Assembly: GCA_025980465.1 (NCBI GenBank)
Contig: JAICXJ010000004.1
Span: forward strand, 62,001-126,000
DNA: 64,000 nucleotides
Reading direction: 5' to 3'
Origin: Frankiales bacterium
GTDB taxonomy: Bacteria; Actinomycetota; Actinomycetes; JAFAQI01
Position numbers and translations under genes: made by a program. Positions 1-64,000 of the stretch are shown in pieces. Under the pieces are notes generated by a model that ran no database searches, had not been told where the DNA came from, and saw only the letters and a list, made by a program, of their open reading frames with translations. How positions within the stretch are numbered: the first letter of the stretch is position 1; each line of letters starts with the position of its first letter.

Positions 1-60
1 TCTCGAACAGGGCGGTGTCCGGCATTCGCGGGCAGCGACGAGGTGCTCGAGTCCGTCTGA
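1..60 (+). CDS. Possible 3' end of yebC (YebC/PmpR family), partial
   Basis: Frame 1 is open from the window edge to a TGA at 58-60 and ends in SDEVLESV. YebC/PmpR proteins commonly end in a similar stretch (SDEVLE or SDEVME), and yebC usually lies directly upstream of ruvC in Actinobacteria. The residues before it do not match the expected C-terminus well, so the frame could be disrupted or the resemblance accidental. Only 19 codons are visible, so this is mainly an inference from position. Confidence 0.35.
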   Translation, partial: SRTGRCPAFAGSDEVLESV

Positions 61-108
61 CACCCGCGGCGCGTCGGTGCAGGATCTGAGGGGCGGTCCG
101 CCGTACGA

Positions 109-126
109 TCCGAACACACGTTCGGA
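109..126 (+). promoter_or_regulatory. LexA-type SOS box upstream of ruvCAB
   Basis: The sequence TCCGAACACACGTTCGGA is a perfect inverted repeat with 7-bp arms and a 4-nt centre. It contains CGAAC-N4-GTTCG (111-124), the form of the LexA operator described for mycobacteria and other Actinobacteria. It lies 26 bp before the ruvC start. Damage-inducible ruvCAB under LexA is well known, so the assignment is likely; binding itself is inferred. Confidence 0.75.
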
Positions 127-152
127 CTGATGTCGGCGAAGGGCGATTCAAC

Positions 153-686
153 GTGCGCGTGCTCGGGGTCGACCCCGGACTCACTCGCTGTGGCATCGGG
201 GTCGTTGACGGCCAGGCGGGTCGGCCGCTCGTCGCAATCGACTATGGGGTGATCTCGACCCCGAGCTCGACCGACATCGCGGAGCGGCTGTTGCTTCTCG
301 ACCAGATGTTGGTCGGTTGGATCGATGCGCATCAGCCTGATGCCATCGCCGTCGAGCGGGTGTTCAGCCAACACAACGTGCGGACCGTCATGGGCACCGC
401 GCAGGCTGCTGCCGTCGCCCTCGTCGCAGCGGCTCGGGCCGGGCTGCCGGTAGCACTGCACACGCCGAGTGAGGTGAAGGCGGCGGTCACCGGATCGGGC
501 CGCGCCGACAAGCACCAGGTCGCTGCGATGGTGACCCGGGTGCTGAAGCTCCCGGCAGCGCCGCGTCCAGCCGACGCGGCCGACGCACTTGCGCTCGCGA
601 TCTGCCAGCTGTGGCGGGGCGCTCCGATGGCCAGGCTCGAGCACGCTCGTCAGGCGGCCGTCCTCGCGGCGGCGGGACCTCGATGA
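153..686 (+). CDS. ruvC: Holliday junction resolvase RuvC
   Basis: RuvC is the dimeric endonuclease that cuts Holliday junctions bound by RuvAB during recombinational repair. The 177-residue product has normal length and the family start, [13 protein letters not shown]. The four acidic metal ligands are visible as D7, E68 (in AVERVF), D141 and D144 (in DAADALA). The GTG start follows directly from the conserved N-terminus. The TGA stop overlaps the ruvA ATG (ATGA), so the genes are probably translationally coupled. A LexA-type operator lies just upstream. Confidence 0.96.
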
Positions 687-1306
687 TCGCCACCGTGAGC
701 GGCATTGTTGCTGCTCTCACCGCCGACTCCGCCGTGATCGAGGTAGGGGGCATCGGCGTTGCCGTCCAGTGCACTCCGACGACGATCGGCTCGCTTCGGG
801 TCGGGGAGACGACCCGACTGTGGACAAGCCTGGTCGTGCGGGAGGACTCGCTGACGCTGTTCGGCTTCCGCAGCGACGACGAGCGAGCCGTGTTCGAGAT
901 CCTCCAGGGCGTCACCGGTGTCGGACCACGGCTGGCCCAGGCCGTGCTCGCCGTTCATCAGCCGGACGCAGTACGGGCCGCGGTGGCTACCGACGACGTG
1001 GGCGCACTGATGCTCGTCGGCGGAGTCGGCAGGAAGAGCGCTCAGCGGTTGGTGCTCGAACTCAAGGACAAGCTGGGCACGCCGGCCGCCAGCGCCACCG
1101 TCGTACGGCTCCCGGGGCAGCCCGGGCCCGGGCTGTGGCGCGAGCAGTTGCGCGACGCGTTGCTCGGATTGGGCTGGTCGGGCCGAGAGGTAGATGACGC
1201 GCTCGCAGCCGTGGGACCGGAAGCTGAAGCAGCCCTCGCGGTGGGAGACGCCCCCGACGTGGCGGCGTTGCTGCGCAGCAGCTTGCAGCTGTTGAGCAGA
1301 GCATGA
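683..1306 (+). CDS. ruvA: Holliday junction branch migration protein RuvA
   Basis: RuvA binds the four-way junction and loads the RuvB motor. I place the start at the ATG overlapping the ruvC stop, giving 207 residues beginning [11 protein letters not shown], the normal RuvA N-terminus; an upstream in-frame start would add 24 non-conserved residues inside ruvC. The OB-like domain comes first, then helix-hairpin-helix segments ([14 protein letters not shown] and [19 protein letters not shown]). The C-terminal domain III (about 155-207) contacts RuvB. The stop overlaps the ruvB ATG. Confidence 0.95.
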
Positions 1307-2451
1307 CCAGTCAGGAGCGCACCGAGTTGGTGTCACCACTCGCCGACCCGGACGACGAGGTCGTCGACGCGGCGCTACGACCCAAGCGGCTCAGCGACTT
1401 CATCGGTCAGCAGCGGGTCCGCGAGCAGCTCTCGGTGGTGCTCGACGCGGCCAAGGCGCGGGGGCGGACACCGGACCATGTGCTCCTGTCGGGCTCACCC
1501 GGACTTGGTAAGACAACGCTCGCGATGATCATCGCAGCCGAGCTCGGCACGCCGATGCGAATCACGAGTGGCCCGGCGATCGAGCGTGCCGGGGATCTCG
1601 CGGCGCTGCTGTCGACGCTGTCAGAGGGCGAGGTGCTCTTCCTCGACGAGATCCACCGCATGGCGCGCCCGGCCGAGGAAATGCTGTACGTCGCGATGGA
1701 GGACTTCCGGGTCGACGTCGTGGTCGGCAAAGGACCTGGCGCGACCGCTATCCCGCTGGATGTCGCGCCGTTCACACTCGTCGGAGCGACCACCCGCGCC
1801 GGTCTGCTCCCTGGACCGCTACGCGACCGGTTCGGCTTCGTCGCACATCTGGACTTCTACGCGCCGGAGGAGCTCGAGCGGGTGTTGCACCGCAGCGCAG
1901 CGCTCCTTGGCGTGAGCCTCACCGCCGACGGCGCTGCCGAGATCGGCAGTCGGGCGCGTGGGACGCCACGCATCGCCAACCGGCTGCTCCGGCGGGTGCG
2001 CGACTTCGCTGAGGTCCGTGCCGACGGCACCGTCACCCGCGAGACCGCTCGGGCCGCGCTTGAGATGTACGACGTCGATGAGTTGGGGCTCGACCGGCTC
2101 GATCGGGCAGTTCTTGAGGCGCTGCTCGTTCGTTTCAACGGTGGCCCGGTCGGCCTGACGACGCTCGCGGTCGCGGTCTCCGAGGAGCCCGAGACGGTGG
2201 AAACCGTCGCGGAGCCGTTCCTGGTGCGGGCCGGCTTGCTGGCCCGCACGCCACGTGGCCGGGTGGCCACCCCAGCTGCCTGGCGACATGTCGGGCTGCG
2301 CCCGCCAATGGATGTCGGGCTGCGCCCGCCAATGGATGCCGGGCTGCGCTCGCCAGTCAACCCTGGGTTGCCTCCGCCGGTTCAGGCTGCGCTCATCGAC
2401 CTCGTTGACGATGGCGGGTACGACGAGGCCACCGATCCTGGCGACACGTAG
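1303..2451 (+). CDS. ruvB: Holliday junction helicase RuvB with a repeat-derived C-terminal tail
   Basis: RuvB is the hexameric AAA+ motor for branch migration. The 382-residue product has Walker [10 protein letters not shown] (64-72), Walker B LFLDEIH (112-118), a GATTR sensor and the arginine-finger region PLRDRFG. The winged-helix domain ends near residue 325, close to the usual family length of about 340. The remaining residues are an extension made by a 24-bp tandem repeat at 2288-2383, giving repeated GLRPPMD-type octapeptides and then a short acidic end. The conserved core is complete, so the protein should work. Its ATG overlaps the ruvA stop. Confidence 0.96.
2288..2383 (+). repeat. 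Four 24-bp tandem repeats in the 3' end of ruvB
   Basis: Units start at 2288, 2312, 2336 and 2360. The first two are identical; the third has a few changes and the fourth is more diverged. Each carries a GGGCTGCGCCCGCC-like core. Because 24 is a multiple of 3, each unit adds eight residues without changing frame. A tail with the same 24-bp spacing and a similar GC-rich core occurs at 11288-11324. Confidence 0.9.
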
Positions 2452-2531
2452 ACTGACGCTCCGGCTGGCCGGACCATCGCGCCGGTGGATCCAGACCTGA
2501 CTCGTCGATAAGGGACTAAGGGGCCAGAGCG

Positions 2532-2969
2532 GTGCACGCCAGAATTTTCGACCTGCTCGTCGCGACCGGGTCAAGCCCGAAGAAGAGCAGCTCCAGCTTC
2601 GTGCCATTCCTGGTCCTCATCGGACTGTTCGCGCTCGCCTACTTCGTCTTCATCCGCCCGGCTCGGCACCGCCAGCAGGCGGCGACCGACGCCCGCCGGC
2701 AGGTAGAGATCGGCGACGAGATCATCACTACCTCGGGCCTGATCGCCAGTGTCGTCGCGGTCTCCGACGACTACCTCACGCTCGAGGTCGCGCCGGGGGT
2801 GCATGCCCGCTACGTTCCCGCCGCGGTACTGCGCGTCAACAATCCGGAGGTCCAGATGGACGAACCGACCGATGCCGGCCAGCACGAGGTGATCGAGGCG
2901 CCGCGCGACCCTGAACCCGGCGGTGACGGCTCGACCGGCGCGCCCGGCTCGCCGAGCGGCGAGAGCTAG
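2532..2969 (+). CDS. yajC: Preprotein translocase accessory subunit YajC
   Basis: YajC is a small single-pass membrane protein that associates with SecD and SecF. The 145-residue product has a short Ser/Lys-rich N-terminus, one membrane span (about 24-42, FVPFLVLIGLFALAYFVFI) followed by the family motif RPARHRQQ, and then the cytoplasmic domain with VEIGDEIITTSGLIA. The last 40 residues are acidic and Gly/Pro/Ser-rich, as is common in actinobacterial YajC. The GTG start follows a purine-rich stretch. secD begins 55 bp downstream, the usual arrangement. Confidence 0.92.
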   Translation: MHARIFDLLVATGSSPKKSSSSFVPFLVLIGLFALAYFVFIRPARHRQQAATDARRQVEIGDEIITTSGLIASVVAVSDDYLTLEVAPGVHARYVPAAVLRVNNPEVQMDEPTDAGQHEVIEAPRDPEPGGDGSTGAPGSPSGES

Positions 2970-3024
2970 CCGGGGATAATTCAGACCGAGTACGACGTAG
3001 CCGATTCCGGAAGGCGACACACTC

Positions 3025-4845
3025 GTGGCACAGGCGACCAGGCAGCGGCCCGGACGCGCCCTACTGGGCATCTTCATCGTGATCGTGGCGATGTATCTCG
3101 GCGTCTTCTTAGGCCCGTCAGCGACGCCCGCCCTCGGGCTCGACCTGCGGGGCGGCACCCAGGTCACGCTTCGGGCTCAGCCGCTGGCCAACGTCGGCAA
3201 GATCACCAAGAGCGACCTCAACACTGCGGTCAACATCATCCGGGATCGCGTGAACGGCCTCGGGGTCGGCGGCGCCGAGATCAACACCCAGGGAAGCACT
3301 GACATCGTTGTCTCGGTGCCGGGCAAGGGCCGCCAGCAGGTGGTCAACACGGTCGGCGAGACGGCGCTGCTGCGGTTCCGCCAAGTGATGGCGGTAGGGA
3401 ACTTCGCCGCGAGTCCGATTACCACGACGACCCCAAGCCCTGGTTCCAGCACGCCGTCGGTCACGGTCACGCCGACGACCCGTCCGAAGGCCACGAAGGG
3501 CACCAAGAAGAGCTCCTCGCAAGGCGAAGCGCTGAGTTCGGTGCTGCTGGCGCCACGGGCGAAGCACACCGCCACGCCGACCACGAGCCCCGCACCGACG
3601 CCGACCGCGACCTCCTCGGCATCGCCGTCGTCCAGCCCGGGTCAGCAACCGGACAACACCACGAACCCGCTTCCCAACAGCGAGTCGCCGACTCTGTCAG
3701 CGGCCTTCCTCAAGTCGTTCCAGACCTGGGACTGTGCCAAGAACCCGAATCCGACTCGTGGCAACGACATCCCCACCGACTACATCATTGCGTGCGATCC
3801 GACCGCGACGGGACAGCTGAAGTATCTGCTCGCGCCGGCCGCGTTGGAGGGCACCGATGTCAGCTCCGCCAGTGCCGGCCTTGATCAGACCGGGGTTGCG
3901 TGGCAGGTCAATCTCAAGTTCACCCACAGTGGCGCGGGCAAGTGGCTGGCCATCACCAAGAAGACATACGAGGTCACCCACAGCGCGGACAGCGGCTTCA
4001 CGTCTGGCTGCGCGCCGCCGAAAGGCTGCAACGCGATCGGCATCACCCTCGACGGCGTCGTGCAGTCCGCACCGGCCACCCAGGTCGACGGCATCCCCGG
4101 TGGGCTTGCCGACATCACCGGCAACTTCAGCCAGTCGCAGGCCACCAACCTCGCGACCGTCCTGAAGTACGGCTCGCTGCCGCTGAAGTTCTCGATCCCG
4201 ACCTCGCAGTCGGTGTCGGCCACGCTCGGCGCCGCCCAGCTTCGCGGCGGGCTGATCGCGGGCGCCATCGGGCTCGGGCTCGTCGTGCTGTTCTCGCTGC
4301 TCTACTACCGCGCTCTCGGACTGGTCACGATCGGCAGCCTTGCCGTCTCCGGATTGATCTTGTACGCCGTCACGACGCTGCTCGGACACTCGTCAGTCGG
4401 CTACACGCTGTCGCTGCCTGGCATTGCCGGCTTCATCGTCGCGGTCGGCATCACGGCCGACTCATTCGTCGTGTACTTCGAGCGACTACGAGACGAGATC
4501 CGGGAAGGCAGGCGACTCCGCAGCGCAGTCGATCGCGCTTGGCCGCGCGCCCGGCGCACCATCCTGTCCGCGGACACGGTCTCGCTGCTGGCTGCGGTGG
4601 TGCTGTACATCGTCTCGATCGGTGACGTTCGCGGATTCGCGTTCACCCTCGGGCTGTCGACGTTGTCCGACCTGTTCATCGTGTTCTTCTTCACCCGGCC
4701 ATTGCTGCAGCTCCTCGGTCGACGCCCCGCGTTCGATTCCGGCGCTGCCTGGACCGGTATCGGCCGGACCCGGGCGGGAGTGGCCAGAGACCTCGATCCG
4801 GACGGTCCGACCCGACGACGCCCGAGCCGGACGAGGGAGGCCTGA
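3025..4845 (+). CDS. secD: Protein translocase subunit SecD
   Basis: SecD and SecF form the RND-type pump that uses the proton gradient to complete protein export. The 606-residue product has one N-terminal span (about 11-30), the signature LGLDLRGGTQ (38-46) at the start of the external P1 domain, and five C-terminal spans beginning near residue 410 with AGAIGLGLVVLFSLLYYRALG. A Ser/Thr/Pro-rich segment of about 90 residues (130-222) is inserted in the external domain. The GTG start has a purine-rich site upstream. The TGA overlaps the secF ATG. Confidence 0.95.
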   Translation: MAQATRQRPGRALLGIFIVIVAMYLGVFLGPSATPALGLDLRGGTQVTLRAQPLANVGKITKSDLNTAVNIIRDRVNGLGVGGAEINTQGSTDIVVSVPGKGRQQVVNTVGETALLRFRQVMAVGNFAASPITTTTPSPGSSTPSVTVTPTTRPKATKGTKKSSSQGEALSSVLLAPRAKHTATPTTSPAPTPTATSSASPSSSPGQQPDNTTNPLPNSESPTLSAAFLKSFQTWDCAKNPNPTRGNDIPTDYIIACDPTATGQLKYLLAPAALEGTDVSSASAGLDQTGVAWQVNLKFTHSGAGKWLAITKKTYEVTHSADSGFTSGCAPPKGCNAIGITLDGVVQSAPATQVDGIPGGLADITGNFSQSQATNLATVLKYGSLPLKFSIPTSQSVSATLGAAQLRGGLIAGAIGLGLVVLFSLLYYRALGLVTIGSLAVSGLILYAVTTLLGHSSVGYTLSLPGIAGFIVAVGITADSFVVYFERLRDEIREGRRLRSAVDRAWPRARRTILSADTVSLLAAVVLYIVSIGDVRGFAFTLGLSTLSDLFIVFFFTRPLLQLLGRRPAFDSGAAWTGIGRTRAGVARDLDPDGPTRRRPSRTREA

Positions 4846-6083
4846 TGGCACCCGAGCGCGACTCGCTCGCCACCAAGCTGTACCGCGGCGAGGTCTCCTA
4901 CGAGTTCATCGGCCGCCGGGCGCGCTGGTACTCGCTGTCGGCCGCCGTGATCATCCTCGGGCTCATCTTCCTGTTTGTCCGGGGCCTCAACCCTTCCATC
5001 GACTTCAAGGGCGGCGCCGAGTTCCAGGGCCCGCTGCATGGCCACTCCGTCAGTGACGTGAGCGCCGCGGTCACCTCCACGGGGGTCAGCCCGGAAGTGG
5101 TACAGACCACCGGATCCGGCTCGGACCTTCGATTCCAGGTGCAGACCAAGACACTCACCCAGGTGGGGGCGAACAGTCAGGTCAACCGCATCGAGGACGC
5201 GCTGGGCGCCAAGCTGGGACTCAAGAACAGCCAGATCGACACCACCACCGTCGGATCGACCTGGGGTTCGCAGATCACCCACAAGGCGGTCGAGGGCCTG
5301 ATCGTGTTCCTGATCGCGGTCATCCTCTACCTCTCGGTTCGCTTCGAGTGGAAGATGGCGATGGCGGCGATCATCGCGTTGGTGCACGACCTGCTGATCA
5401 CGGTGGGCGTGTATGCGATGTCGGGCCTTCAGGTCTCGCCGTCGACGGTGATCGCGCTGCTCACGATCCTCGGTTACTCGCTCTATGACACCGTCGTCGT
5501 GTTCGACAAGGTGCGCGAGAACACCGCAAGCATCACCGGCGGCAGCCGGATGACGTTCTCGCAGGCAACCAACCTCGCCGTCAACCAGACCCTGGTGCGG
5601 TCGATCAACACCTCGGTCATCGCGCTGTTGCCGGTCATCGGGCTGCTGGTGATCGGTGCCGGCCTGCTGGGAGCCGGATCGCTCAAGGACCTTGCCTTCG
5701 CGCTCCTGATCGGTCTGGCGTCCGGTGCCTACTCCTCGATCTTCATTGCCTCCCCACTACTGTGCGACTTCAAGGAGCGCGAACCGACGTACCAGCAGCT
5801 CGCCAAGCGCGTCGCGGCTCGGCGTGCGAAGGAGCTGCGCGACCCCGCGGGCGTCGTTCCGGCGACCGCAGGGGGAGGTCTGCCAGTCGCCTCGGCGCAG
5901 CTGGTCGACGCAGCGGATCGCACGGAGGACGAGGAGTGGGCGCAGGAGGACGAGGCGACGGCCGAGCCCCGCACCGGTCCAGGGCCACGCGCCGGCGCGC
6001 GCCCGAGCCAGACCGCCCGCCGTCGCAACACCCGAAGCGGCGGCCGCGGCGGCCGCGGCGGCAAGTCGCGCAAACGCCGGTGA
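4845..6083 (+). CDS. secF: Protein translocase subunit SecF
   Basis: SecF partners SecD in the export pump. The 412-residue product has a first span at about 28-46, the conserved SIDFKGGAEF (51-60), and five C-terminal spans that include the motif ILGYSLYDTVVVFDKVREN. From about residue 317 there is a hydrophilic cytoplasmic tail of nearly 100 residues ending in Arg/Gly repeats and basic residues. Long variable tails are known in actinobacterial SecF; this one could touch RNA or ribosomes, but that is speculation. The ATG overlaps the secD stop. Confidence 0.95.
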   Translation: MAPERDSLATKLYRGEVSYEFIGRRARWYSLSAAVIILGLIFLFVRGLNPSIDFKGGAEFQGPLHGHSVSDVSAAVTSTGVSPEVVQTTGSGSDLRFQVQTKTLTQVGANSQVNRIEDALGAKLGLKNSQIDTTTVGSTWGSQITHKAVEGLIVFLIAVILYLSVRFEWKMAMAAIIALVHDLLITVGVYAMSGLQVSPSTVIALLTILGYSLYDTVVVFDKVRENTASITGGSRMTFSQATNLAVNQTLVRSINTSVIALLPVIGLLVIGAGLLGAGSLKDLAFALLIGLASGAYSSIFIASPLLCDFKEREPTYQQLAKRVAARRAKELRDPAGVVPATAGGGLPVASAQLVDAADRTEDEEWAQEDEATAEPRTGPGPRAGARPSQTARRRNTRSGGRGGRGGKSRKRR

Positions 6084-6096
6084 GCAGGCGCCGCTC

Positions 6097-6630
6097 GTGA
6101 CGCGGCTCGATCTCGATGAGCTGATGCGCAGTCGCGTTCGCGAGGTCGCCGACTTTCCCGAGCCGGGCGTGAGGTTCAAAGACATCACTCCGCTGCTGGC
6201 CGACCACGTGGCGTTCGCAGGGGCGGTGGACGCGATCGTGTCGCACCATGGCCGCGGCACGATCGACAAGGTGGCCGGCATCGAAGCCCGTGGCTTCATC
6301 GTCGCCGCGGCGGTGGCGTACCACTTCGGCGCCGGGTTCGTGCCGGTGCGCAAGGCAGGCAAGCTGCCGAGCACGACGTATAGCGCCTCGTACCACCTGG
6401 AGTACGGCGAGGCCACCCTCGAGGTCCACCAGGACGCGTTCGCGCCCGACGAGCGGGTGCTGCTCGTCGACGACGTACTCGCCACCGGTGGCACTGTCGG
6501 TGCCGCGGTGAGCCTCGTCGAAACCGCCGGCGCGCAGGTCGCCGGGTGCAGCGTGTTGCTCGAGCTCACCGCGCTCGGGGGCCGCAACCGGTTGGCCAAC
6601 CTCGATGTTCATGCACTGCTCACGTATTGA
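6097..6630 (+). CDS. apt: Adenine phosphoribosyltransferase
   Basis: Apt makes AMP from adenine and PRPP in the cytoplasm. I choose the GTG at 6097, giving 177 residues; the frame is open further upstream, but that region encodes the SecF tail in another frame. The N-terminus REVADFPEPGVRFKDITPLL and the EARGF loop are typical. The PRPP-binding motif VLLVDDVLATGGTV spans about 121-134. The gene lies 13 bp after secF and before rel, an arrangement common in Actinobacteria. An ATG at 6124 is a less likely start. Confidence 0.93.
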   Translation: MTRLDLDELMRSRVREVADFPEPGVRFKDITPLLADHVAFAGAVDAIVSHHGRGTIDKVAGIEARGFIVAAAVAYHFGAGFVPVRKAGKLPSTTYSASYHLEYGEATLEVHQDAFAPDERVLLVDDVLATGGTVGAAVSLVETAGAQVAGCSVLLELTALGGRNRLANLDVHALLTY

Positions 6631-6637
6631 GTCGCCG

Positions 6638-6643
6638 TAGAAT
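6638..6643 (+). promoter_or_regulatory. Possible -10 element for rel
   Basis: TAGAAT fits the actinobacterial TANNNT -10 pattern and lies 30 bp before the rel GTG, just after the apt stop. No convincing -35 hexamer is seen, so this may be a weak or extended -10 promoter, or chance. Confidence 0.3.
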
Positions 6644-6667
6644 TGGCGTCTCGAACAGTGACGGGGA

Positions 6668-8983
6668 GTGAGCGTGGCCAACGACGTCGTCCCGGTAGCG
6701 GACGACGTTGCCCAGCCCGCAAACCCGGCGCCGGCTGACCTCGCCGCCGCCCCGCCTGGCGTGCGGGCTCGACTCGCCCGCCTTTCCGGGGCAAAGGGGG
6801 TCTCGTCGAAACACCCTGCCCCTCCCGAGCTCGAGCCGCTGCTGAAGACGCTGCGGGCAACTCACCCCAAGGCAGACAGCCGCATGGTCGTCCGGGCGTA
6901 CGAGGTCGCCGAACGCTGCCATCGTGGCCAGCAGCGACGCAGCGGCGACCCGTACATCTCGCACCCTCTCGCGGTCGCGACGATCGTGGCGGAGCTCGGC
7001 ATGGAGGCGCCGACGCTGTGCGCAGCGCTGCTTCACGACACCGTGGAGGACACCGGGTTGTCGCTCGCCGACATCACCCGCGACTTCGGCGAGGAGGTGG
7101 CACGACTGGTCGATGGCGTCACCAAGCTCGACAAGGTCCGATATGGCGAGTCCGCGGAGGCGGAGACCATTCGCAAGATGGTCGTGGCGATGGCCCGCGA
7201 TCCGAAGGTGCTCATTCTCAAGCTCGCCGACCGGCTGCACAACGTCCGCACGCTCTCGTGGCTCCCGCCTGACAAGCAGCAGCGGACTGCGAAGCAGACG
7301 CTCGAGATCTACGCGCCGCTGGCCCACCGGCTCGGCATGAACGCAATCAAGTGGGAGCTGGAGGACCTCTCGTTCGGGACGCTGTATCCAAAGCGCTACG
7401 ACGAGATCGTCCGGCTGGTGGCGGAGCGGGCGCCGTCGCGGGACACCTATCTCGCCGGAGTGAGTGAGCGGGTGCAGACCGAGCTGCGCACCGCGAAGAT
7501 CAAGGCGGCGGTGACCGGCCGGCCAAAGCACTACTACTCGATCTACCAGAAGATGATCGTCCGCGGCCGTGAGTTCGACGACATCTACGACCTGGTCGGG
7601 CTTCGGATCACCGTCGACACCGAGCGCGACTGCTACGCCGCCCTCGGTGTCATCCACACCATCTGGTCACCGGTTCCCGGCCGGTTCAAGGACTACATCG
7701 CAATGCCGAAGTTCAACCTCTACCAGTCACTGCACACCACGGTGATCGGACCGCAGGGCAAGCCGGTCGAGGTTCAGATCAGGACCGCCCAGATGCACCG
7801 CCGAGCCGAGTACGGCATCGCGGCGCACTGGAAGTACAAGGAGTCGCAGGGCGACAGCGGCCAGGAGATCACCTGGTTGCGGCAGCTGGTCGACTGGCAG
7901 CGCGAGACCCAGGACCCGGGCGAGTTCCTGGACTCACTGCGGTTCGACCTGAAGGGCCAGGAGGTCTTCGTCTTCACGCCGAAGGGTGACGTCATCGCGT
8001 TGCCGGCGGGCGCGACCGCGGTGGACTTCGCTTACGCGGTGCACACCGAGGTCGGCCATCGCTGCATCGGCGCGCGGGTCAATGGCCGGCTGGTCCCGCT
8101 CGAATCGGCGCTCGACAACGGTGACGTGGTCGAGGTGTTCACCTCGAAGGCGGAGTCTGCCGGACCGAGCCGCGACTGGCTGTCGTTCGTCAAGTCGCCG
8201 CGGGCCCGCAACAAGATCCGGCAATGGTTCGCCCGGGAACGCCGCGAGGACGCGATCGACGAGGGCCGCGACGCGATTAGCCGCGCGATGCGCAAGGCCG
8301 GCTTGCCGTTACAGCGACTGATGGGCGGCGACGCGCTCGTCACGCTCGCGAAAGACCTTCGGTACAACGACATCTCGGCGCTCTACGCCGCCGTCGGCGA
8401 GGGTCACGTGTCGGCCCAGTCGATCGTGCAGAAGCTGATCCAGGCTCTCGGTGGTCCGGAAGGCGCGGTCGAGGACATCGCCGAGACCGAGACCGCCACC
8501 CGACGCCCGAGCCGCCCGCGCACGGCGGGTGACCCGGGCGTGGTCGTGAAGGGTGAGCCGGATGTCTGGGCCAAGCTGGCCCGCTGCTGCACGCCGGTGC
8601 CGGGCGATCAGATCCTCGGTTTTGTCACCCGCGGGCACGGTGTCTCGGTGCACCGCACCGACTGCTCGAACGCCGCCAACCTCACGACGCAGCCGGAGCG
8701 CCTGCTCGAGGTCGAATGGGCGCCGACCGCCGGCTCGGTCTTCCTGGTTGCGATCCAGGTGGAGGCGCTGGACCGCAACCGGTTACTCGCAGACGTGACC
8801 CGCGTGTTGTCCGACGCGCACGTCAACATCCTCTCGGCGGCGGTGTCGACCTCACGCGATCGCGTCGCGATCTCGAAGTTCACCTTCGAGATGGGCGACA
8901 CCAAGCATCTCGACGACCTGCTGCGGGTGGTCCGTGGTGTCGAGGGCGTGTACGACGCCTACCGGGTGACCTCGGGACTGTAA
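6668..8983 (+). CDS. rel: Bifunctional (p)ppGpp synthetase/hydrolase Rel
   Basis: Rel makes and degrades (p)ppGpp in the stringent response. In 771 residues the order is: a variable N-terminus; the HD hydrolase domain (H99, H123-D124 in [11 protein letters not shown]); the synthetase domain with [13 protein letters not shown] and the [12 protein letters not shown] region; TGS (about 435-495); a Zn-finger-like segment with CCTPVPGD; and a C-terminal ACT domain. The hydrolase residues are present, so it is the bifunctional type. The start could be the GTG at 6668 or, with better spacing from GGGGAG, the GTG at 6674. Confidence 0.96.
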
Positions 8984-9109
8984 GCCCGGGCTCGTTGCTT
9001 AGTGGTAGGTCTGTGAATTCGCTTGGTGCCTAGCGAGGGTGACGCGGCCGCGTTTGACTTTCTCGAGGATCGAGTATGCGGTGGCGCCCAGACCAGTGGT
9101 TTGGGCTCG

Positions 9110-9838
9110 TTAGCCCTTGGTGACCGTGAAGCTTTCGATGACGACCGGCTGGTTCGGACGGCCGTCACCTGGCCCGGGAGTGCTGGTGTTGCCCGCTTTG
9201 GCGATCCGCTTCACGACAGCTAGGCCTGAGATCACCTTGCCGAACGGCGTGTAGCTGGCGTGCAGGGGCGACGTCGCGTTGCGGTAGACGATGAAGAACT
9301 GGCTGCCACCCGTGTTCGGTCCGGCATTGGCCATCGCGACGGTGCCGGCGGGATACGTGGCGCCCTGGAGATGCTCATCCGGAATCGTGTAGCCGGGGCC
9401 GCCGTTCCCGGTGCCGGTCGGGTCACCGCACTGCAGTACGAAGATGGACGCGGGCGGGACGGTCAGGCGGTGGCAGGGAGTATCGGTGAAGTAGCCCTTC
9501 TTCGCGAGGAACGCGAACGAGTTAACCGTGTGCGGTGCCTTCTTGCCGTTGAGCGCGACGGTGATCGTGCCGCAATTCGTGACGATCTTGGCGGTGTACG
9601 TCGTACGCGCGATCGTGAGCGGTGCCGGCGCCGGGTAGTTGTTGGTCTGTGGCGTCGTGGTGAGCGGAGGCGGTGTCGTACAGCCGTTGGCGTTTCTTGC
9701 GGTCGTGCTGGTGCCGGTCGTCGCGCTCGGTGTCGGTTGACCCTGATTAACGGTCGACGTGCCTGGGCTGCTGCTCGACGAGCAGGCGGCGAGTGCCGCC
9801 CCGCCGATGATCAGCCCGGCGGCGATTTTGGCCTTCAT
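9110..9838 (-). CDS. Cyclophilin-type peptidyl-prolyl isomerase, lipoprotein
   Basis: This is a predicted surface lipoprotein that catalyses proline cis/trans isomerisation in exported proteins. The signal peptide ends in a lipobox, LAAC, with C19 as the lipidated residue. A Ser/Thr-rich linker follows, and then a cyclophilin domain (about 75-240) containing KAPHTVNSFAFLAKKGYF, CGDPTGTGNGGPGYTIPDE and NTGGSQFFIVY. Its ATG directly follows the stop of the upstream FKBP gene, so the two are co-transcribed. The usual active-site Arg is in CHRLT. Confidence 0.9.
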   Translation of the reverse strand: MKAKIAAGLIIGGAALAACSSSSSPGTSTVNQGQPTPSATTGTSTTARNANGCTTPPPLTTTPQTNNYPAPAPLTIARTTYTAKIVTNCGTITVALNGKKAPHTVNSFAFLAKKGYFTDTPCHRLTVPPASIFVLQCGDPTGTGNGGPGYTIPDEHLQGATYPAGTVAMANAGPNTGGSQFFIVYRNATSPLHASYTPFGKVISGLAVVKRIAKAGNTSTPGPGDGRPNQPVVIESFTVTKG

Positions 9839-10531
9839 CTACTTCTTCACCGACTTCACCTGTACCACGAAGTCGAGGGTGTCGTTGCCCTTGATCGTCG
9901 GCGGTGAGCCGCCCGCGCCGTATGCCAGCGACGCCGGGATGATCAGCTCGCGGGTCCCGCCCGCCTTCACACCGATGAGTCCCTGGTTCCAACCGGGGAT
10001 CACCGATGCGGTGCCCAGGGGCGCGACCGGGAACGGTGCCAGCGGCTGGTGCAGGTAGGAGGAGTCGAAGACCTTGCCGGTGTCGCACGAGATGCCCGTG
10101 TAATACACCGAGACGGTGTCGCCCTTCTGCGCTGCCCGCCCATGGCCGGCCTTTAGGTCCTTGACCACGAGCTGAGACTTCAGCTTGCCCTTGACCGCCG
10201 GGAACTTCGGCGCGCCCTTTGTCGGCGGGTTCGGCGAGATGGTGGCGCATCGCGTGGGTGCGGCCGGTGGCGGAGTTGAAGACGGCGACGGGGAGGCGGT
10301 CTTGTGACTGCTCAGGGCCTTGACCCCCTTGTTGTGCTTCCCGGAGCTGAACCCGCCGGCCGCCCAGACGGCGAGGATCACGATCGCAGCAACGACGACG
10401 ACGGTCCCCGATACGGCGCCGATGATCGTGTTGCGGCGCCTGGCGCGGGCACGACGCTCGAGCTCGGCCTGGCGGCGCCGCTCGAACCGGCGGCGGGCGA
10501 GTTCGCGCTCACGACGGCGACTGGTCGCCAC
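9839..10531 (-). CDS. Membrane-anchored FKBP-type peptidyl-prolyl isomerase
   Basis: The 230-residue product begins with a very Arg-rich, probably helical cytoplasmic stretch (1-33). One membrane span (about 35-58) and a linker follow, then an FKBP domain (about 125-230) with KGDTVSVYYTG, FDSSY, VIPGWNQGLIGVKAGGTRELIIP and YGAGG. The catalytic domain should face outside and help fold secreted proteins. The GTG start has a GGAGGATC site upstream. It is the first gene of a two-gene unit with the cyclophilin and is divergent from the hydrolase gene at 10634. Confidence 0.9.
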   Translation of the reverse strand: MATSRRRERELARRRFERRRQAELERRARARRRNTIIGAVSGTVVVVAAIVILAVWAAGGFSSGKHNKGVKALSSHKTASPSPSSTPPPAAPTRCATISPNPPTKGAPKFPAVKGKLKSQLVVKDLKAGHGRAAQKGDTVSVYYTGISCDTGKVFDSSYLHQPLAPFPVAPLGTASVIPGWNQGLIGVKAGGTRELIIPASLAYGAGGSPPTIKGNDTLDFVVQVKSVKK

Positions 10532-10633
10532 AGGGATCCTCCGCTATCAGACGGCAGCAAACAGATCGAGAGTCTAGAAGCCCGCTCGGTAGGCTTGGCT
10601 TAACCCCTGCTGAAAGCCGTTGAAAGGGATTTC

Positions 10634-11332
10634 GTGCTGGTCGTCGGCTTCCCTGCCGGTCCGTGGGAGACCAACTGTTTCGTGGTCGCTCCGGACCGCG
10701 GTGAGCAATGCCTCGTGATCGACCCCGGCTACGGTGCCGACACCCTGCTCGAGGAGGTCCTCGCGGAGCACCGGCTGCAGCCGGTCGCGGTACTGCTCAC
10801 CCACGGCCATCTCGACCACATGTGGTCGGTGACGCCGGTGTGCGGGGCGAAGGGGATTCCGGCCCTGATCCACCCGGATGACCGCGAGATGCTCACCGAG
10901 CCGGGTGCCGGAATGGGCATCCCGCCCGGTACGCCGATCTTCGGCCGGCTGGACTTCGCCGAGCCGGACGACGTCCGGGCCCTCGAGGACGGCGAGACGC
11001 TCGAGCTCGCCGGAGTCTCGCTGCGCGTCGATGCGACCCCGGGTCACACCCGCGGCTCGGTCACCTTCACCGGCGACGGCGAGTTCTTCTCCGGTGACCT
11101 GCTGTTCGCCGGCTCGATCGGCCGCACCGACCTACCCGGCGGCTCGTTCGAGCAGATCCTCACCTCGCTCGCCCGGGTGCCGATGGCGCTGCCCGACGAG
11201 ACCGTGGTTCGGCCCGGACATGGGCCGGACACCACGATCGGTCGGGAACGCGCCTTCAACCCGTTCCTGTCGGACCTGCCGCCCTCGCCAATTCGGCGTG
11301 CGGCTCCGCCGCCCATTCGGCGTGGCATGTGA
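10634..11332 (+). CDS. Metallo-beta-lactamase-fold hydrolase, glyoxalase II-like
   Basis: The 232-residue protein has the dinuclear metal motif THGHLDH (H57, H59, D61, H62), the later His in [13 protein letters not shown] and PGHG. It resembles the small actinobacterial hydroxyacylglutathione-hydrolase-like enzymes found before hisS; the substrate is unknown. The GTG start follows AAAGGGA. The last 15 or so residues ([15 protein letters not shown]) come from a 24-bp-periodic repeat like that in ruvB. The stop overlaps the hisS GTG. Confidence 0.88.
11288..11324 (+). repeat. 24-bp-periodic direct repeat at the 3' end of the hydrolase gene
   Basis: CCAATTCGGCGTG (11288-11300) recurs as CCCATTCGGCGTG (11312-11324), exactly 24 bp on, with a CGGCTCCGCCG spacer. 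It creates two PIRR motifs in the protein tail. Spacing and the GGCT(G/C)CGCC core resemble the ruvB repeat at 2288-2383. Confidence 0.7.
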
Positions 11333-12591
11333 GTTCGACCTTCTCCGCCCCCAAGGGCACCTTCGACCTGCTTCCGCCCGAGTCCGAGGTCTACCTCGCG
11401 ATCCGCGAGGCCATGGCAGCGCCGCTTCGCCGAGCCGGTTACCGGTACGTCGAGACACCGACGTTCGAGCAGACGGCGCTCTTCGAGCGTGGCGTCGGGG
11501 AGTCGACCGACGTGGTCAGCAAGGAGATGTACTCCTTCACGACTCGGGGTGGCGACCACCTCACCCTCAAGCCGGAAGGAACTGCGGGTGTGGTCCGGGC
11601 GGTGATCCAACATCGGCTCTACGCCGGCCAGCTCCCGGTGAAGCTCTGGTACTCCGGCACCTACTACCGCTATGAGCGCCCGCAAGCAGGTCGGTACCGC
11701 CACTTCAGCCAGGTCGGCGCCGAGGCGATGGGAGTTGACGACCCGGCCCTCGACGCCGAGGTCGTCGCGCTGGGGATGACGGCGTACCGGGATCTCGGCC
11801 TCAGCGAGGTGCGACTGCTCCTGAACTCACTCGGCGACGCGGTGTGCCGGCCGGTCTACCGGGAGAAGCTGACCGGTTTCCTGGCGGGGCTCGAGCTCGA
11901 CGCCGACACCAGGCGCCGGGCCGAGCTCAACCCGCTGCGCGTGCTCGACGACAAGCGCCCCGAGGTGGCGAAGCAGCTTGCGGACGCACCGGTGATCGTC
12001 GACTCGTTGTGCGATGACTGTCGCGCCCACTACGACGCGGTCCGCCGGCATCTCGGTGATCTCGATGTGACCTGGGAGGAGTCGCCCCGGCTGGTGCGCG
12101 GGCTCGACTACTACACGCGTACCACGTTCGAGTTCCAGCACGACGGCCTCGGCGCCCAGTCGGCGGTTGGTGGCGGCGGCCGCTACGACGGGCTGTCCGA
12201 GGACATCGGCGGTCCGCCGCTTCCCGGCATCGGGTGGGCGCTCGGCGTCGACCGGACCTTGCTCGCGATGCGCGCCGAAGGGGTCGAGCTCGCCGCCGCG
12301 ACAGGGTGCGAGGTGTTCGGGGTCGCCCTCGGCGAGGCCGCGAAGCAGCAGCTGGTGAAGCTGATCGGTGAGCTGCGGGCCCGGGGGGTCTGTGCCGACC
12401 TCGCCTACGGTGATCGCGGGCTCAAGGGCGCGATGAAGGCCGCGGACCGGTCCGGCGCCAGGCTGGCCATCGTGCTGGGGGAGCGCGATCTCGCGGCGGG
12501 GACCGCGCAGCTGAAGGACCTCGGCAGCGGTGAGCAGGACGCGGTCGCGCTTGCCGATCTGGTGGCGACCGTGGAGGGCAGGATCCGGTGA
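11329..12591 (+). CDS. hisS: Histidyl-tRNA synthetase
   Basis: HisS is a class II synthetase that charges tRNA-His. The 420-residue product starts [18 protein letters not shown], shows class II motif 2 ([20 protein letters not shown]) and the HisA signature [14 protein letters not shown], and ends with an anticodon-binding domain (about 325-420). The GTG start overlaps the stop of the upstream hydrolase gene (GTGA). The stop in turn overlaps the aspS GTG, so hydrolase, hisS and aspS form one coupled unit. Confidence 0.96.
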
Positions 12592-14345
12592 TCCGGACGC
12601 ATGAGTCAGGAACGTTGCGACGCTCCGACGTCGACACCCCGGTCACCTTGGCCGGTTGGATCGCCCGTCGGCGCGATCACGGCGGGGTCACCTTCCTCGA
12701 CCTCAGGGACGCCAGCGGCACGGTCCAGATCGTGTGCCGCGATCTCCCCGAGGTCGCAGCGTTGCGTAGCGAGTGGTGTGTCCTCGTCACCGGTGTCGTG
12801 ACCGCGCGGGCGGAGGGCAACGCGAACCCGGCGCTCGCGACCGGCGACATCGAGGTGGTTGCCGCAGCCGTCGAGGTGCTGAGTCAGTCCGAGCCGGTGC
12901 CGTTCCCGATTGAGGGATCGGACGACATTGAGTCCGGGGTGGACGAGACGTTGCGCTGGCGTCACCGCTACCTCGACCTGCGTCGTACCGGGCCGGCACG
13001 GGCAATCCGGACCCGGGCTCAGATCGTGTCGGTGATCCGGCGCGTGATGGAGGGGCACGACTTCCTCGACATCGAGACGCCGTACCTGACCCGGTCCACG
13101 CCGGAGGGTGCCCGTGACTTCCTGGTGCCGGTGCGGCTGCAGCCGGGCCACTGGTACGCGTTGCCGCAGTCACCGCAGCTGTTCAAACAGTTGCTGATGG
13201 TCGGTGGGCTCGAGCGCTACTACCAGATCGCGCGCTGCTTCCGTGACGAGGACTTTCGCGCCGACCGGACGCCGGAGTTCACCCAGCTCGACATCGAGAT
13301 GTCGTTCCTCGACGAGGAGGACGTCTACGCCCTCACCGAGGAACTGATCGTCACGCTGTGGCGTGAGGTTCGAGGCGTCGAGTTGCCGGTGCCCTTCCCG
13401 CGGCTGACCTACTGGGACTCGATGCGCCGCTTCGGTTCGGACAAGCCGGATCTGCGCTGCGACCTCGAGCTGGTCGACCTGACCGAGCACATGGCGGGGA
13501 CGGCATTCCGGGTGTTCCAAGCCGAACACGTTGGTGCGGTGGTGGTGCCGGGCGGCGCGGCGTACTCCCGCAAGGACCTCGATGGGTGGCAGGAGTTCGC
13601 CCGGGCGCGGGGCGGCAAGGGAATCGCCTGGCTGCTGGTGCCGGAGGACGGTGAGCTCCGCGGCTCGATCATGACGCTCGAGCGGGATCGCCTCGCCTCG
13701 CTGCCGGACGTCGCTGGCGCAAAGCCCGGCGACGCGATCCTGTTCGCGGCCGGTCCGCGTCGTACGACGCTGGAGATGCTCGGCGCGGTGCGGGTCGCGG
13801 TAGCCCGCCAGAAGGGGCTCCTCCGCGACCAAGAGTGGTCGTTCCTCTGGATCGTCGACGCGCCGATGTTCGAGCCGACAGGTGAGGGTGCGGTCGGCGG
13901 GGTCGAAGGCGGTTGGACGGCGGTGCACCATCCCTTCACTGCGCCGACGAAGGAGTGGGAAGACACGTTCCAGGACGACCCCGAACGCGCGCTCGCCCGC
14001 GCCTACGACCTGGTGGGCAACGGCATGGAACTCGGGGGCGGCTCGATTCGAATCCATCGAGGTGAAATGCAGCAGCGGGTCTTCGACGTGATCGGCCTGA
14101 GTCGCGCTGAGGCCGAGAGCAAGTTCGGATTCCTGCTCGAGGCCTTCAAATACGGTCCACCGCCGCACGGCGGCATCGCCTTCGGACTTGACCGGCTTGC
14201 CGCGGAGCTCGTCGGCACCGACGCGATCCGTGAAGTGATGGCATTCCCGAAGGCGGCCAGTGGTGGAGACCCGCTGACCGGCGCGCCGACCCCGATCACG
14301 GCCCAGCAGCGCAAGGAAGCCGGCATCGACGCCGATCCCGCCTAG
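12588..14345 (+). CDS. aspS: Aspartyl-tRNA synthetase
   Basis: AspS is a class II synthetase, here 585 residues, the normal bacterial length. An N-terminal OB-fold anticodon domain comes first (about 1-105), then class II motif 2 ([23 protein letters not shown], broken here only by the usual loop), the bacterial GAD insertion domain (about 280-410), and motif 3 ([16 protein letters not shown]). The GTG start overlaps the hisS stop. The stop codon falls inside the first copy of a palindromic repeat cluster, so transcription may end there. Confidence 0.96.
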
Positions 14346-14442
14346 CAATGTGGCATTGCTGTGGGCCGGGCGTAGCAATGCCACATTGCTAGGCGAAATG
14401 CCTTCAGTAATCCCACATTGCGCACAGCAATGCCACATTGCT
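14344..14442 (+). repeat. Cluster of four 17-bp palindromic repeats between aspS and rarA
   Basis: AGCAATGTGGCATTGCT occurs at 14344-14360. Its reverse complement, AGCAATGCCACATTGCT, occurs at 14374-14390 and 14426-14442, and a degenerate copy lies at 14406-14422. Each intact copy is an inverted repeat with 7-bp arms (AGCAATG/CATTGCT) around a 3-nt centre. The first overlaps the aspS stop codon. They could be a terminator, an operator array for rarA or a small dispersed repeat; the sequence does not decide between these. Confidence 0.92.
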
Positions 14443-14453
14443 ATCCCCGCACA

Positions 14454-14468
14454 TAGGCTCGAAGGATG
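14454..14468 (+). promoter_or_regulatory. Leaderless-type promoter of rarA
   Basis: TAGGCT (14454-14459) fits TANNNT and is followed by exactly 6 nt and the ATG at 14466. This spacing puts the transcription start at the start codon. The 6 nt also contain GAAGG, but too close to be a good ribosome site. Confidence 0.55.
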
Positions 14469-15839
14469 GCCGAGGACCTGTTCTCGCAGGCGGCCTCTGA
14501 TGCCCTCGATGCGGTCGCACCGCTCGCCGCCCGGATGCGACCCACCAGCCTCGATGACGTGGTCGGACAGGATCATCTGCTCGGTCCCGGCTCCCCGTTG
14601 CGTCAGCTCGTGGCGGGCGGTGCTGCCACCAGCGTGCTGATGTGGGGGCCGCCGGGCACCGGGAAGACCACCTTGGCCCGCCTTCTCGCGGCGGGACGGC
14701 GGTTCGTGGAGCTCTCCGCGGTGACCGCCGGCGTCAAGGACGTCCGAGCCGCGATCGACGAGGCGAAGGATCGGCTCGGTATGGGTGGCGAGCGGACGGT
14801 GCTGTTCGTCGACGAGGTGCACCGGTTCACGAAGTCGCAGCAGGATGCGCTGCTCCCTGGCGTGGAGTCCGGGCTGGTCACCTTTGTCGGGGCGACGACC
14901 GAGAATCCATTCTTCTCGGTGATCTCGCCGCTGCTGTCACGCTCGCTGATGCTCACTCTGCGCCCGCTCGACGACGACGCGATCCGCCTGCTCGTCGACC
15001 GAGCACTTCGCGACGACCGCGGCCTCGCGGGCGGCCGCGAGTTGTCGGGCGAGGCACGTGAGCACATCGTCGCGATGTCGGCCGGCGACGCGCGACGCGC
15101 GCTCACCGCGTTGGAGGCCGGCGCGGGCGCCGCCGAGGCACTCGGCAAGTCGGTGATCGAGCTCGATGTCCTCGAGCAGGCGGTCAATCGTGCCGCGGTT
15201 CGCTACGACCGGCAGGGCGACCAGCACTACGACGTCATCAGTGCGTTCATCAAGAGCCTTCGGGGCAGTGCCGTCGATGCGGCGCTGCACTACCTCGCGC
15301 GAATGATCGAGGCGGGCGAGGACCCGCGCTTCATCGCACGCCGGTTGGTGATCTTCGCGAGCGAGGACGTCGGGCTGGCCGATCCCACCGCCCTGGGCGT
15401 CGCGGTGGCGGCGGCGCATGCGCTTGAGCTTGTCGGCCTCCCCGAGGCAAAGCTCAACCTGGCGCAAGCGACGATCCATCTGTCGCTGGCCCCGAAGAGC
15501 AACGCGGTAATCACGGCGATCGGTGCGGCGACCGCCGACGTTCAGTCCGGGCCGGTCGGGACTGTGCCCGCCGGTCTGCGGGACGCCCACTATCCAGGGG
15601 CCAAGCGGCTCCACCACGGCGAGGGCTACCGATACCCTCATGATTTCCCGGGCGGTGTGGTCGAGCAGCAGTACCTGCCGGACGAACTCGCCGACCGGGA
15701 GTATTACCGCCCGTCGGGTCACGGCGCAGAGCGGGCCGCTGCCGAGCGGCTCGCGGCGCTGCGACGCATCGTGCGGGGGACTGACAGCGGCCGCCCCGAA
15801 CCGCGGGACGACCGAGACGACGGAGGAGTCGAGCGCTGA
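14466..15839 (+). CDS. rarA: Replication-associated recombination protein RarA (MgsA)
   Basis: RarA is an AAA+ ATPase related to clamp loaders that acts at stalled replication forks. The 457-residue product has Walker [10 protein letters not shown] (61-69), Walker [19 protein letters not shown] and the C-terminal domain with [25 protein letters not shown] (interrupted here only for reading). The tail ends with the family's [15 protein letters not shown] region and a short Arg/Asp-rich end. It is the first gene of an overlapping run to aroE; its stop overlaps the next ATG. Confidence 0.95.
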
Positions 15840-16291
15840 TGGTGCTCCAGGCGAGCAGCGGGCTGTCCGGCGGCGAGGTCGCGGGCCTCATCGTCGCCGT
15901 GTTCTGGGCGGTCCTGGTCTGCTTCCTCGCCTACGTCCTCGTCAAGCTCGGCAAGGTGATCGGCGAGGCCGCAAAGCTGGTCGCCGGCGTCGCGGACCAG
16001 ACCGTCCCGCTGCTCGGGGAGGTGACGACGTCGGTCGTGCAGGTCAACGCCGAGCTGACCCGGGTCGACACCATCGCCGCCAACGTCGAGGAGATCTCGA
16101 CGAATGCGCGCGCGATGACCTCGCTGTTCTCCGCCACCGTCGGCTCGCCCCTGATCAAGGTGGCCGCGTTCTCCTACGGCGTGCGTAAGGCGATGACCCA
16201 GCGCACCGAGGACGACATCCGCAAGCGGGTGAAGAAGGAGATGAAAGCCGAGCGCTCGGCTCGCCGGGTGGCGAAGAAGGCTGCCAAGTGA
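15839..16291 (+). CDS. DUF948-like membrane protein
   Basis: The 150-residue product has one membrane span (about 14-36) followed by a region of heptad-like hydrophobic spacing and a very basic C-terminus (KKEMKAERSARRVAKKAAK). This is the layout of DUF948 proteins, which are found between rarA and alaS in many Actinobacteria; their role is not known. The ATG overlaps the rarA stop (TGATG), and the stop overlaps the next GTG. Confidence 0.75.
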   Translation: MVLQASSGLSGGEVAGLIVAVFWAVLVCFLAYVLVKLGKVIGEAAKLVAGVADQTVPLLGEVTTSVVQVNAELTRVDTIAANVEEISTNARAMTSLFSATVGSPLIKVAAFSYGVRKAMTQRTEDDIRKRVKKEMKAERSARRVAKKAAK

Positions 16292-16521
16292 AGCGGTTGT
16301 TCTACGTCACGTTCGGTGCGACGGTCGGAGTCCTGGCGGTACGCCGGTTGAGCCAGGCCGCTCAGCGCTGGACGCCCCAAGGCCTGACCTCACAGGTCGG
16401 TGGGATCGGCGACCGCGTCACGCAATGGTGGGAGTCGGTCGTCGTTGCGGCTGCCGAGCGGGAGGCGGAGCTTCGGGACGCGCTCGGCATAGATGACGCG
16501 TCGGGACCCAGCGCGGCATGA
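16288..16521 (+). CDS. Small conserved actinobacterial protein of unknown function
   Basis: The 77-residue product starts with a short hydrophobic segment (LFYVTFGATVGVLAVRRL) that may anchor it to the membrane, followed by an amphipathic region and an acidic end. It overlaps its neighbours on both sides (GTGA with the DUF948-like gene, ATGA with alaS). A small protein of this kind commonly accompanies the DUF948 gene in this position, so the two may act together. I do not assign a function. Confidence 0.7.
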   Translation: MKRLFYVTFGATVGVLAVRRLSQAAQRWTPQGLTSQVGGIGDRVTQWWESVVVAAAEREAELRDALGIDDASGPSAA

Positions 16522-19193
16522 AGTCGGTCGACATCACAGGTCGGTTCACTCGGTTTTTCGAACAGCGCGGCCATACCGTCGTCCCGTCGGCGTCGCTGAT
16601 CGCCGATGACCCGACCCTGCTGCTGGTCAATGCCGGCATGGTGCCGTTCAAGCCGTACTTTTTAGGCCAGCAGCCAGCACCTTGGCCGCGGGCGACGAGC
16701 ATTCAGAAGGTGGTCCGGACCGCGGACATCGACATCGTCGGCACCAACAGCCGCAACCTGTCGTTCTTCCAGATGGCCGGTAACTTCTCGTTCGGCGACT
16801 ACTTCAAAGCGGGCGCGATCACCTACGCGTGGGAGCTGCTCACGACGCCGATCGACGGCGGCGGGTTCGGCTTCGATCCGGACCGGCTATGGCCGACGGT
16901 GTATCACGACGACGACGAGGCGTACCAGGTGTGGATCGACGGCGTCGGGGTACCGCCGGAGCGAGTGCAGCGCCGTGGCCGCGAGGACAACTACTGGTCG
17001 ATGGGCGTCCCCGGTCCGTGCGGTCCGTGCTCCGAGATCTACGTCGACCGCGGCCCGGATTACGGCCAAGAAGGCGGGCCGGTCGCCGACGAAGAACGAT
17101 ACCTCGAGGTCTGGAACCTTGTCTTCATGCAGTACATCCGCGGGGAAGGCGAGGGCTACGGGTACGTCGACAACCTGCTCGGCGAGCTGCCGCAGAAGAA
17201 CATCGACACCGGCCTGGGTGTCGACCGGATGGCGGTGCTCATGCAGGGCGTCGACAACGTCTTCGAGACCGACCTGCTCAAGCCGATGATCGACTGGGCG
17301 GCACAGGCCACCGGTCACGGTTACGGCGCCGACCCGCAGGCCGATGTCCGGCTCCGGGTGGTCGCCGACCACACCCGCACCGCCACGATGCTCATCGCCG
17401 ATGGCGTCGTCCCCGGCAACGAGGGCCGCGGCTACGTCCTCAGGCGGATGTTGCGCCGCACCGTGCGCACGCTGCGGCTGCTCGGTCTCGACGTTCCGGC
17501 GATGGGTGATCTCACCGCGCTGGCCTGCGGTGTGCTGAGCCCGTCGTTCCCGGCGCTCGCCGAGAGCGCGACCCGGATCGAGGCGGTCGCAGCTCAGGAA
17601 GAGGAAGCCTTCCGCGCGACGTTGCGGACCGGCTCGACGCTGTTTGAGCGGATGGCGGGTGAGCTCCGGGCCAGCGGTGCATCGACGCTGCCTGGGGATC
17701 AGGCCTTCCTGCTCCACGACACCCACGGCTTCCCCATCGACCTGGTCCTCGAAATGGCGCGCGAGCAGGGTCTGATGGTCGACGAGGCAGGCTTCCGCAG
17801 GTTGATGGAAGAGCAGCGTCAGCGGGCGAAGCGCGACACTGCCGAACGCAAGTCCGGGCTGACCGATCTATCGGTGTACCGGTCGCTGCTCGACGCGAGC
17901 GGTGAGACGACCTTCACGGGTTACAGCGAGATCTCCTCGGAAGGCGTGTTGCGCGGGCTTCTCGTCGACGGCGCCGGAGCCGAATCGGCCGGCGAGGGCG
18001 AGCACGTCGAGATCACCCTGGACCGCACTCCGTTCTACGCCGAAGGCGGGGGACAGCTTGCCGACCATGGCACGATCACCCTCGCCGACGGTTCGGTGAT
18101 CGAGATCTTCGACGCCCAGAAGCCGATCGGCGAGCTGATCGTCCACCGCGGTCGGGTGGTTCGGGGCCAGGCACGCGTCGGTCAAGGCGTGCACGCGGTC
18201 GTCGACGCCGGTCGACGCAAGGCGGTGTCGCGGGCACACACCGCGACCCATCTGGTCCACCAGGCCATCCGCCGGGCGCTCGGTGAGAACGCCAGCCAGG
18301 CCGGCTCGCAGAACGACGCCGGTCGCTTCCGGTTCGACTTCGCCTCGCCCAGCGCCGTTCCCGACACCGTCCTCGCCGACATCGAGGCCGAGGTCAACGA
18401 CGTCCTGATGGCCGACCTTGCCGTCAACGCGTTCGTCACCACCCAGGAGGATGCCAAGCGGCGCGGCGCGATCGCGATGTTCGGTGAGAAGTACGGCGAG
18501 GCGGTGCGGGTCGTCGAGGTCGGTGACTACTCCACCGAGCTCTGCGGTGGCACGCACGCACTGCGCTCCTCCCAGCTGGGGCTGGTGAAGCTGTTGGGCG
18601 AGGCCTCGATCGGGGCCGGCAAGCGGCGGGTCGAGGGGCTGGTCGGCACCGACGCCTTCTCATTCCTCGCCCGCGAACACCTGCTGGTGTCACAGCTCGC
18701 CGGGCTGCTCAACGTCGGCTCCGAGGATCTGCTCGAGCGGGTCGGCGGCATCGTTACGCGGGTGCGCGAGCTCGAGAAGGACATCGAGCGGGTGCGTGGC
18801 GAGGCCATCATCTCCGGCGCCGGCGCGTTGGCCGACAACGCGATCCGCCAGGACGGCATCGCCATCGTCGCGCACCGGGCTCCCGACGGCACGGAGGCCG
18901 ACGACCTTCGCAAGCTGGCGCAGAGCGTGCTCGGCCGGTTCAACGGTGGGGCGGGCGTGGTGGCCGCGGCCGCGGTCACCGGCGGACGCCCGATCATCGT
19001 CGTGGCGGTCAACGACGGAGCCCGTGACCGGCAGCTCAAAGCAGGCGAGCTGGTCAGAGACGCGGCCGCCCGGCTGGGCGGTCGGGGCGGTGGCCGCGAC
19101 GACGTCGCGCAGGGTGGCGGCAACGATCCGAGCCAGCTCGAGGACCTCTTGCGAGACCTGCCGTCCGACATCGCACGCCGGGCGAGCGGTTGA
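16518..19193 (+). CDS. alaS: Alanyl-tRNA synthetase
   Basis: AlaS charges tRNA-Ala and edits mischarged Ser/Gly. The 891-residue product contains the class II catalytic core (N-terminal about 450 residues, with NRNLSFFQMAGNFSFGDYF-type residues near 78-96), an editing domain with the zinc motif HTATH and CGGTH, and a C-terminal C-Ala domain rich in Gly near the end. Length is normal. The ATG overlaps the preceding stop (ATGA), and its stop overlaps the ruvX start region. Confidence 0.96.
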   Translation: MKSVDITGRFTRFFEQRGHTVVPSASLIADDPTLLLVNAGMVPFKPYFLGQQPAPWPRATSIQKVVRTADIDIVGTNSRNLSFFQMAGNFSFGDYFKAGAITYAWELLTTPIDGGGFGFDPDRLWPTVYHDDDEAYQVWIDGVGVPPERVQRRGREDNYWSMGVPGPCGPCSEIYVDRGPDYGQEGGPVADEERYLEVWNLVFMQYIRGEGEGYGYVDNLLGELPQKNIDTGLGVDRMAVLMQGVDNVFETDLLKPMIDWAAQATGHGYGADPQADVRLRVVADHTRTATMLIADGVVPGNEGRGYVLRRMLRRTVRTLRLLGLDVPAMGDLTALACGVLSPSFPALAESATRIEAVAAQEEEAFRATLRTGSTLFERMAGELRASGASTLPGDQAFLLHDTHGFPIDLVLEMAREQGLMVDEAGFRRLMEEQRQRAKRDTAERKSGLTDLSVYRSLLDASGETTFTGYSEISSEGVLRGLLVDGAGAESAGEGEHVEITLDRTPFYAEGGGQLADHGTITLADGSVIEIFDAQKPIGELIVHRGRVVRGQARVGQGVHAVVDAGRRKAVSRAHTATHLVHQAIRRALGENASQAGSQNDAGRFRFDFASPSAVPDTVLADIEAEVNDVLMADLAVNAFVTTQEDAKRRGAIAMFGEKYGEAVRVVEVGDYSTELCGGTHALRSSQLGLVKLLGEASIGAGKRRVEGLVGTDAFSFLAREHLLVSQLAGLLNVGSEDLLERVGGIVTRVRELEKDIERVRGEAIISGAGALADNAIRQDGIAIVAHRAPDGTEADDLRKLAQSVLGRFNGGAGVVAAAAVTGGRPIIVVAVNDGARDRQLKAGELVRDAAARLGGRGGGRDDVAQGGGNDPSQLEDLLRDLPSDIARRASG

Positions 19194-19648
19194 GCGTCCT
19201 CGTGGCAGTCGGGGTGCGACTCGGAGTAGACGTTGGCAGCGTCCGGGTCGGTGTTGCGGCGAGCGATCCGGACGGCGTGCTGGCCAGCCCGGTGATGGTG
19301 GTGGCGCGCAGCCGTCGTACCGGAGCGGATCTCGACACGATCGCCCAGCTCGTCGTCGAACGCGAAGCGGTCGAGGTGATCGTGGGACTGCCTCGCTCGT
19401 TGTCCGGGGCGGAAGGCAGCGCTGCAGCGGCGGCTCGCGAGTTCGCCGTCGCGCTCGCCGAACGGGTGTCGCCGGTGCCGGTCCGGCTTCTCGACGAGCG
19501 GCTGAGCACAGTCGAGGCAGCTCGTGGCATGCAGCGGGCCGGCGTGAGCAGCCGGAAGGCGCGCGGCACCGTTGACGCGGCCGCAGCTGCCGTGATCCTC
19601 CAGCACGCGCTCGATGCGCAACGTGGCGGACGGCCGGGCGCGATATGA
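19190..19648 (+). CDS. ruvX: Putative Holliday junction resolvase/rRNA nuclease RuvX (YqgF)
   Basis: YqgF/RuvX is an RNase H-fold nuclease linked to 16S rRNA 5' processing and junction resolution. The 152-residue product has LGVDVGSVRVGVA near the N-terminus, IVGLPRSLSG and LDERLSTVEA, the family's acidic-residue motifs. The TTG at 19190 overlaps the alaS stop; the GTG at 19202 is an equally plausible start and would shorten the protein by four residues. The stop overlaps the mltG ATG. Confidence 0.88.
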   Translation: MSVLVAVGVRLGVDVGSVRVGVAASDPDGVLASPVMVVARSRRTGADLDTIAQLVVEREAVEVIVGLPRSLSGAEGSAAAAAREFAVALAERVSPVPVRLLDERLSTVEAARGMQRAGVSSRKARGTVDAAAAAVILQHALDAQRGGRPGAI

Positions 19649-20717
19649 CCGGGTTCCACTTCGACGATGACGACACGCCCGACAGCTCGTCGTCGACCCG
19701 CCGGGCTGCGGGGATCGGCATCCTGGTCGTGCTGGTCGTGCTGGTTGCGCTGGTCGTGATCGTCGCGAAGATCCTTTCCGGAGTGTTCGGTAGCGGCGCG
19801 GACTACTCGGGTGAAGGCAGCGGCACCGTCGAGGTGGTGGTCAACCCCGGGGACAGCGCGTCGACGATCGGTCACACCTTGGCGAAAGCCGGCGTCGTGA
19901 AAAGCTCGAGCGCCTTCACCTCCGCTGCCGCTACGAACAGCCAGTCGGTCAAACTGCAACCCGGCACGTACAAGCTCCACAGCCACATGAAGGCATCGCT
20001 CGCGCTGGCTCTCATGCTCAACCCGAAGTCGCTGATCAGCTTCACCGTGCCGATCCCGGAAGGATTCACGGTCTCCTCGATCGTCGCCCGGGTGGCGGCC
20101 GAGACGCCGATAACGGCGACCGCGATGAGACAGGCGCTCGCCAAACCGGCCTCCATCGGCTTGCCGTCGTGGGCCAACGGTCACGTCGAGGGCTTCCTGT
20201 TCCCGGCGACCTACACCGTCCAGCCGGGGGAGACGGCGCAGCAGCTGCTCAGCGCGATGGTCACCAGGTTCGGACAGTCGGCCGTAGCCGACCATCTGGC
20301 TGCAGGAGCTGCGCGGCTGAACCTCTCGGAGTACGACGTGATCACCCTCGCCTCGATGGTGCAAGCCGAGGGTCGGCTCACCCAGGACTTCCCCAAGATC
20401 GCCGAGGTGTTCCTCAACCGGCTGCATCGCGGCATGACGCTGGGCTCCGACGCCACACTGATCTACGCGCTGGGACACGCGCCGCTGACCCAGTCCGACC
20501 TGCAGTCGACGAACCCCTTCAACACCCGCAAGTTCACCGGGCTGCCGCCGACGCCGATCAACTCGCCGGGTGATGCCGCCATCACTGCCGTGCTGCATCA
20601 CGCCAGCGGCCCGTATCTGTACTTCGTGACGATCGACAAGGCAGGTCACACCGCCTTCGCGACGACATTGAGCAAGTTCAACCAGCTGGTGGCCCAATCG
20701 CGGGCGAACGGCGTCTC

Positions 20718-20721
<4 letters not shown>
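19645..20721 (+). CDS. mltG: Endolytic murein transglycosylase MltG
   Basis: MltG cuts nascent peptidoglycan and is thought to end glycan-strand growth. The 358-residue product has an acidic cytoplasmic start, one span (about 23-43), a LysM-like region (about 62-110) and the YceG-type catalytic domain. The catalytic Glu is E242 in ASMVQAEG. GFLFPATYTV and NPFNTRKFTGLPPTPI are family blocks. It sits between ruvX and aroE, as in many Actinobacteria, overlapping both. Confidence 0.93.
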
Positions 20722-23774
<3,053 letters not shown>

Positions 23775-23775
<1 letters not shown>

Positions 23776-24572
23776 TGGCGAACCGGATGCCGCTGATGGC
23801 GGGCAACTGGAAGATGACCCAGAACCACCTCGAGGCGATCGCGCTGGTGCAGAAGCTGGCGTTCTCGTTGACCGACAAGGACTTTGACGCTGTCGAGGTT
23901 GCGGTCCTGCCGCCGTACACCGACATCCGCAGTATCCAGACGATGGTCGACGGCGACCACCTGCGGATCGAGTACGGCGCCCAGGATCTCTCCGAACACG
24001 ACAGCGGTGCCTACACCGGAGAGGTCAGCGGAGCCATGCTTGCGAAGCTCGGCTGCCGCTACGTCGTGGTCGGGCATTCTGAGCGACGTCAGTACCACAA
24101 CGAGACCGATCAGCTCGTGAACGCGAAGGTGCAGGCGGCGTACCGGCACAAGCTCACGCCGATCCTGTGTGTCGGTGAGTCGCTTGATATCCGCAAGGAA
24201 CGCGCCCACGTCGGCCACTGCACCGCGCAGCTGGACGCGGCGCTTGCGGGGGTGACGGCGTCGCAGGCCAAGACGATCGTGATCGCGTATGAACCCGTTT
24301 GGGCTATCGGGACCGGCGAGGTGGCGACCCCGGAAGACGCCCAGGAGGTCTGTGCGGGGCTGCGCGACACGCTGGGGAGCATTTACAGTCCGGCGTTGGC
24401 CGCCGGAGTACGCGTGCTCTACGGCGGCTCGGTCAAGCCAGATAACGTCAGCGGCATCATGGCGCAACGAGACGTCGACGGCGCTCTCGTCGGCGGAGCC
24501 AGCGTGATTCCGGAGGATTTTGTCAGAATCGTTCGGTTTGACGAAACGCCTTCGGGGGAGGGTCGCGGATAA
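23775..24572 (+). CDS. tpiA: Triosephosphate isomerase
   Basis: TpiA interconverts dihydroxyacetone phosphate and glyceraldehyde-3-phosphate. The 265-residue product carries the catalytic residues K13 (GNWKM), H101 (VVGHSERRQ) and E173 ([11 protein letters not shown]), with the phosphate loop YGGSVKPDN. The ATG overlaps the pgk stop (TGATG). In many Actinobacteria secG follows tpiA directly; here a five-gene transporter lies between them. Confidence 0.97.
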
Positions 24573-24610
24573 CCATTCGGTCACAACTTCGCTACGAAGC
24601 CGCGCGATGG

Positions 24611-24639
24611 TTGGGAGTTGTCCGCTGCAGTCCTAGTCT
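24611..24639 (+). promoter_or_regulatory. Candidate promoter for the peptide transporter genes
   Basis: TTGGGA (24611-24616) and TAGTCT (24634-24639) are separated by 17 bp and lie 58 bp before the ATG of the binding-protein gene. Both are reasonable matches to vegetative actinobacterial hexamers. A small hairpin at 24587-24599 lies just upstream. Confidence 0.45.
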
Positions 24640-24696
24640 CCCCCTCGCCATCAGGTAACTCCATAGTCGCCTGTCACGGCCCCGAGAAGGAGGAAC

Positions 24697-26490
24697 ATGC
24701 TCCCCACCCGACGTGTCGCCGGCCTCGCCGTCGTCGGCCTGGTATCGGCTGTCGCGCTTGCTGCATGTAGCAGTAGCAGTAGCGGCGGCGGATCCAACAA
24801 CAACAACTCAGGCGGCACCCCGCATCGCGGGGGCACGCTGAAGATGCTGGGCATCGCTGCGAACGACATGCTGTCGATCGACCCGGCAGGCATGTACTAC
24901 ACGACCGACTACATGTTTGCCGATCTGATCCAGCGCCAGCTCGTGACCTACCCACGTGACCCGCAGACCGGCCACTTCGGCATCGTCCCGGTCGCTGACG
25001 CGGCCACCCAGGTGCCGACCACCGCTAACGGCGGACTCACCAATGGCGGCAAGACCTACACCTTCCACATCAAGCCAGGTGTCGACTGGCAGGACGGTAC
25101 GCCGGTCACCAGCACCGACTTCATCCGCGGAATCGCTCGCGTGTGCAACCCGGTGAAGCCATTCGGTGCGCTGACCTACTGGGAGACCGCGATCGTCGGC
25201 TTCAAGAAGTTCTGCGTCGGCGAGCAGGCTCTGGCCGGCACCGCTTCCGCGATCGGCAACTACGTCAAGACCAAGATGGGCTCCATCTCGGGTATGTCGG
25301 CGCCGAACCCGTCGACGATTGTCTTCACGCTGCCGCGTCCGGAGTCGGACTTCCTCAACGTCCTGGCGTTGGCAGATGCCTCGGCTGCCCCGGCGTCGTA
25401 CCTGAACTACGTCCCCAACTCGCCGGCGCTGGCCAAGCACCTCATGTCGGACGGTCCGTACATCATCACCAAGTTCAACCGCGGTGTTGAGTACGACTTC
25501 GCCCGCAACCCGCACTGGTCGGCGTCCACTGACCAGCAGCGGCCGGCGTATGTCGACAAGATCGACGTCACGACGAACCTGTCGCAGCAAGCCGTGCAGT
25601 CCCAGATCCAGGCCGGCACCGCCGACATGGAGTGGAACACCTTCCCGTCACCGGTGCAGGCCAACCAGCTGTCGCAGGCGAACAACCCGGGTCTGCACAT
25701 CAACCCAACGTCGTCGTCGAACCCGTGGTTGGCGATGAACACTGTGTCGCCGACTGACAACGGTGCGCTGAAGAAGTTGGCGGTGCGCCAGGCGGTGGAG
25801 TACGCGGTCAACCCGACCGACGTGCTTCAGGCGCTCGGTGGACCACTGCTGAACAACCCGCTGCACCAGATCCTGCCTCAGGTCATCGTCGGTGGGACCC
25901 CGTCATACAACCTGTACCCGTACAACGTGGCGAAGGCGAAGCAGTTGCTGACCCAGGCCGGGTACCCGAACGGGGTCAACCTGAAGCTGGTCTACACCAG
26001 CTCGTCGACCGGATTGGCGAAGCTGGCGCAGACGCTGCAGTCCGACCTCGGTCAGGCCAACATCCACGTGAAGCTGGTGCCGGCTCGGTCGCACTACGAC
26101 TACCTGATCGTCAATCCCAATATCACCCAGAAGGGCAACTGGGATCTCAGCCTTCCGGGCTGGGGTGCTGACTGGGACGGTAACGCGGCCCGGACCTACA
26201 TGGTTCCGCTGTACGACGGTCCGAGCTCGTTCGCTCAGGCAGGTAGCAACTACGGTGACTACAACGACCCGAAGACCAATGCATTGATCGCTCAGGCGTT
26301 GAAGGCACCGACGGCGGCGGCGGCCGGCCCGATCTGGCACCAGGCTGACGTCCAGATCATGAAGGACGCTCCGGTCGTGCCACTGACGAACCCGAAGCAG
26401 GCCAACTTCGTCAATGCGAGCCGGGTGCACAACTTCATCTTCTGGGACAACTTCCAGGATGGTGACCCGACTCAGGTGTGGCTGAGCTAG
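24697..26490 (+). CDS. Extracellular solute-binding lipoprotein, peptide/nickel family (SBP_bac_5)
   Basis: This is the substrate-binding subunit of the ABC importer that follows. The 597-residue product has a signal peptide with lipobox LAAC (C24), then a Ser/Gly/Asn-rich linker, then the DppA/OppA-type fold (for example GKTYTFHIKPGVDWQDGTPVTS and DPTQV-type ending). It probably binds oligopeptides, but nickel or sugars are possible within this family. The ribosome site GAGAAGGAGG is very strong, and a hairpin downstream suggests higher expression than the rest of the operon. Confidence 0.9.
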   Translation: MLPTRRVAGLAVVGLVSAVALAACSSSSSGGGSNNNNSGGTPHRGGTLKMLGIAANDMLSIDPAGMYYTTDYMFADLIQRQLVTYPRDPQTGHFGIVPVADAATQVPTTANGGLTNGGKTYTFHIKPGVDWQDGTPVTSTDFIRGIARVCNPVKPFGALTYWETAIVGFKKFCVGEQALAGTASAIGNYVKTKMGSISGMSAPNPSTIVFTLPRPESDFLNVLALADASAAPASYLNYVPNSPALAKHLMSDGPYIITKFNRGVEYDFARNPHWSASTDQQRPAYVDKIDVTTNLSQQAVQSQIQAGTADMEWNTFPSPVQANQLSQANNPGLHINPTSSSNPWLAMNTVSPTDNGALKKLAVRQAVEYAVNPTDVLQALGGPLLNNPLHQILPQVIVGGTPSYNLYPYNVAKAKQLLTQAGYPNGVNLKLVYTSSSTGLAKLAQTLQSDLGQANIHVKLVPARSHYDYLIVNPNITQKGNWDLSLPGWGADWDGNAARTYMVPLYDGPSSFAQAGSNYGDYNDPKTNALIAQALKAPTAAAAGPIWHQADVQIMKDAPVVPLTNPKQANFVNASRVHNFIFWDNFQDGDPTQVWLS

Positions 26491-26516
26491 GTAGTCCGCT
26501 TCACAGATGCTCGTCG

Positions 26517-26546
26517 CCCCCGGCCCCGGAATTCTGGGGCCGGGGG
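26517..26546 (+). terminator. GC-rich hairpin after the binding-protein gene
   Basis: An 11-bp perfect stem (CCCCCGGCCCC with GGGGCCGGGGG) encloses an 8-nt loop, 27 bp after the stop codon. There is no T-run, as is common in high-GC genomes. It could partly terminate transcription or stabilise the upstream mRNA. A second 7-bp hairpin follows at 26575-26596. Confidence 0.6.
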
Positions 26547-26574
26547 GACGCGCGTTCGGGGGTTCGGAAAGGGT

Positions 26575-26596
26575 CGCACGGTCGGTACGCCGTGCG
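26575..26596 (+). other. Second hairpin before the transporter ATPase gene
   Basis: CGCACGG and CCGTGCG form a 7-bp stem with an 8-nt loop, followed by TATTCTC. It lies 43 bp before the ATPase start. It may act with the hairpin at 26517 or mark a 5' end; function is not shown. Confidence 0.35.
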
Positions 26597-26638
26597 TATT
26601 CTCAAACCACCTTCGCAACCCGTTGGTCGGGAGTGACG

Positions 26639-27703
26639 ATGAGCCTTCTTGAGGTCAGCGACCTTTCGGTCACCTTCTCCACCCCCGATGGGCTGCTCGA
26701 AGCGGTCCGCGGCTTGTCGTTCTCACTCGAAGCAGGCAAGACCCTCGGCATCGTGGGGGAGTCGGGCTCGGGCAAGAGCGTGGCAACCCAGACGATCATG
26801 GGCCTGACGCAGAACGTCCGTATCACCGGCACCGCGCTGTTCGAGGGCGTCGACCTGCTCACCCTTTCGCGTAGCGAGCTTCGCAAGGTTCGCGGGTCTC
26901 AGATCGCGATGATCTTCCAGGATCCGCTCTCCAGCCTGCACCCGTTCTACCGGGTGGGCTGGCAGATCGTCGAGATGATCCGCGAGCACGAAGACGTCTC
27001 GAAGGACGCCGCTCGGGCCCGGGCGATTGATCTGTTGCGATCGGTCGGAATCTCCCAGCCGGATGTGCGGATCGACAACTATCCGTATCAGTTCTCCGGC
27101 GGCATGCGACAGCGCGCGATGATCGCGATGGCGATGGCGCTGAACCCGAAGATTCTCATCGCCGACGAGCCCACGACCGCACTCGACGTGACCGTTCAGG
27201 CGCAGGTCCTCGAGGTCATGGAGCGGATGCAGCAGGAGTTCGGCACGGCCATCATCTTGATCACTCACGACCTCGGCGTTGTCGCGGACATCGCCGACGA
27301 CGTCCTGGTCATGTACGCCGGGCGGGCCGTCGAGACGGCTGACCGGCGCACCACCTTCTACGAGCAGCATCATCCCTACACGAAGGGTCTGCTCGAGTCG
27401 CTGCCTGCTATCGACACCGATGAGCGGCTCAAGCCGATCACCGGATCGCCACCGAGCCTGCTCCGGCTTCCGGCCGGCTGCTCGTTCCGGCCGCGGTGCC
27501 CATACGTGATGGACCGCTGCGCGGAGGAGCCGCCGCTCCGCCCGATTGACGACGCCGGCCTCCATCGATCTGCCTGTTGGCTGCCGACCGATGTCACAGG
27601 CACCGGAGAAGCCGCCGAGCGCCGGCGCCGTGAGGCATCCGAGGCGGGATCCGGGACAGGCGTGGGATCCGGCATTGACGCCCTGCGAAGGAGGGAGGCG
27701 TGA
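26639..27703 (+). CDS. Peptide ABC transporter ATP-binding protein (OppD/DppD type)
   Basis: This is one of the two ATPases that drive peptide import. I use the ATG at 26639 with GGGAG upstream (354 residues); the open frame before it is intergenic and contains hairpins. Walker A is GESGSGKS (40-47), the signature region is FSGGMRQR, Walker B is [12 protein letters not shown]. The C-terminal oligopeptide-transporter domain has the Cys-rich block [14 protein letters not shown], typical of OppD/DppD. The stop overlaps the next GTG. Confidence 0.93.
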
Positions 27704-28821
27704 GCGAACCGGCGGCGGTGCAGCGCGAGCCCAGCGGTGAGGTGCTGCTCGAGCTGACCGATGTCGTCAAGCACTTCCCGATCCGGTCGGGCAGCCTGCT
27801 GCGCCGGGATGCCGGTTCGGTGAAGGCAGTCGACGGCGTCAGCCTGACCGTTCGGTCAGGGGAAACCCTCGGACTGGTCGGCGAGACCGGCTGTGGGAAG
27901 TCCACGCTTGCCCGCTGCATCACTCGGCTCTACGACCTGACTGCCGGCAAGGTCGTCTTCGAGGGACAGGACATCACGAAGCTGTCCGCCCGCGCGATGC
28001 GACCGGTCCGTTCCAAGGTCCAGATGATCTTCCAGGACCCGTACGGCTCACTGAATCCCCGTCGTCGGGTCGGCTCGATCATCGGTGACCCTTTCGCCAT
28101 CCACCGCATCGCATCGGGCGATGACCGCAAGCGGCGGGTCCAGGAACTGATGGAGATGGTCGGGCTCAACCCCGAGCATTACAACCGGTTCCCGGCCGAG
28201 TTCTCCGGCGGCCAACGGCAGCGGATCGGTGTCGCGCGGGCGCTCGCCCTGCGCCCGAAGTTGATCGTCTGCGACGAGCCGGTGTCGGCGCTCGACGTCT
28301 CGATCCAGGCCCAGGTCATCAACCTGCTGGCGGACCTGCAATCGGAGCTCGGACTGACCTACATCTTCATCGCGCACGACCTGTCGGTGGTCCGCCACGT
28401 GAGCGATCGCGTCGCAGTGATGTATCTCGGGAAGGTCGTCGAACTCAGTCCCTCCGAGCGGCTCTATCACCACCCACGCCACCCCTACACCAATGCGCTC
28501 CTGTCGGCTGTCCCGGTGCCTGATCCCGATCTCTCAGACAGCCGCGAGCGACTGATTCTTGCCGGCGACGTGCCGTCGCCCACGAACCCGCCGACAGGTT
28601 GCCGGTTCCACCCCCGCTGCCCGAAGGCGCGCCCGAACTGCGTCGAGGACGACCCCTCGCTGACCGCGCGTCTCGATGATGAGCCAAGTCATCAAACCGC
28701 CTGCCATTACCCCGTCGTCGACGGCGAGGACCTCACCGCGGCGCGCCCCCAGTTGCCGTCGAGTCAGCGGGCGGAGGATCTCGTCGCCACCCGGTCGACC
28801 GAGGGATCGGAGACGTCATGA
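27700..28821 (+). CDS. Peptide ABC transporter ATP-binding protein (OppF/DppF type)
   Basis: This is the second ATPase of the importer, 373 residues. It has the N-terminal KHFPIRSG start of OppF-type proteins, Walker [10 protein letters not shown], signature [15 protein letters not shown], Walker [13 protein letters not shown], and the C-terminal block [15 protein letters not shown] further 50 residues follow that do not look conserved. The GTG start overlaps the previous stop, and the TGA overlaps the ATG of the permease gene. Confidence 0.93.
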
Positions 28822-29795
28822 CCCAACCGCTCGAGACCGAGCTGCTAGCTGAGGGTGACCTCGACGCCGAACTTCCCCCAACTTCCGGTGCCGCCGCGAT
28901 CGAAGGAAGGAGCCCGTACAAGCTCGCGTGGCTGCGGATCAGGCGTGACCGGGTCGCGATGGCATCCGCGATTGTGATCATCCTGATAGCGCTGCTCGCC
29001 ATCCTCGCGCCCGTGATCGCTCACCTCACCGGCCACGGAGTGGACCAGGAGTTCCACCGCATCGGCGAGAACCTCGACGGCTCTCCGAAGGGGCCCGGCC
29101 ACATCTTTTTGTGGGGCACCGACGACCAGGGTCGCGACCTGCTGGTCCGTTGCGCGTACGGCGCCCGGGTGTCCCTGGAGGCAGGGCTGATCGCCACCGC
29201 GATCGCGGTCTTCATCGGTACCACGGTGGGCCTTGCCGCCGGTTACCTCGGCAAGATTGTCGACACGCTCCTGTCCCGCACCATTGACCTCGTGCTGGCG
29301 CTGCCGTACCTGCTGTTCGCCATCGCACTGGTCGCGGTCGTGGGGCCGAGCCTGAGGATCGCGATCGCGGTCATTGCCTTCTTCAGCTGGGCGTCGGTCG
29401 GGCGAATCATCCGCGGCCAGGTGCTCTCGCTGCGAGAACGCGAGTTCGTCGAGGCAGCGCGGTCACTCGGCGCCAGCAGCACTCGGATCATGTTTGTCGA
29501 CGTGCTGCCGAATGTGCTCGCGCAGGTCGTGGTGCTCTCGTCGCTGCTGATCCCGTCGGCGATCGTCTTCGAAGCCACGCTGTCCTATCTCGGCCTCGGG
29601 GTGCCGCCGCCGACGCCGAGCTGGGGAAACATCATCGCCGGCGCCCAGACCTATACCGAGGCTTGGTGGTTCCTGGTCTTCCCAGGCGTCCTGCTGCTCA
29701 TGACCACGCTCGCTTTTAACCTGCTGGGCGACGCGATCCGCGACGCCTTCGATCCACGCGGCGACCAGAACTTCGCCCGGGCAAAGAAAGGCTGA
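28818..29795 (+). CDS. Peptide ABC transporter permease (OppC/DppC type)
   Basis: The 325-residue product has a cytoplasmic N-terminus of about 40 residues, then six predicted spans and the inner-membrane EAA loop [21 protein letters not shown], which docks on the ATPase. The long extracytoplasmic loop between spans 1 and 2 ([18 protein letters not shown]) is typical of the OppC group. The ATG overlaps the upstream stop. The OppB-type permease follows only 5 bp later. Confidence 0.92.
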
Positions 29796-29800
29796 GAGCT

Positions 29801-30760
29801 ATGGCGCGCTTCTTGGTGCGACGGATTTCTCTCGGCGTCGTCGTGCTGTGGATCATCACGATCCTGGTCTTCGTCATGTTCTTCGTCGCTCCGAACGACG
29901 TGGCCCACCGGATCGCGGGCCGAAACGCGACACCGGCAACGGTCGCCGTAGTGAGGCACACCCTCGGGCTCGACAAGCCGGTCACCACGCAGTACTGGCA
30001 CTTCCTGATCCGGCTCTTGCACGGCAACCTCGGGCAGTCCTACTTCACCCAGCAGTCGGTCAGCAGCCTGCTGTCCAGCCGGCTGCCGGCCACCTTGTCG
30101 ATCATGGCCGGCGCGGCGGTCATCTGGATGCTTCTCGGCGTGACCAACGGTGTCATCTCCGCGATCCGCCCACGCTCGCTCGCGGATCGCGGGCTGACGT
30201 CTTTCGCACTGTTCTTCTACTCGTTGCCGACGTTCGTGCTCGGGCTGGCAATGCTCAACATCTTCTTCTATCAACTTCACACCCACGGCATCCCGAACCT
30301 GCCCGGATCCGGCTACGTGCCGCTCACCCAGGATCCGTACCAGTGGTTCGTGCACATGATCCTTCCCTGGATCACACTCGCGCTCCTGCTCGCCGCGACC
30401 TACACCAGGCTGACCCGTAACTCGATGCTCGACGTCCTCAGCGAGGACTACATCCGCACCGCCAGGTCGAAAGGCCTTGGCGAGGGAAGAGTGGTGATGC
30501 GCCACGGGCTGCGGAGCGCGCTTACGCCGATCGTGACGCAGTTCGGGATCGATCTCGGCACCCTGGTCGGAAACCTGGTGGTGACCGAGAAGGTGTTCGG
30601 GATCTCCGGTGTCGGAGCGCTCGCGGTTGACAGCATCACCAACGGTGATCTGCCGGTCATCATCGGCGTCGTCATCGTCGCCTCAGCCGCGGTCGTGGTG
30701 ATGAACATCATCGTCGATATCGCTTACGCCGTCCTTGACCCGCGGGTGCGGCTCAACTGA
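29801..30760 (+). CDS. Peptide ABC transporter permease (OppB/DppB type)
   Basis: The 319-residue product has the OppB-type N-terminus (FLVRRISLGVVVLWIITILVF, one span), the LGLDKPVTTQYWHFL motif in the first loop, and the EAA loop YIRTARSKGLGEGRVVMRHGLR (split in the membrane model between spans 4 and 5). In most operons this permease precedes the OppC type; here it is last. The ATG follows GAGAGCT. The next gene, secG, has its own spacer of 60 bp. Confidence 0.92.
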   Translation: MARFLVRRISLGVVVLWIITILVFVMFFVAPNDVAHRIAGRNATPATVAVVRHTLGLDKPVTTQYWHFLIRLLHGNLGQSYFTQQSVSSLLSSRLPATLSIMAGAAVIWMLLGVTNGVISAIRPRSLADRGLTSFALFFYSLPTFVLGLAMLNIFFYQLHTHGIPNLPGSGYVPLTQDPYQWFVHMILPWITLALLLAATYTRLTRNSMLDVLSEDYIRTARSKGLGEGRVVMRHGLRSALTPIVTQFGIDLGTLVGNLVVTEKVFGISGVGALAVDSITNGDLPVIIGVVIVASAAVVVMNIIVDIAYAVLDPRVRLN

Positions 30761-30820
30761 GTCGGATCCCGTCGTCTGGCACACTGGAAGCAACCCGCTG
30801 AAGTTGACAGGGAGCCTTTC

Positions 30821-31048
30821 GTGACGCTGGCGCTTTCCATTGTGCTCATCATCGTGAGCCTGCTGCTGGTGGTCCTCGTCCTGCTGCACCGTGGGAAGGG
30901 CGGCGGCCTGTCCGACATGTTCGGCGGCGGCGTCTCCTCCTCGCTGTCCGGCTCCTCGGTCGTGGAGAAGAACCTCGACCGCCTGACGATCATCTGCGGC
31001 GTGATCTGGTTCGGCTGCATCATCGGAATCGGCCTGTTGCTGAAGTAG
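30821..31048 (+). CDS. secG: Preprotein translocase subunit SecG
   Basis: SecG is the small subunit of the SecYEG channel. The 75-residue product has two spans (about 4-22 and 55-73) with the conserved LLHRGKGGGLSDMFGG loop between them. The GTG start follows AGGGAGC. It usually sits next to tpiA in Actinobacteria; here it is separated from it by the transporter genes. It converges on pgl, whose stop lies 27 bp away. Confidence 0.93.
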   Translation: MTLALSIVLIIVSLLLVVLVLLHRGKGGGLSDMFGGGVSSSLSGSSVVEKNLDRLTIICGVIWFGCIIGIGLLLK

Positions 31049-31075
31049 CGACCGCCCGAGCCGGCAGCGACTGGG

Positions 31076-31855
31076 CTAGGGGCTGGCGATTCTGGCCAGC
31101 GAAGTGGGAAGGCTGCTGGCGGCGGCGCGGTCGAGGAGCCAGCGGGTAGCGACCCTGCCATGGACGCCGGCGGCCGGGATGGCGGTCGGCCCGGCTCCGG
31201 ACAGCGCCAGCCGGGCGGCGGTCGCCTTCTCCTCGCCGGCAGCGATCAGCCACACTTCGCGCGCCGAGTTGATGGTGGTCATCGCCATCGACAGCCGCGA
31301 TGGTGGTGGCTTCGGTGCACCGCGCACGGCAACCACCGGCCGCTCGTCGTAGAGCGCGGGCGCCTCCGGGAACAGCGACGCGATGTGGCCGTCCGGGCCG
31401 ACACCGAGCAGCAGGATGTCGAAACTGGGTGCCGGGCCGTGGTCCTCAGGGCGTGCGGCGGCCCGAAGTGCCTCGGCGTAGGCGTCGGCCGCAGCGTCCA
31501 AGTCGTCGCCGCCGACACCGTCGCTCGCTGCCATCGGATGCAGCCGCTCCGGGTCGATGTTGACGTGATCGAGCAGCGCGTCGCGGGCCTGTGTCTCGTT
31601 GCGGTCCGAGTGGCCGGCCGGAAGGAACCGTTCGTCCCCCCACCAGACGTCGAGCCGGTCCCAGTCGATCGCGTCACGTGCCGGCGAGCTCGCGAGCTCG
31701 CGCAGCGTCGCGCCGCCGATGCCGCCGCCGGTGAGCACGATCGACGCGGTGCCGCGGGCTGCCTGCGCGTCGACGATGCCGGTGATGATCCGGGCAGCGA
31801 CCGCCTGGGCGAGCAGCGTCGCGTCGCGATGGACGACGACGAGTGATGGCGTCAC
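31076..31855 (-). CDS. pgl: 6-phosphogluconolactonase
   Basis: Pgl hydrolyses 6-phosphogluconolactone, the second step of the oxidative pentose-phosphate pathway. I choose the GTG at 31855, overlapping the opcA stop, giving 259 residues starting TPSLVVVHRDATLL; an upstream start at 31885 would add ten residues. LTGGGIGGATLREL, WWGDERFLPAGHSDRNE and LLGVGPDGHIASLFPE are family motifs. It is the last gene of the tkt-to-pgl operon. Confidence 0.94.
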   Translation of the reverse strand: MTPSLVVVHRDATLLAQAVAARIITGIVDAQAARGTASIVLTGGGIGGATLRELASSPARDAIDWDRLDVWWGDERFLPAGHSDRNETQARDALLDHVNIDPERLHPMAASDGVGGDDLDAAADAYAEALRAAARPEDHGPAPSFDILLLGVGPDGHIASLFPEAPALYDERPVVAVRGAPKPPPSRLSMAMTTINSAREVWLIAAGEEKATAARLALSGAGPTAIPAAGVHGRVATRWLLDRAAASSLPTSLARIASP

Positions 31856-32835
31856 TTTGCTGCCGACGTCGCCGGGTCCCGCCACACCAGCATTCGCCCT
31901 CGCGGGGTGAGATCCACCGACACTCCGGTGGCTGCTGCCAGCGCATCGGCGTACACCGGGTCTGGATCCATCCGGCGCAGCTCCTCGGCGAGCAGGTCGC
32001 CGATCTCGCGGCGCGGCAACGGCAGCGCCCGCGGCTCCTCGCCGCGACGGCTGAGCGTCGCCGTCACGCCGTCGGGGCGTTCTATCGTGATCGTGGCATC
32101 GCTGCCGTTGGGCTGACGCATGACGATCTGCGCTGACGTGATGCCCGGACCGCCGCTGTTGTCGACCGCCGCCTCGACGCCGAGTCGTGAGCTCAGCCAG
32201 CCGGCCAGGAGTGCCGCGCTGGCGTTCCCGGCCTCGGCAATGACCGAGGCCGACTGTGGCTCACCGTCGATCCCGTCGAGGGCGGATGCCAGCAGCGATC
32301 GCCAGGGCGTCGCCCGAGCCCAGGCGAGGTCGGTGTCGCCGGGGATGAAATCGCAGGCCCGGACCCGAAGCGCGTCGGCCGGCTGGGCCGCCTGCGCGCA
32401 GTCGGTTACGCGCCGATTGGCGAGGACGCCGAGTGCATCGGTGGCGATCTCGTCGGGTGGGCTGCCGTGCCACCAGGTGACGACCGGCGCATCAGGTGCC
32501 AGCAGCGGCAGCACGACCGACTCGGCGTGCAGCGCCAGCCGCCCGTACATCCTCATCACGACGGCCTCGGTGGCACCGAGCCGGCCTCCGACCTGGACCT
32601 CCGCGTCGAGTCGGATGTCGGCATCGATGCGATGGCGTACGACGATCAGCAGCCGGCATGGATGTGCGGCGGCCGCGACCGTCGTCGCCTGCTCGGCCTC
32701 AGCGACCCGACGCTCGTCGACGACAGCGACGAGCGTGAGGGCCAGACCCGACGCGAGCGCACCGGCCGCGCGCCGCTCGGCAAGCAGCGCCTTGACGACA
32801 TCACTGCCGGTGGTGTCCCACAACGTCGTGGCCAT
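31852..32835 (-). CDS. opcA: Glucose-6-phosphate dehydrogenase assembly protein OpcA
   Basis: OpcA promotes assembly and activity of Zwf; it is known from cyanobacteria and Actinobacteria. The 327-residue product starts with TTLWDTTGSDVVKALLAER, and contains CRLLIVVRHRIDADIRLDAEVQ-type residues and the conserved VTWWHGSPP. Its partner zwf lies directly upstream, 35 bp away, and pgl overlaps its stop. No enzymatic residues are expected. The gene pair is a strong lineage marker. Confidence 0.93.
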   Translation of the reverse strand: MATTLWDTTGSDVVKALLAERRAAGALASGLALTLVAVVDERRVAEAEQATTVAAAAHPCRLLIVVRHRIDADIRLDAEVQVGGRLGATEAVVMRMYGRLALHAESVVLPLLAPDAPVVTWWHGSPPDEIATDALGVLANRRVTDCAQAAQPADALRVRACDFIPGDTDLAWARATPWRSLLASALDGIDGEPQSASVIAEAGNASAALLAGWLSSRLGVEAAVDNSGGPGITSAQIVMRQPNGSDATITIERPDGVTATLSRRGEEPRALPLPRREIGDLLAEELRRMDPDPVYADALAAATGVSVDLTPRGRMLVWRDPATSAAK

Positions 32836-32870
32836 CTATCAGCTCCCTGCCGTGAGACGCAGAATCGTGG

Positions 32871-34409
32871 TCATGGCCGCCGCCACACCCGGCCATCAGA
32901 GGCGAGCATCTCCTCGGCACCCCGTGGCCCCCATTCGCCCGCCCGGTACTTCTCCGGCTCCGACCCTTCCCAGAACTCCTCGAGCCGGTCGATCACGCGC
33001 CAGGAGGCGTCGACTTCTTCGTTCCGCGGGAACAATGTGGCGTCGCCGAGCAGGACGTCGAGAATCAGCCGCTCGTAGGCCTCCGGTGAGGACTCCGTGA
33101 ACGACTCGCCGTACAGGAAGTCCATCGAGACGTCGCGCACCTCCATCGCCGAGCCCGGCACCTTCGACCCGAACCGCAGCGTCACTCCCTCGTCGGGCTG
33201 CACTCGGACCACCAGCTGGTTGGCGCCGAGCTCGACGGTGTCGGTCGCGTCGAACGGCAGGTGCGGCGCGGTCTTGAACACCACCGCGATCTCGGTAACC
33301 CGGCGAGGCAGCCGCTTACCGGTCCGCAGGTAGAACGGCACCCCGGCCCAACGGCGGGTTTCGATCCCCAGGCGTACCGCGGCGTAAGTCTCGGTCTTCG
33401 AATCCTTCGGCACGTCCTCCTCGTCGAGGTACGACGGCACTCGCTCACCCGCCAGCCAACCCTGGTCGTACTGGCCGCGGATTGCGTACCTGGCAAGGTC
33501 GTCCGGCAGTGAGATGGCGTTGAGGACTTTGAGCTTCTCGATTCTGATCGCCTCGGCGTCGAACGACACCGGCTCCTCCATCGCGGTCAGCGCCAGGAGC
33601 TGCAGGAGATGGTTCTGCAGTACATCGCGAGCGGCGCCGGCGGAGTCGTAGAACCCGGCCCTGCTTCCGATGCCGACATCCTCGGCCATCGTGATCTGGA
33701 CCGAGTCGACGTAATGCGAGTTCCAGATCGGCTCGAACAGCGTGTTGGCAAACCGAAGCGCCAACATGTTCTGAACGGTTTCCTTACCGAGGTAGTGGTC
33801 GATCCGGAAGACATCCTCGGCGCCGAAGACATCGTCGACCAGCCCATTGAGCTCGCGGGCCGAGTTGAGGTCGTGACCGAATGGCTTCTCGACCACCACC
33901 CGGCGCCAACCGCCGGCACGCTCGTTGTCCGCCATGCCGGTGCGCTGCATCTGCTTGAGGACCACCGGGAACGCCGGCGGCGGGATCGAGAGGTAGAACG
34001 CCGCGTTGCCCTTGATGCCGTGACTGTGAAACATGTCATTGAGCTCATCGTGGAGCTGGTCGAAGGCGGCATCGTCGTCGAAGGAGCCCGGGATGAACTT
34101 CAATGACGAGGCGACCCGCCTCCACACGTCGTCGCGGAACTCGGTGCGGGAGTGCTCCTGTGCCGCCTTGCGCGCGAGTGACTCGAAGTCCCCAACGTCC
34201 CAGTCGCGTCGGGCGAAGCCGAGTAGGACGAAGCCCGGCGGGAGCAGGCCGCGGTTCGACAGGTCGTAGATCGCCGGGATCAGCTTCTTGCGCGACAAGT
34301 CTCCGGTCACGCCGAAGACCACCACTGCGCACGGGCCGGGTACGCGGGGTAGCCGGCGGTCGCGAGGGTCGCGTAAGGGGTTGCCGGCGCTGCCGGAGAT
34401 CACCGTCAC
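32871..34409 (-). CDS. zwf: Glucose-6-phosphate 1-dehydrogenase
   Basis: Zwf oxidises glucose-6-phosphate and makes NADPH, opening the oxidative pentose-phosphate pathway. The start is placed at the GTG at 34409 (512 residues; GTG 34403 is also possible), because the open frame further upstream lies within pgi. The nucleotide loop GVTGDLSRKK (33-42) and the active-site RIDHYLGKE are present. It follows pgi by 8 bp and precedes opcA. Confidence 0.95.
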   Translation of the reverse strand: MTVISGSAGNPLRDPRDRRLPRVPGPCAVVVFGVTGDLSRKKLIPAIYDLSNRGLLPPGFVLLGFARRDWDVGDFESLARKAAQEHSRTEFRDDVWRRVASSLKFIPGSFDDDAAFDQLHDELNDMFHSHGIKGNAAFYLSIPPPAFPVVLKQMQRTGMADNERAGGWRRVVVEKPFGHDLNSARELNGLVDDVFGAEDVFRIDHYLGKETVQNMLALRFANTLFEPIWNSHYVDSVQITMAEDVGIGSRAGFYDSAGAARDVLQNHLLQLLALTAMEEPVSFDAEAIRIEKLKVLNAISLPDDLARYAIRGQYDQGWLAGERVPSYLDEEDVPKDSKTETYAAVRLGIETRRWAGVPFYLRTGKRLPRRVTEIAVVFKTAPHLPFDATDTVELGANQLVVRVQPDEGVTLRFGSKVPGSAMEVRDVSMDFLYGESFTESSPEAYERLILDVLLGDATLFPRNEEVDASWRVIDRLEEFWEGSEPEKYRAGEWGPRGAEEMLASDGRVWRRP

Positions 34410-34417
34410 CGCGTCTC

Positions 34418-36088
34418 CTAGACCGTTTCGCCCTGCGCGGCCTTCAGCAGCGTCGCCAGACCCGTGGTGCGGTCGCTCAGATGCAGCCGGACGACCGGCC
34501 GGGAGCGGTCGCGAAGCGCTTGCAAGTCGCCGAGGGCCTGCGCCAGCTGAAGCCGGCCGAAGGTGAACGGCCGGTCGGGAATCGCCACATCGGCGGCATG
34601 CGCGCCGGTGATCTGCAGGAAGACGCCGACCGGCGGTCCGCCTTTGTGGAACTGGCCGGTGGAGTGCAGGAAGCGAGGCCCCCAACCGAAGGTGACCGGA
34701 TGCGGGATCCGGGCGGCAAGCAGATGTCGCAGCGATGCCGCCGCGGTGTCCTGCAGACGGTCCAGGTAGGCCATGATCGCCAGGTAACCGCGATCGCCGA
34801 CGGCGTCGAGGAGCGCGTCGAAGACGCTCGGCAGGTCGGTCGCGGCGCCGATGGTTGCGGCGTCCGCGTGCACCTCGACGCCGTTGCTGACGAATGCCGG
34901 TATGCCTTCGGGCAGTGGCCCTTCCCCGGCGGCTTTCAGCACCGCGTTCGTGTTGTCCTTCGACTCCTGCACGTTGGGCTGGTTGAACGGGTCGATGTCC
35001 AGCAGCTTCCCGGCGACCGCCGTCGCGAATTCCCAGGCCAGGAACTGCGCCCCGAGCGAGCCGGCCACGCTGGTGCCGTTCGGCGGCGGCGCGTCCCCGA
35101 GCAGGACGAGGTGAGTGTCCACGGTCGCGACGAAACCGGGGGAGTCCGGGCGTGGCACCACCACCGGCAGCAGGCCCCTGCCGCTCTTTCCGGTTGACTC
35201 CGCGATCAGTTGCTCGGCCCAGTCGCCGAAGCCGTTGATTCCGGATCCGTCATCGGCGATCACGACCTTGTCGTGGCCGTCGCGCCCTGACCCGCCGAGC
35301 GCGGCACCTAGTGCGAGGGCAGGGTTGCCGTCGTCCTCGGCAAGCGTTTCTGCGAGTGCCTGGGCGTCGTCGAGCAATTCGCCGACCGGTACGCCGGCGA
35401 GGCCGCTCGGCACCAGGCCGAACGCGGTAAGTGCGCTGTAGCGGCCGCCGACGTTCGGATCGGCCTCGAAGACTCGGTATCCGGCGTCGGTGGCGATCGT
35501 GTGCAGCGGCGATCCGGGGTCGGTCACCACCACGATCCGCTCGGTCGGATCGATTCCCGCCTCGCGGAAGGCTCGCTCATAGACCCGGCGATGGCTGTCG
35601 GTCTCGAGGGTGCCCCCGCTCTTGCTCGATACGACCACTACGGTCCGCTCGAGCCGATCGGCAAGGGCGGCGCCGACCTGCCCGGGGTCGGTGGTGTCGA
35701 GGGTGGTGAGCTCGACGCCGTACGTCGCGGTGATGACTTCGGGGGCCAGCGACGAACCCCCCATGCCGGCGAGCACGACATGGTCGACTCCGGCGGCGGC
35801 GAGCTCGGTGCGCAGCTCCTCGATCTGCGGGACCAGCGGCCGGGAGGCCGTCACGCAGTCGAGCCACCCCAGGCGGCTCGCGGCCTCCTTCGCCGCGTCC
35901 GGCCCCCAGACCGTCGCGTCCTTACCGACGATGGACGCCGCGAGGCCCTTGGTGGCGATCAGCGCGCTATCCCGCGCCGCGATGACGTCGGTGCCGGCGC
36001 TGCTGACGGTGACGCCGCCGGCAGCGACGACGTTGGGGTCGGCGCTCACGTCCTCCACTCCGGCCACGTCCGCCGCCCCGGCCGCCAC
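34418..36088 (-). CDS. pgi: Glucose-6-phosphate isomerase
   Basis: Pgi interconverts glucose-6-phosphate and fructose-6-phosphate. The 556-residue product has two SIS-type sugar-phosphate domains, with GMGGSSLAPEV and VVSSKSGGTLET in the first, and GFGDWAEQLIAESTGK in the second. The N-terminus is uncertain: the GTG at 36088 is the first in frame, and later GTGs could serve. The gene lies 25 bp after tal and 8 bp before zwf, and is one of the less usual members of this operon. Confidence 0.9.
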   Translation of the reverse strand: MAAGAADVAGVEDVSADPNVVAAGGVTVSSAGTDVIAARDSALIATKGLAASIVGKDATVWGPDAAKEAASRLGWLDCVTASRPLVPQIEELRTELAAAGVDHVVLAGMGGSSLAPEVITATYGVELTTLDTTDPGQVGAALADRLERTVVVVSSKSGGTLETDSHRRVYERAFREAGIDPTERIVVVTDPGSPLHTIATDAGYRVFEADPNVGGRYSALTAFGLVPSGLAGVPVGELLDDAQALAETLAEDDGNPALALGAALGGSGRDGHDKVVIADDGSGINGFGDWAEQLIAESTGKSGRGLLPVVVPRPDSPGFVATVDTHLVLLGDAPPPNGTSVAGSLGAQFLAWEFATAVAGKLLDIDPFNQPNVQESKDNTNAVLKAAGEGPLPEGIPAFVSNGVEVHADAATIGAATDLPSVFDALLDAVGDRGYLAIMAYLDRLQDTAAASLRHLLAARIPHPVTFGWGPRFLHSTGQFHKGGPPVGVFLQITGAHAADVAIPDRPFTFGRLQLAQALGDLQALRDRSRPVVRLHLSDRTTGLATLLKAAQGETV

Positions 36089-36113
36089 TCCAACGGCGAC
36101 GTTTCGTCGATGT

Positions 36114-37226
36114 TCACTTGGCGGCCAGCTTCTTCAGCTCTGCTTTCGTCGAGTCGACCAGTTCCTTCCACGAGGCCTCGAACTTCTCGACTCCCTCGTC
36201 CTCGAGCACCTTCACCACGTCGTCGTAGTCGACGCCGATCGCGGCGAGGGAGTCGAGGACCTCCCGCGCGTTCGCGTAGTTCGGCCGCACGGTGTCGCCG
36301 GTGATCTTGCCGTGGTCGGCGAGGGCGTGGATCGTGGCCTCCGGCATCGTGTTGACCGTTCCGTCCACGACGAGCTCGACGACGTACATCGTGTCGTCGT
36401 AGGCCGGGTCCTTCGTGGAGGTCGACGCCCACAGCGGCCGCTGCGGCTTGGCTCCGGCCGCCGCAAGCGCTCGCCAGGCATCGGTGTCGAACTTCTCCTC
36501 GTAGAGCTTGTAGGCGAGCCTGGCGTTTGCCACCGCAGCCTTCCCGCGCAGTGCTTTTGCCTCGTCGCTACCGATCTTGTCGAGTCGAGCGTCGACCTCG
36601 GTGTCGACCCGGGAGATGAAGAACGAGGCAACCGATCCGAGTCGGGACAGGTCGTGTCCCGCGCGGCGCGCCCGTTCCATGCCGGCCTGGAAGGCGTCGA
36701 TGACCTCGGCGTACCGCTGGAGCGAGAAGATGAGAGTGACGTTGACACTGATGCCCTCGGCCAACACCTGCTCGATCGCCGGAACACCGGCCTCGGTGGC
36801 CGGAATCTTGACGAAGAGATTGGGGCGATCGACCAACCACCACAGCGACCGTGCCTCGGCGACCGTTGCCTCGGTGTTGTGGGCGAGAGCAGGCGAGACC
36901 TCGATCGAGACTCGACCGTCGACGCCGTCGGTGGCGTCGTACGCAGCACGGAACAGATCGCACGCGTCACGGACGTCGTGGGCGGTCACCGCCCGCAGCG
37001 CCTCGTTGACGTCGACGTCGCGGATCGCCAGATCGCGCACCTGGTCGTCGTAATAGGAGCTCCCGCTGATCGCCTTCTGGAAGATCGTCGGGTTCGTCGT
37101 CTCGCCGACAACGTGGAAGTCGCGGATGAGGTTCGCCAGATTGCCCGTGACAAGCCGGTCACGTGACAGGTCGTCGAGCCAGATCGCGACGCCCGCGGCA
37201 GACAGTTGCTTGAGCGGATCGGTCAT
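36114..37226 (-). CDS. tal: Transaldolase
   Basis: Tal moves a three-carbon unit between sugar phosphates in the non-oxidative pentose-phosphate pathway. The ATG at 37226 has a strong site (GAGGAG) and gives 370 residues starting [15 protein letters not shown]; the frame is open upstream into tkt but without coding sense. The catalytic Lys is in [22 protein letters not shown] near the N-terminus is a family signature. The gene follows tkt by 35 bp. Confidence 0.95.
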
Positions 37227-37261
37227 CTGGTGCTCCTCGTTCGGTAGTGGTTCGGGTCGTC

Positions 37262-39346
37262 TCAGTTGCCGGTCGTCGAGCCCGTTGTCGCGCCGACCTT
37301 GGACAAGCTCGCGTGCGCCGCCGCGACGACGCGGTCGGGCGTCATGCCGAACTGCTCGAACAGGATCTGGTACGGCGCACTGGCGCCGAAGTGTTCGATC
37401 GACAGGCATTCGCCCGCCTCGCCGACGAAGTCACGCCAACCCATCGCTACTGCTGCCTCGACCGATACCCGCGCGCGGGTTCTCGGCGGCAGCACCTCCT
37501 GCTGGTATGACGCATCCTGAGCCTCGAACCATTCCCGGCAAGGCATGGAAACCACCCTCGTCGGAGTTCCTTCTGCCTCGAGCGTCTCCCGGGCCTTGAG
37601 GGCGAGTGAGACCTCACTGCCGGTCGCGATCAGGATCACCTCCGCCGAGCCGGTCGACGCTTCCGCGAGGACGTAGGCCCCGCGAGCGACCCCCTCGGCG
37701 GAGGCGTGCGTCGAGCGGTCGATCACCGGAAGGTTCTGCCGGGACAGGATCAGCCCGACCGGTCCGTCGTGATGCTCGATGATGGTCCGCCACGCAACAG
37801 TCGTCTCGGTAGCGTCGCCCGGCCGCACGATGTCGAGGCCAGGGATCGCCCGCAGCGCCGCGAGGTGCTCGACCGGCTGATGGGTCGGGCCGTCCTCGCC
37901 GAGTCCGATCGAGTCGTGGGTCCAGATGTAGGTCACCGGCGCCTTCATGATCGCCGCGAGCCGGACCGCGCCCCGCATGTAGTCGGAGAAGGTGAGGAAG
38001 GTACCGCCGAAGACCCGCGTGCCGCCATGCACCGCGATGCCGTTCATGATCGAACCCATCGCGTGCTCCCGGATCCCGAAGTGCAGGACCCGACCATAGG
38101 GCGAGCCCCCGTGCGACTCCGGCAGGAACGAGTCGGCCCCCTCGATGTCGGTGTTGTTGCTCTCTGCGAGGTCGGCCGAGCCTCCCCACAGCTCGGGAAG
38201 CGCCGCGGCCAGCGCATTGATTACCGCACCACTGGCCTTGCGGGTGGAGATCGAGGTCTCCTCGGCGAAGTCCGGCAGCTTGGCATCCCACCCGTCGGGA
38301 AGCCGACCCTCAGCGATCCGGTTCAGCTCCGCGGCACGATCCGGATTGGCTTTCTCCCAGGCGTCGAACCGCTCCTGCCACGCGGCGTGCAGTGCCCGCC
38401 CCCGGTCGATCACCTCGCGGGTGTGCGCGAGCACCGGGTCCGGGCAGTAGAACGACACCGTTGGATCGAAGCCGAGGATCTCCTTGGTCTTCGCAACTTC
38501 CTCGGCGCCGAGAGCCGCGCCGTGCGCCTTGCCGGTGTTCTGCTTGGTCGGCGCCGGCCAGCCGATGATCGAACGCACCACGATCAGGCTCGGCCGGCTG
38601 GTCTCCTCCCGCGCCGTGACGAATGCGTCGTACACCGCCTGGACGTCGTTGACGTCCGGTACGTGCTGGACGTGCCAGCCGTACGCCTCATACCGCGCGC
38701 CGACGTCCTCTGACAATGCGACCCGCGTGTCGCCTTCGATCGAGATGTGGTTGTCGTCATAGAGCAGGACCAGGTTGCCGAGTTGCTGGTGGCCGGCGAT
38801 CGAGCTCGCCTCGCTCGAGATCCCTTCCTCGATGTCTCCGTCCGAGGCGAAACACCAGATGGTGTGGTCGAACGGGCTCTTGCCGGGCTTGGCGCCCGGG
38901 TCGAATAGGCCGCGCTCGTAGCGCGCCGCCATTGCCATGCCCACGGCGTTCCCGATGCCTTGCCCCAGCGGGCCGGTCGTCGTCTCGACGCCGGCGGTGT
39001 GGCCGTGCTCGGGGTGACCCGGGGTGAGCGAGCCCCACTGCCGCAGCAGCTTGAGGTCCTCGATCGTGAGTCCGTAGCCCGCCAACATCAGCTGGATGTA
39101 GAGCGTCAGGCTGGAATGCCCGCAGCTGAGGACGAACCGGTCGCGGCCGAGCCAGCCCGGATCGGTGGGGTCATGACGCAGTAGCCGCTGAAACAGCAGG
39201 TACGCCGCCGGCGCCAGGCTCATCGCCGTCCCGGGATGCCCGCTACCGGCAGCCTCGACGGCGTCCATCGCCAGCCCGCGGATGACCTTGACGGCGAGAT
39301 CGTCGGTGTCAGTCCACTCGAGCGCGTTGGTGCCTGCTGTGGTCAA
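37262..39346 (-). CDS. tkt: Transketolase
   Basis: Tkt transfers two-carbon units with thiamine diphosphate. I set a TTG start at 39346: GAGGAG (39352-39357) lies five bases before it, and the product of 694 residues starts [15 protein letters not shown], where similarity to the family begins. GSGHPG, the ThDP motif GDGDIEEG and the pyrimidine-domain region [18 protein letters not shown] (family block) are present. It is the first gene of the pentose-phosphate operon and is divergent from ctaB. Confidence 0.95.
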
Positions 39347-39351
39347 TTCAG

Positions 39352-39357
39352 CTCCTC
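39352..39357 (-). promoter_or_regulatory. Ribosome binding site deciding the TTG start of tkt
   Basis: On the minus strand GAGGAG is followed by CTGAA and the TTG at 39346. No ATG or GTG in this frame has a comparable site, so it fixes the start codon. Confidence 0.75.
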
Positions 39358-39548
39358 TGGTCAACGCCCGCTGCGATCGAGACGGTGCGTCCTCGGTCGT
39401 CAAGGCTGAGCGTAGTGAGATCGCTACCGCCCGCAATCTCCGGTCGTGCGAACGGCCCGGTCCGCTCGACTACGTCCTTCCCGTGCCCACCGCGAGCACA
39501 CGCATGCCCTCACCCAGCCCCAGGCCGAGGAGCGGCACGACGGCCGGT

Positions 39549-39563
39549 TAGGATTCGAACGTG
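39549..39563 (+). promoter_or_regulatory. Leaderless-type promoter of ctaB
   Basis: TAGGAT (39549-39554) is followed by exactly 6 nt and the GTG at 39561, and no ribosome site is visible. This is the pattern of leaderless genes in Actinobacteria. The 214-bp spacer between tkt and ctaB holds no gene that I can support. Confidence 0.65.
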
Positions 39564-40430
39564 CGCCAACTGGTCAGTAGCTATGTGGCGCTGACCAAGC
39601 CCCGAATCATCGAGCTGCTGCTGGTCACGACGCTGCCGGCGATGGTGCTTGCCGCTCGCGGCATGCCGTCGCTGTGGACCGCCTGCGCCACGCTGATCGG
39701 TGGAACGCTCGCTGCGGGCAGCGCGAACACCCTCAACTGCGTGGTCGATCGCGACATCGACGCGAAGATGAGCCGGACCAGGCGTCGCCCGTTGGCCCGC
39801 CAGCAGGTGTCGCCGGTCAACGCGCTTCGGTTCGGAATCGTGCTCGGCGCAGCGGCAACGCTGCTGCTGGGGCTGGGCGCGAACTGGTTATCGGCCTTCC
39901 TCGCGGACGGCGCGATCGCCTTCTACGTGTTCGTCTACACGCTGGGACTCAAGCGACGTACGCCGTCCAACATCGTGATCGGTGGCGCGGCGGGCTGCTT
40001 CCCCGTGCTGATCGGGTGGTCGGCGGTGCGCGGTGATCTGGGCTGGCCGGCCGTGGTCCTGTTCGCGGTGGTGTTCTTGTGGACGCCACCGCACTTCTGG
40101 TCGCTTGCGATGCGGTTCAAGGATGACTACGCGGCCGCTGGTGTGCCGATGCTGCCGGTGGTCGCGCCGGCTGCCAGCGTCACCCGCCAGATCGTGGGCT
40201 ACTCCTGGGCGATGGTGGCCGCCTCGCTGGCGCTGGTCCCGTTCGGCGCGGGCCTCCTCTACGCCGCGGTGGCAAGCGTGCTCGGGGCCTGGTTCCTGTT
40301 CGAAGCGCACCGGCTGCACCGGCGGGTCCGCCGCGGCGAGCCGGCGAAGCCGCTCGCGCTGTTCCACGTCTCGATCAGCTACCTGTCGCTGCTTTTTGTG
40401 GCCGTGGCAGTGGGCCAGTTCCTCCGCTGA
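39561..40430 (+). CDS. ctaB: Heme o synthase (protoheme IX farnesyltransferase)
   Basis: CtaB adds a farnesyl group to heme b to make heme o in the membrane. The 289-residue product starts [20 protein letters not shown] and carries the prenyl-diphosphate motif [15 protein letters not shown] and a second, [17 protein letters not shown], with several spans between. The GTG start has a -10 hexamer 6 nt upstream. The 3' end overlaps the 3' end of ctaA by 56 bp. It is divergent from the pentose-phosphate operon. Confidence 0.95.
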
Positions 40431-41313
40431 CCTCGCTCGCCAGCGGGGCGGTAAAGCCGAGCTGGAGCCAAATCGTCGACCCCCACAGCACCGTTGCTCC
40501 GGCGACGTGGAGCTCGACCACGCCGGAGGGAAGGTTGAGGAAGTACTGGGTGTAACCGATGGCCACCTGGACCAGGACGGCGACGGCGAGCCAGTTCGAT
40601 CGCCGTCGTACGACGGTGCTGGTCGCGGTCAGCCGTACCGCGAAAATCGTCGCGATGATCAGCCCGGTGAGGAGCAAGGCGGAGTCGGCGTGGAGCTGGG
40701 TCACTCGCTCCAGCGGGAACCCGAGTCGCCTGACGTGGCCGCCCGAGCCGGCGTGCGGACCGGTGCCGGTGGTAACGGTGCCGAGGAACAGCACGGCGCC
40801 GGCGACCCCGACCAGCAGGCGAACCAACAACACCAGCTCACGAGGCGCCATCGGCTCGGTCGGAGCCCAGTCCGGATCAGAGCGATGCACCAGCACCAGG
40901 GCCGCCCACAGCAGCACCATCGACAGCAGGAAGTGCGCCATCACCCAGGGCGGTGAAAGGTGGTAGATCACTGACAGGCCGCCGATGACGGCCTGGCCGA
41001 GGAAGCCCGCGACCAGGCTCCATGCCAGCAGTGCGAGGTCGCGGCGGCGGGGGGAGCGCAGCAGCGCCGCGACGGCGACCGCCGCGACGAAGATGCCCAC
41101 CAAGGTGGTCACGACCCGGTTGATGAACTCGACGAGCGCGTGGTACGACGCCGGCGCGACCAGCGACGTGCGGGTGCACTGCGGCCAGTCGGGGCAGCCG
41201 AGGCCGGAGGACGTCAGCCGAACTGCGGCGCCGGTGACGACGATCGCCGCGAGCAGGGCGGCGGCCGCGATGGCCAGCCGCCGGAAGGTCATGGGGGAGA
41301 CCGAGGCAGACAT
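40375..41313 (-). CDS. ctaA: Heme A synthase
   Basis: CtaA oxidises heme o to heme a. The 312-residue product has the N-terminal span and [30 protein letters not shown] and the later histidines in QLHADSALL and ELHVAGA that ligate heme. The protein ends in a polar tail that overlaps ctaB on the other strand. A TAGACT at 41323-41328 (minus strand) is 9 nt before the ATG, predicting an almost leaderless mRNA. CtaA works directly after CtaB. Confidence 0.94.
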
Positions 41314-41347
41314 GCTTGCCCCAGTCTAGAAAGGCGCGGTTCGCGAC

Positions 41348-41770
41348 CTAGCCGGTGACCGCCCGGCGGCGGCGCAGCACCTTGAAGAACACGGCAGCGA
41401 CGGCCGCCCGCTCGGCCTGCTTCCAGGCCCGCCGGTCGTCGAAGACACCACGGTTGCGTCGCGACGAAATCCGCGCCACCGCCCCGGCACGGACCATCAG
41501 CCCGGCCGGAAACGCGAATGGGAGCAGCACCCACGCCGCCTCGTTCGTGAGCACCAGCACCGCGCCCACCGCGGCGGCCGCGGCCAGCATGAGGAGGGCA
41601 TCGGCACTGGCGGCGACGCTTCGCCAGAAGTCGATGTCACTCCGGAACGGTTCGGCGACGTCACCGGCCCAGTCGGCGCTGGCCCAGGCGGGAAGAGTCG
41701 TCATGGCCGAAGACATCGGCAGCGCGTCGGCTGAGCCCGCTGAGCCAGATGGGCGACTCTCGCCTTTCAC
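41348..41770 (-). CDS. Small membrane protein of unknown function
   Basis: I place the start at the GTG at 41770, which has GGAGG seven bases upstream, giving 140 residues; the longer open frame runs into the ferritin-like gene on the other strand. The product has a polar N-terminal half with WASADWAGDVAEPFRSDIDFWRSV, then two predicted spans (roughly 67-82 and 86-105) and a basic C-terminus. I do not recognise the family. It is divergent from the ferritin-like gene, 103 bp away. Confidence 0.6.
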   Translation of the reverse strand: MKGESRPSGSAGSADALPMSSAMTTLPAWASADWAGDVAEPFRSDIDFWRSVAASADALLMLAAAAAVGAVLVLTNEAAWVLLPFAFPAGLMVRAGAVARISSRRNRGVFDDRRAWKQAERAAVAAVFFKVLRRRRAVTG

Positions 41771-41873
41771 GTGCGCACCTCCGCCGGTTTCGACCGGTTC
41801 GCGGAGGAGATATCTCAGCCGATGGCCGTACCGCGGGTGCGGCGATACCCGACCGCTTCGAAAGCGACCTGAC

Positions 41874-42401
41874 ATGGCTGACTTCCTATCGGACGTGACG
41901 ACGCTGCGCGAGCAGGCACGCAAGGAGATCGAGAAGGGTCCGGTGACCTCGGCGTACCGGGCCGACGTCGACCGGGTCCTCGAGGTGCTCAACGTGGCGC
42001 TCGCGACCGAGACGGTGTGCACGCTGCGCTACCGCCAGCACCACTTTGCAGCAAAGGGGCTCGACGCCGAGCCGGTCGCGGCCGAGTTCCTGGTTCACGC
42101 GAACGAGGAACAGGACCATGCCGACCGGCTCGCCACCCGGATCGGCCAGCTCGGCGGCACACCCGACCTGAACCCCGACACCCTCACTGCCCGGTCGCAC
42201 TCGCAGTACGAGACCTCGTCGAGCCTCGAGGAGATGATCAAGGAGAACCTCGTCGCGGAGCGCATCGCGATCGCGTCGTACACCGAGATCATCGGTTGGC
42301 TCGGCGACGGCGATCCGACCACCCGTCGGCTGTTCGAGGACATCCTCTCGGTGGAGGAGGAGCACGCCGACGACCTGGTGAACTTCCTCGACAAGATGTA
42401 G
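41874..42401 (+). CDS. Ferritin-like/bacterioferritin-type protein
   Basis: The 175-residue product is a four-helix protein with the di-iron ligand pattern of ferritin-like proteins: E in ATETVC, E-x-x-H in NEEQDHAD, E in ENLVAERIA and E-x-x-H in VEEEHAD. It probably stores or oxidises iron; a role in oxidative-stress protection is an inference. I start at the ATG at 41874, because upstream sequence is the divergent gene. Its closest relatives are annotated as ferritin-like domain or bacterioferritin proteins. Confidence 0.85.
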   Translation: MADFLSDVTTLREQARKEIEKGPVTSAYRADVDRVLEVLNVALATETVCTLRYRQHHFAAKGLDAEPVAAEFLVHANEEQDHADRLATRIGQLGGTPDLNPDTLTARSHSQYETSSSLEEMIKENLVAERIAIASYTEIIGWLGDGDPTTRRLFEDILSVEEEHADDLVNFLDKM

Positions 42402-42433
42402 TGGCGCGACGGCAGGTAGTTGCCTTCTGCACA

Positions 42434-42448
42434 TAACGTAGCGATGTG
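42434..42448 (+). promoter_or_regulatory. Leaderless-type promoter of the DHA2-type exporter gene
   Basis: TAACGT (42434-42439) fits TANNNT and is exactly 6 nt before the GTG at 42446. No ribosome site is visible upstream. Confidence 0.45.
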
Positions 42449-44155
42449 ACTGCCGGCCACGATCGCTACAAGTGGGCGGCGTTGTCGGTCTGCACCCTCG
42501 GCGTGCTCATGGCGACGATCGACGGGTCGATCACCCTGATCTCGCTGCCTGACATCTTCCGTGGCATCGGCATTGACCCGCTGCAGCCCGGCAACACCTT
42601 CTATCTGCTCTGGATGATCCTCGGCTTTCTGGTCGTGACGAGCGTCCTGGTGGTCAGCCTCGGCCGGATCGGGGACATGTACGGCCGGGTCCGGATCTAC
42701 AACCTCGGCTTCGCCGTCTTCACGTTCTTCTCGCTGCTGCTCACCATCACCTGGCAGCACGGGCACGCTGCCGGGCTGTTCCTGATCATCATGCGGCTCT
42801 TCCAAGGGATCGGCGCCGCGATGCTGATGGCCAACTCGGCCGCGATCCTCACCGACGCCTTCCCGATCAACCAACGCGGGACGGCGCTGGGAATCAACCA
42901 GGCCGCGGCCTTCAGCGGGACGTTTCTGGGGCTGGTACTCGGCGGCGTGCTCGCGCCGATCAACTGGCGGCTGATCTTCCTGGTGTCGGTGCCGGTCGGG
43001 CTGTTCGGAACGGTCTGGGGCTATCTCAAGCTGCGCGAGCTCTCCGAGCATCACCGGGCCCGCCTCGACCTCTGGGGCAACCTCACCTTCGCCGCCGGCC
43101 TGATCCTGGTCATGATCGGCCTGACCTACGGAATCGAGCCGCACGGCTCGTCCAACATGGGATGGACCAGCCCGGCGGTCATCGCCGAACTCGGCGCCGG
43201 GATCGGGCTGCTCATCGCCTTCTGCTTCATCGAGACCCAGGTCGCCGAGCCGATGTTCCGGCTCCAGCTGTTCCGGATCCGGGCGTTCACCGCCGGCGTG
43301 CTGGCAAGCTTTCTGGCCGCCCTCGCCCGAGGTGGCCTGATGTTCACCTTGATCATCTGGTTGCAAGGGATCTGGCTGCCGCTGCACGGTGTGGACTTCG
43401 CGGACACTCCGTTGAAGGCGGGCCTGGCGATGCTGCCGCTGACCCTGGGGTTCCTGATCGCCGGACCGGCCTCGGGAATCCTGTCCGACCGATTCGGCGC
43501 CCGGCCCTTCGCGACCGGCGGCATGCTGGGGACGGCGGTGTGCTTCGTCGCCCTCGAGCTGACGCCGATCAACTTCAGCTATCCGTATTTCGCCGGGTTG
43601 CTCTTCGTGACCGGTCTGACGATGGCGTCGTTCGGGTCGCCGAACCGCGCCGCCGTCATGAACTCACTGCCCGCCAGACATCGCGGCGCGGGCTCCGGGA
43701 TGAACACGACGTTTCAGAACTCGGCCCAGGTGCTGTCGATCGGCCTGTTCTTCACGCTGATGATCGTCGGGCTGTCCAGCCAGCTGCCGGCGAGTCTCAG
43801 CCATGGGCTAACGGCCCACGGCGTACCGGGGCCGGTGGCCCAGCGGGTCTCGCACCTGCCGCCGGTGTCGACGCTGTTCGCGGCGTTCCTCGGCTACAAC
43901 CCGGTGCAGCACCTGGTCGGGCCGCAGGTATTGGGTCACGTCTCGGCGGCGCAACGGGCCGCGCTGACCGACCGCAGCTTCTTCCCCGCACTCATCAGCG
44001 CCCCGTTTCGCGCCGGGCTGCGCACTGCGCTGGACTTCGCGATCGGCATGAGCGTCGTCGGGGCCGCCATGTCGTGGGTGAGGGGCGGCAAGTACCACTA
44101 CAGCGAGTCCGGCGAGGTGGTGCCGGAAACGGACCCGCAGGCGGTCAGCGCCTAG
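42446..44155 (+). CDS. MFS exporter, DHA2 (EmrB/QacA) family
   Basis: The 569-residue product has about 14 predicted spans and family motifs: TIDGSITLISLPDIF in span 1, the loop GRIGDMYGRVRIYNLG (motif A) and the span 5 block GTFLGLVLGGVLAP (motif C type). It probably pumps drugs or metabolites out using the proton gradient; the substrate cannot be told. The C-terminus is a short cytoplasmic tail. It lies between the ferritin-like gene and the convergent ABC-2 permease gene, whose stop is 6 bp away. Confidence 0.9.
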   Translation: MTAGHDRYKWAALSVCTLGVLMATIDGSITLISLPDIFRGIGIDPLQPGNTFYLLWMILGFLVVTSVLVVSLGRIGDMYGRVRIYNLGFAVFTFFSLLLTITWQHGHAAGLFLIIMRLFQGIGAAMLMANSAAILTDAFPINQRGTALGINQAAAFSGTFLGLVLGGVLAPINWRLIFLVSVPVGLFGTVWGYLKLRELSEHHRARLDLWGNLTFAAGLILVMIGLTYGIEPHGSSNMGWTSPAVIAELGAGIGLLIAFCFIETQVAEPMFRLQLFRIRAFTAGVLASFLAALARGGLMFTLIIWLQGIWLPLHGVDFADTPLKAGLAMLPLTLGFLIAGPASGILSDRFGARPFATGGMLGTAVCFVALELTPINFSYPYFAGLLFVTGLTMASFGSPNRAAVMNSLPARHRGAGSGMNTTFQNSAQVLSIGLFFTLMIVGLSSQLPASLSHGLTAHGVPGPVAQRVSHLPPVSTLFAAFLGYNPVQHLVGPQVLGHVSAAQRAALTDRSFFPALISAPFRAGLRTALDFAIGMSVVGAAMSWVRGGKYHYSESGEVVPETDPQAVSA

Positions 44156-44161
44156 GAGCAG

Positions 44162-44926
44162 CTAGTCCCAGCGGAAGAATCGGGCGGCTGTCGTCCCGCC
44201 GACCACGGTCCACACCGCGAGAGTCAGCCAGTCGCGGCCAGGTGCCGCCGCACCGTGTGCCAAGACGGTGCGAAGGCCGTCCGAGAGGGCGCTGATCGGC
44301 AGGTACTGAAGGACATCGCGAACGCCACCCGAGAAGTCACTGAGCGGGAACGCGACCCCGCCGAGCACGAGCAGTACGAGGTAGACCAGGTTGGCGGCGG
44401 CCAGCGTCGCTTCCGCCCGCAGCGTGCCCGCCATCAGCAGGCCGAAGGTGCTAAAAGCCGCGGTTCCCACAAGCAGCAGGCCGACCACCGCAGCCACGGA
44501 GCCGTGCGGGCTCCACCCCAGCGCCCAGGCGACCAGCAGCAACAGGCCGACCTGGAGCAGCTCCACCGCGATGACCGCCGATGTCTTCGCCGCGAGCAGC
44601 CCGGGCCGGGTCAGCGGCGTCGTACCGAGACGGCGCAGAACGCCGTTGCGGCGTTCGAAGCCGGTGCCGATCGCCTGGCCGGTGAACGCCGTCGACATCA
44701 CCGCGAGAGCGAGTACGCCGGGGAGCAGGAAGTCGATGCGCGGCTTCGGCAGGTCCGCGATCGGTGCCGTGGCAAACAGGACCAGCAGAACCGTCGGGAT
44801 GACGATCGTGAGGAGCAGTTGCTCGCCATTTCGCAGCACAAGCTTCAGCTCCATCAGCGCCTGGGCGCGGAAGGTTCGTAGCGCGGGTGCTGCGCCGGGC
44901 GCCGGGGAGAGGTCGAGCGCGATCAC
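44162..44926 (-). CDS. ABC-2 type transporter permease
   Basis: The 254-residue product (GTG start at 44926, overlapping the stop of the ATPase gene) begins with a short polar segment and has about six predicted spans, with the ABC-2 block RRNGVLRRLGTTPLTRPGLLAAK between them. It forms an exporter with the ATPase upstream. The open frame before 44926 belongs to the ATPase region. A similar ABC pair upstream of sufR occurs in other Actinobacteria; its substrate is unknown. Confidence 0.88.
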   Translation of the reverse strand: MIALDLSPAPGAAPALRTFRAQALMELKLVLRNGEQLLLTIVIPTVLLVLFATAPIADLPKPRIDFLLPGVLALAVMSTAFTGQAIGTGFERRNGVLRRLGTTPLTRPGLLAAKTSAVIAVELLQVGLLLLVAWALGWSPHGSVAAVVGLLLVGTAAFSTFGLLMAGTLRAEATLAAANLVYLVLLVLGGVAFPLSDFSGGVRDVLQYLPISALSDGLRTVLAHGAAAPGRDWLTLAVWTVVGGTTAARFFRWD

Positions 44927-45852
44927 GGGCTTCCCTCTGCCGAGGTGAGATCGAGGAAGACCGACTCGAGGGAGCGGGACGCGGTGGTCAGGTTGTCGGC
45001 CATCACGCCGTGCTGTGCGCACCAGGCGGTCACGGCGGCGATCACCTCTGGATCGACTCGAGGCCCGACGGCGTAATGGCCGGGCGCAGTCTCGTTCGCG
45101 GTGGCGTCATTGGGAAGGGCAGCGGTGAGGGCGGCGACATCGAGGCCGGGCGGCGCCGTGAAGTGCAGCTCCGGCGTGGTGCCCCGCGTCAGGTCCGCGG
45201 GGGAGCCGGTGGCCAGGACCCGGCCACCGTCGAGGATCACCACAGCGTCGGCGAGCTGCTCGGCCTCATCGAGGGCGTGGGTGGTGAGGATGATCGCGAC
45301 ACCGGAGCTGCGCAGCTCGCGGATCAGGTCCCAGGCCGTCCGGCGGGCGTGCACGTCGAGCCCGGCGGTCGGCTCATCGAGAAACACCAGCTCCGGACGA
45401 CCCACCAACGCGAGGGCGAGCGATACCCGCTGCTGCTCGCCGCCCGACAGCCGCCGCCACGGCGTGGCCGCGACCGAGGTGAGGTCGAGACGCTCGAGGA
45501 GCGCCGCGGGCGCCAGGGGGTGGGCGTACTGCGCGGCGAACAGCTCCATCACTTCCCGGACCCGCGCCGAGGGATAGATGCCGCTGGCGCTGGAGCCGCC
45601 GGCCTGCGGCATGACCCCGACCCGCTGCACCAGCTCCTGGTGAGCTGCGACCGGGTCGCGATCGAGCACCCGGACGGTGCCGGAGTCACGCCGTCGCAGG
45701 CCGCAGCAGATCTCGACCGTGGTGGTCTTGCCGGCGCCATTGCGGCCCAGCAGGGCGGTCACGGCGCGGCGCTCGGCGGTGAACGAAATGTCGGAAATGC
45801 CCGCTGTCGAGGTGTACCGCTTGGCGAGGCGTGAGACCTCGACCGCTGGCAC
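44923..45852 (-). CDS. ABC transporter ATP-binding protein
   Basis: The 309-residue ATPase has Walker A GRNGAGKTT, the signature LSGGEQQRVSLALAL, Walker B LVFLDEPTAGLD and the switch His in LTTHALDEAEQ, then a C-terminal domain of about 90 residues. It is the partner of the ABC-2 permease that overlaps its stop. The GTG start at 45852 is preceded by TAGACT and 6 nt, so its mRNA may be leaderless. It is divergent from sufR. Confidence 0.92.
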   Translation of the reverse strand: MPAVEVSRLAKRYTSTAGISDISFTAERRAVTALLGRNGAGKTTTVEICCGLRRRDSGTVRVLDRDPVAAHQELVQRVGVMPQAGGSSASGIYPSARVREVMELFAAQYAHPLAPAALLERLDLTSVAATPWRRLSGGEQQRVSLALALVGRPELVFLDEPTAGLDVHARRTAWDLIRELRSSGVAIILTTHALDEAEQLADAVVILDGGRVLATGSPADLTRGTTPELHFTAPPGLDVAALTAALPNDATANETAPGHYAVGPRVDPEVIAAVTAWCAQHGVMADNLTTASRSLESVFLDLTSAEGSP

Positions 45853-45864
45853 GCGGTGAGTCTA
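45850..45864 (-). promoter_or_regulatory. Leaderless-type promoter of the ABC ATPase gene
   Basis: On the minus strand TAGACT (45859-45864) is followed by exactly 6 nt and the GTG start at 45852. It shares the 105-bp spacer with the divergent sufR promoter. Confidence 0.55.
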
Positions 45865-45924
45865 GAAGTGCGCTGAGCTCGGTACCTCGGGGCGGATTGG
45901 ATTGGCTCCGGTAGGCGCGAGTGG

Positions 45925-45951
45925 ATTACTGGCGGCCAATTACGCAATAAT
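45925..45951 (+). promoter_or_regulatory. Candidate SufR operator at the sufR promoter
   Basis: ATTACTG (45925-45931) and CAATAAT (45945-45951) form an inverted repeat with one mismatch and a 13-nt spacer. The right arm contains AATAAT (45946-45951), a -10-like hexamer placed 6 nt before the sufR GTG. A repressor bound here would block the promoter. ATTGG and CCAAT arms nearby form a second, looser repeat. Autoregulation is inferred from the family. Confidence 0.45.
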
Positions 45952-45957
45952 GGCGTT

Positions 45958-46683
45958 GTGAAAACCATGGGTCACGCTCAGCTGCAGCGCCTCGATGCCG
46001 CTGACCAGCGCACCCGTGATCGGGTGGTGCGGCTCCTGCTGGAGCTCGGGCCTTCCACCGCGACCGAGCTCGCCGACCGGCTCGGGCTCACCACGGCGGC
46101 GATCCGCAGGCACCTGGACGCCGCGCTCGCCGACGGTCTGATCGTCGCTCGGGAAGAGCGCCGCCACGGCCCGCGGGGGCGGGGGCGGCCGGCCAAGCGC
46201 TTCTCGCTGTCCGATGCCGGTCATGCGACCGGCCCGACGTCGTACGACGACGTGGCCGTCGACGCGCTGCGCTACCTGCGGGAAACGGCGGGAGACGCCG
46301 CCGTTGAGGACTTCGCTCGTCGCCGGATGGCGGAGTGGGAAGCGCGGTACGCCGAACGGATCGCGTCGTTGCCGCTCGACGAGCGACCGGCGGCATTGGC
46401 GGCCGCGCTCGCCGACGACGGGTACGCGTCGACCGTGCATGACACGACGCTCGGCGTACAGGTGTGCCAGCACCACTGCCCGGTCCAGCACGTGGCCGAG
46501 GAGTTTCCAGTTCTGTGCGAGGTAGAAACCGAAGCGATCGGCCGGCTCGTCGGGCGTCATGTCCAGCGACTCGCGACCATCGCGCGCGGGGATGGCGTGT
46601 GCACCACGCACATTCCACTGACTGACATCACTGCTCGACCTGTTCCAGTTGCACCGACAACGTCCGGAAGGACTTCTTCGTGA
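45958..46683 (+). CDS. sufR: SufR-type Fe-S sensing transcriptional repressor
   Basis: SufR represses the suf operon when its [4Fe-4S] cluster is intact. The 241-residue product has a winged HTH (about 20-85, with [20 protein letters not shown]) and four candidate cluster ligands, C170, C174, C187 and C215. The GTG start at 45958 has AATAAT 6 nt upstream; the ATG at 45967 is an alternative. The stop overlaps the sufB GTG, so sufR is the first gene of the operon. The last 20 residues are Pro/Thr-rich. Confidence 0.9.
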
Positions 46684-48092
46684 CCGAAATCGCTCGCCCA
46701 GAGCTAGAGGGTCTTGGCCGATACAAGTTCGGCTGGGCCGACTCCGACATCGCCGGCGCCGCGGCGAAACGCGGGCTGTCGGAGGCGGTGGTTCGGGAGA
46801 TCTCGGGGCTGAAGAACGAGCCGGAGTGGATGCTCGAGATGCGTCTGAAGGGGCTGCGGCTGTTCGAGAAGAAGCCGATGCCGCATTGGGGCGCGGACCT
46901 GTCAGGCATTCACTTCGACAACATCAAGTACTTCGTCCGGTCGACGGAGAAGCAGGCGGCGACCTGGGACGAGCTCCCCGAGGACATCAAGAACACCTAC
47001 GACAAGCTCGGCATCCCCGAGGCCGAGAAGCAACGCCTCATCGCGGGGGTCGCGGCTCAGTACGAGTCGGAGGTCGTCTACCACCAGATTCGCGAGGATC
47101 TGGAAAAGCAGGGGGTTCTGTTCCTCGATACCGATACGGCCTTGCGCGAGCACGAGGACCTCTTCCGCGAGTACTTTGCCTCCGCGATTCCGGCCGGTGA
47201 CAACAAGTTCTCCGCGCTCAACACCGCGGTGTGGTCGGGCGGAAGCTTCGTCTACGTACCGAAGGGCGTCCACGTCGACATCCCGTTGCAGGCGTACTTC
47301 CGGATCAACACCGAGAACATGGGCCAGTTCGAGCGGACGCTGATCATTGCCGACGAGGGCTCGTACGTGCACTACACCGAGGGCTGCACAGCTCCTGTCT
47401 ACTCGTCGGACTCGCTTCACTCAGCGGTCGTCGAGATCATCGTGAAGAAGGACGCCCGCGTCCGGTACACCACGATTCAGAACTGGTCGAACAACGTCTA
47501 CAACTTGGTGACCAAGCGCGCGATCGCGCACGAAGGCGCGGTCATGGAATGGACCGATGCCAACATCGGGTCGAAGGTCACCATGAAGTATCCGGCGGTC
47601 TGGCTGGTCGGTGAGCATGCCAAGGGCGAGACGCTTTCGCTCGCCTTCGCGGCCGACGGTCAGCACACCGACTCCGGCGCGAAGATGGTGCACGCCGCGC
47701 CGAACACCTCCAGCAACATCGTGAGCAAATCGGTGGCGCAGGGCGGCGGTCGTACGTCGTACCGCGGTCTGGTGCAGATCAACAAGGGGTCGCACCACTC
47801 GAAGTCAACGGTCAAATGCGACGCGCTGCTGATCGACAGCATCAGCCGTTCGGACACCTATCCGTACGTCGACGTCCGCGAGGACGACGTGCAGATGGGT
47901 CACGAGGCGACGGTCAGCAAGGTCAACGCCGACCAGCTGTTCTACCTGATGAGCCGCGGCATGACCGAGGACGAGGCGATGGCGATGATCGTGCGCGGCT
48001 TCGTCGAGCCGATTGCCCGCGAACTTCCGATGGAGTACGCGCTGGAGCTCAACCGCCTGATCGAGCTGCAAATGGAAGGTGCCGTCGGCTAA
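46680..48092 (+). CDS. sufB: Fe-S cluster assembly scaffold SufB
   Basis: SufB, with SufC and SufD, forms the scaffold on which Fe-S clusters are built. The 470-residue product starts [18 protein letters not shown] and has the beta-helix core with [19 protein letters not shown] (Cys in the conserved EGC), and the C-terminal [20 protein letters not shown] block shared with SufD. No intein is present, unlike some mycobacterial SufB. The GTG overlaps the sufR stop; its TAA overlaps the sufD ATG. Confidence 0.96.
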
Positions 48093-49258
48093 TGGCTCGC
48101 AAAGGCAACGTGGAGGCAGCACCGCTGATCTCCGCGGCGCAGCGTGTGACCTCCTACGAGGTCACCGACTTCCCGCCGCCCAGCGGCCGCGAGGAGGAGT
48201 GGCGGTTCACGCCATTCCGCCGGCTGCGGGGCATCCTCGAGGCGGGCCCGAGCACATCGCGGCTGAAGTGCACGACCGAGCTCCCGGACGGCGCGGAGCT
48301 GCTGGAGCTCGCCGCCGACGATGCCCTGCGCACCGCTGCGCCGGCTCCGGCTGATCGCGCGGCCGCACTCGCGTACCGGTTTGCCGACGGCGCGACCGCG
48401 GTGACGATCGCAGCCAACACCGAGCTGGCCGAGCCGGTCGTAATCGAGCGCAAAGGAAGTGGCACGGCCGAGCCGACCTGGGCTCACCTCGTCATCGAGG
48501 TCGGCGCGAATTCCAGCGCGACGGTAGTCGTCGATCACACCGGCAGCGCGACATTCAGTGGGCTGGTCTCCGTCATCGTGGGCGACGGCGCCCGGCTGAC
48601 GCTGGTGAGCTTGCAGGACTGGGACGACGACACCGTGCACCTCGAGCACCATGCGGCGTGCGTCGGCCGAGACGCGACGTACAAGTCCGCGGTCGTCACC
48701 CTCGGCGGTGACCTGGTGCGGCTCACACCGACCGTCCGCTTCAGCGGTCCGGGCGGCAGTGCGGAGATGCTCGGCCTGTATTTCGCCGACGCCGGCCAGC
48801 ACCTCGAGCACCGGCTGTTCATCGACCACGACCAGCCCGACTGCCGCAGTCGAGTGGCGTACAAGGGTGCGTCCAACGGCGACGGCGCCCACTCGGTCTG
48901 GATCGGCGACGTGTTGATCCGTGCCAACGCGACCGGCACCGACACCTACGAGGAGAACCGCAACCTCCTCCTCGGCGACCGGGCTCGCGCCGACTCGGTG
49001 CCGAACCTCGAGATCGAGACGGGTGAGGTGATCGGTGCGGGCCACGCCAGCACGACCGGTCGGTTCGACGACGAGCAGCTGTTCTACCTGATGACCCGCG
49101 GCATCAGCGAGGACGAAGCGCGCCGTCTGGTCATCCGTGGCTTCTTCGCCGACATCATCGAGCGGATCGGCGTCGCGGAGGTCCGTGACCGGCTGCTCGC
49201 TGCCATCGAGGCCGAGCTCGCCGACGGTTGGGCTCCGGGCGTGGCGGTCGAGGCATGA
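48092..49258 (+). CDS. sufD: Fe-S cluster assembly protein SufD
   Basis: SufD pairs with SufB and SufC2 in the scaffold complex. I start at the ATG at 48092, which overlaps the sufB stop (TAATG), giving 388 residues. The N-terminal REEEWRFTPFRRLRGIL block, the beta-helix core and the ending DDEQLFYLMTRGISEDEARRLVIRGFF are typical. The stop overlaps the ATG of the Rieske gene. Confidence 0.95.
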   Translation: MARKGNVEAAPLISAAQRVTSYEVTDFPPPSGREEEWRFTPFRRLRGILEAGPSTSRLKCTTELPDGAELLELAADDALRTAAPAPADRAAALAYRFADGATAVTIAANTELAEPVVIERKGSGTAEPTWAHLVIEVGANSSATVVVDHTGSATFSGLVSVIVGDGARLTLVSLQDWDDDTVHLEHHAACVGRDATYKSAVVTLGGDLVRLTPTVRFSGPGGSAEMLGLYFADAGQHLEHRLFIDHDQPDCRSRVAYKGASNGDGAHSVWIGDVLIRANATGTDTYEENRNLLLGDRARADSVPNLEIETGEVIGAGHASTTGRFDDEQLFYLMTRGISEDEARRLVIRGFFADIIERIGVAEVRDRLLAAIEAELADGWAPGVAVEA

Positions 49259-49569
49259 AGGGCTTCATCCGGGTCTGCTCGCTGGCCGACCTCGTTCAGG
49301 ACACCGCGATCGCGACCGAGATCGGTGGTACGCCGGTGTGCGTCGCGAAGTCGCAGGGCGAGATCTACGCGCTGCTCGACGAGTGTTCGCATGCCGAGGT
49401 CGCGCTGTCCGACGGCGAGATCGAGGGCGGCACCGTCGAGTGCTGGCTGCACGGCTCGCGCTTCGACCTCCGCACCGGCAAGCCCACCGGACCGCCAGCG
49501 ACCGAACCCGTTCCGACCTTCCCCGTACGCATCGACGGCGACGACGTACTCGTCGCTGTGAAGGAGTAG
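49255..49569 (+). CDS. Rieske-type [2Fe-2S] ferredoxin of the suf operon
   Basis: The 104-residue product is a small non-heme Rieske protein with cluster ligands C44-x-H46 and C63-x2-H66 (ECSHAE and CWLHG). It may supply electrons for cluster building. It starts at the ATG overlapping the sufD stop; an upstream frame would add nine residues from sufD. Its place between sufD and sufC is the actinobacterial arrangement. The stop is followed by the sufC start within 7 bp. Confidence 0.92.
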   Translation: MKGFIRVCSLADLVQDTAIATEIGGTPVCVAKSQGEIYALLDECSHAEVALSDGEIEGGTVECWLHGSRFDLRTGKPTGPPATEPVPTFPVRIDGDDVLVAVKE

Positions 49570-49575
49570 TTGACA

Positions 49576-50340
49576 GTGGCAACGCTTGAGATCAAGGACC
49601 TGCACGTCGCGGTGGCCGCCGACGGTGACACCGATGGCCTGCGCGAGATCCTCAGCGGCGTCGACCTCACCGTGAAGCAGGGTGAGACACACGCGATCAT
49701 GGGCCCGAACGGCTCCGGCAAGTCCACCCTGGCGTACTCCATCGCCGGTCACCCGAAGTACGTCGTGACTGGCGGCAGTGTCACCCTCGACGGCGCCGAC
49801 GTGCTGAAGATGACGGTCGACGAGCGCGCGCGGGTCGGACTCTTCCTCGCGATGCAGTACCCGGTCGAGGTCCCGGGCGTCAGCGTGTCCAACTTCCTGC
49901 GGACGGCTGTCACGGCGGTGACCGGCGAGCCCCCGAAACTACGGACCTGGGCCAAGGAGCTCAACGAGGCGTTCGTGCGTCTCGCGATCGACCCGTCGTT
50001 CAAGGAGCGGTCGGTCAACGAAGGCTTCTCCGGTGGTGAGAAGAAGCGCTTCGAGGTGCTGCAACTGGAGCTGCTGAAGCCGAAGATTGCGGTCCTCGAT
50101 GAGACCGACTCCGGCCTCGATGTCGACGCGCTACGGATCGTGTCTGCCGGAGTCAACCGGGTCCGCGACGCCGGCACCACCGGCACGCTGCTCATCACGC
50201 ACTACACGCGGATCCTCAACTACATCAAGCCCGACTACGTCCATGTCTTCATCGGCGGCCGGATCGTCGCCCAGGGCGGCCCGGAGCTCGCCGACACTCT
50301 CGAGGCCGAAGGCTACGAAAAGTTCACCGGGGCCGCATGA
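49576..50340 (+). CDS. sufC: Fe-S cluster assembly ATPase SufC
   Basis: SufC is the ABC-type ATPase of the SufBCD scaffold. From the GTG at 49576 the product has 254 residues, with Walker A GPNGSGKST (43-51), signature FSGGEKKRFEVLQLELL and Walker B IAVLDETDSGLD. AAGGAG lies 9 bases upstream of this GTG; the TTG at 49570 is closer but too near the site, and would add two residues. The stop overlaps the sufS ATG. Confidence 0.94.
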   Translation: MATLEIKDLHVAVAADGDTDGLREILSGVDLTVKQGETHAIMGPNGSGKSTLAYSIAGHPKYVVTGGSVTLDGADVLKMTVDERARVGLFLAMQYPVEVPGVSVSNFLRTAVTAVTGEPPKLRTWAKELNEAFVRLAIDPSFKERSVNEGFSGGEKKRFEVLQLELLKPKIAVLDETDSGLDVDALRIVSAGVNRVRDAGTTGTLLITHYTRILNYIKPDYVHVFIGGRIVAQGGPELADTLEAEGYEKFTGAA

Positions 50341-51557
50341 GCTACGACGTCAGCCTGGTCCGCAAGGACTTCCCGATCCTCGAACGGGAGGTCCGCCCCG
50401 GCGTGCCGCTGGTGTATCTCGACAGCGCCGCTACGTCGCAGAAGCCACTACGGGTCCTCGACGCGATGCGCGATTACAACGAGCGGCACAACGCAAACGT
50501 CCACCGCGGCATTCACACCCTGGCCGAGGAGGCAACCGCGCTCTACGAGGAGGCGCGGACGAAGGTGGCGAGTTTCGTCAATGCACCGGATCGCCGCGAG
50601 ATCGTCTTCACCAAGAACTCATCCGAGGCGCTCAACCTGCTCGCGTACGTCCTGCCGTTGGGCCCCGGCGATGAGGTCGTCATCACCGAGATGGAGCATC
50701 ACTCCAACATCGTGCCGTGGCAGCTCGCCTGCGCCCGCACCGGCGCAACCCTGAAGTGGATCGGTCTCACCGACGACGGGCGGCTCGACTACGCCGACCT
50801 CGACCGCGTGATCACCGACGAGACCAAGGTTGTTGCGTTCGTTCACCAGTCGAACCTGCTCGGCACGATCAACGACGTCGAGGCAGTAACCACCCGGGCT
50901 CACGCTGTCGGCGCGAAGGTCGTCCTTGACGGGTCGCAGTCGGTGCCTCATCTCCCCGTCGATGTCGCGGCGCTCGGCGTCGACGCGCTGGCTTTCACCG
51001 GTCACAAGATGTGCGGCCCGACCGGTATCGGGGTGCTCTGGGCACGACTCGAGCTGCTCGAGGAGCTGCCGCCGTTCCTCGGCGGTGGCGAGATGATCGA
51101 CATCGTCACGATGGAAGGCTCCACCTGGGCTCCGCCGCCGCACAAGTACGAGGCGGGGACGCCGCCGATTGCGCAGGCAGTCGGGCTCGGCGCCGCGGTC
51201 GACTACCTCAACGAGCTCGGCATGCCGGCAATCCACGAGCACGAGGCCGCGCTCACCTCCTACCTACTCGACGGCCTGGTCGCCGTACCGGGACTTCGGG
51301 TGATCGGACCGCGCACGACCGAGTCCCGCGGCGGTGCGGTGTCGTTCGTGATTGACGGAATCCATCCTCATGACGTCGGGCAGCTTCTCGACGAGTCCGG
51401 CGTTGCGGTACGAGTGGGACACCACTGTGCGAGACCGGCCTGCCTGCGCTACGGCATCCCGGCGACCTCGCGTGCCTCGCTGCATCTCTACAGCGACACC
51501 AACGACGTCGACGCGCTGATCGCCGGGCTCGATAAGGTCAGGAGCTTCTTCGGATGA
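50337..51557 (+). CDS. sufS: Cysteine desulfurase SufS
   Basis: SufS takes sulfur from cysteine with PLP and passes it to SufU. The 406-residue product has the PLP Lys K224 in FTGHKMCGPTG and the catalytic Cys C364 in VGHHCARPAC, with the short SufS-type loop. YLDSAATSQKP near the N-terminus is a family start. The ATG overlaps the sufC stop (ATGA), and its stop overlaps sufU. Confidence 0.96.
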   Translation: MSYDVSLVRKDFPILEREVRPGVPLVYLDSAATSQKPLRVLDAMRDYNERHNANVHRGIHTLAEEATALYEEARTKVASFVNAPDRREIVFTKNSSEALNLLAYVLPLGPGDEVVITEMEHHSNIVPWQLACARTGATLKWIGLTDDGRLDYADLDRVITDETKVVAFVHQSNLLGTINDVEAVTTRAHAVGAKVVLDGSQSVPHLPVDVAALGVDALAFTGHKMCGPTGIGVLWARLELLEELPPFLGGGEMIDIVTMEGSTWAPPPHKYEAGTPPIAQAVGLGAAVDYLNELGMPAIHEHEAALTSYLLDGLVAVPGLRVIGPRTTESRGGAVSFVIDGIHPHDVGQLLDESGVAVRVGHHCARPACLRYGIPATSRASLHLYSDTNDVDALIAGLDKVRSFFG

Positions 51558-52054
51558 CCACCCCGGCCGCCCGCTCCGCTCCCAATCCGCAGCTCGAGAC
51601 GCTCTACCAAGACATCATCCTCGACCATTACCGCAACCCACACCATCGAGGGTTGCGAGAGCCGTTCGAGGCTGAGGTCCATCACCTCAACCCGACGTGC
51701 GGTGATGAGATCACGCTTCGTGTCCATGTCGATGACGGAATCGTCGCGGACGTCTCCTACGACGGGCAGGGTTGCTCGATCTCGCAGGCGTCGGCCAGCG
51801 TCATGACCGATCTCGTCATCGGGAAGGCGGTGCCCGAGGCCCTCGAGCTCCACGACGAGTTCCTCACCCTGATGCAGTCGAAAGGCGAGCTCGAGCCCGA
51901 CGAGGAAGTCCTCGAGGACGCGATCGCATTTGCCGGGGTCTCGAAGTACCCGGCGCGCATCAAATGCGCTCTGCTCGCCTGGATGGCGTGGAAGGACGCC
52001 ACCGCCCAGGCGGTGCACAGCGAAGCGGCCGACAACGATGGAGGTGGGTCATGA
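51554..52054 (+). CDS. sufU: SufU zinc-dependent sulfur carrier
   Basis: SufU accepts persulfide sulfur from SufS. The 166-residue product has the ligand set C49, D51, C74 and C138 (PTCGDEI, GQGCSIS, IKCALL) and the extra 18-20 residues between the second and third Cys (about 95-115) that mark SufU and not IscU. LYQDIILDHYRNPHHRG is the family start. Both ends overlap neighbours (sufS, sufT). It ends with a short acidic tail. Confidence 0.95.
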   Translation: MTTPAARSAPNPQLETLYQDIILDHYRNPHHRGLREPFEAEVHHLNPTCGDEITLRVHVDDGIVADVSYDGQGCSISQASASVMTDLVIGKAVPEALELHDEFLTLMQSKGELEPDEEVLEDAIAFAGVSKYPARIKCALLAWMAWKDATAQAVHSEAADNDGGGS

Positions 52055-52407
52055 CGACCGACGCGACCGGACCAGCCGAGGCTGCGACGAGCAGTACCGA
52101 ACCGTCCGTCGAGGACATCATCGAGGCGATGCACGACGTCGTCGATCCGGAGCTCGGGATCAACGTTGTCGACCTCGGGCTGGTGTACGGCGCGATGATC
52201 GATGACGACCGGACCGCGGTCATCGACATGACGCTGACCTCCGCGGCGTGCCCGCTGACCGACGTCATCGAAGACCAGGCCGAGGCCGCGCTCGAGGGTC
52301 TCACCAACGGGGTGCGGATCAACTGGGTCTGGATGCCGCCGTGGGGCCCGGACAAGATCACGGACGAGGGTCGTGAGCAACTCGCCGCCCTCGGCTTCAA
52401 CGTCTGA
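52051..52407 (+). CDS. sufT: SufT-like MIP18/DUF59 family protein
   Basis: This 118-residue protein (ATG at 52051, overlapping the sufU stop) is a MIP18-family member, with VVDPELGINVVDLGLVYG and TSAACPLTD, where the Cys is the family's conserved residue. Members help mature Fe-S proteins, and a gene of this type usually closes actinobacterial suf operons. It converges on the following MFS gene, 11 bp away. Confidence 0.9.
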   Translation: MTTDATGPAEAATSSTEPSVEDIIEAMHDVVDPELGINVVDLGLVYGAMIDDDRTAVIDMTLTSAACPLTDVIEDQAEAALEGLTNGVRINWVWMPPWGPDKITDEGREQLAALGFNV

Positions 52408-52418
52408 GCGACAGCCTT

Positions 52419-53798
52419 CTAGCCGGGAGCACGCGCCCGTCTCGCGGCGAATGCACCCAGGATCGCCACCCCAGCGAGCCCGGCATTCCCGATCGTGACG
52501 GCGGTCGTGATGCGATGCAGGCCCAGCGCGGTGACCAGCGCGCCGGCAGCCGCAATACCGATGATGCTGCCGACCACATCGCTGACCTGCATTGCGGCCG
52601 AGTTGGCACCCTGATCCTCATCCGGTGACAGCTCGATGAGCAGCACCGAGATCGTCGGTATCGCCGTCCCCATCCCGGCCCCGGCGAGGGTCCAGATCGG
52701 TATGGCCAGCCACATCGATGCGCCCGGCTGGGCCACGATCACGAGCAGCGCGATGCCCGTCGCGACCAGGCCGAAACCGACCTCGAGCAACTGGACGCGC
52801 GATCGTGAGGTCCGACCTTGCCACCACGAACCGGCCGACCAGCCAAGCGCGCCTACCGTCAAGGGGATGCCGACGACCCGCGCGGTACCACCGTGGACCC
52901 GGGTGAGGGTGAGCGGCAGGTACGCCTCGGCGCCGAAGAACGCGCAGGTGAGGATTCCTCGTAGCACCGTGACCGTGGGCAGGCCGCGGGTGAGGGTGAG
53001 CGAGCCTCGCGGCAGCACCCGGAGGAGTTGGGGAAGGCCGAGCGTGACTCCGGCGACGAGCATCGGCAGACTCCACCAGTCGACGGCCTCGGCGGCGGCC
53101 TGCAGCAGCCCGAGTCCGCCGGCGAGAAGCACCCCGGCGCCGATCCCGTAGCCGCGCCGTCCGGCGCCGACCGGCGCCGCGGGCATCTCCCGGAGCACAG
53201 GGAGCAGCATCGCCGCTCCGCCCACCGCCAGCGGCGCGATTCCGCCGAAGACCCAGCGCCATCCGAACGCCGACGTGACTACACCGGCGATGGCCGGCCC
53301 GACCAGTGCCGGAACCACCCAGGCCGCCGACAGGGCAGCGAACACCCGCGGGTGCAGCGAGTCGGGGAAGGCTCGCGCCACGACCACGTACACCGCGACG
53401 ATCATGGCGCCGCCACCCAGGCCCTGGAGCACTCGGCCGACCAGGAAGACCGCCATGTCCGGAGCGATCGACGCGACGAGGAGACCGGCGGCGAACAAAC
53501 CGAGCCCGCCGAGTAGCGATGATGACGGGCCGTGCTCGTCGGTACGTCGGCCGGCGTCGACCATGCCGACGACGTCGGCGAGCAGGTAAGCCGTGAAGCC
53601 CCAGCTGTAGAACCGCAGCCCGTGCAGGGATCGGACCACGGTCGGCATGACGGTCGCGACCGCCATCGCCTCGATCGCGACGACGGTCACGACAATCACG
53701 AGACCGACGGTCGGCAGCCGGTACGCCGGCTCCCGCAGTGACGCCGGCCTGCTCGCGGCGGGGCTGGAGTCGGTCACTGCCACCGGCCCATCGTGCAA
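52419..53798 (-). CDS. MFS transporter, drug-exporter type
   Basis: The 459-residue product has about 12-14 predicted spans. The first-span region EAMAVATVMPTVVRSLHG and the repeat of charged loops (GRVLQGLGGGAMIVAVYVVVARAFPD region) are typical of DHA-type exporters, although the loop after span 2 (DAGRRTDEHG) is a poor motif A. The TTG at 53798 is the longest start; the GTGs at 53783 and 53777 are alternatives. The substrate is unknown. Confidence 0.85.
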   Translation of the reverse strand: MHDGPVAVTDSSPAASRPASLREPAYRLPTVGLVIVVTVVAIEAMAVATVMPTVVRSLHGLRFYSWGFTAYLLADVVGMVDAGRRTDEHGPSSSLLGGLGLFAAGLLVASIAPDMAVFLVGRVLQGLGGGAMIVAVYVVVARAFPDSLHPRVFAALSAAWVVPALVGPAIAGVVTSAFGWRWVFGGIAPLAVGGAAMLLPVLREMPAAPVGAGRRGYGIGAGVLLAGGLGLLQAAAEAVDWWSLPMLVAGVTLGLPQLLRVLPRGSLTLTRGLPTVTVLRGILTCAFFGAEAYLPLTLTRVHGGTARVVGIPLTVGALGWSAGSWWQGRTSRSRVQLLEVGFGLVATGIALLVIVAQPGASMWLAIPIWTLAGAGMGTAIPTISVLLIELSPDEDQGANSAAMQVSDVVGSIIGIAAAGALVTALGLHRITTAVTIGNAGLAGVAILGAFAARRARAPG

Positions 53799-53839
53799 GC
53801 AGCGATCCTCACCAGGTCAAGCGGGATAGCGCGAAGGCG

Positions 53840-54088
53840 CTAGAGCGCACGCACGGTGTCGGGCTCGCTGACGACGATCGGACAGGTCTCGTGCTGGACC
53901 GGGCCGTAAGCGGTCCGACGAACGATGTCGGCGGGATTGATCCACTCCAGACAGCGCGGGCAGATCGCGTCGGCGTCGACGTGCAGCAGGTTGGTCGTGA
54001 AGTCGTGACCGTGGGCCGCCTCGTGGAAGCCGATCATCGCGAGCCGCCCCCAGGCGCGACCGAAGGGGTTGAGTCCACTTCTGCTCAT
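53840..54088 (-). CDS. Small Cys-rich protein, possible zinc ribbon
   Basis: The 82-residue product starts at an ATG with GGAGG 7 bases upstream. It carries a C43-x2-C46 pair (CPRC) and H66-x2-C69 (HETC), enough to bind a zinc ion. An earlier HEAAH (22-26) matches the HExxH pattern, but nothing else suggests a protease. The good ribosome site and the Cys pattern make it a likely real gene; I do not recognise its family. Confidence 0.65.
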   Translation of the reverse strand: MSRSGLNPFGRAWGRLAMIGFHEAAHGHDFTTNLLHVDADAICPRCLEWINPADIVRRTAYGPVQHETCPIVVSEPDTVRAL

Positions 54089-54301
54089 CGCCGACCTCCA
54101 ACGTGGTCAGTCTCCCGCGCCGCGCAAGCCATTTGGGCGGCAGTGGGGTCACGGCTGCGTCACCCTTCGGTCACGATCCGCGTCAACTCCTACACTGAGG
54201 GGGTGACATCGACACATTGATCGCGCCGCGTCGATGCGTCGTCGGCTGACGCTCGTGACGCGTGCTGGTGTCCGTGCTGTCACATCTCGCGAGGAGTCCC
54301 T

Positions 54302-55888
54302 GTGCTGACCGCTACCGGCGTCGAGTTGCGCGCCGGTGCCCGGCTGCTGCTGGACGACGCCACCTTCCGGGTGGGGGCCGGCGACCGGGTGGGACTGGTC
54401 GGCCGCAACGGCGCCGGGAAGACCACACTCGCCCGAGTGCTTGCCGGCGAGGGTCAGCCGGCCGCCGGGACGGTCGAGCGGCGCGGCAGTGTCGGCTACC
54501 TGCCGCAGGACCCGCGCACCGGTGATCTGTCGGTGCTGGCGCGCGATCGGGTGCTCTCCGGTCGTGGCCTCGACGTCGTCATGGCGGATCTTCGAGTGGC
54601 TGAGGAGGCGATGGCAGCCGGGGACGAGCGGGCGCTGCACCGCTACTCGGCTGTCCAGGAGCGGCTGCATGTTCTTGGCGGTTACGCCGCTGAGGCCGAG
54701 GCGGCATCGGTCGCGGCCAGTCTCGGCTTGCCCGACCGGGTGCTGAGCCAGCCGCTGCGGACCCTGTCCGGCGGACAGCGACGCCGGATCGAGCTGGCCC
54801 GGATCCTGTTCAGCGGCGCCGACACGCTGCTGCTCGATGAGCCGACCAACCACCTCGACGCCGACTCGATTGTCTGGCTGCGTGAGTTCCTGCGCGGTCA
54901 TCGCGGCGGTCTGGTCGTGATCAGCCACGATGTCGAGCTGCTCGAGGTGACGGTGAACAAGGTCTTCCACCTCGACGCGACTCGGGGAGCCCTTGACGTC
55001 TACAACGTCGGCTGGCGTGCCTACCTCACCCAGCGCGAAACCGATGAACGACGCCGCAAGCGGGAGCGGGCCAACGCGGAGAAGAAGGCCGCGGTGCTCA
55101 ACGCCCAGGCCGACCGGATGCGCGCCAAGGCGACCAAGGCCGTTGCCGCGCAGCAAATGGCCCGACGCGCCGAACGACTGCTGGCCGACGTGGAGCCGCA
55201 GCGCCGGGCCGATAAGGTGGCTCGGCTTCGATTCCCCGACCCGGCACCGTGCGGGCGCGTGCCACTGACTGCGCGCGAGCTGTCGAAGTCCTACGGCTCG
55301 CTCGAGGTCTTCACCGACGTCGACCTGGCGATCGACCGGGGCAGCCGGGTTGTCGTGCTGGGTCTCAACGGCGCCGGCAAGACCACGCTGCTGCGGATCC
55401 TCGCCGGCGTCGAGCCGGCCGACACCGGCCAGGTCGAACCCGGCCATGGGCTGCGGCTCGGCTACTACGCCCAGGAACACGAGACCCTCGACCCCGCGGC
55501 GAGCGTGCTCGCCAACCTGGCACAGGTCGCCCCTGACCTGCCCGAGGTCGAACAGCGGCGGGTGCTCGGTTCGTTCATGTTCAGTGGGGACGTCGTGCAG
55601 CAGCTGGCGGGCACCCTCTCCGGCGGCGAGAAGACCCGTCTGGCGCTGGCGCGCCTCGTGGTATCCAGCGCAAACGTGCTGCTGCTCGATGAGCCGACCA
55701 ACAACCTTGACCCGGCGAGTCGTGACCAGGTGCTCGGAGCGCTTCGCTCCTATCGTGGTGCGATTGTCCTCGTCACACACGACGAGGGTGCGGTCGAGGC
55801 GCTGGCGCCCGAGCGCGTTCTGCTGCTGCCCGACGGCGTGGAAGACCACTGGAGCGAGGAATTGGCCGACCTTGTTGCGCTCGCCTGA
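54302..55888 (+). CDS. ABC-F family ATPase
   Basis: ABC-F proteins act on the ribosome, in translation control or antibiotic protection, not in transport. The 528-residue product has two ATPase domains: Walker A GRNGAGKTT and GLNGAGKTT, signatures LSGGQRRR and LSGGEKTR, and Walker B LLLDEPTNHLD and LLLDEPTNNLD. A linker of about 80 charged residues (roughly 240-320) joins them. The GTG start follows CGAGGAG. The 213-bp spacer upstream holds no clear gene. Housekeeping or resistance role cannot be told. Confidence 0.92.
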   Translation: MLTATGVELRAGARLLLDDATFRVGAGDRVGLVGRNGAGKTTLARVLAGEGQPAAGTVERRGSVGYLPQDPRTGDLSVLARDRVLSGRGLDVVMADLRVAEEAMAAGDERALHRYSAVQERLHVLGGYAAEAEAASVAASLGLPDRVLSQPLRTLSGGQRRRIELARILFSGADTLLLDEPTNHLDADSIVWLREFLRGHRGGLVVISHDVELLEVTVNKVFHLDATRGALDVYNVGWRAYLTQRETDERRRKRERANAEKKAAVLNAQADRMRAKATKAVAAQQMARRAERLLADVEPQRRADKVARLRFPDPAPCGRVPLTARELSKSYGSLEVFTDVDLAIDRGSRVVVLGLNGAGKTTLLRILAGVEPADTGQVEPGHGLRLGYYAQEHETLDPAASVLANLAQVAPDLPEVEQRRVLGSFMFSGDVVQQLAGTLSGGEKTRLALARLVVSSANVLLLDEPTNNLDPASRDQVLGALRSYRGAIVLVTHDEGAVEALAPERVLLLPDGVEDHWSEELADLVALA

Positions 55889-55909
55889 GCGAGGGCCGGA
55901 CGGCCGGCC
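55880..55909 (+). terminator. Possible terminator at the end of the ABC-F gene
   Basis: Two small hairpins adjoin: CTCGC-ctga-GCGAG (55880-55893), which includes the stop codon, and GGCCGG-acgg-CCGGCC (55894-55909). Stems are only 5 and 6 bp, so termination is uncertain. Confidence 0.35.
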
Positions 55910-56060
55910 AGCGAGGTTCCGGCGATCTTGGGTTGCTGCGTCGACGTTGCGGGTACGCCCGACGTCACAGTGATATGAGTGGTATCGGACGCCCTGCGTC
56001 GTCTGAGATGCCCTGTCCGTTGCAATGTCCGCGGGGGAAAATGAAATTGGAGGTAGAGCG

Positions 56061-56267
56061 GTGGCCGAGCTGAAGAAGGGAAGCCGGGTCACAGGTGGAG
56101 AGCGCGACAAGCTGTCGGCGACGTTGCGGAGAAAGTACGACGGCGGGTCCAGCATTCGCGATCTGGCCGAGCAGACCGGCCGCTCCTACGGGTTCGTACA
56201 CCGTATTCTCGGCGAGTCCGGCGCCACCCTTCGTGGTCGTGGCGGCGCCACCCGGCGAAGGAAGTAG
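56061..56267 (+). CDS. Small helix-turn-helix protein conserved in Actinobacteria
   Basis: The 68-residue protein starts AELKKGSRVTG and has one HTH (about 30-56, with SIRDLAEQTGRSYGFVHRIL), ending in a basic Arg/Gly stretch, GRGGATRRRK. The GTG at 56061 has GGAGG 7 bases upstream; the open frame continues 12 codons further but lacks a site. Very similar tiny proteins occur in many Actinobacteria and probably bind DNA. The function is not known to me. Confidence 0.8.
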   Translation: MAELKKGSRVTGGERDKLSATLRRKYDGGSSIRDLAEQTGRSYGFVHRILGESGATLRGRGGATRRRK

Positions 56268-56269
56268 CG

Positions 56270-56968
56270 CTGAGCGACACCTTTGAGGCGCGGGGTGTCC
56301 GGCTCGACCTCAGCGGTGAGGTCGCACGGGTCACCCTGTGTCGGCCGGAGCGCCGGTCCCTCCTTCAGCGCCGATCTCGACCGGCGGATGCTCAGTCCGG
56401 AAGGGATGCCCGGCGAGGAGTCACTGGACCTGTCGAACACCGGCGACGACGTCGCTGCGGACCGGATCGCGCGCTACCAAGCCGGGTTCACCTGGCTGCG
56501 TGATTCGGCGTTCGTGTCGATCGCCGCGGTCCGGGGGCACGCGATCGGCGCCGGCTTCCAGCTTGCGCTTGCCTGTGACATCCGGATCGCAGCCGAGGAC
56601 GCGCAGTTCTGCATGTTCGAGCCGGCGCTGGGGCTGGTGCCCGACCTCACCGGTACCCAGCTGCTCCTCGATGCGGTCGGGTACTCGCGCGCGCTCGAGA
56701 TGTGCGCCACCGCGCGCCGAGTGGGTGCCGCCGAGGCCGAGCGGATCGGCTTGGTCAACCTCGTCGTCAGCGGTGACCAGCTCGACACCGCGACCAGCGA
56801 CTTGGTCGCCGCGCTCACCGCGACCCACCGCGATGCCGTCTCGCAGACGAAATCGCTGCTTCTCGGTGCTCGGGATCGCTCCTTCGATGAGGCCCGCCGC
56901 GCCGAACGCGAGGCCCAGGTGCAACGCCTGCGGCGCTCACCGGCGCGATCCCGGCACAGGCGACCTGA
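56270..56968 (+). pseudogene. Enoyl-CoA hydratase/isomerase family gene, frameshifted and internally deleted
   Basis: The N-terminal part (from a CTG at 56270) reads VRLDLSGEVARVTLCRPERR, a normal start for this family. About 27 residues usual in the family are missing, and the frame changes near 56345-56357 to GPSFSADLDRRMLSPEG. That second frame runs through GHAIGAGFQLALACDIRIAAEDA and VPDLTGTQLLLDAVG. Near 56930 the frame shifts again; the third frame would end LTGAIPAQAT at a TGA at 56966. With no normal start and two shifts it is probably inactive, unless these are assembly errors. Confidence 0.75.
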
Positions 56969-56997
56969 GCCAAGGTTCCGGCTGAGAGACTGCCGCC

Positions 56998-58149
56998 ATG
57001 GATCTGTCGCTCACCCCAGAACAGGAAGCCACCCGACGGAGCGTCCGCGAATGGGTCGACGCCGTCATCGCGCCGGCCGCAATCCGCAACGACCGCGAGG
57101 AACGGTTCCCTGAAGAGGGACTCGAAGGACTCAAACGTGACGGCTGGATCGGCCTGACGATTCCCGAGGAGTACGGCGGCGGCGGTGCCGACCCACTGAC
57201 GTATTGCCTGGTCGTCGAGGAACTCGGTCGCGGTGACGCGAATGTGCGCTCGATCCTCTCGGTGCACCTCGGTCTGGTGGCAGGCTCCATCACCCGGTGG
57301 GGGAGCGAGGACCACAAGCGGGAGTGGCTGCCGAAGATGGCGGCCGGTGACGTGCTCGGCTGCTTCTGCCTGACCGAGCCCGACCACGGCTCCGACCCGG
57401 CCGGGCTCGAGACCACTGCGGTCAAGGAGGGTGACTCCTACCGCATCAACGGCTCGAAGATCTTCATCACGAACGGTGACATCGCCGGCGTTGCGCTGGT
57501 GATGGCGCGCTCCGGCGGCCCCGGGGCGCGCGGCGTGTCGGCGTTCCTGGTGCCGTGCGACACGCCCGGGTTCACGCCGAAGCCGATCCACGGAAAGCTC
57601 GGCCTGCGCTCCTGCGACACCGCCGAGATCGCCCTCGACGACGTCGTCGTACCGGCCTCCGCACTGCTCGGCGGCGAGGGAGACGGGATCAAGGTTGCGC
57701 TGTCCGCCCTCGACGACGGCAGGATGTCGCTCGCGGCATCCTGCACCGGCCTGGCGCAGAACGCGCTCGAGGTGATGACGTCGTATGCCCAGCAGCGCGA
57801 GCAGTTCGGCCGGCCGATCGCCGCGTTCCAGCTGGTCCAGGAGCTGATCTCCGACACCGCCGTCGAAGTCGAGGCGGCACGGTTGCTGACGTGGCGGGTC
57901 GCGGACCTGAAGATGCGTGGCGAGAAGTTCACGCTCGCCGCGTCGATGGCGAAGTACTACGCGTCGGAAGCGTGTGTCCGCGCCGCGAATGCGGCGGTTC
58001 AGGTGCACGGCGGCTATGGGTACGTCGATGAGTTCGTCGTCGGCAAGCTGCTGCGCGACGCGCGGGTCACGACGCTGTACGAGGGAACATCGCAGATCCA
58101 GAAGCTGCTGATCGGTCGTGCGGTCACCGGGGTCTCCGCCTTCGGCTGA
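56998..58149 (+). CDS. Acyl-CoA dehydrogenase
   Basis: This FAD enzyme oxidises acyl-CoA to enoyl-CoA. The 383-residue product starts MDLSLTPEQEATRR and has the FAD/substrate motif CFCLTEPDHGSDPAG and the catalytic Glu E362 in LYEGTSQIQ. The chain-length preference cannot be told from sequence. The ATG lies 29 bp after the broken hydratase gene; the two may once have worked in sequence in beta-oxidation. It converges on the dioxygenase gene, 5 bp away. Confidence 0.94.
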   Translation: MDLSLTPEQEATRRSVREWVDAVIAPAAIRNDREERFPEEGLEGLKRDGWIGLTIPEEYGGGGADPLTYCLVVEELGRGDANVRSILSVHLGLVAGSITRWGSEDHKREWLPKMAAGDVLGCFCLTEPDHGSDPAGLETTAVKEGDSYRINGSKIFITNGDIAGVALVMARSGGPGARGVSAFLVPCDTPGFTPKPIHGKLGLRSCDTAEIALDDVVVPASALLGGEGDGIKVALSALDDGRMSLAASCTGLAQNALEVMTSYAQQREQFGRPIAAFQLVQELISDTAVEVEAARLLTWRVADLKMRGEKFTLAASMAKYYASEACVRAANAAVQVHGGYGYVDEFVVGKLLRDARVTTLYEGTSQIQKLLIGRAVTGVSAFG

Positions 58150-58154
58150 CCTGC

Positions 58155-58952
58155 TCAGAGCTCGGTACGGAGTTCCCAGAGCAGCGGGAAGAACCGAAGG
58201 TCGCGTCGGTCGCGCAGATACTGCACCCCGGTCGAGCCGCCCGTGCCGGGCTTGTAACCGATCTGGCGCTCCACCACGGTCGCGTGCAGCGCTCGCCATT
58301 GCGCCGCGAGCTCATCGTGGGAGAGCAACCCCTCGGCGACGTCCCACAGTTCGCCGTACGACGCGCGGTCGCGGGCGATCGCGAGCAGCGATGCCTTGAG
58401 CGCTTCTGGGTCTCCGGAGCCCAGGCCGTGAGCGCTGATCGTTGCGACGAGACCGTCCCATAGGGACGGCTCGGTCAGCCTGGTCGCCAGCCGTGCATGT
58501 TCGGCGTCCGTCGCGCCGCGCAGCCGCTCGGCGAAATTCGGGTCCTTGGCGCCGGAGAGGAACTCCAGCTCGCGGAACTGCACCGATTGGAAGCCGGAGG
58601 CTGGAGCGAGCAGTGACCGGAACTCGAGGAAATCCTGCGGCGTCATCGTCTCCAGGACCGGCAGCTGCGCAATCAGGACCTGTTCGATCGTGATGACCCG
58701 ACCGAGGCGATGCCGCGCTGTCCAGACCTCATCACGCGCGGTGGCGCCGCCGAGGAGGATGTCCCGGACCGTCGTCAGCTCGTGCAGCAACTGCTTGAAC
58801 CACAGCTCGTAGACCTGATGGATAGTGATGAACAGCAGCTCATCGTGGGCAGGTGGGGCGGATTCCGGCCGTTGCTGGTCAAGTAGGACGCCGAGGCGCA
58901 AATAGCTGCCGTAGGAGAGCGCGCCGCCCTGCTCGCCGAAGTTGACGCTCAT
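58155..58952 (-). CDS. kynA: Tryptophan 2,3-dioxygenase
   Basis: KynA is a heme enzyme that opens the indole ring of tryptophan to give N-formylkynurenine. The 265-residue product has the family motifs HDELLFITIHQVYELWFKQ and SGFQSVQFRELEFLSG, and RQIGYKPGTGGSTGV near the end. No kynB or kynU gene is in the window, so the rest of the pathway must be elsewhere if present. Its ATG at 58952 has TAAGGT exactly 6 nt upstream, predicting a leaderless mRNA. Confidence 0.94.
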   Translation of the reverse strand: MSVNFGEQGGALSYGSYLRLGVLLDQQRPESAPPAHDELLFITIHQVYELWFKQLLHELTTVRDILLGGATARDEVWTARHRLGRVITIEQVLIAQLPVLETMTPQDFLEFRSLLAPASGFQSVQFRELEFLSGAKDPNFAERLRGATDAEHARLATRLTEPSLWDGLVATISAHGLGSGDPEALKASLLAIARDRASYGELWDVAEGLLSHDELAAQWRALHATVVERQIGYKPGTGGSTGVQYLRDRRDLRFFPLLWELRTEL

Positions 58953-58964
58953 GGGCCGACCTTA
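58950..58964 (-). promoter_or_regulatory. Leaderless-type promoter of kynA
   Basis: On the minus strand TAAGGT (58959-58964) is followed by exactly 6 nt and the ATG at 58952. No ribosome site is visible. Confidence 0.5.
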
Positions 58965-59022
58965 GGGGCCGGGAAGCAGCAGCCGTGACACGGTGTTGGT
59001 CGGACAGGAGGTCACACGGCCA

Positions 59023-60930
59023 ATGGCAATGCACGGAGACTGGCATGTTGCAGCGTCGTTTCGCCGCGACAGCTCGGTCAAGGACGCCACCTTGCCGCCG
59101 GGGACGTTGCGTCGCATCATCACGTTCGCGGCGCCCTACCGGCGACCGCTGACCGGGTTCCTGGTCCTGATCGTGATCGATGCAGTCATCGGTGCGGTGA
59201 ACCCGCTGATCTTCAAGGCAATCCTGGATCGTGGCATCGCCCACCATCGCGTCGGCCTGACCGAGTTCTTGGCCGGCATCATCGCGATCCTCGCGATCGT
59301 CGACGCCGTCGAGTCGCTGGCGAACCGGTGGCTGTCAGCGAGGATCGGCGAGGGCCTGATCTACGACATGCGGTCGAAGGTGTTCGAGCACATTCAGCGC
59401 CAGCCGATCTCCTTCTTCACCCGGACCCAGACCGGTGCGCTGATCAGCCGGATCAACAATGACGTCCTCGGCGCACAGCAGGCTTTCACCGGCACGCTCT
59501 CCAACGTGGTGAGCAACGTCATCAGCGTTGCCATCGTGCTCGCGGCGATGTTCTATCTGTCCTGGCAGATCACGTTGTTTGCACTCGTTCTCCTGCCGCT
59601 CTTCGTCATTCCGGCTCGCCTGATGTCGCGACGGCTGCAGCGGATAACGCGCGAGAGCTACGCGCTGAACGCCGAGATGTCGACCCAGATGTCGGAGCGG
59701 TTCAACGTCGCCGGCGCACTGCTGGTCAAGCTGTTCGGTCGGCCGAACGACGAGGATCGGCTGTTCCGACGCAAGGCTCGGCGGGTCGCGGACATCGGTG
59801 TCCAGCAGGCGATGTATGCGCGAATCTTCCTTGTGGCGCTCACCCTGGTCGCCTCCCTGGCCACCGCTGTCGTTTACGGCCTCGGCGGCCGCTTGGCGAT
59901 CCATGGCTCGCTCACCGTCGGAACCGTGGTGGCGCTGACGGCGTTCCTCAACCGGCTCTACGGTCCACTGACATCGCTGTCCAATGTCCAGGTCGATGTG
60001 ATGACCGCGCTGGTCAGCTTCGACCGGGTCTTCGAGGTGCTCGACCTCGAGCCATCGATCGCAGATGCGCCCGACGCCGTACCGCTGGTCGTCGACGCGG
60101 CACATCCGGCGAGCGTCGAGTTCGACCACGTTCGCTTCCGCTACCCGACGGCGGCCGAGGTCTCGCTCGCGTCGCTCGAGTCGGTCGCGGTGCTCGACAA
60201 CGCGCCCGAACGCGAGATCCTCCACGACGTCTCCTTCCGGGCCGATCCAGGCCAGCTGGTCGCGCTCGTCGGCCCGTCCGGTGCCGGCAAGACGACGATC
60301 TCGCAGCTCGTGACGCGGATGTACGACGTTCAGTCCGGCGCGGTCCTCGTCGCCGACCGCGACGTTCGCGAGGTCACGCTCGCATCACTGCGAGGCGTCG
60401 TCGGGGTGGTCACCCAGGACGCGCATATGTTTCACGACACGATCCGCGCGAACCTCACCTATGCCCGGCCGGACGTCACGGAGGAGGAGCTCTGGTCGGT
60501 CATCGAGGCGGCCCAGATCGCCGATCTGGTGCGCTCGCTGCCGGACGGCCTGGACACCCTCGTCGGGGACCGCGGCTACCGGCTCTCCGGCGGCGAGAAG
60601 CAGCGGCTCGCGATCGCTCGCCTGCTGCTCAAGGCGCCGGCGGTCGTCGTGCTGGACGAGGCCACCGCGCACCTCGACTCCGAGTCGGAGGTGGCCGTCC
60701 AGCGCGCGCTAGCCACCGCGCTGACCGGCCGCACCTCGCTGGTGATCGCGCACCGGCTCTCGACCGTGCGCGACGCCGACCTGATCCTGGTCATTGACGA
60801 CGGTCGGATCGTCGAGCGGGGACGGCACGACGAACTGTTGGCAACCGGTGGCCTGTACGCCGAGCTCTACCGCACCCAGTTCGCCCCGCAGGCCAGCGCA
60901 GAGCCGGCAGACAACGCACCTGTGCCGTAG
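59023..60930 (+). CDS. ABC transporter, fused permease and ATPase (exporter type)
   Basis: The product (635 residues from the ATG at 59023, which follows ACAGGAGG) has six predicted spans in the first 330 residues and a C-terminal ATPase with GPSGAGKTT, LSGGEKQRLAIARLLL and VVLDEATAHLD. It is an MsbA/LmrA-like half-transporter that should work as a dimer. The GTG at 58993 is an alternative start without a site. The substrate is unknown. Confidence 0.9.
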   Translation: MAMHGDWHVAASFRRDSSVKDATLPPGTLRRIITFAAPYRRPLTGFLVLIVIDAVIGAVNPLIFKAILDRGIAHHRVGLTEFLAGIIAILAIVDAVESLANRWLSARIGEGLIYDMRSKVFEHIQRQPISFFTRTQTGALISRINNDVLGAQQAFTGTLSNVVSNVISVAIVLAAMFYLSWQITLFALVLLPLFVIPARLMSRRLQRITRESYALNAEMSTQMSERFNVAGALLVKLFGRPNDEDRLFRRKARRVADIGVQQAMYARIFLVALTLVASLATAVVYGLGGRLAIHGSLTVGTVVALTAFLNRLYGPLTSLSNVQVDVMTALVSFDRVFEVLDLEPSIADAPDAVPLVVDAAHPASVEFDHVRFRYPTAAEVSLASLESVAVLDNAPEREILHDVSFRADPGQLVALVGPSGAGKTTISQLVTRMYDVQSGAVLVADRDVREVTLASLRGVVGVVTQDAHMFHDTIRANLTYARPDVTEEELWSVIEAAQIADLVRSLPDGLDTLVGDRGYRLSGGEKQRLAIARLLLKAPAVVVLDEATAHLDSESEVAVQRALATALTGRTSLVIAHRLSTVRDADLILVIDDGRIVERGRHDELLATGGLYAELYRTQFAPQASAEPADNAPVP

Positions 60931-60944
60931 TCAGTCAGCGTCCA

Positions 60945-61766
60945 TCACTGGGGTCGGGCGGCGAGTAGCAGGGCGGCGAGTGGCTCGAGGGTGGTGATCA
61001 GCTCGGCGAGCTCGTCCGGCTCGAGGCTCTCGTAGGGCTTCGCCGCGAGGTCGTCAGTGAGCGACTCGATGCGCTGCTTGACTGCGTGCCCTTGTTCGCT
61101 CAGCCAGCCGTCATCACCGATCAGGCCGCGGTCACGCATTCCATCGATGACGGCGGCGAGCTGTGCTGCCGGCAGGTGGTGGATCCGTCCGAAGTTCGCT
61201 GCCGGCAGGTCCATGTCGAGGGCGAGCAGGACGTGGGCCTCGAGGCCGCCGACGTCGTGGACCATCAGGGCTGCGATGTGGCCATCGCCACGGTGCTCGC
61301 GCAGCAACGACGCCGCGTGAAAGAGGCGGCCAACCGCGTCGTCGGGTACCGGGATCGCACGGAGCGCGGCGTACATCGGTCGACCCTCGGCAGGGACGCT
61401 GGTCGCCGCCTTGGCCAACAGGTCGGCGGCGCGGACGAAGGCGGCTGTCTCGACCCAGTCGCGGAGAATCCGCCGCAGCGCCCTCGCGCAGCCGATCTGA
61501 CGAGCCGCGATCGCGGCCTCGGGTGTGGTGGTGCGCCACACCTTCGGGATGTGACGAGCCACCTCGCCGGGAGCGAAGTTGTAGAACAGCGCGTCCACCA
61601 CCACCGCGTTGGCGAGGCCTAGCGGAGCGGCCCGTCCGGCGAAGTAGGTGTCCCAGTAGTTGCTGAACCCAAGGGCGAACATCGCCTCATTGGGTTCCTC
61701 AGCGGAGTAAGGGATAACGCCGATCGGCTCGACGAGCTCAAACATTCGGCGAGCCATCGAACTCAT
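60945..61766 (-). CDS. SCO6745-family protein (helix-turn-helix type)
   Basis: The 273-residue product matches the actinobacterial family named after Streptomyces SCO6745: FELVEPIGVIPYSAEEPNEAMFALGFSNYWDTYFAGRAAPLG is interrupted here only by family-variable residues, and NFAPGEVARHIPKVW and IHHLPAAQLAAVIDGMRDRGLI follow. The C-terminal part looks like a winged helix. Function is not established. The start has GAGGAG upstream. It converges on the ABC gene; katG lies upstream on the same strand, behind a terminator. Confidence 0.8.
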   Translation of the reverse strand: MSSMARRMFELVEPIGVIPYSAEEPNEAMFALGFSNYWDTYFAGRAAPLGLANAVVVDALFYNFAPGEVARHIPKVWRTTTPEAAIAARQIGCARALRRILRDWVETAAFVRAADLLAKAATSVPAEGRPMYAALRAIPVPDDAVGRLFHAASLLREHRGDGHIAALMVHDVGGLEAHVLLALDMDLPAANFGRIHHLPAAQLAAVIDGMRDRGLIGDDGWLSEQGHAVKQRIESLTDDLAAKPYESLEPDELAELITTLEPLAALLLAARPQ

Positions 61767-61849
61767 CGCCTACTCCTCGAGCTGCGCGGACCGTCGATCG
61801 TTGAGACGACCGTGCGGCGCCGAACTCATCGCACCCAGCGACGCCCGGG

Positions 61850-61903
61850 AAACCGAAACGGCGGGGGCGGCGCCGACCAGGCGCCGCCCCCGCCGTTTCG
61901 GTT

Positions 61904-61904
<1 letters not shown>
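61850..61904 (-). terminator. Perfect 25-bp terminator hairpin at the end of katG
   Basis: The arms 61850-61874 and 61880-61904 are perfectly complementary over 25 bp around a 5-nt loop. Each arm has an AAACCG-type outer end and a GC-rich inner part. On the minus strand the stem begins with the last base of the katG stop codon and ends in an A/C-rich end, without a T-run. It probably ends katG transcription and insulates the next gene. Confidence 0.85.

Positions 61905-64000
<2,096 letters not shown>

Follow-up and report, generated by a model that had tools for sequence, protein, structure and literature searches.

Does the crotonase-family gene at positions 56270-56968 of the window (the whole 64,000-nucleotide stretch of Frankiales bacterium DNA analysed here) represent a gene that has decayed, or an intact gene that was assembled wrongly? 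The first-pass annotation of this DNA had offered both, a recent pseudogene or an assembly error. Our results support that reading of the locus and lean towards a real pseudogene. The window belongs to a 3.45-Mb assembly (G000; 106 contigs, 95.45% complete, 0.68% contaminated), and its genus is represented by one genome and one assembly. The site lies at 118.4 kb on a contig of 133,040 bases, 14 kb from the contig end.

The broken gene and its neighbours

The features of the locus, all on the plus strand, are as follows.

54302-55888, +: ABC-F ATPase gene, upstream, intact, in a conserved operon; ORF of 528 aa, 79-90% identity to four family relatives, two stretches matching Pfam ABC_tran
56025-56267, +: small helix-turn-helix gene (HTH_58), intact, with its TAG stop just 5' of the broken gene; 76-82% identity to four relatives
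56270-56356, +: 5' piece of the crotonase gene, starting at CTG; three of four relatives are 70-74% identical across 20-27 residues, with no match listed for L053
56354-56358, +: deletion junction with a change of frame, 92 nt short relative to most relatives when spacing is compared with homologues
56355-56933, +: core piece of about 192 codons in a second frame (GPSFSADLD...REAQVQRLR), with a Pfam ECH_1 match
56373-56375, +: GAT (Asp) codon in the FSAG motif, aligned with Gly in 31 of 31 homologues
56925-56935, +: another change of frame close to the 3' end, placed by the frames of the pieces; a coding-potential screen also puts a flag at 56933
56933-56968, +: 3' tail (ALTGAIPAQAT-stop), 11 codons back in the frame of the 5' piece, with a TGA stop
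56998-58149, +: acyl-CoA dehydrogenase gene, downstream, intact; ORF of 383 aa, 88-90% identity to four relatives

Three pieces in frames 2, 0 and 2 (coordinate modulo 3) were present as the first-pass annotation had described them. The N-terminal piece, read from 56270, is LSDTFEARGVRLDLSGEVARVTLCRPERR and ends at RPERR. Since the conserved parts do not share one frame, a full-length enzyme cannot be made by ordinary translation. When a full-length relative of 261 aa was searched against the assembly, it matched in two pieces, covering query residues 3-32 and 58-254. The segment after RPERR is indeed missing, although the size of the loss had been put at about 80 bp and is 92 nt when measured against the 33-codon spacer of homologues. 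Between RR and FSA(G), 23 of 27 homologues have 33 codons and the other four have 32, 34, 34 and 35, against 7 nt in the window; the motif was matched in 27 of 32 homologues (five gave no match), and two of the loci, L012 and L040, represent one gene. A repeat-mediated deletion was rejected, as no exact repeat longer than 3 nt with a spacing of 92 occurs around the segment in four relatives, the window's own ancestor not being visible.

At the 3' end the shift returns the gene to the frame of the 5' piece for 11 codons up to TGA, as had been proposed, and the three relatives listed terminate 8 codons past the point at which this tail begins. To these lesions we add a third that had not been described, a Gly to Asp change at 56373 in the FSAG motif, a loop that bears an oxyanion-hole amide in this family. 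About 16 nt separate the change from the deletion junction, so it may share its event or be a local assembly fault. The lesions that disable the gene in the window are absent from its orthologues, the pattern by which a pseudogene is recognized.

The neighbours fared as the earlier reading had it: the ABC-F, HTH and dehydrogenase genes are whole ORFs conserved in four relatives. The order ABC-F, HTH, crotonase, acyl-CoA dehydrogenase, ABC transporter is kept in all four relatives examined, and in each of them the intact crotonase adjoins the same small HTH gene, as predicted.

Orthologues, losses and family assignment

The two closest orthologues of the core, from G003 and G008, are 79% and 76% identical to it (E 5.9e-94 and 6.8e-89) and occupy the same slot between the HTH and acyl-CoA dehydrogenase genes. 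In contrast to the window gene, they have one unbroken frame, the 33-codon segment and the Gly of FSAG. Eleven of the 12 family genomes (the window's own and ten relatives) match the core with an E-value of 1e-30 or lower. In the ten relatives the core is in a single open frame without stops and the missing segment is present; G000 carries the broken gene and G001 gave no match. In a wider draw of 393 genomes from the class, 173 including the window's own matched a full-length relative at E 1e-50, and among the matches listed only that of the window starts after query residue 18. One orthologue among these listed matches (G214:C9:662817-663572) has a single internal TGA.

Homologues that naturally lack the segment and keep a single frame would have refuted the first-pass reading. 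Every one of the 32 translated homologues has the segment, and a natural short form was likewise absent among the class-draw matches listed. In G001 (L099) the acyl-CoA dehydrogenase match begins 37 nt after the HTH match with no crotonase match in the locus. With the gene broken in G000 and absent from G001, the family has presumably lost it on at least two occasions. In G012 (L100), from another family of the same order, the HTH gene is followed by an ABC transporter gene, and neither a crotonase nor a dehydrogenase match was seen.

No second copy of the gene was found in the assembly. The 33 other matches to the crotonase query, all at E 3.7e-32 or weaker, lie in stop-free open frames of at least 247 aa; as the weakest has E 0.003, some of them need not be crotonases.

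The name enoyl-CoA hydratase, given in the first-pass annotation, holds at the level of the family. Against Pfam PF00378 (ECH_1, cut-off 27) the window core scored 116.1 bits and the intact G003 protein 131.4 bits. The best ECH_1 stretch of the core covers profile positions 74-222 of 251, compared to 2-224 in the intact relative, and the window gene thus has no full-length domain in a single frame. Among the best 25 of 73 NCBIfam families none reached its cut-off for the intact relative (top score 134.5 bits against 249), so that enoyl-CoA hydratase proper (EC 4.2.1.17) has no support from an NCBIfam equivalog and the identity is given at family level. The solved structures nearest in sequence to the G003 protein, which was used for this comparison instead of the window gene, are PDB 4jsb/4jvt (E 3.1e-70), intact proteins deposited as 'Enoyl-CoA hydratase'. 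The G003 relative reads GAGFQLAL and FEPALGLVPD. Rat enoyl-CoA hydratase has two catalytic glutamates, Glu144 and Glu164, and the G003 relative presumably has Gln where the classical hydratases have their first catalytic Glu.

Decay, misassembly or a shortened protein

Taken together, the window gene is very probably a single-copy actinobacterial crotonase-family orthologue that recently became a pseudogene in this lineage. A deletion of 92 nt would have removed the conserved stretch that follows RPERR and changed the reading frame, another small indel close to the 3' end would have put the frame back, and a Gly to Asp change would have struck the FSAG loop. The loss may have been tolerated because other crotonase-like genes exist in the genome and the gene is missing from another genus of the same family. 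We infer that the cellular DNA is the same as the assembly, and we infer the order of events as well. Bacterial pseudogenes formed by deletion and frameshift are familiar, and with its several disabling lesions, intact orthologues and residual constraint the window gene resembles them and is in no way unusual.

The constraint on the core bears on the age of the break. In 43 near-invariant columns (at least 30 of 31 homologues agreeing; L012 was left out as the duplicate of L040) the window differs in one, the Gly to Asp change. The core otherwise looks constrained, which suggests that the break would be recent. With pairwise dS taken as 0.6-0.9, a neutral clock gives 0.3-0.45 neutral changes per site on the window branch, and a gene free along the whole branch would be expected to show 29-43 departures, compared to the one observed. 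The break would thus fall late on the branch, roughly in its last 2-3% with an upper limit of 11-16%, a dating that rests on high dS values (pairwise about 0.5-1.2 between genera), too large for a sharp dN/dS. On the window branch 28 of 184 core residues changed, and the ratio to G003 plus G008 is 1.08; the same ratio is 0.62 for ABC-F, 0.66 for the dehydrogenase and 0.86 for the ABC transporter (the misaligned HTH row of G008 was omitted from the dN/dS comparison). The core value is an apparent small excess over 0.62-0.86 and shows no clear relaxation.

If the gene is intact and the assembly or consensus is wrong, with a misjoin losing the 92 nt and an independent error displacing the frame at the 3' end, the core would look just as constrained and show no clear relaxation, and two of the three lesions do lie close together. 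Such an error, however, demands two separated frame errors and a missense change within one gene, at a site in the interior of a 133-kb contig, and the lack of an exact repeat at the spacing of the deletion in the four relatives also counts against a misjoin. Within the window the coding-potential screen marked five possible frame changes, namely 56933, three at gene junctions and one inside an open frame of 312 aa, and only 56933 read as real; in eight other genome stretches (146 kb) it raised 19 raw flags. Because the screen flags many gene overlaps and misses the 5' break, we treat it as weak evidence. On balance we consider an assembly error improbable, and the third lesion, the contig-interior site, the intact neighbours and the missing gene in G001 incline us to a real pseudogene.

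That the core frame yields a shortened functional protein is far less plausible still, and we give it hardly any credence. Such a protein might correspond to the mechanical TTG-initiated ORF of 276 aa at 56283-57113; the core is conserved and its frame is open for 279 codons. Yet the product would lack both the N-terminal part and the stretch that follows RPERR, its first 24 residues are unrelated, the ORF extends 116 nt into the dehydrogenase gene, Asp replaces a Gly found in 31 of 31 homologues, and this form is absent from all 32 translated homologues. The same mechanical ORF spans the core and enters the dehydrogenase, and in annotation it could be mistaken for an intact enzyme.

The window gene is probably an ordinary recent pseudogene. 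As such it matters little beyond annotation, where it should be marked as broken, for automatic gene prediction may give an 'enoyl-CoA hydratase' of 276 aa that overruns the next gene. It also adds a second apparent loss of the crotonase gene within one family. The pattern of start codons in the relatives is more unusual than the pseudogene and merits a second look more than it does.

A CTG codon at the HTH stop

In the frame of the window's 5' piece there is no ATG, GTG or TTG back to 56057, and the codon at 56270 is CTG. We listed 55 distinct loci (repeats dropped). In 21 of them the HTH stop and the RN motif are no more than 130 nt apart, a cut-off chosen afterwards; L089 falls outside it, at 136 nt, in another frame and with GTG codons present. 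In 15 of these 21 tight loci the TGA stop of the HTH gene overlaps a CTG in the -1 frame as CTGA, at ten different distances from the RN motif (L011-L013, L015, L016, L018, L019, L021, L025, L029, L030, L038 and L086-L088). By family they divide as eight in f1, five in f10 and one each in f7 and f13. No canonical start was present in 11 of the 15 between 45 nt before the HTH stop and 12 codons before the motif. Contrary cases were the four CTGA loci with a usable GTG and the six tight loci that are not of the CTGA form. The frame common to the CTGA loci is partly inherited. The more distant L067, L070-L073, L077 and L078 likewise have CTGA at the HTH stop, with in-frame ATG codons further down, so the four letters alone are no proof.

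From the arrangement of these sequences, the crotonase may be translated by stop-start coupling at CTGA, ribosomes that terminate on the HTH gene restarting at CTG and making the enzyme at a low rate tied to that of the HTH protein; we regard the case for and against this as evenly balanced. If true, the CTG start in the relatives would be a naturally repeated instance of coupled initiation and a testable example of the use of a weak start codon. CTG hardly initiates in mycobacterial reporters: in M. smegmatis it showed no enrichment among start codons (0.03%; PMC4633059). A comparable rare start, the GTC of sigR in Streptomyces, is established (PMC5472188).

A -1 frameshift that would fuse the HTH and crotonase genes, considered in place of CTG initiation, was set aside: inspection by eye showed no slippery heptamer common to the loci upstream of the stop, and G004 has its crotonase in the same frame as the HTH gene, separated from it by a TAA. 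A literature search for HTH_58 together with enoyl-CoA hydratase found no papers, and among the papers listed for CTG starts no title or opening of an abstract concerned the HTH-crotonase pair, which is no proof of absence. In the window itself (56265-56273) the HTH gene ends at a TAG two codons before a TGA, and that TGA still overlaps the CTG as CTGA (56270-56273).
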